From Arboricoccus pini (GTDB lineage Bacteria > Pseudomonadota > Alphaproteobacteria > Geminicoccales > Geminicoccaceae), in assembly GCF_900187945.1 (NCBI RefSeq), contig NZ_FYEH01000005.1, positions 124,001-188,000 on the forward strand: DNA of 64,000 nucleotides, read 5' to 3'. A model generated the notes under the pieces. The model was given only the letters and a program-made list of their open reading frames with translations, did no database searches and was not told the DNA's origin. This document shows, one piece after another, positions 1-64,000 of this stretch. Position 1 is the first letter of the stretch, and each line of letters opens with the position of its first letter. The translations under genes and the position numbers were made by a program.

Positions 1-39
1 GAGCCGAAAGCGGCCCTTCTTCCTCGGGGGAGCCGGTTC

Positions 40-732
40 CTAGTTCCGGCGGCCCTGACCGAAGAGGATACTCTTGGCCTCATCATCCATGGAAGTGGGC
101 CTGGTCTTGACGGCATCGGCCTTGGCATAGGCCCTGGCGACGGCCGGACGCGCGCGCACGGCTTCGAACCACCGCGCCACATGAGGGTACTCCGCGAAAT
201 CGATCCCCTGGTTCGCGTGCGGCACGGCCCAGGGATAGATTGCCATGTCGGCGATGGAATAATCGCCGGTCACGAATTCGCTCTTGCTCAACTGCTCGTC
301 CAGAACGCCATAGAGGCGCTGGGTCTCCTTGCGATAGCGTTCGATGGCGTAGGGGATCTTCTCGGGCGCGTAGATGCTGAAATGATGGTTTTGTCCCAGC
401 ATCGGGCCGAAGCCGCCCATCTGCCAGTAAAGCCACTGCAGCGTCGTGTACCGCGCCGCACCGGACTTGGGCAGGAAAAGCCCCGTCTTGTCGGCCAGAT
501 ACTCCAAGATGGCGCCTGATTCGAACAGTGACAGCGCCCGGCCACCGCCTGGAGGCTGCAGGTCGATGATCGCAGGAATGCGATTATTAGGAGCGATCTT
601 TAAGAATTCCGGCTGGAATTGCTCGCCTCGACCAATATCGATCGGCTTTATCTCGTAGTCGAGGCCGGCCTCCTCAAGAAAGATCGTGATCTTATGGCCG
701 TTAGGCGTCGTCCAATAGTAAAGCTCGATCAT
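40..732 (-). CDS. yfcG: Glutathione S-transferase, YfcG-like
   Basis: A 230-residue cytosolic protein with the two-domain GST layout: a thioredoxin-like N-terminal half (about 1-85) and an all-helical C-terminal half. The N-terminus carries the TPNGHKITIFLEE segment typical of the YfcG/YghU group, where the conserved Thr/Asn contact glutathione. NNRIPAI (the cis-Pro loop) and LFESGAIL (gamma-glutamyl binding) follow in the expected order. Members of this group act as glutathione-dependent disulfide reductases or peroxidases rather than classical conjugating enzymes. The ATG start agrees with the family N-terminus. The gene stands alone; the 108 bases before the next gene hold nothing recognisable. 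The family call is firm, the substrate is unknown. Confidence 0.9.
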   Translation of the reverse strand: MIELYYWTTPNGHKITIFLEEAGLDYEIKPIDIGRGEQFQPEFLKIAPNNRIPAIIDLQPPGGGRALSLFESGAILEYLADKTGLFLPKSGAARYTTLQWLYWQMGGFGPMLGQNHHFSIYAPEKIPYAIERYRKETQRLYGVLDEQLSKSEFVTGDYSIADMAIYPWAVPHANQGIDFAEYPHVARWFEAVRARPAVARAYAKADAVKTRPTSMDDEAKSILFGQGRRN

Positions 733-840
733 CGATCATCCTTATCAAAAGCCAAGAGTGAAGAAAGGGCGGTGGACCGCCGGCACGAAACCGGGCTGGC
801 ACGAAAGCCGATTGCATGAAGCTATGTGAGGTGGATGGAA

Positions 841-1968
841 CTAAACATCCAGAGCTCTCCCAAGCGGCAGTTCGCTTGCCGCCTCTTCTCGTGCCGCGGC
901 TACGGTCTCCGCGGCGATCGCGCGGTCCTCGAGCCGTGGCGGATCGGGTGTCTGATGCGTTTTGGCGCGGGGTGCATGATCGAGTTCGACCATGATGGGA
1001 AAATGATCCGAACCAAAGGCTGGCAGCCGCCGAAGTCGTCGCAGGACGAAGTCCGGACTGTGGAAGACATGATCGAGCGGCCAACGCAAGGGCCAGATCC
1101 CGGCGTGGAAGCTATTATAGAAGCCGCGACCCACACGAGGATCGACGAGTTGGCTCAGGCGCAGGAAGGCGCGGGTCGTCCTGGACCAGGCAACGTCGTT
1201 GAGATCGCCCATGACGATGACCGGTCGTTCGTCGCCATGGCGGCGACGCGCTTCGATCGCGCGTGCAACCAGGATGAGTTCCGCATCGCGCGATAGCGAA
1301 GTTGGCGCCTCGGTCGGACTGGGCGGCTCCGGATGAACGCCCCACAAATCGACGATCGCACCCGAGTCCAGTCGCACCCCTACCCGCATGGAGGGAATTC
1401 CGTCTTTCAAAAGGAAGGACAATGACTGGTCAACGAAGGGAAGCCGGGAGCGGAGAACCATGCCATAAGTATTGCCAAGGGGACAGCTTAGGACGTGCGG
1501 ATGGGTGCAGCTCAGCATCTCCGCCAGTTGCTGGGCCCACCACGTATCGGTCTCGACGGCCAGGACGATATCGGGCGCCATGCGCTCGAGGCTCCTTTTG
1601 AGCCGCCCGACCTCGCGATTATCCATGAGGACATTGACCGCCACGAGCGAGAGGGACCGCTCGGATCTGGGTCGGCGGCTGCGCAGTACCTGGCGCCGCC
1701 AAAAGGGGGTAAAGGGTGCTATCGCTGCCGCCTGCGCAAACAAGGCCAAAGCCAGGCCGGCACCCAGGAGGAGGTCTTTCCAACCATAGAGAGTTCCGCT
1801 CGCTGCCCTGAGGACAACGGCGATCACCATCAGTCCGACGAGTTGTAGACGCGGAAACTCCCAGATCCGCACCCACCAGGCCGCATGCCGCCAGAAGGGC
1901 AGGAACGTAAGGGCGATGCCGCCGACCGCCAATGTACAGGCCAGCGAATACAAGAAGCAGCTCATCAT
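841..1968 (-). CDS. Membrane-anchored endonuclease/exonuclease/phosphatase family protein
   Basis: The N-terminal third has about three hydrophobic segments, including LYSLACTLAVGGIALTFLPF. The rest is an endonuclease/exonuclease/phosphatase (EEP) domain with its landmarks in order: VLAVETDTWW (metal-binding Glu), WGVHPEPP, VIVMGDLNDVAWS (Asp/Asn pair) and GSDHFPIMVE (catalytic His). The layout matches inner-membrane proteins of the YafD type, with the hydrolase domain after the membrane segments. The substrate could be a phosphodiester or a lipid phosphate and cannot be told from sequence. I placed the start at the ATG at 1968, just before the first membrane segment; a GTG at 2004 would add 12 residues. 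Neither has a strong Shine-Dalgarno. It lies downstream of the NUDIX gene on the same strand and may be co-transcribed. Confidence 0.8.
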   Translation of the reverse strand: MMSCFLYSLACTLAVGGIALTFLPFWRHAAWWVRIWEFPRLQLVGLMVIAVVLRAASGTLYGWKDLLLGAGLALALFAQAAAIAPFTPFWRRQVLRSRRPRSERSLSLVAVNVLMDNREVGRLKRSLERMAPDIVLAVETDTWWAQQLAEMLSCTHPHVLSCPLGNTYGMVLRSRLPFVDQSLSFLLKDGIPSMRVGVRLDSGAIVDLWGVHPEPPSPTEAPTSLSRDAELILVARAIEARRRHGDERPVIVMGDLNDVAWSRTTRAFLRLSQLVDPRVGRGFYNSFHAGIWPLRWPLDHVFHSPDFVLRRLRRLPAFGSDHFPIMVELDHAPRAKTHQTPDPPRLEDRAIAAETVAAAREEAASELPLGRALDV

Positions 1969-2038
1969 CGGTAAAGTCGGTGGGGCTTTCGCGCCGGCCC
2001 GCACGGCATTGGCTGTGGGTGCCGGCGGGATGGTTTCT

Positions 2039-2473
2039 TCACGCCAAGGACTCCTGGAATGCCGTCGCTGCCAGGCTCGCGAGGTCCCGGCTGGCGGTGG
2101 CGGGATCGAGTGCCCTGACCTGGCCCGCCGTCATCCAGGCGAGCTCGGCAAGCTCGTCGTCGGCAAGCCGACCCTCCCCTGCCTGCCAGGCGCAAAGAAC
2201 GGGGCAGAGAACGACATGCAGGCCTTCCTTCGGCCTGATGATCTCCAGAGGCGGCAGGAGCCGCAAGGCCCGGGCCGAGACAGCCGTCTCCTCGTCCAGT
2301 TCACGCAAGGCAGCCTCGACCAGGGTCTCGCCCCATTCGAGCCTGCCGCCGGGAAAGCCCCAAAGACCAAGATCAGGAGCCTTGCGACGGCGGCCGAGCA
2401 GCAGGTGATCTTCTCGCCTGACCATGGCTAGGACCGCAGTCAGGGGGTGTTCTCCTTGGCTCATGCAGACCAT
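2039..2473 (-). CDS. NUDIX hydrolase
   Basis: A 144-residue single-domain NUDIX protein. The NUDIX box reads GGRLEWGETLVEAALRELDE followed by ET, which fits GX5EX7REUXEEXGU apart from the last positions, where the usual Gly is replaced (EETAV). Such enzymes cleave nucleoside diphosphates linked to another moiety, using Mg held by the box glutamates. GLWGFPGG before the box resembles ADP-ribose and CoA pyrophosphatases. AAGGGG precedes the ATG at 2473; a second in-frame ATG at 2464 is possible. The gene is divergent from repA, so its promoter shares the 136-base gap holding the lone upstream iteron and could be affected by RepA binding there. Confidence 0.85.
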   Translation of the reverse strand: MVCMSQGEHPLTAVLAMVRREDHLLLGRRRKAPDLGLWGFPGGRLEWGETLVEAALRELDEETAVSARALRLLPPLEIIRPKEGLHVVLCPVLCAWQAGEGRLADDELAELAWMTAGQVRALDPATASRDLASLAATAFQESLA

Positions 2474-2516
2474 CCACCCCTTGCGACAAAGGCGCTAACT
2501 CCGCACAATCGCTGCA

Positions 2517-2534
2517 TTCGGTACATCGTCCACA
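2517..2534 (+). promoter_or_regulatory. Single iteron upstream of repA, likely autoregulatory site
   Basis: TTCGGTACATCGTCCACA matches the downstream iterons (TTCGGTACATCRTTCACA) except for one base in the second half. It sits about 75 bases before the repA start codon, between repA and the divergent NUDIX gene. In iteron plasmids, Rep dimers often repress their own promoter through such a partial copy. The match is seen; the regulatory role is inferred. Confidence 0.65.
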
Positions 2535-2609
2535 TCTTCATCGTCGCCACGGGGGCTTCGTTGCGAAAGTCCCGTCATCACCAGGACGATCTGTGAAAAG
2601 GATCTCCGT

Positions 2610-3500
2610 TTGACCGGCAAGCAAGTCGACCTCTTTCTCGACAGCATCGTCAATGCCCCGCTCAAAGACGATCGGGCCTTGATGGAGTTCCCCTTCTTTT
2701 CACTGCAGAAGACACCTCGCCTCAAGCCCCTCGTCTATGACGATGGCAAGGTCAAGATCGAGGTTCGGCCAGGCGAGCGCGGCATCGCCACGATCTGGGA
2801 CAAGGACGTCCTTATCTACGTGGCCTCGATCATCAATGATCGACTAGAACGCAATCTGCCGGTCGACCGCACGATCCGTTTCTCGGCGCATAATTTTTTG
2901 CAGGTCACGGGCCGGGGCTCGGGCAAGCGGGCCTACGAGCTTCTCCTCGATGCTTTTTTCCGACTGCGTTCGACCACCATTGTCACGACTATCGAATCGG
3001 CCGAGTTGAAGGAGCGACGGGGTTTTGGCTGGATCGAGACCTTTCGGATCATCGAGCGCAAGACGAAGACCGGCAAGAAGGTCATGGCAGCCTGCGAAAT
3101 CACGCTTAACGACTGGATGTTTCGCGCAATTGCCCAGGACCGGCGCGTCTTGACGATCCATCCTGGCTATTTCGATCTGTCGATGGGCCTCAAGCGACGC
3201 CTCTACGAGCTGGCCCGCAAGCATTGCGGCTATCAGGAGCGATGGGTCATCAGTCTGCCCCGGCTGATCGACAAATGCGGCTCGGTCCTCGAGCCCCGCT
3301 TCTTCAAGCCCCAACTGCGCAAGGTTATCGAGGATGACGACCTGCCCGACTACCATATTTCCATGAACTTCGATCCGCGTGAGCGGGAAGCTGTCGCCCA
3401 GGATGGCCTGGATGCGCGGCGCTGGGCGACGAACGAGCGCATCCTCGTCAATTTCCAGCCGCGCGCCTCGGTTCTGGCCCAGGCATCTGCCTCCTTATAA
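2610..3500 (+). CDS. repA: Plasmid replication initiator RepA (RPA family)
   Basis: A 296-residue protein of the replication initiator protein A type (PF10134-like) common on alphaproteobacterial plasmids. Recognisable stretches are ALMEFPFFSLQKTPR near the N-terminus, the WDKDVLIYVAS segment, FSAHNFLQVTGRGSGKRAYE and the region around LKRRLYELARKHCG, where the second winged helix would lie. It would bind the iterons that begin 10 bases after its stop codon and open the origin. The start is a TTG preceded at close spacing by AAAAGGA; no ATG or GTG lies nearby in frame. The weak start codon fits the low expression expected of an initiator. The lone iteron at 2517 suggests self-repression. The family call is confident. 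Confidence 0.92.
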   Translation: MTGKQVDLFLDSIVNAPLKDDRALMEFPFFSLQKTPRLKPLVYDDGKVKIEVRPGERGIATIWDKDVLIYVASIINDRLERNLPVDRTIRFSAHNFLQVTGRGSGKRAYELLLDAFFRLRSTTIVTTIESAELKERRGFGWIETFRIIERKTKTGKKVMAACEITLNDWMFRAIAQDRRVLTIHPGYFDLSMGLKRRLYELARKHCGYQERWVISLPRLIDKCGSVLEPRFFKPQLRKVIEDDDLPDYHISMNFDPREREAVAQDGLDARRWATNERILVNFQPRASVLAQASASL

Positions 3501-3509
3501 CGACTTCTA

Positions 3510-3815
3510 TTCGGTACATCGTTCACATAGTCGTCTTGGGATCGACGTGGCAGCGCCGTTTCGTTCGGTACATCATTCACACTACGCAAGTGTCGCGATT
3601 TCTCGGTACATCGTTCACAGGCGTCCAAGTCCATTCGGTATATCATTCACAAAAAAGTAACTACCACCCGGAGCAAGTTCTAAGTTCGGTACATCATTCA
3701 CCATCCACAAGCTGGGGATAAGCTTTCGGACTCGGTACTTCATTCACAAAAGCTCGGTACTTCATTCACATTTGACTCGGTACATCATTCACGAAAACTC
3801 GGTACATCATTCACA
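3510..3815 (+). repeat. Iteron array of the replication origin (nine direct repeats)
   Basis: Nine direct copies of an 18-base iteron, consensus YTCGGTACATCRTTCACA, start at 3510, 3564, 3602, 3634, 3685, 3731, 3753, 3776 and 3798. The first five are irregularly spaced (32-54 bases apart). The last four are 22, 23 and 22 bases apart, close to two helical turns, so RepA would bind one face of the helix there. Copies 6 and 7 share the variant CGGTACTTCATTCACA. All point the same way as repA. This is the layout of an iteron-controlled origin. Confidence 0.93.
3701..3721. other. DnaA-box-like sites inside the iteron array
   Basis: Between iterons 5 and 6, TGGGGATAA (3713-3721) is TTATCCCCA on the other strand, one base off the DnaA box TTATCCACA. 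Next to it CCATCCACA (3701-3709) is two bases off. A DnaA site next to iterons is usual in such origins. Matches this short are suggestive only. Confidence 0.4.
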
Positions 3816-3901
3816 AATATAGCACCTATCCTATTGTATATGCAGGATAATCCCGACCTTTAACGTACTAACCACAAATATAACGTCATAACGGTCCGGC
3901 G
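3816..3901. other. AT-rich stretch beside the iterons, candidate unwinding element
   Basis: Directly after the last iteron the sequence becomes AT-rich (tracts such as AAATATAGCACC and CTATTGTATATG) in otherwise GC-rich surroundings, and stays so to the next gene. Position and composition fit a DNA unwinding element; no further motif was recognised. Confidence 0.45.
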
Positions 3902-4405
3902 CTACGCTTCCGCATCCTCCAGCAAACGGCAGATCGCGGCGATATCAGCCCTATACTCTTTCTTGACCCTCACCCGATGCAGGGTAATCCCTGCACTGGC
4001 AAAGGCACGATTGAGAAGATCATCACGGCGACGACGTTCAGGACGTTCGTGCGAATTATCGTCCAGCTCGATAGCCAGAAGGACATTCCAGCTTTCGTCG
4101 ACGATGACGAAGTCCACATGCTTGGCGACGATGCGAGCAAAAGCTCGCTGCTGGCCGGCCGAGCCTTCTTTCAGGACGGGCTGGATAAGATCGGCGACGC
4201 GAATCTTGGCAAGAAGGCGGGCATGCGATGGCAGGTTTTGCAAAAGCTTCGTCGCGAATCGCTTCTCACCGGCACTAAGCAGGGGTGTCGGCTGATAACG
4301 ATAAGGTTTCGTCAGCGCCAGGATGGCCCAACTCAGGGCCACGAGGAGGAAGGCCAGCAAAGCCAGGAGAGGGACGAATTCCCCGGCCTTCAGCCAGGTC
4401 GGCAT
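3902..4405 (-). CDS. DUF2726 domain protein with N-terminal membrane anchor
   Basis: A 167-residue protein with one hydrophobic helix (about residues 10-32, LLALLAFLLVALSWAILAL) followed by a DUF2726 domain. Domain hallmarks are the LLSAGEKRFATKLL start, KHVDFVIVDES, AIELDDNSHERPERRRRD and the closing GITLHRVRV. The D...E-L-D-D...R/K pattern resembles the restriction-endonuclease-like nuclease fold, so a DNA-related function is possible but unproven. It ends right next to the AT-rich edge of the origin and is transcribed towards it, downstream of aroE with an 18-base gap. I know no defined function for the family. Confidence 0.8.
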   Translation of the reverse strand: MPTWLKAGEFVPLLALLAFLLVALSWAILALTKPYRYQPTPLLSAGEKRFATKLLQNLPSHARLLAKIRVADLIQPVLKEGSAGQQRAFARIVAKHVDFVIVDESWNVLLAIELDDNSHERPERRRRDDLLNRAFASAGITLHRVRVKKEYRADIAAICRLLEDAEA

Positions 4406-4423
4406 GAAACGCCCATTCGAGCT

Positions 4424-5284
4424 TCAGACGCCAAGAGCGTTTCGCATCAAAAGTCTTGTCGTAGCGTCGATCAACGGCTTTTGGCCTCCCCAGTGCACGA
4501 AGCCCGGCACCGCTTGGTGGATCAGCATGCCAAGGCCGTCGACGGTCCGCAGATTGCGCGCTCTGGCCCTGGCCAGGAGATCGGTCTCCAGCGGTCGGTA
4601 GACGAGGTCGGCAACCACGGCGTGTGGCGGCAGGGCGGCCACATCGAGTGCTAGTGGTTCGTGCCCCTCCATGCCCAGGCTCGTGCATTGCACCAGCAGG
4701 TCGCCATCGGCCAGGGCCTCGTCGCGCGTCTTCCAGGGTGCGATCTCGAGGTTGAGCGTTCCCAGTCGCCGGAGCTCCGACTCCAGCAGCCTGGCTCGTT
4801 CCAGGGTCCGGTTGATCAAGCGAAAATTGCGCAAGCCGCGATCATACAAGGCCGCGGCTACGCCACGCGCCGCGCCGCCCGTGCCAAGAAGAATGACGTT
4901 TTGCGTCCGTTCCTGCCATCCTGGCGCCTGATCATCGAGATTGGCGGTAAAACCATGGCCATCGGTATTATCGCCGATCAGCGTGCCGTCAGTGTCGACC
5001 AGGACGGTATTGACGGCGCCGATGCGCTCTGCGGTGGGCGTCAGTCGATCGACCAGGGCAAAGGCCCTCTCCTTGTGGGGCAAGGTGACGTTCCAGCCGC
5101 GAAAACCGGCTTTAGGCAGGGCCTGGAAAAGGAGATCGAGATCGGCCGGAACCACCGGCAGCGGGATGTAGCTGCCGTCGATCGCATGGCGTTCGAACCA
5201 GTGGCCATGCAGCAAAGGCGAGAGCGAATGGGCGATGGGCCATCCCATGACACCGGCCAGTCTGGCCCGTCCACTGATAAGCAC
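4424..5284 (-). CDS. aroE: Shikimate dehydrogenase (NADP+)
   Basis: A 286-residue enzyme that reduces 3-dehydroshikimate to shikimate with NADPH in aromatic amino acid synthesis. Substrate-binding serines are in AHSLSPLLHG, the catalytic Lys in WNVTLPHKE, the catalytic Asp in GDNTDGHGF, the nucleotide loop in LGTGGAARG, the NADP phosphate site in NRTLERA, and the C-terminal Gln in GMLIHQAVPGF. Length and order match the family, with nothing missing. It starts with ATG. It is followed at short distance by the DUF2726 gene, and guaD lies upstream on the same strand. An apparently essential biosynthetic gene between the replication and partition modules is notable. Confidence 0.96.
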   Translation of the reverse strand: MLISGRARLAGVMGWPIAHSLSPLLHGHWFERHAIDGSYIPLPVVPADLDLLFQALPKAGFRGWNVTLPHKERAFALVDRLTPTAERIGAVNTVLVDTDGTLIGDNTDGHGFTANLDDQAPGWQERTQNVILLGTGGAARGVAAALYDRGLRNFRLINRTLERARLLESELRRLGTLNLEIAPWKTRDEALADGDLLVQCTSLGMEGHEPLALDVAALPPHAVVADLVYRPLETDLLARARARNLRTVDGLGMLIHQAVPGFVHWGGQKPLIDATTRLLMRNALGV

Positions 5285-5317
5285 GTGCGTCTTCCAAGAT
5301 TAGCGTGATCGGCCGTT

Positions 5318-6715
5318 TTATGAGGATGACGATGCCGTGGGCCTAGCCGTGGTGCAACCGGCTGGAGGCGGATAGACGAACGGCTCCAGCCGATCACGAT
5401 CATAGACGGGTTGGCCGTTCACATAGGTAGCCTTGATCATGCGATCGTCGCCCAGCGTCATCAGCATGAAGAGAAGCTGATCGATGGTATCACAATGATC
5501 GCGGCGAAAGTTTGAGAGAGCCGTGGCGCCCGGGTCGAGGATAACGATATCGGCTTCCTGTCCCGCCGCCAGCGTTCCCACATGGTCTTGCAGATAGAGG
5601 GCCTCGGCAGCCCCCCGGGTGGCCAGCCAGAAGCCTTGTGAGGCGCTGAGCGCATGGCCAGTCAACTGGGCCACCTTGTAGGCCTCGTTCAGGCTTTGAA
5701 GCTGCGAGAGGCTGGTTCCCGCGCCGATATCCGTCCCCAGGCCGACGCGCACCGGCCGTCGTGGATCGATGGCATCGAAGAGTCGGAACAGTCCGCTTCC
5801 CAGAAAAAGATTCGAGGTCGGACAGTGGGCCAGGGCGGCCCCGGTGGCGTGGCAGGTGCAAAGCTCCCCTTCCCCGACATGGATGGCGTGCCCGAGAATA
5901 GCGCGAGGCCCGACAAGGCCGGCGCGCTGGTAGACGTCCAGATAGGATTTCGCTTCCGGAAAGAGTTCCTTGACCCAAGCAACTTCCGCTTCGTTCTCGG
6001 CCAGGTGGGTCTGCATGAAGAGGCCTTGCCGCAACTGCAAGAGGCTGGCCGCGACATCGAGCTGTGCCGGTGAGCAGGAGGGCGCAAAACGGGGCGTGAC
6101 GGCGTAAAGTTGGCGACCTTGACCATGCCAGCGCTCGATCAGCGCCTTGCTCTGGGCATAGCCGGTCTCGACCGTGTCCAGGAGTTCTGGCGGCGCGTGA
6201 CGGTCCATGAGCACCTTGCCTGCGACCATGCGGGTATTAAAGCGGGCCGATTCGGCAAAAAAGGCCTCCACCGATTGTGGATGGACCGTGCAATAGACTG
6301 CAGCCGTGGTGGTGCCGGCGCGCAGGAGTGCGCGCAAGAACAGGCACGCCACCTCTGCTGCATGGGTTGGGCTGGAAAATCGCCGTTCCGTTGGGAATAC
6401 ATAGCGCTCGAGCCAGGCCAGTAATTGCTCGCCATAAGCCCCTATCATCTGGAGCTGCGGGTAATGGACATGGCAATCGATGAAGCCCGCCGAGATCAGG
6501 CCATCTGGATAATGCGCGATCTCAAGGTCAGGCGGCAGGCTCGAATGTTGTCCCGCATAGGCGCCAAAGGACAAAATGCGGCCATCTGAGATCAAGATCA
6601 GGGCGTCCTCCTCGTAATGGAGGGCGTCCTTTGCCAGAAAGGGATTGTCCTTGAAGGTAAAGGCGGGCCCCCGAATGGCCTTGAGGCTGGCTGGCGTCGG
6701 CACGGGCTGGGTCAT
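5318..6715 (-). CDS. guaD: Guanine deaminase
   Basis: Converts guanine to xanthine and ammonia in purine salvage or catabolism. It is a metal-dependent amidohydrolase with the HVHYPQ zinc motif after GFIDC, HLAENEAEV and the GLGTDIGAGTS segment bearing the metal/catalytic Asp. QMIGAYGEQLLAWLERYVFP is characteristic of GuaD. I chose the ATG at 6715 because GGGGAC lies just upstream and MTQPVPTPASLKAIRGP aligns with usual GuaD N-termini; an ATG at 6757 would add 14 residues unlike the family. The chosen form is 465 residues, normal for GuaD. It is divergent from the NUDIX gene that begins at 6841. Confidence 0.93.
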   Translation of the reverse strand: MTQPVPTPASLKAIRGPAFTFKDNPFLAKDALHYEEDALILISDGRILSFGAYAGQHSSLPPDLEIAHYPDGLISAGFIDCHVHYPQLQMIGAYGEQLLAWLERYVFPTERRFSSPTHAAEVACLFLRALLRAGTTTAAVYCTVHPQSVEAFFAESARFNTRMVAGKVLMDRHAPPELLDTVETGYAQSKALIERWHGQGRQLYAVTPRFAPSCSPAQLDVAASLLQLRQGLFMQTHLAENEAEVAWVKELFPEAKSYLDVYQRAGLVGPRAILGHAIHVGEGELCTCHATGAALAHCPTSNLFLGSGLFRLFDAIDPRRPVRVGLGTDIGAGTSLSQLQSLNEAYKVAQLTGHALSASQGFWLATRGAAEALYLQDHVGTLAAGQEADIVILDPGATALSNFRRDHCDTIDQLLFMLMTLGDDRMIKATYVNGQPVYDRDRLEPFVYPPPAGCTTARPTASSSS

Positions 6716-6840
6716 GCGAGGTCCCCATGCCGCATCGTCTTGCCACTCCAGGGCCATCCTTGCGGGAAAGTCCCGGCCTGCCTCCTGAGGCGTCCTGGTC
6801 TAGATATTGTTCGCATCCTTGGCTGGCAGGAAAGATTGCG

Positions 6841-7347
6841 ATGGCGGCAGTAAGCGATGCCTCGATGCGGTTGGTCTATAAGGCGGCGATCGCGCTGCTC
6901 AAGATCTGGTGGTTCGTGCGTCGGCCGGCGGGACAGGGTGCTTGTGTCCTGCTCTGGCATCGAGAAAGCCTCCTGGTCGTCAGGCTTTCCTACAGGCGTG
7001 GGCTGTCGTTGCCGGGTGGCGGGATGAAACGCGGCGAGACGCCAAAACAAGCTGCCATGCGCGAGCTTGAGGAAGAGATCGGCCTCAGCCTTGATCCCGC
7101 TTGCCTGACCCCCCTCCCCTCCGCCCTGCTCATCGAGGATCACCGCCGCATCACCACGCATTTCTTCGTGCACCATCTGGATGATCCGCCCCTTCTGCGT
7201 GTCGATAATCGCGAGATCGTCTGGGCGCGTTTCATGACGCTAGCCGAACTCGGCCAGTGGCCCATGATGCCGGTCCTGCACCACTGCGTCACGGATCTTG
7301 CGCCTACGCACCTCCCCGTGGCGGAGTCGTCATCACATCAACTGTAA
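6841..7347 (+). CDS. NUDIX hydrolase
   Basis: A 168-residue protein. After a short lead with an aromatic-rich helix (LLKIWWFVRRP) comes a NUDIX domain with box GGGMKRGETPKQAAMRELEE then EIGL, complete at all catalytic glutamates. The proteins closest in feel are MutT-like hydrolases of unknown substrate found in many alphaproteobacteria. The ATG at 6841 has AGGAAAG before it; a longer reading from 6727 would overlap guaD and lacks this support. The stop codon is two bases before the perfect inverted repeat that opens the partition region. Confidence 0.85.
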   Translation: MAAVSDASMRLVYKAAIALLKIWWFVRRPAGQGACVLLWHRESLLVVRLSYRRGLSLPGGGMKRGETPKQAAMRELEEEIGLSLDPACLTPLPSALLIEDHRRITTHFFVHHLDDPPLLRVDNREIVWARFMTLAELGQWPMMPVLHHCVTDLAPTHLPVAESSSHQL

Positions 7348-7714
7348 ATACGTCGTCACGACAATCCGTGACGACGTAATGCTAATATGTATATAACTAC
7401 GTGTCTACGAAACGCCGAGAAAACGTCAGTACGTAATCACGTAGCTGCGGCGTCACTAAAATTGGACAACGTCATGTCATATGCACGACGATACGCAAAG
7501 ATGGCATTACGTACATTCGTGGTGAACAACAGTCGTAACAACGACAGTATGTAATCGCGCAAATGCGTAGTGACGTATAAGCGAATCTAATGGTCTGTCG
7601 CAGCTTGCATGCGATGTCTGGAGCATGTCTATTTACGTTACGTAACTACAACATTACGATTGCACGCGGCGCCGTATTGTTGTAACGCCGAATAAATTCA
7701 AGGGCGAGGTAGCG
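7348..7714. promoter_or_regulatory. Candidate centromere (parS) and parA promoter region
   Basis: This 367-base gap contains no gene. It is full of ACGTA/TACGT-core elements in otherwise GC-rich surroundings: 7349-7378 (perfect 12-base inverted repeat TACGTCGTCACG, spacer ACAATC), TACGTG at 7398, GTACGTAATCAC at 7429, CACGTAG at 7438, TTACGTAC at 7507, GACGTATAA at 7572 and GTTACGTAAC at 7637-7646. Type Ib partition systems usually carry repeated centromere sites just upstream of parA, which also serve as the operator. The density is seen; the centromere role is inferred. Confidence 0.65.
7349..7378. repeat. Perfect 12-base inverted repeat, TACGTCGTCACG arms
   Basis: Arms at 7349-7360 and 7367-7378 are perfectly complementary around a six-base spacer. 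It starts two bases after the NUDIX stop. No T-run follows on either strand, so a protein-binding site (partition or operator) is more likely than a terminator. Confidence 0.75.
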
Positions 7715-8392
7715 ATGAGCGTCTTGACGATCGCGAGCAGCAAAGGTGGCCCCGGCAAGACGACCGTGACCATGCTACTGGCTGCCGCCCTGGCCAAGGA
7801 AGGACAGAGGCTGAGCGTCATCGACGCCGATCCGACCGAAGCCTTCAGTCGCTGGGCGCGACAGACCTATGAGGGACCGCCCTTCGATTGTTTCTTCGAG
7901 GCGGAGGAAAGCCGGCTTGCCCATCGGATCAACGAGAGAGCCGGCCTCGATGAACTGGTGCTGGTCGATACGGCCGGGTTCGGCAACCGGGCGGCGGCGG
8001 TGGCGATGACGAGCGCCGATCTCGTGATCATTCCGACCTTGAGCGGCGAGGCCGATGTCACCGAGGCGGAGAAAACCATGCGGCTCGTTCAAGGTCTGGC
8101 CGCCGCTGCCAGGCGCGATATTCAGGCGAGGGTGCTCTTAAACAAGATGCGCCGTACGCATCTGGCCCGCCACGCGGCAAGCGAGATCGAGAAGGCCGGC
8201 CTGAAACGCCTGAAGACAAGTCTGAGCGATCTCGTCGCCTATGGCGAACTTTCTTATTCCGGAATCTTGCCTAGCAGCCGCCCCGCGGTAACCGAACTCG
8301 GCGATCTTCTGGCCGAGTTGCGCAAGGAAGGTTGGCTGGGGCCCCCGCCCGGGAAAAAACACCGCCGCGCGAAGAGAACGATTGCGTCGTAA
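7715..8392 (+). CDS. parA: ParA-type partition ATPase (small, type Ib)
   Basis: A 225-residue P-loop ATPase of the MinD/ParA family. The deviant Walker A is SKGGPGKTT at residues 9-17, Walker A' is VIDADP, and Walker B is LVLVDTAGFG. It has no N-terminal helix-turn-helix, which places it with small type Ib ParA/ParF proteins. It would bind the nucleoid and move plasmid copies apart, driven by the partner encoded just downstream. The ATG is preceded by GAGG. The flanking repeats and the small downstream DNA-binding protein complete a standard parA-parB-parS cassette. The basic C-terminal tail (KKHRRAKR) is probably not part of the ATPase fold. Confidence 0.93.
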   Translation: MSVLTIASSKGGPGKTTVTMLLAAALAKEGQRLSVIDADPTEAFSRWARQTYEGPPFDCFFEAEESRLAHRINERAGLDELVLVDTAGFGNRAAAVAMTSADLVIIPTLSGEADVTEAEKTMRLVQGLAAAARRDIQARVLLNKMRRTHLARHAASEIEKAGLKRLKTSLSDLVAYGELSYSGILPSSRPAVTELGDLLAELRKEGWLGPPPGKKHRRAKRTIAS

Positions 8393-8402
8393 ACACAATA
8401 TC

Positions 8403-8429
8403 GTTACGTAACTTAATAATGTACGTAAT
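8403..8429. repeat. ACGTA palindromes between parA and its partner
   Basis: GTTACGTAAC (8403-8412) is identical to the palindrome upstream of parA at 7637-7646, and GTACGTAATG follows at about 8421. Probably the same protein-binding element as in the parA upstream region. Confidence 0.6.
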
Positions 8430-8473
8430 GATGTCGATACGAAATGCCGTAGCGTCGTATTGAAGGGGATCTG

Positions 8474-8755
8474 ATGAAGAACCTGAAGTCACGCAATCGC
8501 CCGACGGCGGAAGAGGCCCTACGGGCCGTCAGCCAGCATGCACCCTCCCTGCCGCCCGTTCAGGTTGACGCGGCCGACCGGCCGACCACCTTGAATCTTC
8601 GGGTCAGGACGAGCACGCTCCGGGCCCTCGAAGCCGAGGCACGGCGGCGTGGCCTGACGATGAAGCAACTGGTTGCGCAGGGCTTGCAAGGGCTGGGTGT
8701 GGCTGTCGCCGCGGCGGATCTCGAGGATCGTACGCCACGACGGCGTTTCGACTAG
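8474..8755 (+). CDS. Small partition protein, ribbon-helix-helix type (ParB/ParG-like)
   Basis: A 93-residue protein in the position of a type Ib ParB. The N-terminal half is polar and probably flexible. The part from about residue 42 (TLNLRVRTSTLRALEAEARR) has the strand-helix pattern of ribbon-helix-helix domains, followed by a second helix (TMKQLVAQGLQGLG). Such proteins bind centromere repeats as dimers and stimulate ParA through their disordered N-terminus. AAGGGG lies before the ATG. The 81-base gap to parA holds ACGTA palindromes, so it may also repress the operon. Fold and context are convincing; the exact family is not identified. Confidence 0.75.
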   Translation: MKNLKSRNRPTAEEALRAVSQHAPSLPPVQVDAADRPTTLNLRVRTSTLRALEAEARRRGLTMKQLVAQGLQGLGVAVAAADLEDRTPRRRFD

Positions 8756-9012
8756 ATCCGCTACGGCGCCGGCATCCCTCATGATTTTTTAACGACGAAG
8801 GTACGTACCGCTCTTTTTACGTAAAAACGACGTTTCGGCGTTACGTATAGAAGAGAGCGGCGGACGACGATGTGGTTTCGTCACGCACCGATCGGTGATG
8901 GCGTCGATATCGGCACCTCGTCTGCAGCTTCCGGGCTCGTCAGCCGTTATGAGCCGCCACGGGTCATGAGAGAGCTTGGCTGGCCGAGGGGCGCTGAGGA
9001 GAAACCGGGATC
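8756..9012. repeat. Further ACGTA palindromes downstream of the partition genes
   Basis: No credible gene lies here. GGTACGTACC (8800-8809), TTTTTACGTAAAAA (8814-8827, a perfect 14-base palindrome) and GTTACGTATAG (about 8840) continue the element seen around parA. They extend the candidate centromere to about 1.5 kb on both sides of the parA/partner pair. Confidence 0.55.
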
Positions 9013-9981
9013 ATGGCGGTATTCATCGTCAGACATCGAACGCATTATCATTACTCCGAGGCGGTCACCCTGGGGCCGCAGCGGCTTGTCATTCGGCCGC
9101 GCGACAGTCACGATCTGCGGCTCCTCGATGCGACGCTGATGGTCTCGCCGCCGGCGAGTCGGACACGTTGGCTGCATGACATCTACGACAACTCGATCGC
9201 TATCCTGGAGTTCGAGGGTACGACGCAGGACCTGATCGTCGAGAGTCGCCTGCTGATCGACAATTATGGTTACGACAAGCCGCGACTACCTGTTGAGCCC
9301 TTTGCCGAGACATGGCCTTTTGATTATCGCGCCGAGGAAGCGGTGGATCTGGAGCCCTGGACCAGACGACAATTCAAGGATCCTGAAGGCAGGCTGACCT
9401 GCTGGGTGCGCCAGCTGGTCAATAACAAGATCGAGTATCCGACCCAGGACCTCCTGGTCGCCATGATGCGGCGGATCAAGGACGAATTGCCCTATAGTGT
9501 CAGGTACGAGGAGGGCATTCGCAATCCCCTGGAGACCCTGGAGAAAGGAGGTACGTGCCGCGACTTCGCTGTCTTGATGATCGAGGCCGCCCGCATCCTG
9601 GGCTTCGCCGCGAGGTTCGTCAGCGGCTATCTCTATGTGCCACCAGTCCAAATAGCATCAGATCGCAATGGCGAGCAGAGTGACCACGACAAGGATGACG
9701 CCGCCGCCGGGGTGCCATTGGCGGCGCCCATCGTCGGTGGTGGCAGCACGCATGCTTGGGTGCAGATCTATCTTCCGGGGGCAGGGTGGGTCGAGTTCGA
9801 TCCCACCAACGCCCTCTACGGGGGTGCTGACCTGGTACGGATTGCCATCGCCCGCGAGCCGGCTTTGGTTTCACCGGTCAGCGGCAGCTTCAAGGGCCCT
9901 CTTGGCATACGGGCGACGCTGAAGGTCGATGTCGACGTGCAACTTCTCAAGGACGAGCCCATTCCCGAACGCCTGTCTTGA
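9013..9981 (+). CDS. Transglutaminase-like family protein
   Basis: A 322-residue protein with a bacterial transglutaminase N-terminal region (about 1-85, starting MAVFIVRHRTHYHYSEAV) followed by a transglutaminase-like core. The catalytic triad appears as Cys in GGTCRDFAVL, His in STHAWVQIYLP and Asp in WVEFDPTNA. No signal peptide is evident, so it is probably cytosolic. Relatives act as cysteine proteases or peptide ligases and often sit next to alpha-E and circularly permuted ATP-grasp genes, which are absent here. An insert of about 30 polar residues (around SDRNGEQSDHDKDD) lies between the Cys and His motifs. Single gene, ATG start, no obvious operon. Confidence 0.85.
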   Translation: MAVFIVRHRTHYHYSEAVTLGPQRLVIRPRDSHDLRLLDATLMVSPPASRTRWLHDIYDNSIAILEFEGTTQDLIVESRLLIDNYGYDKPRLPVEPFAETWPFDYRAEEAVDLEPWTRRQFKDPEGRLTCWVRQLVNNKIEYPTQDLLVAMMRRIKDELPYSVRYEEGIRNPLETLEKGGTCRDFAVLMIEAARILGFAARFVSGYLYVPPVQIASDRNGEQSDHDKDDAAAGVPLAAPIVGGGSTHAWVQIYLPGAGWVEFDPTNALYGGADLVRIAIAREPALVSPVSGSFKGPLGIRATLKVDVDVQLLKDEPIPERLS

Positions 9982-10473
9982 GAGGCGGTCACGATTCATT
10001 GAAAAGGCATCCTGGCGCAGCCCGTTCTGTTCAGGCTTTCGTTGTGAAACCTGGCAGATAGCCAGAGCTCGATTTCGCGCAGGCTGGCCTGCAAGAGGAA
10101 CAAGACCGCGCGCCATGTAATCTTCGCGTCAGCTATAGCTTCGCTGAGCGTCATCGCTTTTAAGAGCCTAGCTGGATGGGCAAAGGATGACTCGCCTCAC
10201 ATCTTCCTGCCGGCGCGGAGTCGATCACTCTAGTCGGAACTTCCAGCATGTCGCCCGAGCGACCCGAAGTGAAGGCTCACCTTGCGGTGGATTTCGCCGA
10301 GCAACCGTCTCCGGCGGCCTGCAGGACGATGGCAATCTGCTCTGAGTCCTTGCCTCGCCGGTAATCGGCGCCTGGGCGATGAGATCGACCTCGCCCGACG
10401 GTCAGAGCTGTATCGTGGCCGTCGGTCAGGGCTGGCAGAACAAGACGTCGGCCACCAAAGCCACGGCCAGCCT
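9982..10473. other. Non-coding or fully decayed stretch
   Basis: About 490 bases with no open frame that resembles a protein. It lies between the transglutaminase gene and the glycosyltransferase remnant and may be the decayed end of the same lost polysaccharide locus; no homology was recognisable. Confidence 0.4.
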
Positions 10474-11000
10474 TTAGGCCGGTTTGCGCAGTCTGGGCAA
10501 AAGAGTGTCGACAAACCGGGCGATGAACGCGTCGCCGGTCAAGCTGGGAAACGTCTGGCCACGATGTCGCCAAGCTGCAGCGAGAATGGCGACCCGGTTC
10601 CGCCATAAGGACTCGAGCGCCAATGCCACGACGAGTGGCAAAAGATCCGGGAGGACAGGAAAGGTACTGCGGTCGGGAAGGACTTCCAGAACGTCTAGTC
10701 CGGGTGCGCAAAGAGCTGGCCGTCAATGCCAGACCGCTTCCAGCAAGGTGGAGCCGAAGGGTTTGAAGCGTGACGGCATGACGAAGAGATCGATCTCGCC
10801 ATAAAAGGCATTCCGTGCGGCATTGCGGCGTCCTCCAAGGAATTCGACGCGCGCTGAGAGCCGGTGCGCGACACGCACGACTTCTTGCATATAAGCCTTA
10901 CTGCCTGGCCCGCCACGCCGAGGCGGAGGGGCAAAGTCGGATGCTGGTCGATGAAGCATTCTAGGTCTTCCAAGGGGAGAGCCAGGGTAGGGGCGGCGGA
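10474..11000 (-). pseudogene. Glycosyltransferase family 4 remnant (C-terminal half, frameshifted)
   Basis: Three reading frames read in succession give a GT4 C-terminal domain. LEDLECFIDQHPTLPLRLGV is one frame. It shifts into AYMQEVVRVAHRLSARVEFL and then FYGEIDLFVMPSRFKPFGST, with the E-x7-E-type catalytic region of retaining GT-B enzymes. After a stop (LLEAVWH) a third frame runs from LEVLPDRSTFPVLPDLLPLV to a TAA at 10474. The N-terminal acceptor-binding half is absent. It once assembled a surface polysaccharide, judging by the flippase remnant and glf beside it. At least one frameshift and one stop make it non-functional. Confidence 0.75.
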
Positions 11001-11169
11001 TCGAGCCTCCGTTTAGAGTCCGGGCGAACGGCGGCGGGTTCGTGACCGCTTCCTGCTCGGCCGAATCGCGACCGTGCCTTGACCTTCCTTTTCGTAACCT
11101 CGCCCCCGCGGTCGCCATCTTGTCCAGGGTCTGGGTGCCTGCATGGGCGGCCTTGAATCCTTGTGTTTC

Positions 11170-11847
11170 GCCCGGGGTACCAGCCCGGCTGGGCCGGTCG
11201 CCGCTGAACTTTTCCTTGATGTGGCCCGCGCTGCACGATGGCCGGCATGTCTTCGTCTCGACGTCCGCCATCGGCATGTACACCTAGGCGACCAACATCA
11301 TCCTTGGAGCCGTGGCCGGAATCGGCGCGCTTGGCCTCTTTTCGGGCGCCGGCCGCATTCGGCGCGCCGCACAATGATGCTGCAGCCGATCCGTACCGCC
11401 TTCTACCCGAGGGTCGCCTATAATTTTGCGCACGATTGCAAGGAGACGCATCGGCTCCTGCGCTTCGTCCTTCTGCCTCAGGGCACGCTCATCTAGGTGA
11501 TCATGCTGGTTTTTTTGTCTTCGCCAACCTGATCGTGCGGCTCCTGCTGGGTCCGGATTTCGTTGGGGCGGCCACTATTTTGCGTTTCCTGGCACCCGTT
11601 CCTGTCCTGGTCGGGATCAGCGGCATTCTCGGGATCATGACGATGATTCCCTTGGGTTGAACGCAGAGCTTTCCTGCATCCTCCTGTTGGCCGGCATTGT
11701 TAACCCAATCTTCATCGCTCCTGCTTCTTATTACCTGGGCACCATCGGAGCTGTCTCGACGGGGCTTTTGACCGAATCGCGGTCACCTTCACGATGATTG
11801 GTTTTCTCCTTGTTCGTCGTCAGAAGCCGTTGCCGGGATACGCATGA
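11170..11847 (+). pseudogene. Polysaccharide flippase (Wzx-like) remnant, multiply disrupted
   Basis: Fragments in different frames line up with the second half of an oligosaccharide flippase. The first is RHVFVSTSAIGMYT, then a stop, then ATNIILGAVAGIGALGLFSG in the same frame. Then LQPIRTAFYPRVAYNFAHDC, then FANLIVRLLLGPDFVGAATI, then YYLGTIGAVSTGLLTE and finally VTFTMIGFLLVRRQKPLPGY. The N-terminal half is missing, and there are several stops and shifts. Its last codons overlap the glf start (ATGA), so the intact ancestor was translationally coupled to glf. It would have moved lipid-linked repeat units across the inner membrane. Confidence 0.8.
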
Positions 11848-12956
11848 CCAAGCCTTATGACTTCCTCATCGTCGGGGCCGGCTATGCTGGCAGCGTGTGT
11901 GCCGAGCGTCTGGCAGCGGCGGGGCGCCGCGTTCTATTGATCGACCGGCGCCCCCATATCGGCGGCAACGCCTATGATTGCCTGAATGCGCAGGGCGTTC
12001 TCATCCATCCCTACGGCCCGCACATCTTCCATACCAATGCCAGGCGAGTCTTCGACTATCTGGGCGGCTTCACACGCTGGCGCTTTTACGAACACCGCGT
12101 CCTGGCCAAGGTCGGTCGGCAGTTCCTGCCCATTCCCATCAACCGCGTCACGATCAACCGTCTCTATGGTCTGGAGCTCGACGAGGCGGGTGTGGCCGCC
12201 CATCTTGAACGCGTGCGCGAGCCCAAGAACGAGATCCGGACCAGTCTGGACGTCGTCCTCAACAGCGTGGGCGGCGATCTCTGCGATAAGTTCTTCAGCG
12301 GCTATACCAAAAAGCAATGGGGTCTCGACCTTTCCGAGCTCGCCGCCGGCGTCGCCGCCCGCATCCCGACCCGGACCAACGACGATGATCGCTATTTCAC
12401 CGACCGTTTCCAGTTCATGCCCGAACAGGGCTATGCCAGGATGTTCGAGACCATGCTGGCGCATCCGAACATCGAGGTTCGGCTTGGCACGGACTTCGCC
12501 GAATTGCGGCGGGACATCCCGGCCAGCAAGGTAATCTATACGGGCCCTATCGATTTCTATTTCGACTATCGCTTCGGCAAGCTTCCCTATCGCAGCCTTG
12601 AATTCCAGCACGAGCATCGGCCCGAGGACGCCTATCAGCCCGTTGGCACCATCAATTATCCCAACGAGGAGGACTATACCCGGATCACGGAGTTCAAGAA
12701 GCTGACCGGCCAGGTATGCGCCGGCACCGCCATCGTGCGGGAATTTCCAAGGGCTGAAGGCGATCCCTATTATCCGGTTCCCCGGCCCGAGAACGAGCTG
12801 CTCTTTAAGCGCTACCAAACCCTGGCCGACCAGGAGGAGGAGGTTCATTTCGTCGGGCGGCTGGCTCAATACCGCTACTACAACATGGATCAGGTCGTAG
12901 CGGCATCTCTGGCCTTGACCGACAAGATCCTGGGCCGCCAAGTGGCGCAGCGCTAA
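11844..12956 (+). CDS. glf: UDP-galactopyranose mutase
   Basis: A 370-residue FAD enzyme that interconverts UDP-galactopyranose and UDP-galactofuranose, supplying Galf for surface glycans. The dinucleotide-binding motif is IVGAGYAGSV, followed by RRPHIGGNAYD, the substrate-side HPYGPHIFHT, KFFSGYTKKQWG, the active-site region RIPTR, TGPIDFYFDYRFGKLPYRSL, and the C-terminal FVGRLAQYRYYNMDQ. Length and all motifs are normal, so this gene looks functional although the flippase and glycosyltransferase around it are broken. The ATG overlaps the flippase remnant's stop. It is followed closely by the YXWGXW-repeat gene. Whether Galf is still used elsewhere in the genome is unknown. Confidence 0.96.
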   Translation: MTKPYDFLIVGAGYAGSVCAERLAAAGRRVLLIDRRPHIGGNAYDCLNAQGVLIHPYGPHIFHTNARRVFDYLGGFTRWRFYEHRVLAKVGRQFLPIPINRVTINRLYGLELDEAGVAAHLERVREPKNEIRTSLDVVLNSVGGDLCDKFFSGYTKKQWGLDLSELAAGVAARIPTRTNDDDRYFTDRFQFMPEQGYARMFETMLAHPNIEVRLGTDFAELRRDIPASKVIYTGPIDFYFDYRFGKLPYRSLEFQHEHRPEDAYQPVGTINYPNEEDYTRITEFKKLTGQVCAGTAIVREFPRAEGDPYYPVPRPENELLFKRYQTLADQEEEVHFVGRLAQYRYYNMDQVVAASLALTDKILGRQVAQR

Positions 12957-12973
12957 GAGCAGGAGAGGGGATC

Positions 12974-13480
12974 ATGTCGATGCGTCTTCGACTGGGTGGT
13001 CTTGTGACCCTGCTCGTCCTTTTTGCGACGGCGGCGATGGCGGCGCCAGGGCAGCGCTTGCCAGCGCAACAGCCTGCGGCGGCCCCCGACATCAAGGCTT
13101 GGTGGGATCTCAAGCGGAGCCGGGCACCCAAGCCTTTCGATCGCGTCCAGGGACGTTACGCGAGCGAGCAGACTCCGCCCCGCGCCGACATCCCGGTCGT
13201 CACGGGCCCACGCACCATCCCGGCCTCTTCGGCACCCCCGCCGCGTCGGCCCGAATACGCTTATCCCAATGCCGATGCGGATCAGCAATGGATCCAGGGT
13301 GACTGGCGCTTTGTGGGCGGGAGCTGGATATGGCGGGCCGGGCACTATGCGACGCCGCCGGCTGCGGGGCAGGTCTGGGTGCAGGGCCGCTGGACGCCTT
13401 CACCCTGGGGTTATGGCTGGACGGAAGGTCGCTGGGTCGATCCGCAGTCGCTGGCGGCTAGCAGCCCCATGGCCCCTTGA
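12974..13480 (+). CDS. Secreted protein with YXWGXW-type repeats
   Basis: A 168-residue protein with a signal peptide (RLRLGGLVTLLVLFATAAMA, cleavage after AMA). The mature part has a Pro-rich middle and at least three aromatic repeats of the W-x-x-G-x-W kind: WIQGDWRFVGGSWIWRAGHY, WVQGRWTPSPWGYGWTEGRW. This matches the YXWGXW repeat family (PF12779-like), found in exported, often lipoprotein-like proteins of unknown role. No lipobox Cys is present. It follows glf by 17 bases and could be its operon partner. Confidence 0.75.
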   Translation: MSMRLRLGGLVTLLVLFATAAMAAPGQRLPAQQPAAAPDIKAWWDLKRSRAPKPFDRVQGRYASEQTPPRADIPVVTGPRTIPASSAPPPRRPEYAYPNADADQQWIQGDWRFVGGSWIWRAGHYATPPAAGQVWVQGRWTPSPWGYGWTEGRWVDPQSLAASSPMAP

Positions 13481-13568
13481 ACCCGATCGGGACGAAGCTG
13501 GCCTGATGCGGCAAGGTGGCCAAGGGCATCCGGCCTGAAGCCGGCAGCCGCCCGAGACCGAGACCGCT

Positions 13569-14303
13569 CTAGGCACCCATCAGACGGCGTACGTGCTCAA
13601 GATCGGCTGGCGTGTCGACGCCCAGCGCCGGCTTGTCGACCAGGGCCGCATCGATCCGAAATCCCGCCTCCAGCAGGCGAAGCTGCTCCAATTTCTCGCA
13701 GGCTTCCAGAGGTGAGACCGGCAAGCCTATGAACTTGTCGAGCACATGGCGGCGATAGGCGTAGAGTCCGATGTGATGCACATAGTGCGTGGCTCCCCAA
13801 GGGGCCGCGCAGCGTGTGAAGTAAAGAGCGCGCAGGCGCTGGGGGGCCAGCCGTGTCCCGACGATCTTGACGACGCTGGGCGTCGTATATTCGGCATCGA
13901 CCGCGTTCTCCACCCCGGCCGTGCCCACATCCACCGCAGGGTCTGCCAGGAGGCTGGCCGTGGCATGGACGGTGGCCGGATCGAGCGTCGGCAGATCGCC
14001 TTGAACATTGACGACGATCTCGACCTCGCCCTTGGGATCATAGGTCTGGAGCGCTTCGTGAATGCGGTCCGACCCGGAAGGATGATCCGGTTTCGTCAGG
14101 ACCGCCTCGAAGCCGGCCGCCCGCACGACGGTTGCGATCTCCTCTGCATCGGTGCAGATCGCGACCGGTCCGATGCCGGCCGCGCGGGCCCGCTCCGCCA
14201 CATGGACGATCATGGGCTTGCCCGCGATGTCGAGGAGCGGCTTGCCGGGCAGGCGGGTGGCATGCAGGCGGGCGGGAATGAGAACGAGCAGCTTCTCGGG
14301 CAT
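13569..14303 (-). CDS. kdsB: 3-deoxy-manno-octulosonate cytidylyltransferase
   Basis: Activates KDO with CTP to CMP-KDO for lipopolysaccharide inner core synthesis. It has the N-terminal nucleotide-binding motif [19 protein letters not shown], then [23 protein letters not shown] (metal-binding Asp) and HIGLYAYRR, ending with the [15 protein letters not shown] typical of KdsB. I chose the ATG at 14303 because [13 protein letters not shown] aligns with other KdsB proteins, giving 244 residues; the reading could extend upstream but would run into the MFS promoter region. Cytosolic. Its presence implies a KDO-containing lipopolysaccharide. It is divergent from the MFS gene with about 90 bases between. 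Confidence 0.95.
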
Positions 14304-14394
14304 GACGATTTCTTCGCAGCTGGACCGGGGCAGAGCTATAGACCCGCTCCGGTCCAGCGGGAAATGTCGCAGCCGCAGTTTTATGGGGACTAGC

Positions 14395-15705
14395 ATGTCC
14401 GGGAAGAGACGGCCTCTTCAAGGTGCTCGTGCTACAGGCTGCTGGCCGCTGCTTCCCCCCGGGATGGACAAGATGAGAGCCCCGCAGAAAACCCCGCCCT
14501 TCCCGGAATTCGTGATCCTGATCGCTGCCATGATGGGGATCACGTCCATGGCCATGGATAATCTCCTGCCGGCGTTCGGGCCGATCCAGGCGAGCTTCAG
14601 CGTCTCGAACCCCAACAGGCTGCAGCTCATCGTCTATGCCTACATGCTGGGCTTTGGACTGACACAGCTCATCTATGGTTCGCTCTCGGACGTGATCGGT
14701 CGTCGACCAGCCCTGATGATGGGGATGGGGGTCTTTCTCTTCGGCGGCGTCATGGCACTCCTGGCGCCGAACTTCGAGATCTTGATCCTGGCCCGTGTCA
14801 TCCAGGGCATGGGTGCTGCCGCGGGGCGCGTGCTCTCGATTGCCATCGTGCGCGACCGGTTCGAGGGCAGGGAGATGGCAAAGGTCATGTCCTTGACGAT
14901 GATGGTCTTCATCATCGTGCCGGTCTTCGCCCCGGCCCTGGGCAGCCTGGTCCTGCTCATGGGCAGTTGGCACTGGATCTTCGTCAGTACGCTCATGGTG
15001 GGCGTGGCCTTTGCGTTCTGGTTCTATCTGCGCATGCCCGAGACCCTGCATCCGGAATATCGCGCCTCGAGCCTGTCCCTGACCCGGATCCTGGCGGGTG
15101 TCCACCTGACGCTGAGCTCGCGGGTGGCTGTGGGTTATGCGACGGCCATGGCGCTGATGATGGGTGGTCTCATGGCTTATGTGGGATCCTCGCAGCAGAT
15201 CTTCGAAACCGAGGTCTATGGCCTGGGCGGGCGTTTTCCGCTCGTCTTCGGTTTGATCGCCGTCGCCATGTCGATCGCCGCGCTCCTGAACTCGCGCCTG
15301 GTGGGCCGTCTCGGCACGCGGCGGCTCTCGCATGGCGGTCTTTGCGGTTATGTGCTGGTCTCGCTTCTGCAGGTGATCATGGCCCTTGTTTATAAGGGCC
15401 ATCCGCCGCTTTTGCTCTTCGCCGTCCTGGTGGCCGGCAACCAGTTCCTCTTCAGCATCGTAATGCCGAACTTTAATTCCATGGCGATGCAGCCCCTGGC
15501 CGCCGTGGCGGGGACGGCCGCCTCCTTCATGGGGTGCTACACGACCCTGGCCGGCACGCTTTTCGGCTACCTGGTCGGCCGGGCGTTCGACGGCACCGTC
15601 CTGCCTCTGGCGTTCGGTCTCCTGGCCATGGGGGGCAGCGGCCTTGCAATCGTGCTCTGGACCGAGAAAGGCCGTCTCTTCCATCCCCAGCACGAGCCTG
15701 CCTGA
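14395..15705 (+). CDS. Bcr/CflA-family multidrug MFS exporter
   Basis: A 436-residue inner membrane transporter with about 12 hydrophobic segments. Motif A of the drug:H+ antiporters appears as [16 protein letters not shown] after the second helix, and [20 protein letters not shown] matches the Bcr/CflA R-x-x-Q-G segment. It would export drugs or metabolites using the proton gradient; the substrate is unknown. I chose the ATG at 14395 because GGGGAC lies just before it. A later ATG at 14464 would remove an unusual 23-residue hydrophilic lead but has no clear ribosome-binding site. A hairpin that could be its terminator follows at 15752. Confidence 0.88.
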
Positions 15706-15751
15706 ACCCGTCTTCGGGCTGCAAGGATGCTTGTTGCCGATGGTGGGCTAT

Positions 15752-15799
15752 AAAGCGCGCCCAGATCCACACCTAAGAGGAGGCAGATCTGGGCGCTTT
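15752..15799 (+). terminator. Hairpin after the MFS gene
   Basis: AAAGCGCGCCCAGATC pairs with GATCTGGGCGCTTT around an 18-base loop, with a two-base bulge. It lies about 45 bases after the MFS stop and ends in CTTT rather than a full T-run. Probable terminator, moderate strength. Confidence 0.5.
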
Positions 15800-15983
15800 G
15801 CGGCATCATGCTGCTAGCGTGCCTGTCGAAGCGCCAGGGGCCAGGTATTGGGCGCGCCGAGCGGCGAGGTCGGTCAGTCGGGGGCACGCATCAACCGATG
15901 CCGTCTCGCCGACGACCAGATAGCCTTAGTGTTGCACGGCCTGCGGCTTCAGTAGGCGAGGGGGCCTTGGACCCGCACAAACC

Positions 15984-17312
15984 TCAGGTCGCGCGGGCGA
16001 AATGTTGTTGCAATTGTTCGCGCCAGTAGATGAGCTGGGCTGGGATCCTGCCCCATTTGCCGGCGGCGTAGGGCAGGCCGAAGGCCGCAAAGAGGCGCCA
16101 GCGATCGTCCTTGTTCACGATGCCCCCCGCGATCAGGTCGCCGGCCAGGGTTGTCAAAACGACGCCAAGGCCGCCAAAGCCGCTCGCATACCAGACGCCT
16201 TCGCCCAGGCTGCCAAAGGAGGGCAGCTTGTGGCGCAGATAGGGCATGAGACCGCTCCAGCAGGTCTCGATCGTGACCTCCTTCAGGCTTGGATAGAAGG
16301 TGGTGATGTCCTGCTTCAGTTGGCGGGCGATCGCGGGCTTGGAGCGCTCGAGGGCAAAGACGCGGCCGCCCCAGAGGAGCCGGCCATCGTCGAGCCGGCG
16401 GTAATAATTGGTGGGGGCGAAGAAATCGGAGATCGCATGCGGCGTGGCGATCGCCTGGTCCAGGAGCCTGCCCAAAGGCGGCGTCGAGGCAACGAAGGTC
16501 GCAATCGGGATTGTGGCCCGGCTCAAGGGTGAAAAGAGCCGCTCGACATAGGCACCGCACGCCAGGACGACATGGTCGGCGCTGACCTCGCCACTGCCAC
16601 CCAGGCGCACGCGCTTACGCGAACCCGTCAGATCCAGCTCGCGCACGGCAGCACCCTCATGCACCCGGCCGCCCAGCGCCTCCACCGCCACCGCCATGCC
16701 ACGGCAGAAATTCAAGGGATGGATGGCAAAGCTGTGCGGATTGAAGGCGCCGTCGCGGTAGCGCTCTGTCTTGAGCACGGCGCCAACCTGCGCCGCCGAC
16801 CAATAAACCAGTTCGGCATCGAGCTGGCGGTTCATCGTCTCGACATAGTCGGGCACGGTTCGCTTGGGACTCCGGCGCATGCCGCAGCGGAGCGCGCCTT
16901 GTGTCAGCGGCCCGCAGGCGATGGCGTGGCGAGCTACGCGCGCCTTCATCTGTGCCTGCGCCTCACGGGTCAGCGCATAGATCTCGCGCGCCTTTTCTAC
17001 CCCCAGCTCCTCGATCGCCTCGATCATGCCGCCCGGCAATCCCGGCGAGGCGAATCCGCCATTGCGCCCGGATGCGCCCCAGCCGATCCGGTTTGCCTCG
17101 AGGAGCACGACCTTCCGTCCCGCCTCGGCCAGGGCCAGGGCCGTGGCCGTGCCGGCGAGCCCGCCGCCAATGACGCAGACCTCGGTCTGGAGCCGCTCAT
17201 CCAAGGCGGGAAAGCGGCGTGGATGGGTAATCGTGCGGCTGTAATAGGTATCGGGGTAGTCGTTGCCGGCCGTTTCGGCGCGGGCGACGGTGACATCATG
17301 GGCGGCCAACAT
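15984..17312 (-). CDS. FAD-dependent oxidoreductase, PuuB/glycine oxidase family
   Basis: A DAO-type flavoprotein of about 442 residues. FAD binding is shown by CVIGGGLAGTATALALAEAG, LLEANRIGWGASGRNGGF and, near the C-terminus, WYASGFGGLGVVLTTLAGDL. GWGASGRNGG is typical of gamma-glutamylputrescine oxidases and related amine oxidases. It probably oxidises an amine or amino acid made available by the aminotransferase in the same operon. The start at 17312 gives MLAAHDVTV; it lies two bases after the stop of the monooxygenase remnant, so its translation was coupled to that gene. The last gene of the tetR-aminotransferase cluster. The family is clear, the substrate uncertain. Confidence 0.87.
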   Translation of the reverse strand: MLAAHDVTVARAETAGNDYPDTYYSRTITHPRRFPALDERLQTEVCVIGGGLAGTATALALAEAGRKVVLLEANRIGWGASGRNGGFASPGLPGGMIEAIEELGVEKAREIYALTREAQAQMKARVARHAIACGPLTQGALRCGMRRSPKRTVPDYVETMNRQLDAELVYWSAAQVGAVLKTERYRDGAFNPHSFAIHPLNFCRGMAVAVEALGGRVHEGAAVRELDLTGSRKRVRLGGSGEVSADHVVLACGAYVERLFSPLSRATIPIATFVASTPPLGRLLDQAIATPHAISDFFAPTNYYRRLDDGRLLWGGRVFALERSKPAIARQLKQDITTFYPSLKEVTIETCWSGLMPYLRHKLPSFGSLGEGVWYASGFGGLGVVLTTLAGDLIAGGIVNKDDRWRLFAAFGLPYAAGKWGRIPAQLIYWREQLQQHFARAT

Positions 17313-17314
17313 CG

Positions 17315-17588
17315 TCAACTCTCGGCCTCGAGAATGAGCATGTTTGCCGTGTGCATGGGTATCTCCAGTCCTAGATTGACGCACTGCGTCGTTCCCTCAT
17401 GAGCTCTACGGAACAGGCCGCGACGCTGCAGTTCGGGGACCACCTCCCTGACGAATTCGTCGACGGCGCCGCTCGTGTGGGATGGCAGGACATTGTCCTG
17501 AGTCGCGCAGCGCGTCCGGCCGCGAGCCCGGCAGGTGCCAGGAGGCGATGTGATAGCCATGCCGCCAGATCGACAGGCCGAGCTTCAT
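17315..17588 (-). pseudogene. LLM-class flavin monooxygenase remnant (internal deletion)
   Basis: The first part, MKLGLSIWRHGYHIASWHLP (from the ATG at 17588), matches the N-terminus of NtaA/SnaA-type flavin-dependent monooxygenases. About 30 residues later another frame gives the family's C-terminus: AVDEFVREVVPELQRRGLFR, then LGLEIP and a stop at 17315. Around 350 central residues, including the TIM-barrel core, are gone, and the joint is out of frame. Both natural ends survive at their original operon positions, so the loss was an internal deletion. The enzyme would have used reduced FMN and O2 on an amine-like or sulfur compound. Confidence 0.75.
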
Positions 17589-17744
17589 CTGCCGCTTGCC
17601 AGTGATCATCCCTGTCATTCTCGACGTTCGTGGCCTTCGTTCCTCATCGTCGCTGGTGGGCTGGTCCGTTGTTCTTGGCCTGCAGGCGCGCCGCTCGTTG
17701 GCGGGCGCCGAGCGGGGTAGGTCCCACCCTTAAACACGCTGACC

Positions 17745-19124
17745 TTAAATGCTCTTGGGCCAGAGATCCTCGGCCATGAGATCGGCCTCGGTCAGCTCGA
17801 TCGCCTTGGCCAGGATGTCCATCATCTGGTCGATCTCGGCGCGCTTGATGATGAGCGGCGGCGAGAGCACGCAATTATTGACGATCGGGCGCACCACCAG
17901 GCCCAGTTCCTGGCAGTGACGGTCGACCCTGGCACCGATCGCCTGCTTCATGGCATCGTCGTCGCCGGCACATTCCACGCAACCGACGAGGCCGGCACCG
18001 CGAACGTCGGTCACCAGGCGGTAGCGGCGAAGTGCCCGCAAGCCTGCCTGGAAATGCGGTGCCACGGCGCGGACATGCGCCAGGATTTCCTCGCGCTCGA
18101 AGATCGCGATATTGGCAAGAGCGGCGGCAGCGGCCACGGGATGGCCGCTATAGGTATAGCCGTTGCTGAAATAGCGGCCCTTGGCATGCTCACCGCTGAC
18201 GCGGGCAAGGATGCGGTCCGAGATCGCAAAGCCGCCCATTGGCACATAGCCCGAGGTGACGCCTTTGGCAAAGACGATGAGGTCGGGGACGATGCCCATC
18301 ACGGCCTCGCTGGCAAACCAGTGGCCGAGGCGGCCAAAGCCGGTCACGACCTCGTCCGCTATGAAGAGGATGTCGTGCTGCGCGCAGATCGCGCGCATGA
18401 GCGCGAAATAATTGGCGGGTGGCACGATGACGCCGCCAGAGGCCTGGACCGGCTCGGCGATGAAGGCGCCGAGCGTCTCTGCGCCTTCGCGGGCAATCAC
18501 CCTCTCGAACTCGGCGGCAAGTGCTAGTCCATGCTCCTCCTCGCTCATGCCGGCCGGCCGGTCGCGCGCATCCGGCGAGCTTAGGACGACGATCTTTGGA
18601 TCAGCCGTGTCGAAGGGCGAGGCTTGCGGTCTTGGCGAGCAGGAGGCTGCCAGCTCGGTGCTGCCATGATAGCTGCGATACCGGACCAGGATCTTCTTCT
18701 TGGCCGGCCGCTCCAGCACATTGTTGAAATACTGCACGAAGCGCAGGGCGGAATCGACCGCCGTGGAGCCGCCGGTCGTGAAGAAAATATGATCAAGATC
18801 GCCAGGCGTCAGGGTCGCGATCCGCCGGGCGAGCTCGGCGGCCGGCCCGTTGATCGAGTGCCAGGGTGAATTATAGGGCAGCGCCATGACCTGGGAGGCG
18901 ATCGCGTCCGCCATCTCCTGCCGGCCATAGCCGATCTGGCTGCACCACATGCCACCCGGCCCGTCGATGAGGGCGCGTCCGTCAGCGTCGAAAAGATGGA
19001 TGCCTTCGGCGTGCCGGAGCAAGGGACGCGCCGCGCTGCCCAGTTTGGCCATATCCTCGGCCGGGCTGAGGAGGTGGCGTCTGGCCGCTTCGCTGCTCGT
19101 CGTCTGTGGCTCCGTCACGCTCAT
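17745..19124 (-). CDS. Class III aminotransferase, putrescine/pyruvate type
   Basis: A 459-residue PLP enzyme. It has GPGGMWCSQIGYGRQEMADA near the N-terminus, the PLP phosphate site FFTTGGSTAVDSAL, the SYHGST motif, the PLP-binding Asp in IADEVVTGFGRLG and the Schiff-base Lys in VFAKGVTSGYVPMGG. These match omega-amino acid:pyruvate and putrescine aminotransferases (SpuC-like). It would transfer an amine to pyruvate, feeding the FAD oxidase or the lost monooxygenase. Its ATG overlaps the tetR stop by four bases, so the two are translated together, tetR first. After it come 156 bases and then the monooxygenase remnant. Confidence 0.88.
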   Translation of the reverse strand: MSVTEPQTTSSEAARRHLLSPAEDMAKLGSAARPLLRHAEGIHLFDADGRALIDGPGGMWCSQIGYGRQEMADAIASQVMALPYNSPWHSINGPAAELARRIATLTPGDLDHIFFTTGGSTAVDSALRFVQYFNNVLERPAKKKILVRYRSYHGSTELAASCSPRPQASPFDTADPKIVVLSSPDARDRPAGMSEEEHGLALAAEFERVIAREGAETLGAFIAEPVQASGGVIVPPANYFALMRAICAQHDILFIADEVVTGFGRLGHWFASEAVMGIVPDLIVFAKGVTSGYVPMGGFAISDRILARVSGEHAKGRYFSNGYTYSGHPVAAAAALANIAIFEREEILAHVRAVAPHFQAGLRALRRYRLVTDVRGAGLVGCVECAGDDDAMKQAIGARVDRHCQELGLVVRPIVNNCVLSPPLIIKRAEIDQMMDILAKAIELTEADLMAEDLWPKSI

Positions 19125-19807
19125 GCTGCTGCTCCTGGGGTCAGCCGGTCACGGTCGCCGGCGAAAATCGCGGGGAAGAATTGAGCCAGGAGCGTGAAGC
19201 AGGCGAGCATGCCGCGCTCGCGATCGGACGCGCCGATTTTACCAGTGACGAGAGCATGGATACACCAGCCGTCGATCAGCGCATTCAGGCTCTCGGCGAT
19301 GACGGCGGGATCGGCTTTGGCTTCCTGCGCGCGGACGAGGACGGTCAGCAGGTTCGTCACCGCCTGCCGATAGCGCTGTTTCAAGGCGGCGCAGCGATCA
19401 CGATAGGCGCCTACCCGCGGCGTCTCCGCCCAGAATGCGACCCAGATGGCGATCCGGTTGCGGCTCGCGACGCGCGGATGGAAATCCGCCCGGATCATCG
19501 CCCGTATTTCGGCCGCGGCCGTGGCCGGCTCGGTGACCTCCGGTCGCTCCAGCCATAGGTCTTCATAGTCGGCCAGGGTCGCATCGAGTGCCGCCAGGAG
19601 CAACTGCTCCTTGGTGCAAAAATGAAAATTGATGATGCCCTGGCTGCAGCCGGCTTCGGCAGCGACGTCGGCCAGGGTCAGCCCGGAGATCCCCTTGCGG
19701 GCGATCACCGTCAGGCTCGCATCCAAAAGCTCCTGGCGCCGAACCGAACTGCGCACCGCCCTTGGCACGGCAGCGGCTCGCGATAGCCGTTCGGACTTGA
19801 CCATCAT
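19121..19807 (-). CDS. TetR family transcriptional regulator, BetI-like
   Basis: About 228 residues. A TetR N-terminal helix-turn-helix (RRQELLDASLTVIARKGISG then TLADVAAEAGCSQGIINFHF) is followed by an all-helical ligand domain with a BetI-like pattern (MIRADFHPRVASRNRIAIWV). It heads the aminotransferase operon and overlaps it by four bases, so it most likely represses this operon until an amine substrate binds. I chose the ATG at 19807; a TTG at 19834 would add nine residues. A candidate operator lies about 70 bases upstream. Confidence 0.85.
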   Translation of the reverse strand: MMVKSERLSRAAAVPRAVRSSVRRQELLDASLTVIARKGISGLTLADVAAEAGCSQGIINFHFCTKEQLLLAALDATLADYEDLWLERPEVTEPATAAAEIRAMIRADFHPRVASRNRIAIWVAFWAETPRVGAYRDRCAALKQRYRQAVTNLLTVLVRAQEAKADPAVIAESLNALIDGWCIHALVTGKIGASDRERGMLACFTLLAQFFPAIFAGDRDRLTPGAAA

Positions 19808-19878
19808 TCGGCCCCATGACGTCGACGATGACAAAACCTAGATCGTCGCTTTGATCACCGCAAGCGCAAAACCACAAT

Positions 19879-19904
19879 TTGTTGATTAATTATATAGTCA
19901 ACAA
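19879..19904. promoter_or_regulatory. Inverted repeat upstream of tetR, candidate operator
   Basis: TTGTTGA (19879-19885) and TCAACAA (19898-19904) are perfect 7-base arms around an AT-rich 12-base spacer, in the AT-rich promoter region. Size and position fit a TetR-family operator. Confidence 0.55.
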
Positions 19905-20027
19905 TTGATATAAATATCGTTTTTTTATAAATAGATAGAGTGGATTTTCTATCTCTAGAGAAAAATTCGTTGACTGCTGACGTCAGCTGCTACGGGGTTC
20001 CCGTTTTAAGCCCGATGCCAATCCCGG

Positions 20028-20745
20028 CCCGTGGCGCAGATGGCCCATCGGATCATGGCTCTGCGGCATGGCCGGCTCGTCGAGGATGCGCCGACGCGCA
20101 CCATACCGGCCGCGCCGCCCGTCTTGGAGGCCAAGGCCATCAGTGCCTTCTTCAGCCAGCATCGTGTCCTGGATCGCGTTTCGTTAAGCATGCCGCGCGG
20201 TCGTAGCGTCGCGGTGGTGGGTGAGAGCGGTTCGGGCAAGTCGACCCTGGCGCGTGTCATCGCGGGTCTGAAGCCGTTCTCGGCCGGCGTGCTGATTTTT
20301 GACGGTTGCCTTTGCCTGCTGCCTGAAGGAGCGCGACCGCAGACGGCATGCAGCGCATGCAGATGCTCTATCAAACCTTCGATACCGCGCTCAATCCCAG
20401 GCAAAAGGTGCAAAAGCTCCTGCGCCGGCCGCTGGCCGTCTACCAGGGCCTGCGGGGCGCCGGCTAGAGCAAGCGCTTCAATCCTTGATGGCGCGGGTCG
20501 GGCTGCGCCGACATTGGTACAATATCGGCCGGCCGAAATTTCAGGTGGGCAAAAGCAACGCGTGGCGATCGCAGGCACGCTAGCCGCACGCCCGGAGGTG
20601 CTGACCTTCGACGAGGTTGTCTCGGCTTTGGATCAGCTGATCCAGGAAAGCATCCCCCAAGATGCTAAGCTATCTGCAAGCCGAGATGCACGCGGCCTTT
20701 CCCTTCATCGCGCATGACTTGGTGAACGTACGGCCGATCGTCGAC
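20028..20745 (+). pseudogene. Peptide ABC transporter ATPase remnant (DppD/DppF fusion type)
   Basis: Starts abruptly inside a gene with VAQMAHRIMALRHGRLVED, the end of a first ATPase domain, then a second ATPase domain with Walker A (VVGESGSGKSTLARVIAG). The frame is then lost. Other frames give MLYQTFDTALNPRQKVQKLL and LEQALQSLMARVGLRRHWYN. The first frame returns with EISGGQKQRVAIAGTLAARP (the ABC signature) and LTFDEVVSALDQ. A further shift gives MLSYLQAEMHAAFPFIAHDL. It is 5'-truncated with at least three shifts, so it is not functional. Related to dipeptide/nickel or glutathione importers. Confidence 0.8.
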
Positions 20746-20869
20746 GCTCGGCGAATCCACGTGAGAAGTTCATGCGCAGGATTGAACTGCTGACAGCCGC
20801 TCAAGGGGACTGCTGAAACCGTGATCGCCGTCGGCTCGCGGAGCGTCGCCTGGTCGCTGTCGCCGTCGT

Positions 20870-21574
20870 TCAAAGGGCCAGATAGGCATCTTTCAGTGCC
20901 GGATCGGCGGTCAGTTCCGCCATCGTTCCGGCAAAGCGGATATGGCCCTTCTCGATGATATAGGCTCGATCGGCGATCAGTCGCGCGAAATGGAGGTTCT
21001 GTTCAGAGACCAGGATGCCAAGCCCCTGCGTCTTCATCAGCAAGATGGCGGAGGCCATCTGCTCCACGATCCGTGGCGCCAGGCCCTCGGAGGGCTCATC
21101 GAGGAGGACCAGCGCAGGATTTCCCATGAGCGTGCGCGCGATCGTCAACATCTGCTGCTCGCCACCGCTCATGCGACCGCTAGGCCGCCGCCGCATCTCA
21201 CGTAGGTTGGGAAAGATCGTGTAGAGTTGCTCGGGGGTCCAGCGAGGCGCGTCCGGTCTGGGCGGTCTCTGTCCGACGATCAAGTTTTCCTCGACCGTCA
21301 GTTCGGTGAAGACGCGTCGATCCTCGGGCACATAGCCGATGCCTCGGCGTGCGATCTCGTAGGGCTCGAGCGCCTGGATGGGCCGGTCATCCAGTTGGAC
21401 CTCGCCGCTCGTGCGGGCCAGCAGGCCCATGACGCTACGAAAGAGCGTGGACTTGCCAGCGCCGTTGCGCCCGAGCAGAGCGACAACCTCTCCGCTCGCC
21501 AGCGCCACATCCACATTGAAAAGGATGTGCGCCGGCCCGTACCAAGCGTTGAGACCGCGCGTCGAGAGCTTCAT
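20870..21574 (-). CDS. livF: Branched-chain amino acid type ABC transporter ATPase LivF
   Basis: A 234-residue cytosolic ATPase with Walker A LLGRNGAGKSTLF, Q-loop region YVPEDRRVFTELTVEENL, signature MSGGEQQMLTIARTL, Walker B ALVLLDEPSEGLAP and switch His replaced in the usual LivF manner (VSEQN). It pairs with LivG to drive uptake of branched-chain amino acids, or of amides or urea in related systems. Its start overlaps the livG stop by four bases. It is the last gene of the operon. Confidence 0.93.
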   Translation of the reverse strand: MKLSTRGLNAWYGPAHILFNVDVALASGEVVALLGRNGAGKSTLFRSVMGLLARTSGEVQLDDRPIQALEPYEIARRGIGYVPEDRRVFTELTVEENLIVGQRPPRPDAPRWTPEQLYTIFPNLREMRRRPSGRMSGGEQQMLTIARTLMGNPALVLLDEPSEGLAPRIVEQMASAILLMKTQGLGILVSEQNLHFARLIADRAYIIEKGHIRFAGTMAELTADPALKDAYLAL

Positions 21575-22338
21575 GGGCCGGGCTCTCCATAGAGCAGGCC
21601 TTCGCCCAGATAGACGGCCTTGACGGTCGCATCCTCGCGAATCAGGGCGGGCGTTCCCGTGGCGATCAACTGGCCGCGATCCAGGACCATGACCCGGGTC
21701 GCATGCTCGAAGACTGCATCCATGTCGTGTTCGGTGAAGAGCACGCCTATCCCCTTTTCCTTGGCGAGCTTGGCCATCAGCCGCATCAAGATGATCCGTT
21801 CGCCCGGCGCCATGCCGGCCGTGGGCTCGTCCATCAGTAAGAGCCGGGGGCTGGTGGCAAGAGCGATCGCCAGCTCCAGCCGTTTGAGATCACCGTAGGC
21901 GAGCTCGCCCGCCGGCCTTGCGGCTGCCTCGGCCATGCCCACAAGCTCGAGCAGGTCTGTTGCCCGGTCCACTGCGAAGGCGGCCAGCCGCCGCCAGGGG
22001 CTGAAGGCCCGTCCAGCCTGGGCCAGGAGGGACACCTGGACGTTTTCCCGAACCGTCATCGTGGCGAAAGTGGCGGTGATCTGGAACGTACGGCCCACTC
22101 CCAGGCGGGAGACCTCGGGTGGCCCCAGTCCGGTCATGTCGTGACCATCCAGCCGCACCTTGCCGGCACTGGGACGGATCTGGCCGTTCAGCATGTTGAA
22201 GCAGGTGCTCTTGCCAGCACCGTTCGGACCAATGAGCGCCACCACCTCGCCAGGCTCCAGCGCGAACGAGACGCCTCGGACCGCGTGGACGCCGCCATAC
22301 GACTTGGCGAGGTTCTCGACCTCGAGGAGAGCGCTCAT
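21571..22338 (-). CDS. livG: Branched-chain amino acid type ABC transporter ATPase LivG
   Basis: 255 residues from the ATG at 22338. Walker A is LIGPNGAGKSTCFNML, then GVGRTFQITATFATMTVREN, the Q-loop typical of LivG, signature AYGDLKRLELAIAL, Walker B LLLMDEPTAGMAP and FTEHDMDAVF. The open frame continues far upstream, but that part is the livHM gene read in the wrong frame; the ATG at 22338 overlaps the permease stop by four bases, as expected in this operon. Partner of LivF. Confidence 0.93.
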   Translation of the reverse strand: MSALLEVENLAKSYGGVHAVRGVSFALEPGEVVALIGPNGAGKSTCFNMLNGQIRPSAGKVRLDGHDMTGLGPPEVSRLGVGRTFQITATFATMTVRENVQVSLLAQAGRAFSPWRRLAAFAVDRATDLLELVGMAEAAARPAGELAYGDLKRLELAIALATSPRLLLMDEPTAGMAPGERIILMRLMAKLAKEKGIGVLFTEHDMDAVFEHATRVMVLDRGQLIATGTPALIREDATVKAVYLGEGLLYGEPGP

Positions 22339-24200
22339 GCCCCAGGACCCGTCTTGGGTCGGCGCGTTCGGATAGTAAGCCAGGCCGCCTGCAGCGACCC
22401 GGCGATCCCCTTGGGAAAAAGCACGACCAGGAAGACGATAAGCAGCCCCAAGACCAGACGCGAGTAATCGGTCTGGCTGAGTAGCCAGATCGAACCCGCT
22501 TTGTAGGCGATGGCGCCGATCACAGCGCCAGAAACGGTGCCAACGCCGCCCAGAAGCACCATGACGAGGCCATCGATGGATTGGCCGATCCCGATTGCGT
22601 CGGGAAAGACACTGCCCTTGAAGAAGGCAAAGAGAGCCCCGGCCAGGCCCGCCACGGCCCCGGCGATCGTGAAGGCGAGCCATTGCAGGCGCTTGGGTCG
22701 CAGCCCCTGCGCTTCCGCCCGTAGCTCCGAATCCCAGGCCGCCCGCAAGGCATAGCCGAAGGGACTGAAGGTCAGATGGCGAAGGCCGAGGACGACCGCT
22801 GCCGTCAACAGGAGCGTCATCCAGTAGAAGGTCGGTGCCCGCGCGGCCCAGCGTGGTGGCCATATTCCGAGCATGCCGTTATCGCCACCGGTCACCGTCA
22901 CCCATTGAAAGGCGATCGACCAGACGATCTGAGCGAAGGCCAGGGTCAGCATGGCGAAATAGACTCCGCTCAGCCGGACGCAGAACCAACCGAACAAGGC
23001 AGCACCCAGGATGGCCAGCGCCGGGCCGGCGAGCAAGGCCAACTCCATGGGTGCCCCCAACCATTTGACGGCGAGGGCGGCACCATAGGCGCCAAGGCCA
23101 AAATAGGCGGCATGGCCGAACGAGGCGCGACCGCCGACGCTCATGAGAAACTGCAGACTGCCGGCGAACAGGATGGCGATCAGGATCTCGGTCGCCACGC
23201 CCAGGCCGTAGCGTCCGAGCCCGAAGGGAAGAAGAGTCGCCAGCGCGAGGACAACGGCGACGCCGAGCGAGCCGACCCAGTGCAAAGGCCGCCAGGGCCG
23301 GAGCAGAGCGCCCAAAGGCGCCCGCGCCGCGCCCTCGCGGCGACCCAGAAGACCGTAGGGGCGGACGACGAGAACGATTGCCATGACGAGGAAGACGAGT
23401 ACCAGCGAGATTGCCGGGTAGATCAGGATGCCGAAAGCGTTCAGTTCCGCCACCAGGACGGCCGCCAAAAAGGCACCTGGCACCGATCCCAGGCCGCCGA
23501 TCACGACGACGACGAAGACCTCGACGATCACCGAGAGATCCATGCCGTGCGTCACGGCGGTGCGCGGCAATTGCAGCGCACCGCCCAGCGCAGCCAGGAA
23601 GACGCCGAGCGCGAAGACGCTGGTGAAGAGCCATTTCTGGTTCACCCCCAGCGCCCCCACCATTTCACGGTCCTGGGTCGCGGCGCGCAACAGGATGCCA
23701 AAGCGCGTGCGATGGAGGAGCAGCCAGAGCAGGCAGAGGACCAGGGGGCCGATGACGATGAGGAAAATGTCGTAGGTGGGCAGAAACTGGCCCAGGATCG
23801 GCAGGGCCCCCGTCAACCCGGGTGCCCTTGGTCCAACGAGATCATCCGGACCCCAGATGAGGATCACGAGATCCTGGGTCGCCAGCGTGACACCGAAGGT
23901 CGCCAGGAGCTGGAACAGTTCCGGCGCGTGATAGATCCGCCGCAGGAGCAGGATCTCCAGGACGCCGCCAATGATGCCGGACAGGAGCGCCGCGGCCAGG
24001 ATGCCCAGCCAGAAGCCGAGGGGGCCGGTCAGGTGCGTCGTCAGGCTGTAGGCCAGATAGGCGCCCAGCATGTAAAAGGCGCCATGCGCGAAATTGACGA
24101 CCCGGGTGACACCGAAGATCAAGGAAAGGCCCGACGCCACGAGGAAGAGCGAGGCAGCGCTGGCCAGTCCCGCCAGGAACTGGGCGAGAAGGAGCGACAA
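22335..24200 (-). CDS. Fused LivH-LivM ABC permease
   Basis: A 621-residue membrane protein joining two permeases normally made separately. Residues about 1-290 are LivH-like (LFLVASGLSLIFGVTRVVNF, HGAFYMLGAYLAY; EAA-type loop with VVVVIGGLGSVPGA). About 330-620 are LivM-like (LMSVGGRASFGHAAYFGLGA, SIDGLVMVLLGGVGTVSGA). About 16-18 hydrophobic segments in all. The start is a TTG at 24200, two bases after the substrate-binding protein's stop zone, with AAGGA in front. A longer frame to 24323 would overlap that gene and adds a non-membrane Arg-rich lead. Fusions like this occur in a minority of such systems. Confidence 0.85.
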   Translation of the reverse strand: MSLLLAQFLAGLASAASLFLVASGLSLIFGVTRVVNFAHGAFYMLGAYLAYSLTTHLTGPLGFWLGILAAALLSGIIGGVLEILLLRRIYHAPELFQLLATFGVTLATQDLVILIWGPDDLVGPRAPGLTGALPILGQFLPTYDIFLIVIGPLVLCLLWLLLHRTRFGILLRAATQDREMVGALGVNQKWLFTSVFALGVFLAALGGALQLPRTAVTHGMDLSVIVEVFVVVVIGGLGSVPGAFLAAVLVAELNAFGILIYPAISLVLVFLVMAIVLVVRPYGLLGRREGAARAPLGALLRPWRPLHWVGSLGVAVVLALATLLPFGLGRYGLGVATEILIAILFAGSLQFLMSVGGRASFGHAAYFGLGAYGAALAVKWLGAPMELALLAGPALAILGAALFGWFCVRLSGVYFAMLTLAFAQIVWSIAFQWVTVTGGDNGMLGIWPPRWAARAPTFYWMTLLLTAAVVLGLRHLTFSPFGYALRAAWDSELRAEAQGLRPKRLQWLAFTIAGAVAGLAGALFAFFKGSVFPDAIGIGQSIDGLVMVLLGGVGTVSGAVIGAIAYKAGSIWLLSQTDYSRLVLGLLIVFLVVLFPKGIAGSLQAAWLTIRTRRPKTGPGA

Positions 24201-24204
24201 AGTC

Positions 24205-25407
24205 TCAGTCCTTGGGGCGCAGTGACGCCGCCTCGGCTTCGCTCGGCAAAAAGTCGCCTCCCGCCTTGTAGACGGTGTTGACCATGACGCCCTTGCCGTC
24301 CTTGACGGCGGTCGTGCCCACAAAGGCGCCGAGCGTCGACTGATGGTCGGCGGCGCGGAAGACGATCGGGCCGAAGGGCGAATCCAATCCTATACCGGAA
24401 GCAGCCTCGACTAGGGATTCGGTGTCGGTGTCCTTGGCCTTCGCTATGATTGCCGCTGCCGATTTCATCAGCGTGTAGCCGACGATCGAGCCCAGGCGTG
24501 GCGGCTCGTGATAGCGGTCCTCGTAGGCCTTGAGAAACGCCGCATGCTCGGGCGTCGTTATCGTATACCAGGGATAGCCCGTGACGATCCAGCCGACCGG
24601 AGCCTCGTCCTTCAAGGGGTCGAGATATTCAGGCTCTCCGGTCAGGAAGCTGACGACGCTGCGATCCTTGAAGAGGCCGCGCGCCTGACCCTCGCGCACG
24701 AGCTTGACGAGGTCGGCGCCGAAGGTGACGTTCAAGATCGCATCGGGCTCGGTGGCGGCGATCGCCTGTACAACGGCGCCGGCATCGAGCTTGCCCTGCG
24801 GCGGCCACTGCTCGCCGACCCATTCGACGTCGGGCCGCTTGGCCGAGAGCAGCTTCTTGAAGACAGCCACCGCCGATTGGCCAAATTCGTAATTGGGCGC
24901 GATGGTGGCCCAGCGCTTGGCCGGTAGCTTCGCCGCTTCTTCGGCCAGCATCGCAGCCTGCATGTAGTTCGAGGGCCGAAGCCGGAACGTGAAATGGTTG
25001 CCGTCCTGCCAGACCATGGCATCGGTCAACGGTTCGCCGGCTAGATAGAAGACCTCGCGCTGCTTCGCATAGTCGGCCAACGCGAGGCCAACATTCGAGA
25101 AGAAGCCACCCATTAGGAAGGCGACGCCTTCGCCCGCAATCAGATCATTGGCGGCCGTCAGGGCATCGGAGGGCTTGCCAGCATCGTCCTTGGAGATGAC
25201 CTCCAGCGTGTCGCCATGCACGCCGCCGGCCTTGTTGATCTCGTCCAGCGCCATCTGCCAGCCCTTGCGATAGGGCTCGGTGAAGGCCGGGAGGGTCGAA
25301 TAGGAGTTGATCTCGCCGATCTTGATCGTGGCCGCCATGGTCTGGCCCGCTGTCAGGGCAGCCAGCAGCAGGCCTGCAGCGATACGGCATGTCGGGATCA
25401 GGGGCAT
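24205..25407 (-). CDS. Periplasmic substrate-binding protein of the liv-type transporter
   Basis: A 400-residue Leu/Ile/Val-binding-like protein with a signal peptide (CRIAAGLLLAALTAGQTMAA, cleavage near AMA/ATIKIG). The mature protein begins IKIGEINSYSTLPAFTEPYR, then GGVHGDTLEVISKDDAGKPS, the usual peripla_BP_6 pattern. No lipobox. The ATG at 25407 has AGAGGA directly upstream; an ATG-like reading ten codons earlier has no such site. First gene of the operon SBP-livHM-livG-livF. The ligand may be an amino acid, amide or aromatic acid and cannot be read from the sequence. Confidence 0.88.
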   Translation of the reverse strand: MPLIPTCRIAAGLLLAALTAGQTMAATIKIGEINSYSTLPAFTEPYRKGWQMALDEINKAGGVHGDTLEVISKDDAGKPSDALTAANDLIAGEGVAFLMGGFFSNVGLALADYAKQREVFYLAGEPLTDAMVWQDGNHFTFRLRPSNYMQAAMLAEEAAKLPAKRWATIAPNYEFGQSAVAVFKKLLSAKRPDVEWVGEQWPPQGKLDAGAVVQAIAATEPDAILNVTFGADLVKLVREGQARGLFKDRSVVSFLTGEPEYLDPLKDEAPVGWIVTGYPWYTITTPEHAAFLKAYEDRYHEPPRLGSIVGYTLMKSAAAIIAKAKDTDTESLVEAASGIGLDSPFGPIVFRAADHQSTLGAFVGTTAVKDGKGVMVNTVYKAGGDFLPSEAEAASLRPKD

Positions 25408-25485
25408 GGGTCCTCTCAGGTTCAGGTCATCGTCCAACTCATGCCCGAGCCGGCGGCACGCGTTGCCCTCTTGTGATTTATGCGT

Positions 25486-25510
25486 ACAAATTATTTGTTT
25501 GTAGTCAAAC
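25486..25510. promoter_or_regulatory. Overlapping inverted repeats upstream of the liv operon
   Basis: ACAAAT-T-ATTTGT (25486-25498) and GTTTG-TAGT-CAAAC (25497-25510) overlap about 80 bases before the operon start in an AT-rich stretch. Likely regulator binding sites; the regulator is unknown. Confidence 0.45.
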
Positions 25511-25554
25511 GATATAAAGGCGTTTTCGGCGTGTCAAGGCGCTGTTCTTCAGTC

Positions 25555-25755
25555 TCGCAGCGGTACAAATCAGGCGACGCTGGTCGACGGCCAGGTCGCG
25601 CCGCCGCTGCAGTTCGTGCATGAAAACCAGGACTGGGATTCGGATCTGAACCGGCACATCGTCGGCTCGTCCGCCAGGCGAATGGCGGGCTCGCAGGCGA
25701 GTGCCACGGCGATCATCGCCCGTTGTAGGATCTCATCCGACCTTTCGTGTGGGTA
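25555..25755 (-). pseudogene. Fragment of a peptide ABC transporter ATPase
   Basis: [20 protein letters not shown] followed by [12 protein letters not shown] corresponds to the ABC signature and Walker B of a DppD-type ATPase (normally YPHxLSGGMxQRVMIAMALA...LLADEPT). After a shift, [14 protein letters not shown] gives the following helix. About 65 codons survive. It ends just where the plus-strand remnant at 20028 begins in the same gene family. See the findings. Confidence 0.7.
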
Positions 25756-26171
25756 GGTTGCCGAGCCGGTTCTCCGGCGACGGGATACGGTCCGTCCTCG
25801 AACGCCCAAGCGCTAGCTACCGACAGAAAGGTGGCTAGGAAAGCCGTGGCGTCGCTGCACAGCGGGCAGGCGCTGGTAAGGTGACGGCTATTATTAACCT
25901 TACGTGCATAAGACATATTATGACATATAACTTATTTGCTGAAATTGTATACCCGGTAATCAGAGCAGCCTGCGGGGTAGATGATGGGAATGACAGCGAT
26001 GAGTCCAAGGACTCATATCATTTTTGACCTACCTCTTGGCCCGAAATTTACGCTTGCGATAAAGCTCGGGTACCCGATGCGCTCACATTTTCATTCAAAC
26101 GATACATTAATTGTGAATATTATTATTTCTTCCGTTCTGAATTATTATAATTTATTCGAATGGGTCAAACC
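25756..26171. other. AT-rich gap without a recognisable gene
   Basis: About 415 bases between the ATPase fragment and the RND pump's stop. The right half is AT-rich. A 64-codon open frame (25981-26175) has no recognisable domain or ribosome-binding site and is probably chance. Confidence 0.4.
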
Positions 26172-29100
26172 TTAATTTTGAGCTGTCAACACGGCCGTTG
26201 TTTGCCTTGCCATAAACCTTCTTCTTGTTAGCGACGCGAAAAATAAGAAAATCACTGGAGTGGTGTACAGCGTCAAGACTTGAGAAACGATTAAGCCGCC
26301 AACGATCGAAATGCCAATGGGCGAACGAAGCTCTGCGCCAGCACCAGTGCCCAGGGCGAGCGGCAATGCGCCAAGAAGCGCGGCCATGGTTGTCATCATG
26401 ATCGGTCGAAAGCGCAGGAGGCAGCCCTGCCGGATGGCGTCGAAGGAAGACAATCCCTGCTCGCGCTCCGCCGCCAGCGCGAAATCAATCATCATGATGG
26501 CGTTCTTCTTGACGATGCCGATCAGAAGAATGATGCCAATCATTCCCATGATCGAGAGATCCTGTCCCAACAATTGCAGGGCCAGCAACGCGCCGAGACC
26601 GGCAGAGGGCAATGTCGAGATGATCGTCAGCGGATGGATGGCGCTTTCGTAGAGGACGCCCAGGACGATGTAGACGGCAACGACCGCCGCCAGAATGAGA
26701 TATGGTTCAGTGTGGAGCGAGTCCTGGAAGGCCTGTGCCGCTCCCTGGAAGGTGGCCGTCACCGTATCCGGCTTGCCGGCATCGATCGCCGCCTTGTCGA
26801 CGAGGGCAACGGCATCGCCAAGGGCAATGCCGGGAGCCAAGTTGAACGAGAGCGTGATCGAAGGAAACATGCCTTGGTGATTGATGGTGATAGGGGCCAC
26901 ATCTTCCTCGACCTTCACCAGCATGCTGAGTGGAACGAGACTGTTGGTCGTTGTCGAGCGGACGTAGAGATGTCCGAGCGAAGCCGTCGAGAGCTGGAAG
27001 CGTGAATCGACCTCGAGGACGACATGATACTGATTGAGCTGCGTAAACAGCGTGGCGACCTGTCGCTGCCCAAACGCGTCGTAGAGCGTGTCGTCGATCT
27101 GCTGAGCTGAAATACCTAAACGCGATGCCGTCTTACGATCAATCTGAAGAGTGACGCTCTTAGCCGATGCCTGTGCGTCTGAACTGACGTCGCGCAATTG
27201 CGGTAAGCTTGAGAGTTTTTGCAAAAGGATGTCCGACCATTTGGTCAGCTCGGCGATGTCGGCGTCCTGTAGGGTATATTGATACTGCGCTGCCGATATC
27301 CGCCCACCGACCCGCACATCCTGTGGCACCTGCATGTAGAGTGCTATGCCGACGACCTTCGCGACGTTCTTGCGAATCCGTGCCATGACCTGATTAGCCG
27401 TCACGTGCCTCTCGGCAAACGGCTTGAGGTTGATCAGCATGCGTCCCTGGCTAACGGTGGGGTTCGGGCCGATCCAGTAATAGACATTCGCGACGTCGGG
27501 ATCCTTGGCGACGATATCGCCCAAGGATTGGACACGAGCGGACATCGCATCAAAGGAGATGTCGGGGGGCGCCTGCACCGAGCCCAATATCTGACCGGTA
27601 TCGACTTCGGGGAAAAAGCCCTTGGGCGAGATTACGTAGAGCCAACCCGTCAGTCCCAGCACTCCGACTGCCACCAGCAGCGTCAGCGCGCGCTGGCCGA
27701 GCACCCAGTCGAGGCTGACCCGATAGAGAGCCAGTATCGCATCGAAGCCAGCTTCGACCCACTGATAAAGTCGGCCTTGCTGGCGGCCATGCTCGTGGCG
27801 TAGCAAAAGGCCACAAAGGGCTGGTGTCACGGTCAACGAGACGATCGCCGAGACAACGATGGCAGCGCTGACAGTTACGGCAAATTCACGAAAGAGCCGC
27901 CCGATCATCCCGCCCATCATCAAGATCGGTATGAAGACGGCAATCAGCGAGATGGTCATCGATACGATCGTGAACCCCACCTCGCGCGCACCCTCGATCG
28001 CGGCTTCCAACCGTGGACGCCCCTCTTCCATGTTGCGCACGACGTTTTCAATGACGACGATCGCGTCGTCGACGACGAAACCCACCGCGATCGTCAAGCC
28101 CATGAGTGAAAGGTTATCGAGGCTGTATCCCAGCAGGTACATGACGCCAAAAGTGCCGACCAGCGAGAGCGGGATCGTTAGGCTCGGGATGACGGTCGCC
28201 CAGATGTTCCGCAGGAAGAGAAAGATGACCATGACAACCAGGGCGATCGTGATCAGCATGGTCAGCTTGACGTCGTCGACAGAGGCCTGAATGGTCTGCG
28301 TGCGATCGCCAACGACATGGAGCTGGGCCGATGCCGGCAACGAGGCCGTCAACATCGGCAGGCTCGCTTTGATGTTGGCGATCGTGTCGATCACGTTGAA
28401 GCCGGTTTGCTTGTGCACGTCGAGGATGATGGCGCGCTTGCCGTCAATCCAGGCTGCCTGACGGATGTCTTCCGGCGCATCCGCAACCGAGCCCAGGTCG
28501 CTCAGCTTGATCGGCACGCCATTGCGGTAAGCCACGACCAGGTCATTGTAACCGTCGGCCGACATGATCTGGTCGGTCGCGTTGATCGTCGTCGCCTGAT
28601 GCGGTCCGTTCAAGCTCCCCTTGGGAGCATCAACCGTCTGCGCGGCGATGATGGAGCGTACATCGTCCATCGTCAGTCCGAAGCCCGCGACCTTGTCGGG
28701 ATCGAGCTGGATCCGCACGGACGGACGAAGCTGGCCATGATAGTCGACCAGTCCGACCCCCTGCATCTGGGAGATTTGCTGTGCGATGAAGTCCTCAGCA
28801 TAGCGATCGAGCTCGGTGAGCGGCAGCGTGTCTGACGTGAGGGCTAGAGAGAGGATGGTAGCGTCAGCCGGATTGACCTTGTGATAGGTGGGCGGATTGG
28901 GCAGGTTCTTGGGCAAGTTGCCGCTGGCCTGGCTAATCGCCGTCTGCACGTCTTGAGCCGCGGCATCGATATCTTTTGCCAGATCGAATTGCAGCGTTAT
29001 CTGCGTCGTCCCGAGCGAACTCTGCGACGTCATCTGCGTGACGCCTGGAATGTTGGAGAGTGATCGCTCCAACGGCGTCGCTACCGAGGACGCCATCGTC

Positions 29101-29270
29101 TCCGCGCTGGCGCCTGGAAGCTTCGCTTGTACCTGGATCGTCGGAAAGTCCACCTGAGGCAAAGGTGCCACCGGCAGCCCCATGTAGGCGATACCTCCAA
29201 CCAGCACGAGGCCGATGGCCAGAAGAATCGTCCCGACAGGGCGACGGATAAAGAGACCGGATATGCTCAT
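26172..29270 (-). CDS. RND multidrug efflux permease, MdtB/MdtC-like
   Basis: A 1032-residue inner membrane pump of the HAE1 class. The N-terminus MSISGLFIRRPVGTILLAIG is typical of MdtB/MdtC. TM4 carries the proton-relay Asp pair in VGFVVDDAIVVIENV. The porter domain and second-half TM segments are complete (GIVKKNAIMMIDFALAAERE, FRPIMMTTMAALLGALPLAL). It forms the tripartite pump with the adaptor and outer membrane protein encoded just upstream; its ATG overlaps the adaptor's stop by four bases. E. coli MdtB and MdtC work as a heteromer, but only one pump gene is present here, so it presumably forms a homotrimer. Last gene of the operon. Confidence 0.95.
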   Translation of the reverse strand: MSISGLFIRRPVGTILLAIGLVLVGGIAYMGLPVAPLPQVDFPTIQVQAKLPGASAETMASSVATPLERSLSNIPGVTQMTSQSSLGTTQITLQFDLAKDIDAAAQDVQTAISQASGNLPKNLPNPPTYHKVNPADATILSLALTSDTLPLTELDRYAEDFIAQQISQMQGVGLVDYHGQLRPSVRIQLDPDKVAGFGLTMDDVRSIIAAQTVDAPKGSLNGPHQATTINATDQIMSADGYNDLVVAYRNGVPIKLSDLGSVADAPEDIRQAAWIDGKRAIILDVHKQTGFNVIDTIANIKASLPMLTASLPASAQLHVVGDRTQTIQASVDDVKLTMLITIALVVMVIFLFLRNIWATVIPSLTIPLSLVGTFGVMYLLGYSLDNLSLMGLTIAVGFVVDDAIVVIENVVRNMEEGRPRLEAAIEGAREVGFTIVSMTISLIAVFIPILMMGGMIGRLFREFAVTVSAAIVVSAIVSLTVTPALCGLLLRHEHGRQQGRLYQWVEAGFDAILALYRVSLDWVLGQRALTLLVAVGVLGLTGWLYVISPKGFFPEVDTGQILGSVQAPPDISFDAMSARVQSLGDIVAKDPDVANVYYWIGPNPTVSQGRMLINLKPFAERHVTANQVMARIRKNVAKVVGIALYMQVPQDVRVGGRISAAQYQYTLQDADIAELTKWSDILLQKLSSLPQLRDVSSDAQASAKSVTLQIDRKTASRLGISAQQIDDTLYDAFGQRQVATLFTQLNQYHVVLEVDSRFQLSTASLGHLYVRSTTTNSLVPLSMLVKVEEDVAPITINHQGMFPSITLSFNLAPGIALGDAVALVDKAAIDAGKPDTVTATFQGAAQAFQDSLHTEPYLILAAVVAVYIVLGVLYESAIHPLTIISTLPSAGLGALLALQLLGQDLSIMGMIGIILLIGIVKKNAIMMIDFALAAEREQGLSSFDAIRQGCLLRFRPIMMTTMAALLGALPLALGTGAGAELRSPIGISIVGGLIVSQVLTLYTTPVIFLFFASLTRRRFMARQTTAVLTAQN

Positions 29271-30424
29271 GACTGGGGTGCTGTCCGCGTGGTCCCATCG
29301 GCCGTGATGGGTTCCACCTTGACGCCCGGCTTCAGGCGTGGATGTCCGGTGAGGACGACCAATTCCTGCGGGGTCACACCACTTACCTCCGTATAGCCGT
29401 CGACGCTGTGAGCCGTCTCGACCTTGCGCGCCTCGATGGTGTTGTCGCTCTTAACGACGTAGACGAAATTCGCCTGCTGGCCGCGCTGAACTGCCTGGGA
29501 GGGAACGACGGTCGCCTGTATGTCAGTTTTGACCAGAAGCCTGGCCGTGACGAACTCGCCGGGCCAGAGCGAGCGGTCGGCATTGGCGAACGAGGCTTTG
29601 AGGATGATCTGACCGCTGGCTGCTTGCACCTGACTGTCGATGAAGACGAGCTTGCCGTCGGCTAGATGCTGGGTGCCATCACGGGTATCGATCGCGACGG
29701 ACACATCGCCGGCCTGGAAAGCCTGCATGATTGCCGGCAAGTCGTCCTGCGAGAGCGCGAACTCGACGGATATCGGCGACAATTGCGTGACCTTAACAAG
29801 GCCCGTGAGATCGCTCGCGTGGAGGATGGATCCTGCGTCGACCTCACGCATGCCGGTCCGGCCGTCGATCGGCGAGGTAATGTTGGTGTAGCTCAGATTG
29901 AGCTTGGCGATGTCGACGGCCGCCTGGTCGGCCTTCACCGTAGCCGTCGTCGAGGCAACCTGCGCCAGCAAGGTGTCGACGTTCTGGGACGCCGCAGCGC
30001 CGATTTTCGCCAGCTTCGAGGCGCGGGTTAAGTCGACTTGAGCGTTTGTCGCCTGCGCCTTGTCTCGCGCGAGGTTGGCCTCCGCCTGGGCCAGTTGCGC
30101 CTCGTAGGGCCGAGGGTCCACCTCGGCAAGCTGGTCACCTTGGTGAACATCCTGGCCTTCGGTAAAGGTCACCCGGGTCAATTGCCCATCGACGCGGACC
30201 TTGACGTCGACGACCTTGAAGGGCTGGACGGAGCCTATCGCCGAAAGCCAGATTGGCAGGTCCTTCTTCGTCACGGCAGCTATTGTAACCGGATAGGATG
30301 CTGCCGGCGGCGGTGTGGGCTTGGCCTGACTTCGATCGTGCCAGACTCCATAGGCCGCGGCGGCGCCGATGAGCAGCACCACGATCGAAAGCCGGAGCGC
30401 CCGTCGCCGAAATGTAGGAGGCAT
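29267..30424 (-). CDS. RND efflux periplasmic adaptor, MdtA-like
   Basis: About 385 residues with an N-terminal membrane anchor (LSIVVLLIGAAAAYGVW), a lipoyl/barrel-sandwich part (IGSVQPFKVVDVKVRVDGQL then QLAEVDPRPYEAQLAQAEAN), a helical hairpin and a beta-barrel (NITSPIDGRTGMREVDAGSI). These are the marks of the membrane fusion protein of MdtABC-type pumps. The ATG at 30424 sits just after the outer membrane gene's stop; a GTG at 30436 overlapping that stop is an alternative start. It bridges the pump and outer membrane channel in the periplasm. Confidence 0.93.
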   Translation of the reverse strand: MPPTFRRRALRLSIVVLLIGAAAAYGVWHDRSQAKPTPPPAASYPVTIAAVTKKDLPIWLSAIGSVQPFKVVDVKVRVDGQLTRVTFTEGQDVHQGDQLAEVDPRPYEAQLAQAEANLARDKAQATNAQVDLTRASKLAKIGAAASQNVDTLLAQVASTTATVKADQAAVDIAKLNLSYTNITSPIDGRTGMREVDAGSILHASDLTGLVKVTQLSPISVEFALSQDDLPAIMQAFQAGDVSVAIDTRDGTQHLADGKLVFIDSQVQAASGQIILKASFANADRSLWPGEFVTARLLVKTDIQATVVPSQAVQRGQQANFVYVVKSDNTIEARKVETAHSVDGYTEVSGVTPQELVVLTGHPRLKPGVKVEPITADGTTRTAPQS

Positions 30425-30428
30425 CGTC

Positions 30429-31886
30429 TCACTCACTGGATGGGTTCTGACGCGTCAAGGCCAGCGGATCGGCGGGGATCGGCGCGGTCATCGTTTGTTG
30501 GAGCGCCGCATTGGTATCGATGCCGCCGCCGAAAGCCTGAAACAGGGCGACCGCGGCTTGAAGTCGAAGGGCGCGAACCTGGAGGAGCGCATCCTCGGCC
30601 TGATAGAGCGTGCGCTCGGTCGTAAGGAAAGTCAGAAAATCCGTGGCCCCGAGGCGGTACTGCGCGTCGGCCAGGCTGGAAGCCCGCCTGGCCGAGTCGA
30701 CGGCAACGCCATCAATACGACCCAGCGCCTCGAGACGGGCCGCCGCCGAAAGAGCATCCTCGACATCTTGATAGGCCAGCTCAATGCTTTGCCGGTAAGT
30801 GGCGATAAGCTCCTCCGCGTGCGCCCGGTCGAGATTCAGCTGACCGCGCAGAGCTCCGCCGGCGAAGACGGGTTGCAACAGACTGGTCATGAGATCCGGC
30901 AGAGCCAGCGGTCCTAAAATCTTGCCGTGGTTCTGGTTGGTCAGCCCGAACGTCGCGGTGATCGAGATGTCTGGGAGGAGGGCAGCACGCGCGGCGCCGA
31001 TATCGAAGTTCGCACTTATAAGGCGCGCCTCGGCGGCTCTTATATCGGGCCGCTGGACGATGACGTCGCTGGGCTTCGATGAGGCCACCGTCGGCACCTC
31101 GAGGCCATCCAAATTATTGGCGCCGAGTTTGAAACCCGATGGTGACACGCCCACCAGGACCGCCAGGCTGTGCAGGCTCTGCTCAAACTGCTGCTGCAAT
31201 GTAACGACGGCGGCATCGAAGGTGGCGACGGCGTTACGCTGCTGCTCGACCTCAAGCTGTGAGGCGGCACCCAACGATGACTGTGCCTGGATCAACTTTA
31301 GGATCTGCGCGGCATCGTTGGCGATCGTCTGTGCCAGCTTGACCCGCGCCTGCAGCGACAAGGCGTTGATATAGGTGTTGGCGACGGCGCCCGTGAGCGT
31401 CAGCGCCGCGGTCTGCGCGTCGAACTGCGTCGCATGCGCCAAAGCCGTAGCGGAATCCGCGGTCGCTCGGTTCTTGCCCCAGAGATCGGCTTCGTAGGTC
31501 GGCTCCAGGACGGCGCTATTGTTGAGCTGTACCTGCAATGAGGTCTTGCGCTCTGAAGTGATGGCAAGGTCGACCGATGGGTAGAGGGCGGCTCCGGCGA
31601 TCGTCGCCGTCGCCTCGGCTTCGCGCAACCGCGCCACGGCCGCCTGCAGGTCGAAGTTTCCGGTGAGCGCGCCATCCTCCAGGCGCGTCAACTCGGGGCT
31701 GTTGAAGGTAGTCCACCACCGATCCGCGACAGCGACCGGACGCGAAGCACCAGCTGTTTGCGGCGTGGCCCAATCCAGGGCTAGGGGCGCGGCCGGTCGC
31801 TGATAGGTGGGCACGAGCGAACATCCGGTCATCAGGGCGGCCATTGCCAAGACGCTTACTCGACGAACAATTGGCACTGGAAGCAT
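30429..31886 (-). CDS. Outer membrane efflux lipoprotein, NodT/OprM family
   Basis: About 485 residues. The ATG at 31886 gives a lipoprotein signal peptide, VSVLAMAALMTGC, with the lipobox LMTGC. Two OEP repeats follow (PELTRLEDGALTGNFDLQAA ... and FLTFLTTERTLYQAEDALLQ), with conserved YEADLWGKNRATAD, VVQRPDIRAAEARLISANFD (as VQRPDIR) and the final LFQAFGGG. It forms the trimeric outer membrane tunnel of the pump. The frame is open upstream to 31991, but that lead overlaps the response regulator and hides the signal peptide. Operon order: regulator, channel, adaptor, pump. Confidence 0.92.
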   Translation of the reverse strand: MLPVPIVRRVSVLAMAALMTGCSLVPTYQRPAAPLALDWATPQTAGASRPVAVADRWWTTFNSPELTRLEDGALTGNFDLQAAVARLREAEATATIAGAALYPSVDLAITSERKTSLQVQLNNSAVLEPTYEADLWGKNRATADSATALAHATQFDAQTAALTLTGAVANTYINALSLQARVKLAQTIANDAAQILKLIQAQSSLGAASQLEVEQQRNAVATFDAAVVTLQQQFEQSLHSLAVLVGVSPSGFKLGANNLDGLEVPTVASSKPSDVIVQRPDIRAAEARLISANFDIGAARAALLPDISITATFGLTNQNHGKILGPLALPDLMTSLLQPVFAGGALRGQLNLDRAHAEELIATYRQSIELAYQDVEDALSAAARLEALGRIDGVAVDSARRASSLADAQYRLGATDFLTFLTTERTLYQAEDALLQVRALRLQAAVALFQAFGGGIDTNAALQQTMTAPIPADPLALTRQNPSSE

Positions 31887-31968
31887 CCGGCTTATCGAAA
31901 ATGCCTTTGGAGCCGTTACGATGTCACAGTCCCACTGGCAGAAATTTCGCGCCATCATGAAGATAGGT

Positions 31969-32658
31969 TTACAGTTCTTCTGGCTCATCATCGGTCAAGA
32001 TGATGTAGCCCGCGCCAGGTATCGTACGAATGAGCGGTGTCCAATACTTGTCGATCTTCTGCCGCAAACGATGAATGTGCATATCGACGATATTGCCGCG
32101 GGGCTCGAAATCGTAGGGCCAGCCTGCTTCCAGCAACATGGCACGCGTCACTATCTGACCGGCATGCCGCAAGAGTTTTTCAAGGAGAAGGAATTCGCGG
32201 TGTCGCAGCAAGATCTCGACATCGCCACGCCAGGCACGACGAAGGGACGTGTCGACACGCAGATCGGCTACTTCCAAAATGGAGCGACGACGCGTCTGAT
32301 CGGCGCGCCTGGCGAGGGCTTCGATCCGGGCCAGGAGTTCACCAAAAGAAAAGGGTTTACCTAAATAATCATCGGCACCGGCAACCAGGCCGGAGACGCG
32401 GTCGCGCATGCCGGCAATTGCGCTCAACATCAATACCGGCGTCACGGCGTCCGTCTGGCGAAACGCCTTGATCAGGTCCACTCCGTTCAACGCCGGTACG
32501 AGGCGATCGACGATCAAGAGGTCATATATACCCTCCAACGCCATCCCCAGGCCGCTCTCGCCGTCCGCGGTCCGGTCCACGACATGACCGCTTTCGACAA
32601 GCCCGCGCTGCAGATGGCGCGCCGTACCATCGTCGTCTTCGACGATCAGGATGCGCAT
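31969..32658 (-). CDS. OmpR-family response regulator heading the efflux operon
   Basis: A 229-residue two-domain regulator. The receiver has the acidic pair in LIVEDDDG, the phospho-acceptor Asp in LLIVDRLVPA and the Lys in YLGKPFSFGE; the winged helix-turn-helix spans about 130-225 (VDMHIHRLRQKIDK, IRTIPGAGYIL-like end). It is transcribed with the efflux genes, 82 bases before the channel start, and has no kinase of its own. It may be phosphorylated by the divergent kinase encoded at 33472 or by another. It probably activates the pump operon. Confidence 0.9.
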   Translation of the reverse strand: MRILIVEDDDGTARHLQRGLVESGHVVDRTADGESGLGMALEGIYDLLIVDRLVPALNGVDLIKAFRQTDAVTPVLMLSAIAGMRDRVSGLVAGADDYLGKPFSFGELLARIEALARRADQTRRRSILEVADLRVDTSLRRAWRGDVEILLRHREFLLLEKLLRHAGQIVTRAMLLEAGWPYDFEPRGNIVDMHIHRLRQKIDKYWTPLIRTIPGAGYIILTDDEPEEL

Positions 32659-32795
32659 GCCCTAACCTCACCTGAAATAAAGAGGAATTAATGTTGATGA
32701 GAAGGACTGGATCGCTTCCATCCTACAAGATCGGCAAAAGATTGCCCGGACAAATCATTCTTTCAAAACAGGGCTGAGCAGCCACCGGGGCTCCT
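32659..32795. promoter_or_regulatory. Divergent promoter region between two response regulators
   Basis: A 137-base gap between the efflux-operon regulator (minus) and the second regulator (plus). Both operons must be started from here. It is more AT-rich than its surroundings (AAATAAAGAGGAATTAATG), but I saw no clear inverted or direct repeat. Confidence 0.4.
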
Positions 32796-33479
32796 ATGGC
32801 GCGGATATTAGTTGTTGAAGACGACCCCAAGAACGCTGACCAGATCACGGCCGCTTTGAACGATTACGGCTACGAAACCGATGCGATCACAACGGGTGCC
32901 GAGGCCCTGCGCAAGGCCACGAGCGAGACGTATGGTGCCATCGTCCTCGATCGCATGCTACCTGGCAGGTTGGATGGGCTGACCGTTCTGGCAACTCTCC
33001 GCGCCGCCGACATCCACACGCCTGTCTTGATTTTGAGCGCGCTCTCGGCGGTCGACGAGCGCATCCGCGGTCTCAAGAGCGGCGGCGACGATTATCTGGT
33101 CAAGCCTTTCGAGGCGCTGGAACTCGTGGCACGGCTGAACGCGCTGATGCGGCCGCGTCATCTGCCCGAACAGACCACGACGCTTAGGGTGGGTTCGCTC
33201 GAGGTGAATCTCCTCACGCACGGTGTCAGGCGCGACGGCACGCTGATCGAGCTTTTACCCCGCGAGTATCGTATTCTCGAGTATCTGATCCGGCATCGAG
33301 GGCAGATCGTGACCCGTGCCATGCTGTTTGAGGAGATTTGGCACTATCATTATGACAAGGCATCCAACGTGCTAGACGTCCATATCAGCCGGTTGCGCCG
33401 CAAGGTCGACGCCGAGGGATTGCCCACTATAATCAAGACGGTCAGGGGGATAGGCTACCTACTCGACGACGATGCGTGA
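32796..33479 (+). CDS. OmpR-family response regulator, paired with the downstream kinase
   Basis: A 227-residue receiver plus winged-helix regulator: LVVEDDPKNADQI, phospho-acceptor in IVLDRMLPGRLDGL, Lys in YLVKPFEALELVARL, then the DNA-binding end VLDVHISRLRRKVDAEGL and TVRGIGYLL. It overlaps the kinase gene by eight bases, so the two are translated together. It resembles the CusR/QseB type. Divergent from the efflux operon, which it may also control. Confidence 0.92.
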   Translation: MARILVVEDDPKNADQITAALNDYGYETDAITTGAEALRKATSETYGAIVLDRMLPGRLDGLTVLATLRAADIHTPVLILSALSAVDERIRGLKSGGDDYLVKPFEALELVARLNALMRPRHLPEQTTTLRVGSLEVNLLTHGVRRDGTLIELLPREYRILEYLIRHRGQIVTRAMLFEEIWHYHYDKASNVLDVHISRLRRKVDAEGLPTIIKTVRGIGYLLDDDA

Positions 33480-34851
33480 TCTCGTCCGGCGTACCGGCTT
33501 CAGGCTGCTCCTGCTTGCCCTCCTTATCTTCGGCGCGATCGCCTTGGGACTGTCCAGCTTCTTCTATTGGCAGACCCAGGACTATCTCGTTCACCAGATC
33601 GACAGCTGGCTATTCCGTGAGGCGAGTCGTCTTGCCCAGATCGAGCCCAACGCACTGGCCGGCCTGCTGCAGAGCTATTCCGCGCGCAATATCGAAACCG
33701 ATCACATGTTCATGCTCTACGATCCGACGGGGCACCAGGTCGCGGGCTTCAAGGCGACGCTACCGCAGCCTCTGGAGACGCTGGATCAACCCGTCAATAT
33801 GTCGGCCATGGCGGATGGGAAGCACCTTCGTATCCGCGGCATCGCCCATCGCGCCGCGTCTGGTTATCTCGTGATCGTCGGTCGAAACCTTCACGAACTC
33901 AGCGAGTTCGACGAGCGGTTGGCGCGGGCCGTCTATTTCGGCGGCATCGTCACCGCCGTTCTAGGCCTTGCGGGCGCGGCGCTTGTCGGTCTGGACGCCT
34001 CGCGGCGCCTCACGGCCGTCAATGTCGCAATTGACAGGATCATCCATGGCGACCTGCAGGCTCGGCTGCCGCTGGCCCGAAATTCCGGGGACATCGGCCG
34101 GATCGCTGCCGGTGTGAATGCCATGCTGGACCATATCGAGCGTCTCATGCTGGAGGTCAAAGGCGCCGGCGATAACATCGCCCACGACCTTCGGACTCCG
34201 CTCAGCCGCCTTCTCGCCGGACTGGAACGCGTCCGGCGACGGGATCCTGGGCGCGAAGATTATGCGTTTGCCATCGACGAGGCCATCGGCGAAGTGCATA
34301 GCATTCTTCGGACGTTCAATGCTCTCTTGCGCATTGCGGAAGTCGAGCACCTTCGCCGTAAGGCGGGCTTTATTACCGTGAATATCGGTCAGATCGCCGA
34401 AGACGTCTTCGAGTTCTACGATCCGATGGCCGAAGAAAAAGGCATCGCCTTCACTTACACTCGTCCGAGTGCCGAAGGCCCAATGATCGAAGGCGATGCG
34501 AGCCTGCTCTTCGAAGCTATCGGAAATCTCGTCGATAATAGTTTAAAATTCACGCCCAGCGGTGGCGAGGTATGCCTTAAAGTTTTGGCGACGGAGCAAG
34601 AGTGCGGCATCGAGGTCATAGACACCGGCCCTGGCATTCCGCCTGAGGAGCGCGTGGCGGTCCTTGCCCGCTTCCATCGGACCGAGCCCAGTCGGACGGT
34701 AGAGGGCAACGGACTGGGGCTCAGCCTCGTAGCTGTCGTCGCCAAGCTTCACGGCATGAAGCTGACCATCGGCGATGTTGAGAATGGGTGCTCGATCGCC
34801 CTTACATTCCAGTGGCAAAGCACACCGGTCCTTGCCGTTGACGCCAAATGA
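33472..34851 (+). CDS. Membrane sensor histidine kinase
   Basis: A 459-residue kinase. Two TM helices (about 9-32 and 150-172) enclose a periplasmic sensor of about 115 residues; then come HAMP (LTAVNVAIDRIIHGDLQARL), the phospho-acceptor His in NIAHDLRTPLSRLLAGLERV, the N box NLVDNSLKFTPSGG, G1 DTGPGIPPEE and G2 GNGLGLSLV. All catalytic elements are present. It pairs with the overlapping regulator gene. The signal is unknown; the nearby pump suggests envelope stress, metals or drugs. Confidence 0.92.
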   Translation: MRDLVRRTGFRLLLLALLIFGAIALGLSSFFYWQTQDYLVHQIDSWLFREASRLAQIEPNALAGLLQSYSARNIETDHMFMLYDPTGHQVAGFKATLPQPLETLDQPVNMSAMADGKHLRIRGIAHRAASGYLVIVGRNLHELSEFDERLARAVYFGGIVTAVLGLAGAALVGLDASRRLTAVNVAIDRIIHGDLQARLPLARNSGDIGRIAAGVNAMLDHIERLMLEVKGAGDNIAHDLRTPLSRLLAGLERVRRRDPGREDYAFAIDEAIGEVHSILRTFNALLRIAEVEHLRRKAGFITVNIGQIAEDVFEFYDPMAEEKGIAFTYTRPSAEGPMIEGDASLLFEAIGNLVDNSLKFTPSGGEVCLKVLATEQECGIEVIDTGPGIPPEERVAVLARFHRTEPSRTVEGNGLGLSLVAVVAKLHGMKLTIGDVENGCSIALTFQWQSTPVLAVDAK

Positions 34852-34907
34852 CCAGCCGACCAGAAACCACAGCCGCGCAAATCATGGCGATCTGTTGCTT
34901 TGCCGGT

Positions 34908-34919
34908 GACTACGTAGTC
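34908..34919. repeat. GACTACGTAGTC palindrome
   Basis: A perfect 12-base palindrome with a TACGTA core, 57 bases after the kinase stop. It has the same core as the partition-region elements at 7.3-8.9 kb. Confidence 0.5.
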
Positions 34920-35069
34920 GCTATCTAATCACTAACTATGTTCTTAGTCGTTGCTTAAATAGATGATGCCGGCATTGGCCGTTAAGAGCCAATGATTCGT
35001 GTGCAGCCTTGACGTCGAGTATGGCCAGGCCATCAAAGCGCCCCCTCTACACGGGCTTTGGGGACGTTA

Positions 35070-35396
35070 TCACACGGATCCCGTCAAAGCCTTAAGGTTC
35101 GCGCATCGCCGACTTTCGCTAGCCTTAATCTTGCGCAACAACTCCTGTCCTCGATCGCGCTGCTCGTCGCTGATCACGGTCCAGTTAATCCGGACGACCT
35201 CCCTTATCACGTTGTGATTGGCGTCCTCAAAGATGAATCCTTCACGCAGCGCCCGCGACCCCATCTAGCGATACAGTCCCGATGCTTGCGGCTCCAGCTT
35301 AGTGTTCGACGACATTCGCTTTGCGAGCCAAAGGAAAATATCGATGACCTGGATCTCGGCGCCTTCCGGCCGAAAGCCTGCTTCCCATAGCCGCAT
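35070..35396 (-). pseudogene. Short reading frame split by one amber codon, unrecognised
   Basis: From the ATG at 35396 a frame reads MRLWEAGFRPEGAEIQVIDI for 43 codons to a TAG (35265-35267), then continues in the same frame with MGSRALREGFIFEDANHNVI for another 64 codons to a TGA. Both halves have ordinary protein-like composition, with a hydrophobic patch (IFLWLAK) in the first. Removing the single TAG would give a protein of about 108 residues. I do not recognise the family. Decayed gene, two small genes or chance frame are all possible; the first seems most likely. Confidence 0.35.
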
Positions 35397-35490
35397 TGAG
35401 GCATATATTCTTATAAAACAGATACCAAAGCCACCCGAAGCGGCTTTGGTCCCGGGCGCCGACTCATGTTGACAGAACAGGCCGAGTCCG

Positions 35491-35537
35491 TCACTAAATG
35501 TTGCCGAAGCGATCGGTAGAGACACCATATATAGTCT
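35491..35537. promoter_or_regulatory. Pair of NrdR-like boxes upstream of nrdA
   Basis: Compared with the NrdR box ACACWAKATNTNGTGT, ACACCATATATAGTCT (35522-35537) fits at 14 of 16 positions and TCACTAAATGTTGCCG (35491-35506) fits mainly in its first half. Their starts are 31 bases apart, three helical turns, the spacing usual for NrdR pairs. They lie about 140-185 bases before the nrdA start. NrdR would repress nrdAB when dATP is high. Confidence 0.65.
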
Positions 35538-35675
35538 CTTCAGCGGCTCTCTCTGAGCACAGGGCGGAGCCGGTGACGATGCGTTGAATGACACCGATGG
35601 ACGGCGTGGCGATGGGCTGGGCGAAGCATGCCAGCGATTTTTCGGCCACACGGATATCAACCTGGAGTTGAAAAC

Positions 35676-38549
35676 ATGTCGCTGGATCTTGCGCTGAAGA
35701 CGCGGCCCGATGGCCGGGGCGACGATGGGATCGATGGCGCGGCCCGCTTTAATGTGATCCGTCGCGATGGCAGCGTTACCGCGTTTGATGCCGGCAAGAT
35801 CCAGGCGGCGTTGAAGAAGGCCTTCCTGGCCGTCGAGGGTAGTGGGGCTGCCGGCTCCTCGCGGGTTCAGGACGTGACCACGGAACTGACCCTGCAGGTG
35901 GCGGAAGCGCTGCGTCGCCGCGTCGATCTCGGTCGCACCTGCCATATCGAGGAAATTCAGGACCAGGTCGAGCTGGCCTTGATGCGCGAGGGCCATCACA
36001 AAGTGGCGCGCGCCTATGTGCTCTACCGCGAGAAACGGGCGGCGGCACGTGCGGCCGAGGCGGCAACCCCGCGTCCCGATCGCCGGGCCCTCAATGTGAA
36101 GGAAATGGACGGCACGCTCGTTCCCTTGGACGAGGCCAGGCTCGAAATCCTCGTGGCCGAGGCGTCGGCGGGGCTGCAGGGCGTCAGCGCCGAGGCGATC
36201 TTGCAGGAGACGCGGCGCAATCTCTATGACGGCATTTCCCGCAAGGAGCTGGCGACAGCGCCCATCCTGGCGGCGCGCACGCTGATCGAGACCGAGCCCC
36301 ATTATGCCTTCGCCAGTGCCCGTCTGCTTTTGGACCTCCTGCGCAGCGAGGCCCTGAGCCATGTGCATGGCAGGCCGATCCAGGCGACGCAGGCAGAGAT
36401 GGCGGAGGGCTATGGTGCCTATTTCCCCCTCTATGTCCGGTGCGGCATCAAGGCCGGGCTGCTCGACCCCGAGCTTGCCCGCTTCGACCTTGGCAGGCTC
36501 GCAGCGGCGCTTCGCCCCGAACGGGATCTGAACTTCCAGTTCCTGGGCCTCCAGACTCTTTATGACCGCTATTTCCTGCATGAGGGCGGCGTGCGGATCG
36601 AGCTGCCGCAGGCCTTCTTCATGCGCGTGGCCATGGGCCTTGCCATACGGGAGATCGACCGGGAAGCCAGCGCCATCGAATTCTACGAGCTGCTTTCCTC
36701 GATGGACTTCATGTGCTCGACGCCCACCCTCTTCAATGCCGGCACGATGAGGCCCCAGCTCTCCTCCTGCTTCCTGACCAGCGTGGCCGATGATCTGGAT
36801 GGCATCTTCAAGGCCATCAAGGACAACGCGCTGCTCTCCAAATATGCGGGCGGTCTCGGCAATGACTGGACGCGGGTCCGTGGCCTGGGCGCGCATATCA
36901 AGGGGACGAATGGCGAGAGCCAGGGTGTTGTCCCCTTCCTCAAGGTCGCCAACGACACGGCCATCGCCGTCAATCAGGGCGGCAAGCGCAAGGGTGCCGT
37001 CTGCGCTTATCTCGAGACATGGCATATCGACATCGAGGCGTTCCTCGATCTTCGCAAGAACACGGGCGACGACCGGCGCCGCACGCATGACATGAATACG
37101 GCCAACTGGGTGCCGGATCTCTTCATGCAGCGCGTCGAGGCCGGAGCGGAGTGGACGCTCTTCTCTCCCGACGAGGCGCCCGATCTGCACGAGCTTTATG
37201 GCCTGGCCTTCAAGAAGGCTTACGAGGCCTATGAGGCCAAGGCCGAGCAGGGGCTGATCAAGGTCTGGCGGCGGGTGAAGGCGGTCGATCTCTGGCGGCG
37301 CATGCTCACCATGCTGTTTGAGACCGGGCATCCCTGGATCGCCTTCAAAGATCCCTGCAATCTGCGCTCGCCGCAGCAGCATGCCGGTGTCGTCCATTCC
37401 TCCAATCTTTGCACCGAGATCACGCTCAATACCTCCGACGACGAGGTCGCGGTCTGCAATCTGGGCTCGATCAACCTTGCGGCCCATGTCGGGCCGGATG
37501 GCCTGGATCGGGAGCGGCTGGCCCGGACGACGAAGACGGCCATGCGCATGCTGGACAACGTCATCGACATTAATTTCTATACCATCCCGGAAGCCAGGCG
37601 CTCCAATCTCCGCCATCGTCCCGTGGGCCTGGGCCTCATGGGCTTCCAGGATGCCCTCTATCAGCTCCGCCTGCCGCTGGCCTCGAAGGAAGCCGTGGCC
37701 TTCGCCGATACCAGCATGGAGCTGATCAGCTATCTGGCGATCGAGGCCTCGGCCGAACTCGCGGCCGAGCGCGGCCGCTACCCGAGCTTTGCCGGCTCCT
37801 TGTGGAGCCAGGGCGTCCTGCCCATCGATTCGCTCGAGAAGGTGGCCGAGGCCAGGGGCGGCGTCCTCGACCTCGATCGGTCCGCGACGCTGGACTGGGA
37901 CGGCCTGCGGGCCCGCGTGCGGCAAGGCATGCGCAACTCCAACGTCATGGCGATCGCCCCCACCGCCACGATCGCCAATATCTGCGGCGTCTCGCAGTCG
38001 ATCGAGCCCGCTTATCGCAACCTCTACGTCAAGGCCAACATGTCGGGCGACTTCACGGTCGTTAATCCCTATCTGGTCCGCGACCTGAAGGGGCTTGGGA
38101 TCTGGGACGAGGTCATGGTGAGCGACCTTAAATATTATGATGGCAGCCTTGGCCTCATCGATCGCGTGCCCCAGGAGCTGAAATCGCTTTATGCGACGGC
38201 CTTCGAGATCGATCCCGCCTGGCTCATCGAAGCGGCCGCCAGGCGTCAGAAATGGCTCGACCAGGCGCAGTCCTTGAACCTCTATATGGCAGCACCCTCG
38301 GGCAAGAAGCTGGATGCCATCTACAAGCTCGCCTGGGCGCGTGGTCTGAAGACCACGTATTATCTCCGCTCCCAGAGCGCGACCCATGTCGAGAAATCGA
38401 CCCTCAAGGGCACGGACGGCAAGCTCAACGCGGTGAAGCCCACGGCACCTGGCGTGACGGCGAAGCCGGCTTCGCTTCCACAGGCTCCAGCCGTCGAGGC
38501 GCCCTCCTTTTGCGCGATCGACGATCCGACCTGTGAAGCCTGCCAGTAA
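35676..38549 (+). CDS. nrdA: Ribonucleoside-diphosphate reductase alpha subunit, class I
   Basis: A 957-residue catalytic subunit that reduces ribonucleotides to deoxyribonucleotides. Two ATP-cone regulatory domains stand in tandem at the N-terminus: [20 protein letters not shown], and a more divergent [20 protein letters not shown]. The core has the redox and radical cysteines in [19 protein letters not shown] (with the catalytic Glu) and [11 protein letters not shown]. It ends in CEAC, the thioredoxin-facing pair. The ATG at 35676 has GGAG before it. nrdB follows after 17 bases. A tandem cone is seen in several class I enzymes, including those paired with subclass Ic beta subunits. Confidence 0.97.
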
Positions 38550-38566
38550 GAACGGAATTTCTTTCA

Positions 38567-39673
38567 ATGACCATGCTGGATTGGGCTGCAAACGAGGCCG
38601 GTCTGTCACCCGAGGCTGGCGATGCCACGGGCCTGGGCGCCATCGATCGCGAGGGAGCAAGAGTCTCCGTCGATCAGAAGCGGATGATCAATTGCCGCGC
38701 CGACGTGAACCAGCTTTTGCCGCTCAAATATCGCTGGGCCTGGGAGAAATATCTCTCGGGCTGCAATAATCACTGGATGCCGACCGAGATCTCCATGCAG
38801 GCGGATATCGCCTTGTGGCAGTCGAAGGAGGGGCTGAGCGACGACGAGCGCCGTTCGGTGAAGCGCAATCTGGGCTTCTTCGCCGCTTCGGAATCGCTGG
38901 TCGCCAACAATATCGTCCTTGCGATCTATCGCCACCTCACCAACCCGGAATGCCGGCAATATCTGCTTCGCCAGGCCTTCGAGGAGGCGGTCCACACCCA
39001 TACGTTCCAATACATCGTCGACAGCCTGGGCCTGGACGAGGGCGAGCTCTTCAACATGTATCGGGAAGTGCCCTCGATTACCGACAAGGCGGCCTGGGCG
39101 CTCAAATACACGCAGAGCCTTTCCGATCCGGATTTCAAGACGGGCACGCCCGAGACGGATCGCGCCTTCCTGCGCGACCTTATCGCCTTCTACGTCGTCT
39201 TCGAGGGGATGTGGTTCTATACGGGCTTTGCGCAGATCCTCTCGCTCGGCCGACGTGGCAAGATGGTAGGCATCGCCGAGCAGTACCAATACATCCTGCG
39301 GGACGAATCCATCCATCTCAATTTCGGCATCGACGTCATCAACCAGATACGTTTTGAGAATCCCGGCCTTTGGACCGAGGCGTTCGAGGCCGAGATCAGG
39401 ACCATGCTCGAGGAGGCGGCCCTGCTTGAGGTCGCCTATGCGAGGGATACGATGCCGCGCGGCTTTCTTGGGCTGAACGCCGAGCTTTGCGAGCAGTACA
39501 TGCACGTCATCGCCAATCGTCGCTGCGCCCAGTTGGGGCTGCAGCCCCTCTTTCCGGAGGCCGAGAATCCTTTTCCCTGGATGTCGGAGACGATGGATCT
39601 CAAGAAAGAGAAGAACTTCTTCGAGACGCGTGTCATCGAGTACCAGACGGGCGGATCTTTGAGCTGGGATTGA
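38567..39673 (+). CDS. nrdB: Ribonucleotide reductase beta subunit, probable subclass Ic (Mn/Fe)
   Basis: A 368-residue ferritin-like protein. Metal ligands by alignment with E. coli NrdB are E109 (in FFAASES), E140 and H143 (in [11 protein letters not shown]), E213 (VVFEGMWFY), E247 and H250 ([13 protein letters not shown]). Spacings equal those of E. coli (31 residues from the first to the second ligand, 34 from the fourth to the fifth). The radical Tyr122 position is Phe147 and the Asp84 position is Glu109. This is the signature known from Chlamydia trachomatis NrdB, which stores its oxidising equivalent in an Mn(IV)/Fe(III) cluster instead of a tyrosyl radical. The C-terminal half ([20 protein letters not shown]) is also Chlamydia-like. 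It likely tolerates oxidants. Confidence 0.95.
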
Positions 39674-39689
39674 GATGCCGGCCGTCCCC

Positions 39690-40843
39690 ATGGCCGATCT
39701 CTGCCCTGCCCAAGGTCGATTTGTTTGATTTCGCCATTGACGGCGCGCCTATCGGCGATGGGGGGCGACGATCTGCCGGATCGAGCTTGCTTATCCCCTG
39801 CCCTATGCGACCCCGGCCGGGCAGGCCAAGATCTATCTTGCCGATACCGGCAGGCGTGACGGTGAGCGTGGCCCCACCGCATGCCAAGGAATATCGGGCT
39901 TGAGAACCTGATGCTCCTCTCCGACACCAGGCACTGCATGGCCAGGACTGGCGCCATTGACAGCTATATCAGGAATGTCCGGGGATCATCGAGGCCGTCA
40001 CCGATGCCCTGCCGGGTGCCGGCATGGTCCTGGTCTTGCCCCGCGGCATGGCCAGGACTGGGACCCGATGTCTGGAGACATGCTCATTCTGCGGATGACG
40101 GAAGATGGCAGGCACGCTGTCGAGATCAATTGCGGCGATCTTATTGTACTGGCGACAGTACGTAATGTCGTCGTTCCTTCGTTACGTTATTCGACGAGAC
40201 CGGCCAATCTTGGCCCTCTGCCTTCCCCGCCCTCTATGACGCGCGCAACCACGAGGTGCCTGGGGCTATATGACGCCTGAGGCCGCTCGGCTCGTCTACC
40301 ACTCCTCATGGCCGCGGGCGAGGCGATGATCAACAAGTAGCTGCAGTCAGGGTCCTGGCCTGGAAAGGCGGCCTTATCAGCAGCCGGGCTACAGCGACCC
40401 TGCCGTCGGGAGATCTCGTCTTCCTGTCGCTGCAGGTATCGACCGACACCAATCTCGCATGGCGCGGCGAGATCGATGATTTCGCCGCTCTGGATCTGGG
40501 CTTCGAGGAAGCGCTGGCGTGCCGGACCTGGCTGATGATCAAGCTGCGTCCGGCCGAGCGTGGGGCACCCCGAGTTCATCGTCACCGCCGCCAACACGAT
40601 CGAGGCCATCGAGCAGCGTGTCTCGTCATGACCATCGATTCGACGGTGAACATGGGGGTCTGTCTTCCGGGCAAGGAGGCGCGCGTCCTCCAGCTGGCGC
40701 GTTACAGCCTTTGGAACAACCGCCAGACCGCCCCAGTGCGCGACCCGTTAAACGGTGCCCTTCGACATGTATGCGAGCGACCCCGCGAGCTTGGCCCAGT
40801 GGCATGAGATCAAGGCGCGGATCCTGTCGGCCGGCCTTGCCGC
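39690..40843 (+). pseudogene. Decayed coding region, family not recognised
   Basis: Plus-strand pieces in changing frames have protein-like character: ICRIELAYPLPYATPAGQAK, then MLILRMTEDGRHAVEINCGD, then LPSGDLVFLSLQVSTDTNLA, DDFAALDLGFEEALACRTWL, and FDMYASDPASLAQWHEIKAR ending LSAGLAA before a stop near 40847. Several shifts and stops interrupt them. It may be one gene of about 350 codons or two. I recognise no family. It contains the ACGTA sites at 40159-40194. Confidence 0.45.
40158..40195. repeat. ACGTA-type elements within the decayed region
   Basis: GTACGTAATGTCGTC near 40158 resembles GTACGTAATGATGTCG near 8421 in the partition region, and CGTTACGTTATTCG follows within 40 bases. Such sites are otherwise rare in this GC-rich window. 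They could be a distant partition site or a relic of a duplication. Confidence 0.4.
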
Positions 40844-41737
40844 CTAGGCAGTCGGCAAGGGCTCGCCGGTCACCAGGGCGTGGCGCAGTTGCGCCCGGGT
40901 GATACCCTCGGGAATGCGGGTGAAGGAACCAAGGCCACCCTGCATGCGCTCGGCCGCTGCGTCCAGGACCGTGTCGATATCGATCTGCCGGCGCTCGTCG
41001 GCGAAGGCGAAGACCAGCGCATAGTCGCAAACGGCATTGACCAGGCGCGGAATGCCGCCGCTGAAGAAATGCGCGGCCCGGCAGGCATCGGCAGTGAAGA
41101 GGTTGGGATCGCCGCCCGCGGTCTTCAGCCGGTGCGCGATATAGCCCTCGACCTCCTCCACCGTCAGCGGCTCCAGGTGATAGTCGACCGCGATCCTTTG
41201 CACGAACTGGCGAAGGGTCGGCGAAGCCAGCATCTGGCGGAGCTCGGGCTGGCCCACCATGATGACCTGCAGCAGATGATCATTCTCGGAATTAATGTTG
41301 GAGAGCATGCGAAGCTGCTCCAGCGCCTCGCCGCTCAGATTTTGCGCTTCGTCGATGATGAGGATCACCCGTTTGCCGGCGGCATAGCGGTCGATGACAA
41401 AATCCAAAAGGGCCTGGTGCTGCTCGACCCGGTCCTTGTCGCGAAACGGCAGGTCATAGGCTGAGAGAATCCATTTCATCAACTCGCCGAAGGAGTGATG
41501 CGTGTTGGTCACGAGCCCGATCGTGAGATTGCCATAGGAACGGTGTAGTAGCTCGCGCAGCAAGGTCGTCTTGCCGGTGCCGACCTCGCCGGTGAGCACG
41601 ACATAGCCCGTCTGCTCCTCAAGCCCGTATTGCAGGAGATTGATGGCGATGCGGTGCGTGCGGCTGCCGTAGAGGAAATAAGGATTGGGCAAAAGCGAGA
41701 AGGGCTTTTGCGCAAAACCGAAGAAGGATTCGTACAA
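40844..41737 (-). CDS. ExeA-like AAA ATPase of the exopolysaccharide locus
   Basis: A 297-residue ATPase with MYESFFGFAQKPFSLLPNP at the N-terminus, Walker A GEVGTGKTTLLREL, Walker B VILIIDEAQNLS and sensor region QVIMVGQPELRQML. It belongs to the ExeA/XrtA-associated ATPase type that sits in polysaccharide export and exosortase loci. It ends where the plus-strand decayed region ends. On the same strand upstream are the remains of a tyrosine kinase and a chain-length protein, then intact beta-barrel and Wza-like genes; it would have worked with them. No C-terminal peptidoglycan-binding part as in ExeA itself. Intact. Confidence 0.88.
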   Translation of the reverse strand: MYESFFGFAQKPFSLLPNPYFLYGSRTHRIAINLLQYGLEEQTGYVVLTGEVGTGKTTLLRELLHRSYGNLTIGLVTNTHHSFGELMKWILSAYDLPFRDKDRVEQHQALLDFVIDRYAAGKRVILIIDEAQNLSGEALEQLRMLSNINSENDHLLQVIMVGQPELRQMLASPTLRQFVQRIAVDYHLEPLTVEEVEGYIAHRLKTAGGDPNLFTADACRAAHFFSGGIPRLVNAVCDYALVFAFADERRQIDIDTVLDAAAERMQGGLGSFTRIPEGITRAQLRHALVTGEPLPTA

Positions 41738-41833
41738 CTCGCCTCACTTTTGGCCAAAGAGCCCCGAAAGGCCCGGGCTGCTGTCAATGAATACCGATCC
41801 CGCTCCGGTCTTCACCGATGGCGTGCGGCCTGG

Positions 41834-42475
41834 TCAATAGTAACTGATCGGATCCTGCCAGCGGGCATTATTCATGATGCAGCCCAGGAATTTGTCGCGA
41901 TCGATCAGTTCGGCCGCCTGCTTCAGGTCGGCCTGTGTCGTACCTCCCTCCTGGGCGACCAGGAGTACGCCATTCACGATCCGCTGCAAGGCCAGGGCAT
42001 CGTCGCTTGGCAGCAAAGGCGGCAGGTCGATGACCAGCCGGTCGAGGAAAGCCCGCCTTAGGACTTGCGAGAGTGCCTGCATCGTCTTCGAGCTCAAGAA
42101 CTCCGAGGAACGCGCGTGTGAGGTCTTCTGCAGCATCGAGAGCAGATCGTCCAGGTCGGTGCGTAACAGGCACTGGGCCAGCGGCTTGCTTCCTTGCAGA
42201 AGATCGGAGGTCTGGCCTGCGGGAGAAAGCGGCAGATAGGAGCGGATATCGGCGTCGATCAGGATGGCGCTGCGGTGATCTGCCTGGCGATCGCGGACGC
42301 GAGGTTCAAGGCGACAAAGCTCTTCCCGTCGCCTGGTTACGGACTCGTGACGGCGATCAGGGGGCCCTTGAGAATATCGTTGCGCTGGAGAAGCCGGGCG
42401 CGCAGCAGGCGGAAGGCCTGGGTGGCGATTATCTTGCACCGCAGCAATTCCTTCCTGGAGGGCAGCTAGGACCTT
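41834..42475 (-). pseudogene. Exopolysaccharide tyrosine kinase (CpsD/CapB-like), disrupted
   Basis: The first frame reads IIATQAFRLLRARLLQRNDI, LKGPLIAVTSP, then a TAA (42337-42339) directly before PGDGKSFVALNLASAIA, so the nonsense codon is in the Walker A region. A shift after QITAA leads to ILIDADIRSYLPLSPAGQTS (Walker A') and VIDLPPLLPSDDALAL (Walker B), ending MNNARWQDPISYY. The autophosphorylated Tyr tail is reduced to a final YY. At least one stop and one shift: no working kinase. It would have controlled chain assembly together with the chain-length protein next to it. Confidence 0.82.
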
Positions 42476-42479
42476 CTCG

Positions 42480-43600
42480 ATCGTGCTGAGATCGCCAATC
42501 TGCGGCCCACCTGCGCCCGGCGATCGTGTGCTTTGTCGAGCGTCGCTTGGATCTTTTCCTTAAGATCCTTGAGGCGGCGTGGCGGTGTTGAGGCTGCCGT
42601 AGAAAAGCGACCGCAGGAAGTCCCACCCGTTTGACGAGATTGTAAGCCAGCACGGCCAAAGGAGCGACACGGCCAGTGACGACGAAGGCCGCCCGCCGGC
42701 AGGACCAGCATCACGAGGAAGCCCAGCATGAGCCGGCGGGGCCGATCGGCAGGTCGAGCGGTTCGATCAGCAAGAAGCGCTCACCCTCGAGTTCGGTTTC
42801 GGCATCATGCCCCAGGACCGCGGTCATCTCGCGCTGGGCAAGATCGTTGCGGCGATTGGTAAGCTCGATCAGCTGCTGCTGCATCTGGTCGTATTCGCCC
42901 TCGATGCCGGGCGTGCGGCTGGCCAGCTTTTGGTAGTCCTGCAATTGCTGGGTCGCGGGCTTCAACTGGCCGGTCAAGGTCGGGATCTGCCCCCGTTCAA
43001 GGTCGATTGCAGCTCGATATAGGCGAGATTGTTCAGCGTGCCCGGGCTGGCCTTGCCGTTCCGGGCAATCTGCCGGCCAGCGTTCGCTTGACGCGGAGCA
43101 CGTCTGGATACCGCGGCGTGTGGCGCCGCAGGGGTGCTTCCAGGTTCTGCTGGGCCGTCATCCGGTCGTGCTCCAGAGAGGATCTCGGATTGATCCCTTG
43201 CTACACCTTCAGGACCCGCACCTGCGGGATCAGGCGCGGCGCTCGGGACCGTAGCGACCCCTGGGCGTCGCGAGCTCGGTCCTCATGCTCACGAGCTGGC
43301 GGGTCGGGCTCGAGGAGGCGCCAGCGCTGGCGCCGGGCTGGTGGGTTGGGTCAGGACCAATTGCTGCTGCGGGTAGGCCTCGCGCTCGCGCAGGCTCTGG
43401 CAGGGTGGTGGAATGGCCCTCACCTGTTGTTCGAGCCGCGTCAAGGTCTGTTGATCGAAGATCGTCTGATCGGGCAAGGCACCGGAATTCTTCTGCCGGA
43501 ACTCGGCGAGCTGGGTGTTCAATTGATCGATCTGCTGATCGACCCGATACCTTTCCTGGGCGAGGTGGTGGGGATGAGAAACCACTATTTGTAGCGCAGG
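42480..43600 (-). pseudogene. Chain-length determinant protein (Wzz/GumC-like), disrupted
   Basis: Scattered minus-strand pieces match the coiled-coil region of GumC/Wzz proteins: RVDQQIDQLNTQLAEFRQKN and TIFDQQTLTRLEQQVRAIP near 43.4-43.6 kb; QQLQDYQKLASRTPGIEGEY, DQMQQQLIELTNRRNDLAQR and FLLIEPLDLPIGP near 42.7-42.98 kb. ASRTPGIEGEY is typical of the region before the second membrane helix. Frame changes separate them and the N-terminal Wzz domain was not found. It stands before the kinase remnant as in functional loci. Confidence 0.78.
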
Positions 43601-43711
43601 AAAGCGGACCTATATGTGTACATGGTTGCTGTCATGTCAGCTATATGAAAGCGATTCCGGATGTCGCTTTAAAAAACAACGACAAAGTAAAAATCATACG
43701 TTCTACGATAG

Positions 43712-44956
43712 TTACCAATTGCTGCGAGTTGTCGGCAATGCCAGGCCCACGCGGAAAATTATGGCTTGAGATGTAGCATCGGAATCCGAGTTCTCGAATG
43801 ATTTGTAACGCAGTCTGTAGGCTAGCGACAAGTCAACCTCCTTGGTCACGGCCCAGCGCAGGCTGGGGGTAAGGTAGATTGCCGTGATATCGCCATCATT
43901 GACGCTGCCGCTGCGCTGATTGCCGACTGACTGGTCGAGCAAATAGACGGCATCCATGTTGAAGCTCAGGCGGCGCGAGAGCTTGTGATCGCCGCTCAGG
44001 CTGATGCTGTTGCGCGTTACCGCCGTCTGGCCCGTGCCGTAGGGCTGGATGCTTCGCGAGATGCTGAGCTTGGTCGTGGTCCTGGGGGTCGGCAGCCAAT
44101 CGATACCGGCCTCGAAGTAATAACCAAGTGTATCCTCGCTATCCCGCTCGCTGCCGCCCAACCCCGTCGGCAGCGTCGTCTCGGTGCGCGTGATGCCGGG
44201 TCCGATATTACCATTCAAGGCAAGCCTGGGTGAAGCCTGCCACTCGACAATGCCGACAGCGCTGGCAAGGCTCGTCTTTTGCGTGCTCGTATCAACATAG
44301 ATCGCATTGACGCCAACGCCGGCCCGCAGCCTTGGATCCAGCCTTTTCAGCCAGTCCAGGCTCGAGCGATATTGCGAGTAGGGCGCAGCGTTCGAGCCGA
44401 ATTCATCTTCGTCAACATTGCTGAAATCACGATGCGTGTACGCGCCGGACAGCTCAATACTTTGGGTCTGGTCGAGCTGATAGGCGAAGTTGGGCGCCAG
44501 ATCGTAGGTATAGCGCCGTTCGTTGGCGAGACCGCCGCGGCCGGAATCGAGATCGAGCGGGTTGCTGATGCCCGTATCGCGGACGAGGCTGCCTTTCAGG
44601 CCCATCTGATGGCGCCGGCCGCTATGGGTGAGGTCAAAGCCGATATTCTCGTCGTCGGTATTCAGTCTGTTTTCGCTGAAATAGCGAACGAGAGCCGCAC
44701 CGGCATATAATTTAAGGTTGGTAGCCGCTGTGCCCATGTCGGCATCCAGGTCGACGCCCGTGCGCGAGACCAGCGTGGAGACCTTGTTGCTGCTCTGCAG
44801 GCCCACATTGTCATCATAGGTGGTCGTCTGGCTGACCTTGGGCGACAGGTCGAAAACGCCGGCCTCCACACGCTGGGCATGACTGAGGACCGCCAGCAAT
44901 CCGCCGCCCACCAGCCAGGTCCAGCCAGGCAGGCGGCCCGATGGGATTGGCATCAA
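43712..44956 (-). CDS. Outer membrane beta-barrel protein of the exopolysaccharide locus
   Basis: A 414-residue protein with a signal-like lead (WTWLVGGGLLAVLSHAQRVEA), then alternating beta-strand patterns across the whole length and a C-terminal strand ending in an aromatic (LALPTTRSNW). It begins VFDLSPKVSQTTTYDDNVGL, as in the beta-barrel proteins that accompany PEP-CTERM/exosortase or Wza-type export loci. About 16-18 strands are likely. Its ATG overlaps the stop of the Wza-like gene by four bases. The role is probably in exopolysaccharide secretion through the outer membrane; the exact family is uncertain. Confidence 0.78.
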   Translation of the reverse strand: MMPIPSGRLPGWTWLVGGGLLAVLSHAQRVEAGVFDLSPKVSQTTTYDDNVGLQSSNKVSTLVSRTGVDLDADMGTAATNLKLYAGAALVRYFSENRLNTDDENIGFDLTHSGRRHQMGLKGSLVRDTGISNPLDLDSGRGGLANERRYTYDLAPNFAYQLDQTQSIELSGAYTHRDFSNVDEDEFGSNAAPYSQYRSSLDWLKRLDPRLRAGVGVNAIYVDTSTQKTSLASAVGIVEWQASPRLALNGNIGPGITRTETTLPTGLGGSERDSEDTLGYYFEAGIDWLPTPRTTTKLSISRSIQPYGTGQTAVTRNSISLSGDHKLSRRLSFNMDAVYLLDQSVGNQRSGSVNDGDITAIYLTPSLRWAVTKEVDLSLAYRLRYKSFENSDSDATSQAIIFRVGLALPTTRSNW

Positions 44957-45513
44957 AAGAGCGAGCCGCCAGGCACGACGATCACGTCGCCCGCTTGCAG
45001 CTGGATGTTGCTCTCCAGGTCCTCGCCCACGGCGACATGCTTGTAGTTGAAGGGATGCACGCTCTGGCCCGTGGCATCCTCACGCAGCACCTTGATCCGT
45101 CCGGTGCCGGCATAGGGCGTGAAGCCGCCCGCTTGGCTTAGCGCCTGCATGACGGTCGTCGGCTTGGAGATCTGAAAGGCGCCTGGATTGTTCACCTCGC
45201 CCAGCACGTAGACGATATTGCCGCGTGCATCGACGAGTTCGACCGTGACCACAGGGCCCGGGATGAAGGGCTCCAGTTTCTGGGCGATTTCGCGTTCGAG
45301 CTCGGGAGCGCTTTTGCTTTTGGCGACAACGATGCCAACCAGGGGAAAGGAGATCGAGCCGTCGGGAAGGATGACTTCCTCTCGCTCCAGGCCGTCCTCA
45401 CGCCAGACGGAGACACGGATAACGTCCCCCGCATTGAAGCGATATTCGTCCGCTCGCACCCCATGAGCGAAGAGGACGACAAGAAGGAACAGGGCCCCTT
45501 TAATTGATTTCAT
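44953..45513 (-). CDS. Polysaccharide export protein (Wza/GumB-like)
   Basis: A 186-residue periplasmic protein with a signal peptide (IKGALFLLVVLFAHGVRA), a poly-export domain (DEYRFNAGDVIRVSVWREDG, ILPDGSISFPLVGIV) and one SLBB domain (VYVLGEVNNPGAFQISKPTT, ALSQAGGFTPYAG). There is no lipobox Cys, and the length equals short GumB-like members rather than E. coli Wza (about 380). First gene of the locus, overlapping the beta-barrel gene. It would form part of the export channel. Intact, while the kinase and chain-length genes downstream are not. Confidence 0.9.
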   Translation of the reverse strand: MKSIKGALFLLVVLFAHGVRADEYRFNAGDVIRVSVWREDGLEREEVILPDGSISFPLVGIVVAKSKSAPELEREIAQKLEPFIPGPVVTVELVDARGNIVYVLGEVNNPGAFQISKPTTVMQALSQAGGFTPYAGTGRIKVLREDATGQSVHPFNYKHVAVGEDLESNIQLQAGDVIVVPGGSLF

Positions 45514-45541
45514 CGAGGTGCCTTATCCGCAAGTATGAACG

Positions 45542-45555
45542 TAATAACGTTATTA
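45542..45555. promoter_or_regulatory. TAATAACGTTATTA palindrome before the export operon
   Basis: A perfect 14-base palindrome 28 bases upstream of the Wza-like start codon. Probably an operator; no regulator is evident. Confidence 0.5.
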
Positions 45556-45949
45556 TTCGACTATGGCCGCAAATCCGCTTCGCTTGGCGCGTATCATAGG
45601 ATTTCAGGCTTGCCCAGCCTTTGCCGTAATGAGCCGAAGGTTGCGAGCAGAGGCGTGACATTTACGTGTCTTCGTTGCCCGATCCGATGATTCTGCAAGT
45701 CAGGGGAAATTTACCATCGGAAGAATGATGAAACTGCCGACAAATTTACTAAAATAGAAATGTATCGTCGTTTTGATTTGATGAAGCCTCTCGAAAAGAG
45801 AAATTATAATAACATAGATTGTTAATCGTATATTTGTTGTTCTCTTAATCTTCAAGGAGTGAACGAATAGGCGGCCGAGCGCGAGCAAAGAAAAGATGGT
45901 AAACGTTGCTGCTTTCCGGTGTCGATGTTCTTGCGGTTCCAACGAAAGA
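45556..45949. other. AT-rich gap without a recognisable gene
   Basis: Nearly 400 bases, AT-rich between about 45720 and 45860, between the export operon promoter and the TPR remnant. I see no open frame with protein character and no repeat beyond the palindrome at its left edge. Confidence 0.4.
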
Positions 45950-46360
45950 CGCTATTGCCGGCCTAGAGCGTGCAGGATGCGGCGGCGGGGATGGCTCAGA
46001 TTCAGCTCGAAGGGCAATCTCGAACAGGCCACGATGCTGGCCGCCAATGCTGAATATCGGGGGGCTAATCTCGTACACGGCATGATCGTGCTCAGGCAGA
46101 ACGATCTGGAAGGCGCGCTGCGGGCCACGCGCGCAATCCTGCGACGGGATCCTCTCTGGTCCCCGGGCCCAAGCTCCTGGCCCAGGTGCATATGCAAAGG
46201 GGTGAGAACCGATCTTGCCGTCGATACGCTAAACCAGCTTTTTTGACAGCCGCGCCAAGCCCTGACCCTCGACCTCATGTTCGAGGGTGCCAAGGAGGCC
46301 AGGCGGATGCCGGCCGATTTCGAGCGCCAGCCGCAGCCGGCCTCCCAGGGCAATGGCTGA
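45950..46360 (+). pseudogene. TPR protein remnant
   Basis: LEQATMLAANAEYRGANLVH and QNDLEGALRATRAILRRDP have the helix-turn-helix pattern of tetratricopeptide repeats. After a shift comes LLAQVHMQRGEN, then the earlier frame DLAVDTLNQLF, and a last frame LTLDLMFEGAKEARRMPADF ending in TGA at 46358-46360. It lies next to the polysaccharide export locus, where TPR proteins are common. Non-functional. Confidence 0.6.
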
Positions 46361-46391
46361 GACGGCTCGACTGCCTGGGCCCTCCCTTGGG

Positions 46392-48137
46392 CTAGCCGAC
46401 CAGCTCTGGCAGGTCCGCGTGGAAATGGCGGCCGGCCTCTGTCTTGGCGATCACGCCCTTGCGGATGACGAAGTCGCCAAAGCGCTCCTTCTCGCCCCGC
46501 TCCTTGGCATAGGCCAGGAAGAGGGGCCGGAGCTCGGCGATGATCCGCTCATGCCGGATGTCGCGGCGATAGAGCTTGTTCAGCCGCGAGCCGTCGAAGG
46601 CAGCGCCCAGATAGAGATTATAGGTGCCAGGGCCGCGGCCGACGAGGCCGATCTCGGCCAGGTAGGGCCGCGCGCAGCCATTGGGACAGCCCGTCATGCG
46701 GATGACGATGTCGGCCTCGTCCAGCCCGGCCTCGCCCAGGGCCGTCTCCAGCTCGGTGACGAGATCGGGCAGGTAGCGCTCGCTCTCGGCCAGGGCCAGG
46801 CCGCAGGTCGGCAGGGCGACGCAGGCCATGGAATTGCGTCGGAGGCCGGAATAGCTCTCGGGCCCGATATGGTGGGCGGCAAGGAGTGCTTCGATCCCGG
46901 CCTTGTTCTCGGGCTTGACCCTGGCGACGATGACATTCTGGTTGGCGGTGATGCGGAATTCGCCGTCATGCACCTTGGCGATCTCGCGCAGGCCCTTGAG
47001 GATCTGGCGCTCCTCGGTGTCCTTGATCCTGCCGCTCTCGATGAAGAGCGTATAGTGCCAGAGACCCTGATGGTCCTGGACCCAGCCGATCCGGTCGCCG
47101 GTGCTGTTGAAGCTGAAGGGCCGGGGCTTGCCCAGCTTGTAGCCGAGGCGCTTCTCGAGTTCGGCTCGAAACGCCTCCAGGCCCCTGGTCTCGATCGTGT
47201 ATTTCAGCCTGGCATGCTTGCGATTGGTGCGATCGCCCCAGTCGCGCTGCACGGTCACGATCTTCTCGGCGATGTCGGTCGCCTGCTCCGTCGTGCAAAA
47301 GCCCAGAACGTCGGCGGTGCGCGGGAAGGTCGCCTCGTCGCCATGCGTCATGCCCATGCCGCCGCCCACGGTGACGTTCCAGCCCGCAATGGCGCCCTTC
47401 TTGTCGAGCACGGCGATATAGCCCAGGTCGTGGGCGAAGATATCGACGTCATTGTCCGGCGGCACGGCCACGACCGTCTTGAACTTGCGCGGCAGGTAGG
47501 TCTTGCCATAGACGGGCTCGCTCTCCTCCGTCTCGGCCTCGCCGCCCGCCACCTTCTCGCCGTCGATCCAGATCTCGCGCCAGGCGCCGGTCTTGGGCAA
47601 AAGATGCTCGCTGATCGCGCGCGCCAGCTCGTAGGCGGCGTCATGGGCGGCCGAGAGATGCGGATTCGAGCTCGCCATGACGTTGCGGTTGACGTCGCCG
47701 CAGGCGGCGATCGTGTCGAGCGAGGCGCGGTCGATCGCCTGCATCGTCCGCTTCAGATTGTTCTTGATGACGCCGTGATACTGGAAGGTCTGGCGCGTCG
47801 TCGCCCTAAGCGTGCCGTTCGCGAAGGTCGTGGCGATCTCATCCAGCTTTAGCCATTGCTCGGGCGTGCAGACGCCAGCCGGCATGCGGATGCGGATCAT
47901 GAAGCTGTAGGCGGGCTCGAGCTTCTTCTTGGCCCGCTCGGCGCGGACGTCGCGATGATCTTGCTGGTAGAAGCCGTGGAACTTGCCGAGCTGCGTGTCG
48001 TCGTCGGCGATCGCGCCGGTGATCTGCCGCTCCAGGCTCTCCACGATCGTGCCGCGAAGATAGTTGCTCTTGTCCTTGATGTACTCGTTGGCGGCCAGCC
48101 CCGGCGGCGGGGTTTCCTGTGTCTTCTCGTCAGCCAT
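46392..48137 (-). CDS. cysI: Sulfite reductase hemoprotein (beta) subunit
   Basis: A 581-residue enzyme with siroheme and a [4Fe-4S] cluster that reduces sulfite to sulfide with electrons from CysJ. The two ferredoxin-like half-domains are recognisable (SFMIRIRMPAGVCTPEQWLK; RATTRQTFQYHGVIKNNLK). The cluster/siroheme ligands are in ALPTCGLALAES and MTGCPNGCARPY. VGGGMGMTHGDEATFPRTAD is a CysI signature. Length is normal. It lies 30 bases after cysJ and is the last gene of the cluster. Confidence 0.97.
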   Translation of the reverse strand: MADEKTQETPPPGLAANEYIKDKSNYLRGTIVESLERQITGAIADDDTQLGKFHGFYQQDHRDVRAERAKKKLEPAYSFMIRIRMPAGVCTPEQWLKLDEIATTFANGTLRATTRQTFQYHGVIKNNLKRTMQAIDRASLDTIAACGDVNRNVMASSNPHLSAAHDAAYELARAISEHLLPKTGAWREIWIDGEKVAGGEAETEESEPVYGKTYLPRKFKTVVAVPPDNDVDIFAHDLGYIAVLDKKGAIAGWNVTVGGGMGMTHGDEATFPRTADVLGFCTTEQATDIAEKIVTVQRDWGDRTNRKHARLKYTIETRGLEAFRAELEKRLGYKLGKPRPFSFNSTGDRIGWVQDHQGLWHYTLFIESGRIKDTEERQILKGLREIAKVHDGEFRITANQNVIVARVKPENKAGIEALLAAHHIGPESYSGLRRNSMACVALPTCGLALAESERYLPDLVTELETALGEAGLDEADIVIRMTGCPNGCARPYLAEIGLVGRGPGTYNLYLGAAFDGSRLNKLYRRDIRHERIIAELRPLFLAYAKERGEKERFGDFVIRKGVIAKTEAGRHFHADLPELVG

Positions 48138-48167
48138 GGCGCTTGCGCTGTCCCTAAGGAGATAAGA

Positions 48168-49964
48168 TCAATAGACGTCGCGCTGGTAGCGCTTGGTGCG
48201 GTTCAGATCATCAAGATAGGCGCGCGCCTGGTCCGGGCTTTTCCGGCCTTCCTCGGCGATGATCCGCAAGAGCATGGCCTCGACGTCCTTGGCCATGCGC
48301 GTGGCATCGCCGCAGACATAGAAGGCCGCGCCCTCCTCGAGCCAGGCCCAAAGATCCCGCCTTGCTTCCCACATATGGTGCTGCACGTAGATCTTCTCGG
48401 GCTGGTCGCGCGAGAAGGCGGCATCGATGCGGGTCAGGACACCATCCTTCTCGAGCTGCTGCCATTCGAGCTGGTAGAGAAAATCATTGGTGAAGGTCTG
48501 GTCGCCGAAGAAGAGCCAGTTCCTGCCCTTGGCCTCCAGCGCCTGGCGCTGATGCAAAAAAGCCCTGAAGGGAGCCACGCCCGTGCCCGGGCCCACCATG
48601 ATGAGCGGCCGGTCATGGTCGGCCGGCAGGCGGAAATGCTTGTTGGGCTTCAAGAAGACCGGCAGCGTGCCGCCTTTCTTGCTGCGCTCGGCCATGTGGA
48701 TGGAGGCAACGCCCTTGCGCTCCAGCCCGTGGCTCTGCCAGCGGACGGCAGAGACCAGGAGATGCGCCTCGCCCGCATGCGCCAAGGGCGAGCTGGCGAT
48801 GGAATAGCTGCGCGGTGCGAGGGGTCGCAGCAGGCCCTGCAACTCGCCCGCTTCCAGCTTCGCATCGAAGGTCATGAACAGGTCGATGAGTTGCCGGTCG
48901 GCGATGAAGTCGCGCCAGCCATCGGCGGCCAGGAGCTCCGCCAGGGCCTTGTGCGGCTTGAGCTTCTGGTAAGCCTCCATGACGGGCCGCGAGAGCGTGG
49001 TGATGTCGAGTTCGCTTTCGAGGCGGGCTTCCAGGGCCGAATCACCCTTGAGGCCGGTCGCCTGGAGGATCGCCTCGACAAGGATCGGATCGTTCTTTGG
49101 CACCACGGCCAGGCTGTCGCCGGGCTCATAGGCCAGGCCGCTCTCGCCCAGATCGAGCTCGAGGTGGATCGTTTCCTTGGCCGACCAGCGGCCGTTCAGG
49201 TTGATATGCTCGATGATCTCGGCGTCATAGGGGTTCTTGGCCGTCCAGGTGGGGGCGTCCGCCAAGGGCTCCGTGCCGGCCCTTGCATCGAAGGGGATGA
49301 TCTCGGCGGAAGCGCCGGCATCGGCCGGTTTGAGCGCGTCCAGTGCCGTATCGGTCCAGCCATCCGCCAGGGCTTCGAAATCGAGGTCGCAATCGACCCT
49401 CTCGGCCACGCGCGTGGCACCCAGCTCGGCCAGACGGTCGTCGATCTTCTTTCCCGTCAGGCAGAAATCGACATAGGAGGAATCGCCCAGGGCCAGGACA
49501 CTAAAGCGCGTATTCTCGAACCTTGGCGCCCCGTCCTCGATGAGGGCCCGGTAGAAGGGCTCGGCCCGCTGAGGGGGATCCCCCTCGCCCCAGGTGGCGG
49601 CGATGACGAGGAGATTCCTGGCCGCTGCGATTTCGGCCGGCATGACATCGGCCATGTCGACGGCCTTGGGTTTGAAGCCACGTTTCTTGGCCAAAGCCTG
49701 GATCTTGAGGGCCAGCGCCTCCGAATTGCCCGATTCGGTCGCATAGAGGATCGTTAAGGGTTCAGCTGCACGCTTCTCGGTCGCCGGCGCCGGTGACGGT
49801 GCCGACGCGGCATTGCCGGTGGCGGCGGCATAGCCGGCGAGAAAACCGGCCAGCCACTGGCGCTGATCGGCCGTGGAGGTGCCCAAGATACGGTTCAAGG
49901 CCGCAATCTGCTCGCTCTCGAAGGGAGCCGTCTTGGGCAGCAGCGGGGCCGCTGAGTTGGACAT
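48168..49964 (-). CDS. cysJ: Sulfite reductase flavoprotein (alpha) subunit
   Basis: A 598-residue electron donor to CysI. Domains in order: FMN flavodoxin ([20 protein letters not shown]), FAD-binding reductase ([12 protein letters not shown]), NADPH binding ([37 protein letters not shown]), ending in the CysJ-type RYQRDVY. The N-terminal [20 protein letters not shown] is typical of CysJ. Upstream of cysI in the same direction and probably co-transcribed; separated from cysH by about 100 bases with a hairpin. Confidence 0.97.
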
Positions 49965-50042
49965 GATATCGTCTCGTCAGGCGATCGGTTTAAGCGTGGC
50001 TTTGCACGGCGGATGGCTTCGACAAAGCTGGTCTTCTAGAGC

Positions 50043-50063
50043 GTTTTCATCGGCAATGAAAAC
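50043..50063 (-). terminator. Hairpin directly after cysH
   Basis: GTTTTCAT and ATGAAAAC are perfect 8-base arms around a 5-base loop, abutting the cysH stop codon. No T-run follows. It may attenuate transcription between cysH and cysJ or protect the mRNA end. Confidence 0.45.
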
Positions 50064-50804
50064 TCAGATCAGACAGCCTTCCTCGGAAGTCGGGCGCGGC
50101 CCTTCGGGCAACGGCAAGTGGATGCCACATTCGGTCTTGCCTCGCCCTGCCCAGCGGCCGGCACGCGGATCCTCGCCGGGTGCCACGGGGCGTGTGCAGG
50201 GGGCACAGCCGATCGAGGCATAGTTTCTGGCCACCAGCGGGTGGGCCGGCAGGTCATGCTCGAGGCGATAGGATTCCAGCGCCTCGACGGTCCAGTCTGC
50301 CAAAGGATTGATCTTGATCCGCCGCCCGTTCTCGTCGGGCTCGACGGTGCGCAATTTGCGGCGGAGGTCGTTTTGAAAGCGCTTCCTGCCCGTGATCCAG
50401 GCGGCGAAAGGATGGAGCGCCTCGTCCAGCGTCTCCACCTTCCTGATGTGGCAGCACATGTTGGGATCGTCCTGGTGCAGCCGGCCCTCGGGATCGAGGC
50501 GTGCCAGATAGCGCATGTCGGGTCTGGCATCCCGCACGTCCCGGAGGCCCAGCCTTGCCACGAGCTCGGCCTTGTAGGCGAGCGTGGCCGGGAAATGGAC
50601 GAGCGTATCCAGGAAAAGGACGGGTATGGCGGGGTTGGCCTTTGCCACCATGTGCAAAAGGACGACGCTCTCGGCTCCGAAGGAGGAGACCAGCGCCGTC
50701 CGGCCCTGCAGAGGGCCATGGACGACGAGCGCCTCGATCAGGGCTTGGCCGCTCAGATGACCGAAGGCGGCATCCAGGTTCTGGGGGGAAAGCCGGTCAC
50801 TCAT
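50064..50804 (-). CDS. cysH: Adenylyl-sulfate (APS/PAPS) reductase, iron-sulfur type
   Basis: A 246-residue protein that reduces activated sulfate to sulfite with thioredoxin. PP-loop core: TALVSSFGAESVVLLHMV. The cysteine pattern CC (in NMCCHIRKVETL), 82 residues later CXXC (in IGCAPCTRP) and the catalytic Cys in KTECGIHLP is that of [4Fe-4S] APS reductases; E. coli PAPS reductase lacks the cluster cysteines. The ATG at 50804 has GGAAAG before it; a GTG at 50816 would add four residues. It follows the MFS gene across a gap of about 500 bases. Confidence 0.95.
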   Translation of the reverse strand: MSDRLSPQNLDAAFGHLSGQALIEALVVHGPLQGRTALVSSFGAESVVLLHMVAKANPAIPVLFLDTLVHFPATLAYKAELVARLGLRDVRDARPDMRYLARLDPEGRLHQDDPNMCCHIRKVETLDEALHPFAAWITGRKRFQNDLRRKLRTVEPDENGRRIKINPLADWTVEALESYRLEHDLPAHPLVARNYASIGCAPCTRPVAPGEDPRAGRWAGRGKTECGIHLPLPEGPRPTSEEGCLI

Positions 50805-51333
50805 CGAGCTTTCCACCCCGGGGCAGGCGCCTCACCGCACACGCGCAACACCGACCGATCGCTAGGATGTCGGAGCGGGGGGCGATGATGACAATGGGGT
50901 TCAAGACCTGCCTCCAGGGCGACCGAGCCGGTCGCTCGTCCTAACAAAGACGGCAGTAAGAGCCCGCCGCCTCATGACAGTCCCGTATGTAGTACGTTTA
51001 AAAGAACATTCCAAGGGCGTAGAAAAGAATATAAACCAAGTAGAGTAGTGTATAATAGAACGCATCCAGCGCATGATGGCGCTGCAGCCTGGATATTGCG
51101 CGCGCATGCCCCTCATGCCCCCGTTGGGGCTGAGTCCAGGTTGAGACCGGCGCGGCGCTCAGTTTCTTTCCGCCGAGGGAACAGGCGTCGTCCGCTAGGG
51201 CATCCGGCAGACCGGACGGCCTGGCGTGTCAGGCGCTGAGCCTGCGCCTCAAGGCGAACCGGCCTGCCCTCAAGATGGACCGGTTCCTGGCCGAGAGGCG
51301 CGCCGCCCGAGATGGGTCCAGAGCCCGCCTGCT
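50805..51333. other. Gap between cysH and the MFS gene
   Basis: About 530 bases. The part next to cysH should hold its promoter. AT-rich patches lie near 50990-51060 (for example GTAGAGTAGTGTATAATAG). A short plus-strand frame near 51195-51336 has protein-like composition (ACQALSLRLKANRPALKMDR) but no recognisable family and no start site. Nothing else seen. Confidence 0.4.
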
Positions 51334-52641
51334 CTAATCCGCAGCTACTGATGCCCGCGAAGCGATCTGCAATTGGGGCCGGGCGAAGAAAAGAATGACG
51401 ATCCCGGCAATAAACGCCATCAGGGCGACGAAGACGAGGCCGGCGCCGAAACCGCCCGTCTGATCGCGGAGATAGCCAATGGCGTAGGGACCGAGGAACC
51501 CGCCCAGATTGCCCACCGAGTTGATGACGGCGATGCCGGCGGCACGGTCGGTATCGGCCAGGAATTCGCTGGGCAGCGGCCAGAAGCAGGGCTGGATGCT
51601 GTAGATCATGCCGCCGCCCATGATGAGACCGACGACCGACCAGAGCGAGGTGCCGAACCAGGCGGCGATCAGGACGCCCAGGGCAACCACGCAAAGCACG
51701 GCAAAGCCGTGGAAGCGGCGATCACCTGTGCGATCCACGCTGCGGCCGACCAGCACCATGGCGACGATCGCCACGACATAGGGGGTGGCGGCGACGAAGC
51801 CTGTGGTGAGCGTGCTGAAGCCCAGCCCCTTGACGATCTGCGGCATGAAGAAGCTGAGACCGTAGCTGGCGACGTTCTGGCCGAAATAGATGGCGATGAG
51901 CGCCCAGATCCGCCAGTCGACCAGGACCTTGGCAATGCCGAGATGGCCGTGCGCGCGCACGTGGTGATGTTCGGTCTCGAGCTCGCCTGCCAGCCAGTCT
52001 CGCTCGTCAGGTGTCAGAAAGTAGGCCTCCTTGGGGCCATCTGGGAGGATGCGCAGGACGACGAAGCCCAGAAGGATCGCCGGCACGGCCTCGACCAGAA
52101 AGAGCCATTGCCAGCCGACCAGGCCCAAAAAGCCGTGCATCTGCAAGAGGAGGGCCGAGATGGGGCTGCCGACCACGCTCGAGAGCGGCATGGCGATGGC
52201 GAAGAGCGCCACATAGCGCGCGCGGTAGCGGGCCGGGAACCAGTAGGTCAGATAGAGGATCATGCCGGGAAAGAAGCCGGCCTCGGCGATGCCCAGAAGA
52301 AAGCGCAGAACGATCAGGCTCCATGGACCCTGCACGAACATCATGGCGCCGGCGACGATGCCCCAGCTCACCATGATGCGGGCGATCCAAAAGCGCGCGC
52401 CGACCTTTTCCATGATGATGTTGGAGGGCACCTCGAAGAGCATGTAGCCCAGGAAGAAAATGCCAGCCGCCCAGCCGAAGACCGTGGCGCTGATCCCCAG
52501 ATCGGCATTCATGGTCAAGGCGGCAAAGCCGACATTGGTGCGGTCGACGTAAGCGACCAGGTAAAGCAGCCCCATGATGGGCAAAAGGCGCCAGGCGACC
52601 TTTCCCACGATGCGGTCACCATCGCTGCTGTGCAGTGTCAT
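51334..52641 (-). CDS. MFS transporter, anion:cation symporter (phthalate/tartrate-like) family
   Basis: A 435-residue inner membrane protein with about 12 TM segments. LLYLVAYVDRTNVGFAALTM and GWAAGIFFLGYMLFEVPSNI, then YLTYWFPARYRARYVALFAI, are typical of the ACS family that takes up organic anions. It is encoded between cysNC and cysH on the same strand, and no sulfate ABC permease or SulP gene is in the window. A role in importing sulfate or an organic sulfur anion is therefore plausible but inferred from position only. The start codon lies 14 bases after a 22-base palindrome that overlaps the ribosome-binding site. Confidence 0.87.
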   Translation of the reverse strand: MTLHSSDGDRIVGKVAWRLLPIMGLLYLVAYVDRTNVGFAALTMNADLGISATVFGWAAGIFFLGYMLFEVPSNIIMEKVGARFWIARIMVSWGIVAGAMMFVQGPWSLIVLRFLLGIAEAGFFPGMILYLTYWFPARYRARYVALFAIAMPLSSVVGSPISALLLQMHGFLGLVGWQWLFLVEAVPAILLGFVVLRILPDGPKEAYFLTPDERDWLAGELETEHHHVRAHGHLGIAKVLVDWRIWALIAIYFGQNVASYGLSFFMPQIVKGLGFSTLTTGFVAATPYVVAIVAMVLVGRSVDRTGDRRFHGFAVLCVVALGVLIAAWFGTSLWSVVGLIMGGGMIYSIQPCFWPLPSEFLADTDRAAGIAVINSVGNLGGFLGPYAIGYLRDQTGGFGAGLVFVALMAFIAGIVILFFARPQLQIASRASVAAD

Positions 52642-52654
52642 TGATTTAGCTCTC

Positions 52655-52676
52655 CCTTATTCTTCGAAGAATAAGG
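52655..52676. promoter_or_regulatory. Perfect 22-base palindrome at the MFS ribosome-binding site
   Basis: CCTTATTCTTC and GAAGAATAAGG meet at a central TTCGAA with no loop, perfect over 22 bases. On the minus strand the second arm runs into AAGGGAGAG, the likely Shine-Dalgarno of the MFS gene. It could be a repressor operator or an RNA hairpin that hides the ribosome-binding site. It is also downstream of cysNC's coding strand only in the sense of lying between the two genes. Confidence 0.6.
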
Positions 52677-52790
52677 CGAGTCTCAAAGACGGCAATGCAC
52701 TAACGCCCGCCTGGCGGCGCTCAGGTGGAAAGGCCGGGGATCGGGCCGCGAAGGCCAAGGATGGCCGCCGGGAGCCCCCGACGGCGGCCC

Positions 52791-54671
52791 TTAGGCCTTG
52801 AAAGCCTTGTCGACATAGGCGATCAGCCTGGCCAGGCATTCCTCGATCGACAACGAATCGGTGGGAACGACGAGCTCGGGCGTTTCGGGCGCCTCATAGG
52901 GGCTGGAAATGCCGGTGAACTCGGCGATCTCGCCCTTCCTCGCCCGGGCATAGAGGCCCTTGGGATCGCGGCTCTCGCAGGCCTCGAGCGAGGCCTTGAC
53001 GTAGATTTCGTGAAAGGCCTCGGGTGCTGCCGCCCGGGCGCGCTCGCGATCACTGCGATAGGGCGAGATGAAGCTCGAGATGACGAGGAAGCCCGCATCG
53101 GCGAAGAGTGCCGCAACCTCGCCCACGCGGCGGATATTCTCAGCCCGGTCCTCGGGCGAGAATCCCAGATTGGCGTTCAGCCCGGTCCGGACATTGTCGC
53201 CGTCCAGGACATAGGTCTGGTAGCCGCGGGTGAAGAGCTCGCGCTCGAGCTCCAGGGCCAGCGTCGACTTACCGGCACCCGAGAGGCCGGTGAACCAGAG
53301 AACGCCGCCTTTGTGGCCGTTGCGGGCAGCCCTGGCCGCATGCGGCACGGCGTGGCCCACGGCCGTGATGTTGGTCGAGCGGACGGTGATCAGGTTACGC
53401 TGGTCGGCATAGCCCTCCATCGAGACGAGACCGCCGCCAACGGGCAGATAATCCTCGATGAGGACGAAGCGGCCGGTGGCCGGACTTTTCTCGTATTCGT
53501 CCAGCGCCAGCATGCGCTTGGCGCGCAGCACGACCTCGCCTGCCCCGTTGCGCTCGATCCGGTCGGCCGTGACCGAGGCCAGCGTGTCGGTGTCGATCGC
53601 GCGCGTGATCGCCTCGACCGTGACCGGGCTTTCCAGGGTGCCGAGCTTGAGGCCGTAGGTCTTCCCGACCACGAGCGGGTTATGGCCCAGCCAGAAGAGC
53701 TTGGCCTTGAAGACCGCGCTCTCGATCGGCGCGTCCGCGACGTGGCTCATGACCTCGCCGCGTTCGACAAAGATCTGCTCGTCCAGGGTGACGCCGATGC
53801 TCTGGCCCGGTGTCGCCTCGCTCGGCTGGGCCGGCACATGCCAGGCCTCGATCGTCTTGATCCGCGCCGTCTTGTTGGAGGGTGAGAAGACCACCTCGTC
53901 GCCCAGTCGGAGCCTGCCCGATTCAATCCGGCCGGCGATGATGCGGCGGTGGTCGAACTTGTAGACGTCCTGAACGGGCAGGCGCAGCGGTCGGCCGGTC
54001 GGCACGTCGATCTTCTCGAACCGGTCCAGGGCCTCGATCACCGAGGGTCCCTGGTACCAGGGCATGGCATCGCTATGACTGACGATATTATCGCCTTCCC
54101 GCGCCGAGATCGGGATGATCGAGACGGGTTTGACGCCCAGTTCCTGGAGATAGGTGCGGTAAGCCTTGGCGACCTCGCCGAAGCGGTCGGCCGAATAGTC
54201 CACAAGGTCCATCTTGTTGACGAGGACTACGACCTGGCTGATGCCCAAAAGATTCAAGAGATAGCCATGCCGGCGGGACTGCTCCTGGACGCCCTCGTGC
54301 GCGTCGATCAAGAGGAGGGCCGCCTCCGAGGAGGCCGCCCCCGTGATCATGTTCTTGAGAAATTCCTTGTGGCCGGGCGCATCGATGATGACGTAGGGGC
54401 GTTTTTTCGTCCTGAAACGGATCTGGGTCGTGTCGATCGTAATGCCCTGGTCGCGCTCCGCCTGGATCGCGTCCATGAGGAAGGCCCACTCGAAGGGCAT
54501 GCCACGCCGTTCCGACATGGCCTTGATCGCCTCAAGCTTGCCCTCGGGCAGCGAGCCCGTGTCGTGCACCAGGCGGCCCACCAAGGTGGACTTGCCGTGG
54601 TCGACATGGCCGACGATGACGATCTTGAGCTGCGGCGCGTTAAGGGCGTCGTTCTCTGGGCTGGCGGTCAT
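52791..54671 (-). CDS. cysNC: Bifunctional sulfate adenylyltransferase subunit 1/APS kinase
   Basis: A 626-residue fusion. Residues about 1-435 are CysN, the GTPase that drives APS formation: G1 [17 protein letters not shown]3 [13 protein letters not shown]4 NKMDLVDY. About 440-626 are CysC, APS kinase: P-loop [20 protein letters not shown], then [20 protein letters not shown]. CysN-CysC fusion (NodQ-like) is common in alphaproteobacteria. The ATG at 54671 lies 16 bases after the cysD stop; the longer frame to 54725 overlaps cysD. It makes PAPS from sulfate with CysD. Confidence 0.97.
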
Positions 54672-54687
54672 GACGCGTATTTCTTCT

Positions 54688-55569
54688 TTAAAGATAGCCG
54701 GCGGCACGCAGCCGCTCGAAGGCATCTTCGGATTCGTGGTCCATCGCCCGGCCCGAGCGCTCGGGGATCCTGGTTGTCTCGAGCTCCTCGATGATCTCGT
54801 CCAGCGTCGCGGCGTTGCTCGAGATCGGGTTGGTGATGTCCTGGTCGCCCAAGGAGCGATAGCGCTTGCCGTTCTTGGAGAAATAGAGATCGATCAAGGG
54901 AATGTTCTCGCGCTTTGTGTAGCGCCAGATGTCGATCTCGGTCCAATGCAGGATCGGGTGGACCCTTACATGCACGTCCTTGGGAAAGCTCGTCATGTAC
55001 TGGTTCCAGAATTCCGGCGGCTGGTCCTTGAGATTCCAGCTATTGTCGGCACCGCGCGGACTGAAATAGCGTTCCTTGGCGCGGATCGCCTCTTCGTCGC
55101 GACGGATGCCGGCCACCAGGCCGTTGAAGCCGTGCTTCTTGACGGCCGCCTGCAGGCCCAGTGTCTTGCGCGCCGCCGAGCGCGAGGCTGGCGGCAGGGT
55201 CGGATCGGTGTCTTCCACCGGCGGGCAGAGCTCGCGAATAAAATTCAAGCCCCATTCCTTGGCGTAGCGATCACGGAACGCATACATCTCAGGAAACTTC
55301 TTCTCGGTATCGACATGCATCACCGGGAAGGGCACATGGCCAAAAAAGGCTTTCCTTGCCAACCACAGGACGACATTGCTGTCTTTGCCCAGCGACCAGA
55401 GAATGGCGATATTGTCGAGCTTCGCGAAAGCTTCCCTTAGAATATAGATGCTTTCCGCTTCGAGCTGATCGAGATGGTCCATGTACGCCAAGCCAGCGAT
55501 ATTGAGATGAGACACGCGCCTTGCGCGAGGAGCCGCATATCGGAGTCCCCTCTTGGCCTTGTCAACCAT
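54688..55569 (-). CDS. cysD: Sulfate adenylyltransferase subunit 2
   Basis: Forms APS from sulfate and ATP with CysN. The PP-loop motif is [37 protein letters not shown] is the usual CysD start region, and [40 protein letters not shown] and [20 protein letters not shown] follow. I chose the ATG at 55569 because TTAGGAAC lies just before it; an internal ATG at 55482 would match the E. coli N-terminus but has no ribosome-binding site. It heads the cys cluster; its AT-rich promoter lies in 55570-55730. Confidence 0.95.
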
Positions 55570-55634
55570 GCAGTTCCTAATTCCCACAAACTTAATGATA
55601 ATAAAATAATATAACAAATAAGGTTTGTAAAATT

Positions 55635-55736
55635 ATGAGAATTCCTGCCATGCGGCTATCCCGCCATCTGGAAGTCCTGGAGGAGGCCCCCTCCACCCAA
55701 GTGCGGGCTGCCGGCAGCTTCGAGGAGCTGGCATGA
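55635..55736 (+). CDS. Possible 33-residue leader ORF coupled to the next gene
   Basis: From the ATG at 55635 a 33-codon frame (MRIPAMRLSRHLEVLEEAPS...) ends in TGA at 55734-55736, overlapping the next gene's ATG (ATGA). AAGG lies about 10 bases upstream of its start. The arrangement suggests translational coupling, but the peptide matches nothing I know and could be chance. Confidence 0.35.
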   Translation: MRIPAMRLSRHLEVLEEAPSTQVRAAGSFEELA

Positions 55737-56362
55737 GCGAGAACGAGCCGCGCTCCCATACGTTCGACCGGGTGGGCGACAGGGAGGAGGCGTTCGAGAC
55801 CCGCATTTTCGGCGGCGCGCGGCCCGCTTCGGGAACGGACGATCTCAGGCAGCGCGCCCGGGGACCCTTTGGCAACAAGGAACCGGCCCCGAGCGCACCG
55901 GATCCGGCATCATCTCGTCAGCCCCTCCCACCGGAGGAGGTTGTCTGGACGCCTTCGATCCACGCGCCACGATCCGAGGTGGCACTCTCGCCCAGGCTCT
56001 TTGCCATCATCGCGGTGCTGGTGATCCTCGTTGTGGGAGGGCTTGCCTATGTCTTCCTGGCCGACAGCGTCACGCCGCCGCCGCCGGCGAGCGTCAATCC
56101 GGCCAGCCCGCCTGCCGCCTCTCCGACCAGCCCGCCCGCGGCGGGCGATCTGCCGGATGACCGTCAAGGAACGCCGGATGCTGCCGAGCTCGAGCGGCTG
56201 CGACAGGATAATCAGCGTCTGCAAAACAAGCTTCAAGGGCTGAACGGTCCGACCACGACACCGCGCGTGACCCAGCCGGCAGGACCGCCGGACACGGCGG
56301 ACGATCCGGCCACGCTCAATCATGACATGCCCGTACCGAGCCCACGCCCGACCAGTCCTTGA
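55733..56362 (+). CDS. Single-pass membrane protein, Pro-rich, unrecognised
   Basis: A 209-residue protein: an acidic, polar N-terminal part (about 1-85), one membrane helix (LFAIIAVLVILVVGGLAYVF, about 88-109), a Pro/Ala-rich linker (TPPPPASVNPASPPAASPTS), a short coiled-coil (AELERLRQDNQRLQNKLQGL) and a Pro-rich tail. Orientation is probably N-in, with the coiled coil in the periplasm. GAGGAG precedes the ATG. Divergent from cysD; the hydroxylase gene follows after 46 bases. No family recognised. Confidence 0.65.
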   Translation: MSENEPRSHTFDRVGDREEAFETRIFGGARPASGTDDLRQRARGPFGNKEPAPSAPDPASSRQPLPPEEVVWTPSIHAPRSEVALSPRLFAIIAVLVILVVGGLAYVFLADSVTPPPPASVNPASPPAASPTSPPAAGDLPDDRQGTPDAAELERLRQDNQRLQNKLQGLNGPTTTPRVTQPAGPPDTADDPATLNHDMPVPSPRPTSP

Positions 56363-56408
56363 GGCAAAGGCGGCCAGGCCATGAGCGTGAAGGCCGCCTA
56401 TCGCGGCC

Positions 56409-57197
56409 ATGGCAAATGAGCTAGATCGACAAGCCCTTGGCTTCGTGCGGCTTGGAGACGCCCCCATGGATTTTGGCGCACCCATCAGGGACCTGGGACC
56501 GGTCGATATCGCACCCTTGCAACAGCTCATCGAGGGCTTGCCGGAGGAGGCCTGGACGCGCAACACGCTGCGCCAGGAGATCCTCTCCAACGATGTGCAT
56601 TCGGTCAGCCAGAATATTCTCTTCAAGACGGAATGGCATTCGAGCGCGCATGGCTCGAAGCTCAGCTATTTCGAGGATCTGGTCTGGATCTGGTGCAAGC
56701 AGAAGGGATTTGATCCCTCGGGCTTCATGCCGATCGCCAAGGAAGAGACCGATATCTGGCCCGTCTACACCTTCCCCGACTGGCTGGCCTACAAGGAGGT
56801 GCTGGAGCCGATCGTCCAGCAGGTGATCCGGCCTTTGCGGACGGAGACCGGCGTTGTGACCCGTCTGGCCCTCGTGCGTCTGCCGGCCGGCGCGCATATT
56901 CCTCCTCATATCGACGGCCAGGTGATGGCGACCAGGGCACACCGCATCCATGTGCCGGTCAGCCTTTCGCCTTCAGTCGAGTACAAGATCGATGGCCGCA
57001 AGATCACGATGGTCCCGGGTCGCGCCTACGACTTCAATAATCGTGTCCGGCATTCGGTGCGCAACAAGGGACGCCGGCCCAGGGTCAATCTCTTCGTCGA
57101 TTACTATCCCAACCCGGGCGTGGCTGTGATCGATCCCCTGGCCGCCGCCATGAAGCCTGTCTATGCCCCGCCCACGCCACTCCAGCGCCTGATCTGA
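56409..57197 (+). CDS. Aspartyl/asparaginyl beta-hydroxylase family dioxygenase
   Basis: A 262-residue protein with the Asp_Arg_Hydrox fold in its second half. The Fe(II)-binding His-x-Asp is in HIPPHIDGQ, the second His in NRVRHSVRNKG, and the 2-oxoglutarate-binding Arg region in RPRVNLFVDYYPN. VTRLALVRLPAGAHIPPHID resembles bacterial members acting on proteins, lipids or small molecules. The N-terminal about 100 residues are not part of the known domain. No signal peptide. The substrate is unknown. A terminator-like hairpin follows at 57241. Confidence 0.82.
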   Translation: MANELDRQALGFVRLGDAPMDFGAPIRDLGPVDIAPLQQLIEGLPEEAWTRNTLRQEILSNDVHSVSQNILFKTEWHSSAHGSKLSYFEDLVWIWCKQKGFDPSGFMPIAKEETDIWPVYTFPDWLAYKEVLEPIVQQVIRPLRTETGVVTRLALVRLPAGAHIPPHIDGQVMATRAHRIHVPVSLSPSVEYKIDGRKITMVPGRAYDFNNRVRHSVRNKGRRPRVNLFVDYYPNPGVAVIDPLAAAMKPVYAPPTPLQRLI

Positions 57198-57240
57198 GGC
57201 GGCCCGAGGATGCGTTGCATTCTCGGGCACGTATCCTCAT

Positions 57241-57267
57241 CCACCCTGGCTCAAGCAGCCGGGGTGG
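57241..57267. terminator. Hairpin between convergent genes
   Basis: CCACCCTGGCT and AGCCGGGGTGG pair around CAAGC with one mismatch, midway between the hydroxylase stop and the convergent DUF883 gene. Probably terminates both; no T-run is seen. Confidence 0.5.
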
Positions 57268-57306
57268 CCCCCGGGAACCGCCACGTGGGCCGCGCCTTTG
57301 GCGAGG

Positions 57307-57549
57307 TCAACGTGGCGTGAAGCGGCCGATGAGCAAGCCGGCCACGAAGGCCACGGCAATGCTGGTGAGCGGCCGGTTCAAGATCTCATGCTGCAGGCTT
57401 GAGGCCCCGCCCTTGACCTGGTGGCTCACGACATCGGCCGCGTCGGCGGCGGCGCCGGAGGCGCGGCCGGTGAAGCTTGAGAAGCCGCGGCGCAGCTCAT
57501 CCAGTCCACGGGTCAGACGCTCGATATCGCTTTCAAGATTGCGAGCCAT
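57307..57549 (-). CDS. Small membrane-anchored DUF883 (YqjD/ElaB-like) protein
   Basis: An 80-residue protein: an amphipathic helical start (LESDIERLTRGLDELRRGFS), a second helix (GAAADAADVVSHQVKGGA) and a C-terminal membrane helix (LTSIAVAFVAGLLIGRFTPR). The short size, helical body and C-terminal GLLIGR anchor fit the YqjD/ElaB family, which attaches to ribosomes in stationary phase in E. coli. The ATG at 57549 has GGAGGAG before it. The frame is open further upstream but without family resemblance. Confidence 0.8.
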   Translation of the reverse strand: MARNLESDIERLTRGLDELRRGFSSFTGRASGAAADAADVVSHQVKGGASSLQHEILNRPLTSIAVAFVAGLLIGRFTPR

Positions 57550-57681
57550 GGGCTCCTCCATCCTTATGCAAGGCGAGCCCCTCTCGGGCTCGCCGCTAAA
57601 GATCGGCTGCCGGGGGCTTTGGTTCCCTGCAAAGTAAGAAATGGCGCCGTGCAGCTTTGGCGTGTGCCGGGCGCAAGCGGC

Positions 57682-57717
57682 GATCGCCCGGATTCCTTTT
57701 GGGAAATCCGGGCGATC
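57682..57717 (-). terminator. Perfect 13-base inverted repeat downstream of katA
   Basis: GATCGCCCGGATT and AATCCGGGCGATC pair around a 10-base loop, about 60 bases after the katA stop on the minus strand. Probably the katA terminator, without a T-run. Confidence 0.6.
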
Positions 57718-57774
57718 ATTCGCGCCTCCTGTCACCGGTCTGCGGGGGAACGGCCGGCGAGAAGCGGCCTCTTG

Positions 57775-59238
57775 CTATTCTGCCGCCTGCGCGAAACCGG
57801 TGAGCCCCAGCCTTGCCGCCACGCCGGCGCCATAGGCAGGGTCGGCCTTGGCGAAATGGGCGATCTGCCGGCGCTTGATCTCCTCGGGAATGCTCGACAT
57901 GTGCTCGGCCAGATTGTCCATGAGCCGGCCCTGCTGCTCGGGCGTCATCAGGCGGAACAGGTTGCCGGGCTGCGTGTAGTCGTCATTGCCTTCCCGGTGG
58001 TTATAGCGGTCAGCATCGCCCGAGATGCGCAAAGGCGGCTCGCGATAGGACTGGTCCTCCTTGGCGCCGCCAAAGGAATTCGGCTCGTAATAGGCATCCT
58101 CGCTGCCGGTCTGGGCCGGGAAGAAGCGCATGGGGCCGTCCTTGTGGTAGTGATGAACGGCGACCTTGGGGGCGTTGACCGGCAGATGCTCGTAATGCGT
58201 GCCAAGGCGATAGCGATGCGCGTCGGCGTAGGAGAAGACGCGCGCCTGCAGCATCTTGTCGGGCGAGAAACCGATGCCCGGCACGATGTTGGAGGGTGAG
58301 AAAGCGACCTGCTCGATCTCGGCGAAATAATTCTCCGGATTGCGGTTCAGCTCGAGCACGCCGATGTCGATGGGCGGGTAATCCGCATGCGGCCACACCT
58401 TGGTGAGGTCGAAGGGATTATAGGGCGTCTTCTCGGCGTCCAGTTCCGGCATGATCTGGACCTGCACGGTCCATTTCGGAAAATCGCCCCGCTTGATCGC
58501 CTCGAAGAGGTCGAGTTGGGTGGATTCGCGATTGTCGCCGATCACCTTGGCGGCCTCGGCATTGGTCCAGTGCTTGTGGCCCTGCTGGGTCTTGAAGTGG
58601 AATTTCACCCAGTAGCGCTCGCCGGCATCGTTCCAGAGCGAGAAAGTGTGCGAGCCATAGCCATTGATGTTGCGCACGCCGACCGGCAGGCCACGATCGG
58701 AAAAGAGCGTGGTTACCTGATGGAGGCTCTCGGGCGAGAGCGACCAGAAATCCCACATGGCGGTGGGCTCGCGCATGTTGGTCTTGGGATGCCGCTTTTG
58801 CGTATGGATGAAATCTGGGAACTTGTAGGGATCGCGGATGAAGAAGACCGGTGTATTGTTGCCGACCAGATCCCAGTTGCCTTCGCTCGTATAGAATTTG
58901 AGCGCGAAGCCGCGCACGTCGCGCTCGGCATCGGCCGCGCCGAGCTCGCCCGCAACCGTCGAGAAGCGCGCGATCATCGGCGTCTCGGTGCCGGGCTGGA
59001 GCACCTTGGCCCGGGTGTATTTGGCAATGTCGCCCGTGATCTTGAGTGTGCCATAGGCGCCCCAACCCTTGGCGTGCACGGTCCGTTCGGGGATCCGCTC
59101 GCGGTTCTGGTGCGCCAGCTTCTCGATCAGCTGATAGTCCTGCAGCAGCACCGGCCCGCGCGGACCGGCGGTGATCGAGTTCTGGTTGTCGGCGACGGGT
59201 GCGCCTGCGGTCGTCGTCAGAATGGGTTTATCGGCCAC
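57775..59238 (-). CDS. katA: Monofunctional heme catalase (small-subunit, KatA)
   Basis: A 487-residue clade 3-type catalase. The distal His is in [12 protein letters not shown], the Asn in [14 protein letters not shown], and the proximal heme-binding Tyr is in [15 protein letters not shown]. The start is a GTG at 59238 with GGGGGAGAAAG just before it; the frame opens further upstream, but that part is Arg-rich, unlike catalases. It decomposes H2O2 in the cytosol. Divergent from oxyR with a palindrome between them, so OxyR regulation is very likely. Confidence 0.96.
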
Positions 59239-59384
59239 TGTCTTTCTCCCCCTTCGTCGATCGCGCGGGCCGGCCGCCGTGGCGGGCAGGCGATCTGACG
59301 AGGCTGCCACCGGCGATCACGGGCCGGCAGAAACGAGGATCGGCTTTAAAATGGTTCAGTTCCAATCGTATTGTCTTACCTTGG

Positions 59385-59403
59385 CGATAAGATAAACTTA
59401 TCG
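59385..59403. promoter_or_regulatory. Perfect palindrome in the katA-oxyR gap, likely OxyR operator
   Basis: CGATAAG-ATAAA-CTTATCG has 7-base perfect arms and ends 26 bases before the oxyR start. The core ATAAG-N5-CTTAT has the T-N11-A symmetry of LysR-type sites. It probably mediates oxyR autoregulation and katA activation. Confidence 0.75.
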
Positions 59404-59429
59404 AACTTCGCCTTTGGTCGGTTTCTTCC

Positions 59430-60317
59430 ATGCCTACGCTTCGTCAATTGGCTTATCTGGACGCGCTTGCCAGGCATCGCCATTTCGGCCGCGCCGCCGA
59501 TGCCGCCGCCGTCACCCAGCCCGCGCTCTCGATGCAGATCAAGGAACTCGAGGCCGAACTCGGTCTGACACTGGTCGAACGGCGCAATAAGGGTATTGGC
59601 CTGACGGCCGAGGGACGGGTCGTCGCCGCCCGGGCCGCCATCATTCTGCGCGATGTGCAGGACCTGGTGGACAGTGCGCGCGTGCAATCGGGCAAGGTGC
59701 TGACCGGTCCGCTCAGGCTGGGCGTCATTCCCTCGGTGGCCCCTTATCTCCTGCCCCGCCTCCTGCCGGCCTTGCAGCATCATTACCCGGCCTGCGCGCC
59801 GCTCGTGCGCGAGACCCAGACCCAGACCCTTCTGGAGGAATTGCAAAGGGGCGATCTCGACATCGTCATCGCCGCCCTGCCTTTGGGCGGCAGCGGCATC
59901 GAGACCCTCCCCCTCTTCGACGATCCCTTCCTCCTGGCAGCCCCGGTAGCCCGGGCCGACCTGCCGGCCCGGGCGAATGCGCAGATCCTCAATCAGGAAA
60001 CGATCCTCCTCCTGGAAGAAGGCCATTGCCTGCGTGACCAGACCCTCGACGTCTGTGCCGCGGGCGGCGGCGACGCGCGGATCGGCCCTTTCGGCGCCAC
60101 CAATCTGGCGACCCTGGCCTCCATGGTGGCCAATGGCTACGGCGTGACGCTCTTGCCGACCCTGGCGATCAAGGATCAGCCGGCCGATCCGCGCATCCGC
60201 CTCATCCCCTTCAAGGATCCGGCACCCTTTCGCACCATCGCCCTGGCCTGGCGACGACGGACTCCGCGCGAACGGGATTTTCGCGCCCTGGGCGCCCTGC
60301 TGAGCAAGACCGGATGA
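59430..60317 (+). CDS. oxyR: Hydrogen peroxide sensor OxyR (LysR family)
   Basis: A 295-residue LysR-type regulator. The N-terminal winged helix-turn-helix is TLRQLAYLDALARHRHFGRA and AAVTQPALSMQIKELEAELG. The effector domain has the two redox cysteines C200 and C209 in GHCLRDQTLDVC, corresponding to Cys199 and Cys208 of E. coli OxyR, which form a disulfide on H2O2 exposure. Divergent from katA. ATG start. Confidence 0.95.
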   Translation: MPTLRQLAYLDALARHRHFGRAADAAAVTQPALSMQIKELEAELGLTLVERRNKGIGLTAEGRVVAARAAIILRDVQDLVDSARVQSGKVLTGPLRLGVIPSVAPYLLPRLLPALQHHYPACAPLVRETQTQTLLEELQRGDLDIVIAALPLGGSGIETLPLFDDPFLLAAPVARADLPARANAQILNQETILLLEEGHCLRDQTLDVCAAGGGDARIGPFGATNLATLASMVANGYGVTLLPTLAIKDQPADPRIRLIPFKDPAPFRTIALAWRRRTPRERDFRALGALLSKTG

Positions 60318-60325
60318 CCCGCCGG

Positions 60326-60376
60326 GCAGACCACGGCTTGCGCCAGGGCATGGCGCAAGCGCGCGCGTGGGTCTGC
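60326..60376 (+). terminator. Two-tier hairpin after oxyR
   Basis: GCTTGCGCCA (60336-60345) and TGGCGCAAGC (60351-60360) pair perfectly around GGGCA. Outer arms GCAGACCACG and CGTGGGTCTGC lengthen the stem with a short internal bulge. It starts 9 bases after the oxyR stop. Likely the oxyR terminator, no T-run. Confidence 0.65.
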
Positions 60377-60487
60377 ATGCCTGCCACGCGCTTAAAGCAT
60401 GTTGCTTGCCAGACTTATTGGCAGTTCTAACACTGTCGTTTTCCCTGAAAATGAGACCTAATATACATGATTAATTCGCATTCACTT

Positions 60488-60510
60488 CATGAATACGTTT
60501 TGTATTCATG
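60488..60510. promoter_or_regulatory. Palindrome upstream of gcd, candidate operator
   Basis: CATGAATAC-GTTTT-GTATTCATG, perfect 9-base arms, ends 23 bases before the gcd start in an AT-rich stretch. It is well placed for a repressor. Confidence 0.6.
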
Positions 60511-60533
60511 CTTGCGCATAGGGCGAATTCTCT

Positions 60534-62930
60534 ATGGCGCATGGTGAAATTGTCGCAAAATATGCCAAATGGCGTATTTTTCTTCTCGTCATATTTGGAT
60601 TGTTGTTATTGGCGATCGGGCTTTGCCTGACCGTAGGGGGCGCCAAGCTCGCCTTTCTAGGCGGCAGTCCGTATTATGTTGTGATCGGCGTTCTCCTCGT
60701 TATCGCTGGCGCACTTGCAGTGCTCCGCCGATTTTGCGGTCTGCAACTTTATCTTGTTGCCTTCGTGCTGACCTTCCCCTGGGCTCTTTGGGAAGTCGGC
60801 TTCGACGGCTGGGCGCTGATCCCTCGTCTGGTCGGCCCCTTCATTCTTGCCGTCCTGGCGCTCTTGCTGCTGCCCTCGCGTTTTGCCGATGGCAGATCCA
60901 CGCGTCGCGGGCTGGGTGCCGGCCTGACGGCCTTGTTCCTCCTGATCCTCGTCGTCGGCGTGCCGCTCAGCCAATCCTCGCCCCAGCCCTTGCCGCTGCC
61001 GGGCGTCCAGGCGGGTAATGCCTATTTCGACGACCAGACCAAGCCGGCCGCGGCCGACTGGCCGGCATGGGGCGGCGGCGGCGGCCAGCGCTTCTCCGAT
61101 CTTGACCAGATCACGCCTGCCAATGTCGGCAGTCTGCAGCAGGCCTGGGTCTACCATACCGGCGACATCGGCAAGAATTACGGTGTCGAACTGACACCGC
61201 TCAAAATCGATGACACGATCTATGGCTGTACGGCGCTCCACGCGGCCTTCGCCCTCGATGCCTCGACGGGCCAGCAGAAATGGCGCTTCGATCCCAAGAC
61301 GCCGATCGAATATTCGGCACCCAACTCGGCCTGTCGCGGTGTTGCCTATTACCACCAGCCGGACGCGGCGGCCGATGCCGCCTGCGCCAACCGCATCGTC
61401 TGGGGCAGCTTGGATGCCAAGATCTATGCGGTCGATGCCAGGACCGGCGAACTCTGCGCCGGATTCGGTGACAAGGGCCATGTCGACCTGACCGACCACC
61501 TGGGTCCGACCGACCCCACGATGGTCTCCACCACCTCGGCGCCGACCATCGTGCATGGCGTCATCGTCACGAGCCAGCAGATCCGCGACGGTGAACGACG
61601 CCTGGCACCCTCGGGCGTCGTTCGCGGCTGGGACGCGGTCACGGGCAAGCTGCGCTTTGCCTGGGACATGAACCAGCCGGATATCACGACCTTGCCTCCC
61701 GAAGGCAAGACCTACTCGCCTGGCACGCCCGACATGTGGTCGACGGCGGTGGGCGACGAAGGCCTCGGGCTCGTCTATCTCCCCATGGCCAATCCAACGG
61801 GCGACTATCTGAGCTCGGGGCGGAGCGAGGCGGAGCGCACTTATGGCTCGTCGGTCACGGCACTCGATGTCGAGACGGGCAAACCGCGCTGGGTGCACCA
61901 GTTCGTCAAGAACGACGTCTGGGACTATGACACGCCAGCCCAGCCGAGCCTGGTGGAATTTCCCACCCCCTCGGGCAAGGTGCCGGCCCTCGTCCAGACC
62001 ACGAAGATGGGCGACATCTTCGTGCTCGACCGGCGCAATGGCCAGCTCTTGAGCAAGGTCGCGGAGACTCCGGTGCCGCAAGGGGGCGTGGAGCCCGGCG
62101 AGCGCTCGCCGACGCAGACACGCTCACTCTACAACGCGACCCAGCAGCCCGACATCACCGAAACCCGGATGTGGGGCATGTCGCCGATCGACCAGATGCT
62201 CTGCCGCATCCAGTTCCGCGAGGCCAGCTACCAGGGCATGTTCACCCCGCCCACCGCGGACAAACCCTACATCATGTCGCCCGGCAATAATGGCGGGTCG
62301 GACTGGGGCTCCTTGTCGGTCGACGTGCGCCGGGGCGTGATCGTCGCGAACTACAATATCTTTCCGACCTACGCGCAGCTCGTGCCGCGCGCCCAGGACG
62401 ACGCGATGGGCGTCTATTATCTGGGCGATCCGCGCAGCAAGATGCCGCGCCCGGGCTATAACCGCCCGGCGGCGGATCAGCCTTATGGGATCTCGCCTAA
62501 TCAAGGCTGGCTGATGCCGACGGGCATGCTTTGCACCCAGCCACCCTATGGGGGCATTCGAGCCATCGACCTTGCCACCGGCAAGACTCTTTGGGACCAC
62601 CCCTTCGGCACCGCGGAGCGCAACGGACCCTTTGGTATTCCCTCGCTCCTGCCGCTTACCATCGGTACGCCGAATAACGGCGGTGCGGTGACCACGGCCA
62701 GCGGCCTGATCTTCATCGCCACCACCACCGACGACCATCTCCGCGCGATCGACCTATCGACCGGCAAGACCGTCTGGTCGGTGGCTCTGCCGGCGGGCGG
62801 CCAGTCGGCCCCGATGCTCTACGAGCAAGGCGGCAAACAGTATGTCGTGATCATGGCCGGGGGCCATCACAGCATGCTCACCCCCGCAGGCGATGCTCTC
62901 ATCGCCTACGCTCTGCCGGGCAAGAGCTGA
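60534..62930 (+). CDS. gcd: Membrane-bound PQQ-dependent glucose dehydrogenase
   Basis: A 798-residue protein of the glucose/quinate/shikimate dehydrogenase family. Five N-terminal membrane helices (about 1-140, for example FLLVIFGLLLLAIGLCLTVG) anchor a periplasmic eight-bladed PQQ propeller. Propeller landmarks: WPAWGGGGGQRFSDLDQITP at its start, TPLKIDDTIYGCTALHAAFA, WDYDTPAQPSLVEF and the final KQYVVIMAGGHHSMLTPAGD. It oxidises an aldose or a polyol such as glucose to gluconolactone and passes electrons to ubiquinone. No PQQ genes are in the window. Length matches E. coli Gcd (796). Confidence 0.95.
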   Translation: MAHGEIVAKYAKWRIFLLVIFGLLLLAIGLCLTVGGAKLAFLGGSPYYVVIGVLLVIAGALAVLRRFCGLQLYLVAFVLTFPWALWEVGFDGWALIPRLVGPFILAVLALLLLPSRFADGRSTRRGLGAGLTALFLLILVVGVPLSQSSPQPLPLPGVQAGNAYFDDQTKPAAADWPAWGGGGGQRFSDLDQITPANVGSLQQAWVYHTGDIGKNYGVELTPLKIDDTIYGCTALHAAFALDASTGQQKWRFDPKTPIEYSAPNSACRGVAYYHQPDAAADAACANRIVWGSLDAKIYAVDARTGELCAGFGDKGHVDLTDHLGPTDPTMVSTTSAPTIVHGVIVTSQQIRDGERRLAPSGVVRGWDAVTGKLRFAWDMNQPDITTLPPEGKTYSPGTPDMWSTAVGDEGLGLVYLPMANPTGDYLSSGRSEAERTYGSSVTALDVETGKPRWVHQFVKNDVWDYDTPAQPSLVEFPTPSGKVPALVQTTKMGDIFVLDRRNGQLLSKVAETPVPQGGVEPGERSPTQTRSLYNATQQPDITETRMWGMSPIDQMLCRIQFREASYQGMFTPPTADKPYIMSPGNNGGSDWGSLSVDVRRGVIVANYNIFPTYAQLVPRAQDDAMGVYYLGDPRSKMPRPGYNRPAADQPYGISPNQGWLMPTGMLCTQPPYGGIRAIDLATGKTLWDHPFGTAERNGPFGIPSLLPLTIGTPNNGGAVTTASGLIFIATTTDDHLRAIDLSTGKTVWSVALPAGGQSAPMLYEQGGKQYVVIMAGGHHSMLTPAGDALIAYALPGKS

Positions 62931-63012
62931 AAGCAGGCCCCGGATCAAGGAAGGAAGCCTTTCTAAATCCGGGGCCAATGGGACGAGAGGAGACGGCATC
63001 GCCGGAGCGTTC

Positions 63013-63041
63013 TTGTACAAGGACTATGTTCCTAGTATACT
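63013..63041 (+). promoter_or_regulatory. Sigma70-type promoter predicting a leaderless transcript
   Basis: TTGTAC (63013-63018), a 17-base spacer and TATACT (63036-63041) match the -35/-10 consensus well. The ATG at 63049 is 7 bases after the -10 box, where transcription should start, so the mRNA would have no 5' leader. Each hexamer lies in its own palindrome (TTGTACAA and AGTATACT). Confidence 0.65.
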
Positions 63042-63048
63042 TTCGCTC

Positions 63049-63813
63049 ATGGACTGGACCGACCGCCTCTGCCCCAAGCCGCCTTCGCGCCGCTATCCCT
63101 TCTGGGCCAGGCGCGACCGGCGCCGTACCGCACAAGCGCTGGCCGGGGGCCGCAGTGCCGCCGACCTGGCCCGGGTGAACCGGGTCTCCCTCATGGAAGT
63201 CGAGAAGCTGCTCCGGGATGAGGAATTCCAGGAGCTGCTTCGGCATTACAGCACCATGGCGGCACTCCCTTATGAGGAGCGCATCGCCCGACTGGCGCCG
63301 CTGGCGCTGGCCATCCTGGAGATGGGGCTGGAGACGGGCGACATGCGCGTTGCCATGTTCGTCCTCTACGAGCAGAACCGGGGCCGTGATCCGGCTCGGA
63401 GCATGGCCGAACGTGTGGTGGCGAAGGCCGAGGCGGCCGCAGGGGAGAGTCAGCCCCAGCCGGTGTGGCCTCCATCCACGCCGCCCAAGGAGCCGCGCCA
63501 GCCTCCGGGCGACTGGAGTCACTGTGCGGCGATATCCGAGCATGCCGAGGAAGCGGAAGCGCTGGCCGATCTGCGCCGGGTGGCGCGGGACAACAGGGCC
63601 GAATTGAATCGGCTGGCGGACAAGCTGGCGTCGGAAGCCGAGCGGATGGGTACCGGTCTTGGACCGCATGCGCTGCCGGCGCTTCGTCTGGAGCTGACGG
63701 CGTGCGGCGTGGCAAGATACTGGCACGAGCGGCCGGCTGAGAGCATGCGGGCGGCGATCCGGCTGGAGAATGCACGCAAGATCGGTCGTTATGGCACCGG
63801 GCCACCCGCATGA
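63049..63813 (+). CDS. Helix-turn-helix protein of unknown function
   Basis: A 254-residue protein starting MDWTDRLCPKPPSRRYPFWA. Residues about 20-60 (RRDRRRTAQALAGGRSAADL, ARVNRVSLMEVEKLLRDEEF) look like a helix-turn-helix of the type in small terminase subunits and related phage proteins. The rest is helical and Ala/Arg-rich, with a Pro-rich segment near residue 145. It is preceded by no ribosome-binding site but by a strong promoter at leaderless spacing, which decided the start. Function unknown; a DNA-binding role is likely. Confidence 0.6.
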   Translation: MDWTDRLCPKPPSRRYPFWARRDRRRTAQALAGGRSAADLARVNRVSLMEVEKLLRDEEFQELLRHYSTMAALPYEERIARLAPLALAILEMGLETGDMRVAMFVLYEQNRGRDPARSMAERVVAKAEAAAGESQPQPVWPPSTPPKEPRQPPGDWSHCAAISEHAEEAEALADLRRVARDNRAELNRLADKLASEAERMGTGLGPHALPALRLELTACGVARYWHERPAESMRAAIRLENARKIGRYGTGPPA

Positions 63814-63902
63814 GACGGGGCGGATGGCGCGCTTGCGCCGCAGATCGTCGATCGGCCCCGCCAAGCTTGGCGCGCCCTGTCTTTCATCTATTTCTTCCAT
63901 GC

Positions 63903-64000
63903 ATGGTGAAACGTGCGCAGGACTGGATCGAGGTCAGGCCCGAAGGGTTGTATGTGCGAGCTGGCGGATTTTTCGTCGATCCCCTGCGACCCGTGGCCAA
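63903..64000 (+). CDS. Start of a ligase-associated DNA exonuclease (partial)
   Basis: From the ATG at 63903 the frame stays open to the window's end: MVKRAQDWIEVRPEGLYVRA and GGFFVDPLRPVA. The pattern GLYxxxGGFFVDPLRPV resembles the N-terminus of metallo-beta-lactamase-fold exonucleases that accompany an ATP-dependent DNA ligase and helicase. Only 32 residues are visible and the His motif is still to come, so the call is tentative. Confidence 0.55.
   Translation, partial: MVKRAQDWIEVRPEGLYVRAGGFFVDPLRPVA

Follow-up and report, generated by a model that had tools for sequence, protein, structure and literature searches.

A loop-free palindrome at the ribosome-binding site of an organic-acid transporter gene in the sulfate cluster of Arboricoccus pini: a putative operator

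The palindrome upstream of the MFS transporter gene in the sulfate cluster of A. pini is a true yet isolated sequence feature, located before an ordinary organic-acid transporter gene. We consider it a putative operator of an unlinked repressor, overlapping both the promoter and the ribosome-binding site, and give this reading a probability of roughly 45%. The window, that is, the whole stretch of A. pini DNA analysed, is 64 kb long.

Position and distribution of the palindrome

The palindrome CCTTATTCTTCGAAGAATAAGG occupies positions 52655-52676 and consists of 22 bases in two arms of 11 that are 100% complementary with 0 nt between them, giving an even-length dyad with the centre C/G. It is AT-rich (8 of its 22 bases counted as G or C) and lies in an intergenic gap of 64% G+C. 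Reading along the coding strand, GAGAGCTAAATCA comes next and then the ATG of the MFS gene, so that the palindrome spans -35 to -14 relative to the start, with 13 nt between its end and the ATG; position 52676, with which the sequence-only reading closed its range, is its far end. The probable ribosome-binding site GGGAG (52656-52652) begins inside the palindrome, whose last two bases are its first two G's. The earlier description of a perfect, loop-free palindrome that touches the Shine-Dalgarno sequence on the coding strand was thus borne out, with an overlap of two bases. A promoter scan of 50700-52900 found 1 pair against 0.4 expected, and this sole pair is a weak match with its -10 within the palindrome.

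52655..52676, no strand: palindrome CCTTATTCTTCGAAGAATAAGG, loopless, centre C/G (inverted-repeat search and sequence)
52652..52656, minus strand: probable ribosome-binding site GGGAG, placed 10 nt upstream of the ATG (read from the sequence)
52659..52686, minus strand: weak promoter-like pair TTGAGA-16-AAGAAT, of which the second hexamer falls within the palindrome
51334..52641, minus strand: MFS transporter gene, SLC17 / DgoT- and TtuB-like organic-anion type, 435 aa, ATG start (ORF and profile matches)

CCTTATTCTTCGAAGAATAAGG was the longest loopless palindrome of the 64-kb window and the only one with 11-bp arms, the runner-up having arms of 9 bp. A first-order Markov chain trained on the window was used to generate 60 random sequences of 64 kb. 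In these, loopless palindromes with arms of 11, 12 and 13 appeared at 0.033, 0.017 and 0.017 per sequence, amounting to 4 events with arms of at least 11 in the 60 sequences (~0.07 per sequence); base composition alone predicted 0.028 in 64 kb and 1.8 over the genome. About 0.03-0.07 such palindromes per window and about 2-4 per 4-Mb genome are expected by chance, and a second palindrome with 11-bp arms, GC-rich, was present at L168 in ~78 kb of other, partly overlapping A. pini DNA. When 32 gene starts picked by eye were compared for their best inverted repeat (gap 0-8, at most 60 nt upstream), the MFS gene had arms of 11 bp and the other 31 had arms of 3-9 bp. The palindrome stands out for where it lies rather than for its occurrence in the genome as a whole. 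Two further inverted repeats were seen in the window, one at 7349-7378 with 12-bp arms and a 6-nt loop, and CATGAATACGTTTTGTATTCATG at 60488-60510 with 9-bp arms and a 5-nt loop, whose end lies 23 nt upstream of a gene for a PQQ-dependent dehydrogenase (60534-62930).

The 18-base core of the palindrome had no second copy in the A. pini genome at up to 3 mismatches, and therefore neither a regulon nor an autoregulatory copy is indicated. A gapped search of the same genome for TTATTC-N0..14-GAATAA returned one other place only, with a spacing of 14, just before a frame matching a phage tail hub family. Across the class, the core was found at up to 2 mismatches in 19 of 385 genomes (A. pini included), whereas the reversed control was found in 29 of the 385 by a count made by eye. 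Literature containing the 12-mer core TTCTTCGAAGAA was, by title, on yeast, diatom and eukaryotic replication, and a literature search for palindromes over a Shine-Dalgarno sequence combined with MFS and repressor returned nothing.

We compared 90 homologous loci, made up of the best 80 of 394 loci in named genomes, 7 further loci that include 3 A. pini paralogues, and 3 plasmid loci selected among 541 records that matched. Upstream stretches of at least 150 nt each were compared for 88 of these, including the three plasmid loci (L025 and L027 were dropped as not being true upstream stretches); in this sample, drawn largely from the best 80 of 394, the closest match to the core had 5 of 18 positions mismatched. 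Conservation of the palindrome, which the sequence-only reading had suggested checking, was thus not found among these distant homologues, and because the nearest of them are only about 53% identical to the transporter at most, the absence says little about true orthologues; A. pini was the only genome of its genus among those searched for the transporter. Inverted repeats of unrelated sequence with 9-11-bp arms were present at 5 of the 88 homologues (L019, L031, L052, L053, L170), the longest being that of L031 (11-bp arms, 1-nt gap, GC-rich), and that of L053 falls inside the first codons. One of these five is at the Agrobacterium vitis homologue, an AT-rich loopless palindrome with 9-bp arms and a different sequence, 82 nt before the start and between a LysR gene and the transporter gene, which shows that such transporters can have upstream dyads of other sequence.

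The transporter and its relatives

The assignment of the MFS protein to the organic-anion type, made in the sequence-only reading, is supported by profile matches, by alignment to DgoT and by its relatives. Its best NCBIfam matches were TIGR00893, which models D-galactonate transporters (316.7 bits, positions 1-398 of 399, under the curated cut-off of 395), and HpaX (311.4 bits, under the cut-off of 615.4), and Pfam MFS_1 matched with 187.5 bits, over its cut-off of 33.4. The best solved relative by sequence was the E. coli D-galactonate:H+ symporter DgoT (6e9n; E 3.8e-20), whose D46, R47, R126 and E133, four transmembrane charges with roles described in the retrieved text of PMC11649914, align with D33, R34, R113 and E120 of the A. 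pini protein. In the 90-row alignment (including the best 80 of 394 loci) R34, R113 and E120 were invariant and position 33 was D in 84 rows and N in 6. Because these DgoT-like charged residues are retained, the protein is very probably a proton-coupled organic-anion transporter. The comparison with DgoT, a distant relative, covered these charged residues.

A TtuB-type protein of A. vitis (WP_046802348.1, pRvVAR031b) belongs to the same MFS subfamily and showed 50.6% identity over 96% of the query. Its name was assigned from gene order, with which the ttuA-E genes as told in the retrieved text of PMC4811896 agree. The order on pRvVAR031b is LysR-MFS-tartrate dehydrogenase-glycerate kinase-pyruvate kinase, whereas the A. 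pini gene lies between cys genes, with cysNC and cysH as neighbours instead of the LysR, tartrate dehydrogenase and glycerate kinase genes of a ttu cluster, and in the trees its protein falls in a clade neighbouring that of the A. vitis protein. This closest clade (support 100/98) unites the A. pini protein with 8 rows, among them Methylobacterium and Bradyrhizobium; two of its loci, L003 and L008, have an isopropylmalate/tartrate-dehydrogenase type gene, and the other members have assorted genes. On another A. pini contig, a place at G000:C2:303-1376 (L174), near the contig end and with one TGA counted inside, shares 69% identity with the A. vitis enzyme tartrate dehydrogenase.

With A. vitis queries (E 1e-30), relatives of tartrate dehydrogenase were found at 13 of the 90 loci (including the best 80 of 394), a count in which not all need be tartrate dehydrogenase, as the query may also catch isopropylmalate-dehydrogenase-type relatives. 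Relatives of glycerate kinase and of the LysR gene were found at 6 and 10 of the same 90 loci, respectively, and the three plasmid loci contribute to each of the three counts. The majority of the 90 loci (again including the best 80 of 394) were without a tartrate-type neighbour. Some of the frames used in neighbour scans, such as those of the closest clade, were selected automatically for their length and could be antisense artefacts. The substrate is predicted to be an organic acid, possibly a tartrate-like hydroxy acid.

Among the 31 genomes of the family, which are also the 31 of the order, there was no other match to the transporter at 1e-110; at 1e-60, one other genome matched (G024, 39% identical). 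The MFS gene has a G+C content of 63%, with 84% at third positions, similar to the neighbouring genes, and therefore carries no compositional sign of recent arrival.

The surrounding sulfate cluster

The cluster has the order cysD-cysNC-MFS-cysH-cysJ-cysI, all on the minus strand, the cys genes having been recognised by ORF and profile.

54688-55617, minus strand: cysD, given as an open frame, with the actual start probably lying inside it
52791-54725, minus strand: cysNC
52642..52790, minus strand: 149-bp gap from the cysNC stop to the transporter start, no terminator-like call inside on the minus strand
50817..51333, minus strand: 517-bp gap from the transporter stop to cysH, AT-rich stretch at ~50985-51060 by eye
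50064-50816, minus strand: cysH
48168-49964, minus strand: cysJ
46392-48137, minus strand: cysI

The sequence-only reading had the transporter gene interrupting cysNC and cysH, which holds as a statement of position but is unsupported as history. Matches to cysNC and cysH were found in 21 and 18 of the 31 family genomes, respectively, A. pini being among both, and in 12 of the 12 other genomes having both (G002, G004, G010, G011, G012, G013, G014, G015, G017, G018, G020 and G024) the two genes were on different contigs, with a more distant cysNC (42-43%) in G004, G012 and G020 and with distant linkage still possible in several assemblies of hundreds of contigs. In the relatives, cysH was not seen in up to 1.5 kb after cysNC, a few stretches ending sooner. 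Before the A. pini cysH, one 67-aa frame (51134-51337) was scanned as a possible gene remnant and had no Pfam match, and the 517-bp gap leaves room for a separate cysH promoter. An old operon interrupted by the transporter is therefore unsupported by the arrangement in the relatives, and the most economical explanation is that in A. pini two separate sulfate units came to lie on either side of the transporter.

Other features were noted around the cluster. A GC-rich hairpin at 52752-52798, at and just past the cysNC stop, with an inner 9-bp stem, a 4-nt loop and an outer stem, has no terminator-like call and may end or stabilise the cysDNC message. Before cysD, a stretch at 55600-55680 that contains ACAAACCTTATTTGT at 55614-55628 is AT-rich by eye, and the corresponding stretches of family members look GC-rich by eye. 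Near the cluster, a catalase gene is divergent from a LysR gene (57775-60317), which we take to be an OxyR-like arrangement.

Candidate roles of the palindrome

The sequence-only reading proposed an operator or a regulatory RNA hairpin, and both are kept here as candidates. In the operator reading, the transporter gene would be a separately controlled unit between two sulfate operons, serving organic-acid uptake. A homodimeric repressor encoded elsewhere would bind the palindrome, and the bound repressor would lie across the start region with its -10 and reach the edge of the ribosome-binding site; the gene would be shut off until a ligand is present. Protein binding, the kind of protein, repression, a promoter of the gene's own and the substrate are each predicted here. 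Repressors of the MarR, TetR, ArsR and LacI types bind even-length dyads, and their dyad operators occur near ribosome-binding sites. The A. pini palindrome resembles such operators in being even in length, AT-rich and close to a start codon; it differs in that neither a regulator nor a second site was found. A dimeric DNA-binding protein is favoured because of the perfect centre, even length and AT-richness, and is suited because the centre is fully paired in DNA, with 11 symmetric base pairs per half, while only 9 of 11 pairs form in RNA. The transporter gene is 149 bp away from cysNC and 517 bp away from cysH, distances at which it could form an independent unit, and since two of the three A. 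pini paralogues adjoin a GntR/FCD or IclR regulator gene (L089, L088), local control appears usual for this transporter family. The dyad beside the LysR gene of the A. vitis homologue also counts for an operator. Against it, no regulator gene adjoins the transporter, and among the genes scanned or read within ~8 kb the only regulator was the LysR gene at 59430 beside the catalase gene. The uniqueness of the core in the genome and the lack of a like site upstream of the 88 homologues (a sample drawn largely from the best 80 of 394) also weigh against it, as do the weak promoter match, with whose -10 the transcript would start at about the ribosome-binding site, and the number of such palindromes expected per genome by chance.

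The same expectation and the same 88 homologues favour a palindrome of no function, with the transporter expressed from cysDNC or without control, as do the fewer matches to the core than to its reversed control in the class and the unrelated repeats at or upstream of the starts of 5 of the 88 homologues. We regard this as less likely than an operator, although substantial. Speaking against chance are the AT-richness of the palindrome in a GC-rich genome, its distance of no more than 35 nt from a start codon and its arms, longer than those upstream of the 31 other starts. A further explanation, more doubtful still, is that an RNA hairpin over the ribosome-binding site lowers translation of the transporter, as fixed damping or as a switch, on a transcript that either continues from cysDNC or begins upstream of the palindrome. 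The hairpin would have a 9-bp stem, a UCGA loop and a stem base holding two G's of the ribosome-binding site, and on its own it folds with 9 of 11 pairs at -8.7 kcal/mol; the MFS gene is on the same strand as cysNC, 149 bp apart. In the three modelled transcripts with the whole palindrome, G52656 and G52655 were unpaired with a probability of 0.00-0.02, and the A and G of the AUG were mostly paired in the two longer ones. The fold z was -3.0 for 91 nt and -3.4 for 180 nt, but these low values are due at least partly to the palindrome itself. In the modelled transcript that lacked the greater part of the left arm, these two G's were still mostly paired (0.18 and 0.03 unpaired), G52654 was mostly open in all four transcripts and the AUG mostly open in the two shorter ones; thus, masking would be neither complete nor specific to the hairpin. 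No known cis-regulatory RNA was recognised in the window (0 Rfam matches at gathering score), and the genomes compared included no close relatives.

The sequence-only reading had proposed that the transporter may bring in a sulfur compound. Such import of sulfate or a sulfonate, co-regulated with the cys genes, now appears very improbable, the position among cys genes being the main point in its favour. LysR-type sites such as that of CysB follow T-N11-A, an odd-length dyad, and a LysR protein is unlikely because the parity here is even; a CysB site was rejected on this parity and on the lack of a close protein in the genome, where the best match of E. coli CysB is a LysR protein 28% identical, and a literature search found nothing tying CysB to TTATTC. 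The ATTC...GAAT of the palindrome resembles the SqrR site, which is ATTC-N8-GAAT in the retrieved text of PMC9774250, but its spacing is N6, on which an SqrR/BigR operator was rejected. No SqrR/BigR-like protein was recognised among three examined of the six HTH_5 places over the cut-off, namely an ArsR with a methyltransferase (L149), a short ArsR (L150, judged not to be SqrR by eye only) and a MarR (L151). In L149 (1456-2439), the ArsR-type HTH is fused to the methyltransferase domain, and the frame is directly before a gene resembling metF by eye. A sulfur regulon was rejected, as the genome has no other core copy. Genes of the cys type were found in 0 of 87 homologue loci (E 1e-15; including the best 80 of 394, plasmid loci excluded), with flanks of up to 6 kb for named-genome loci, less at contig ends, and at most 1.5 kb for the other 7, whereas the family and some neighbours (tartrate-dehydrogenase, glycerate-kinase and LysR genes) point to hydroxy acids. 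Least probable of all is that this one lineage-private palindrome is both repressor operator and ribosome-binding-site hairpin and thereby ties organic-acid import to the state of the sulfate genes, for example to supply carbon skeletons for cysteine synthesis.

Together, these results caution that location within a sulfate cluster does not prove a sulfur transporter, and that a striking palindrome upstream of a single gene is not necessarily a conserved element. If the palindrome is an operator, it would mark one gene with readily testable control in an alphaproteobacterial family of few species.
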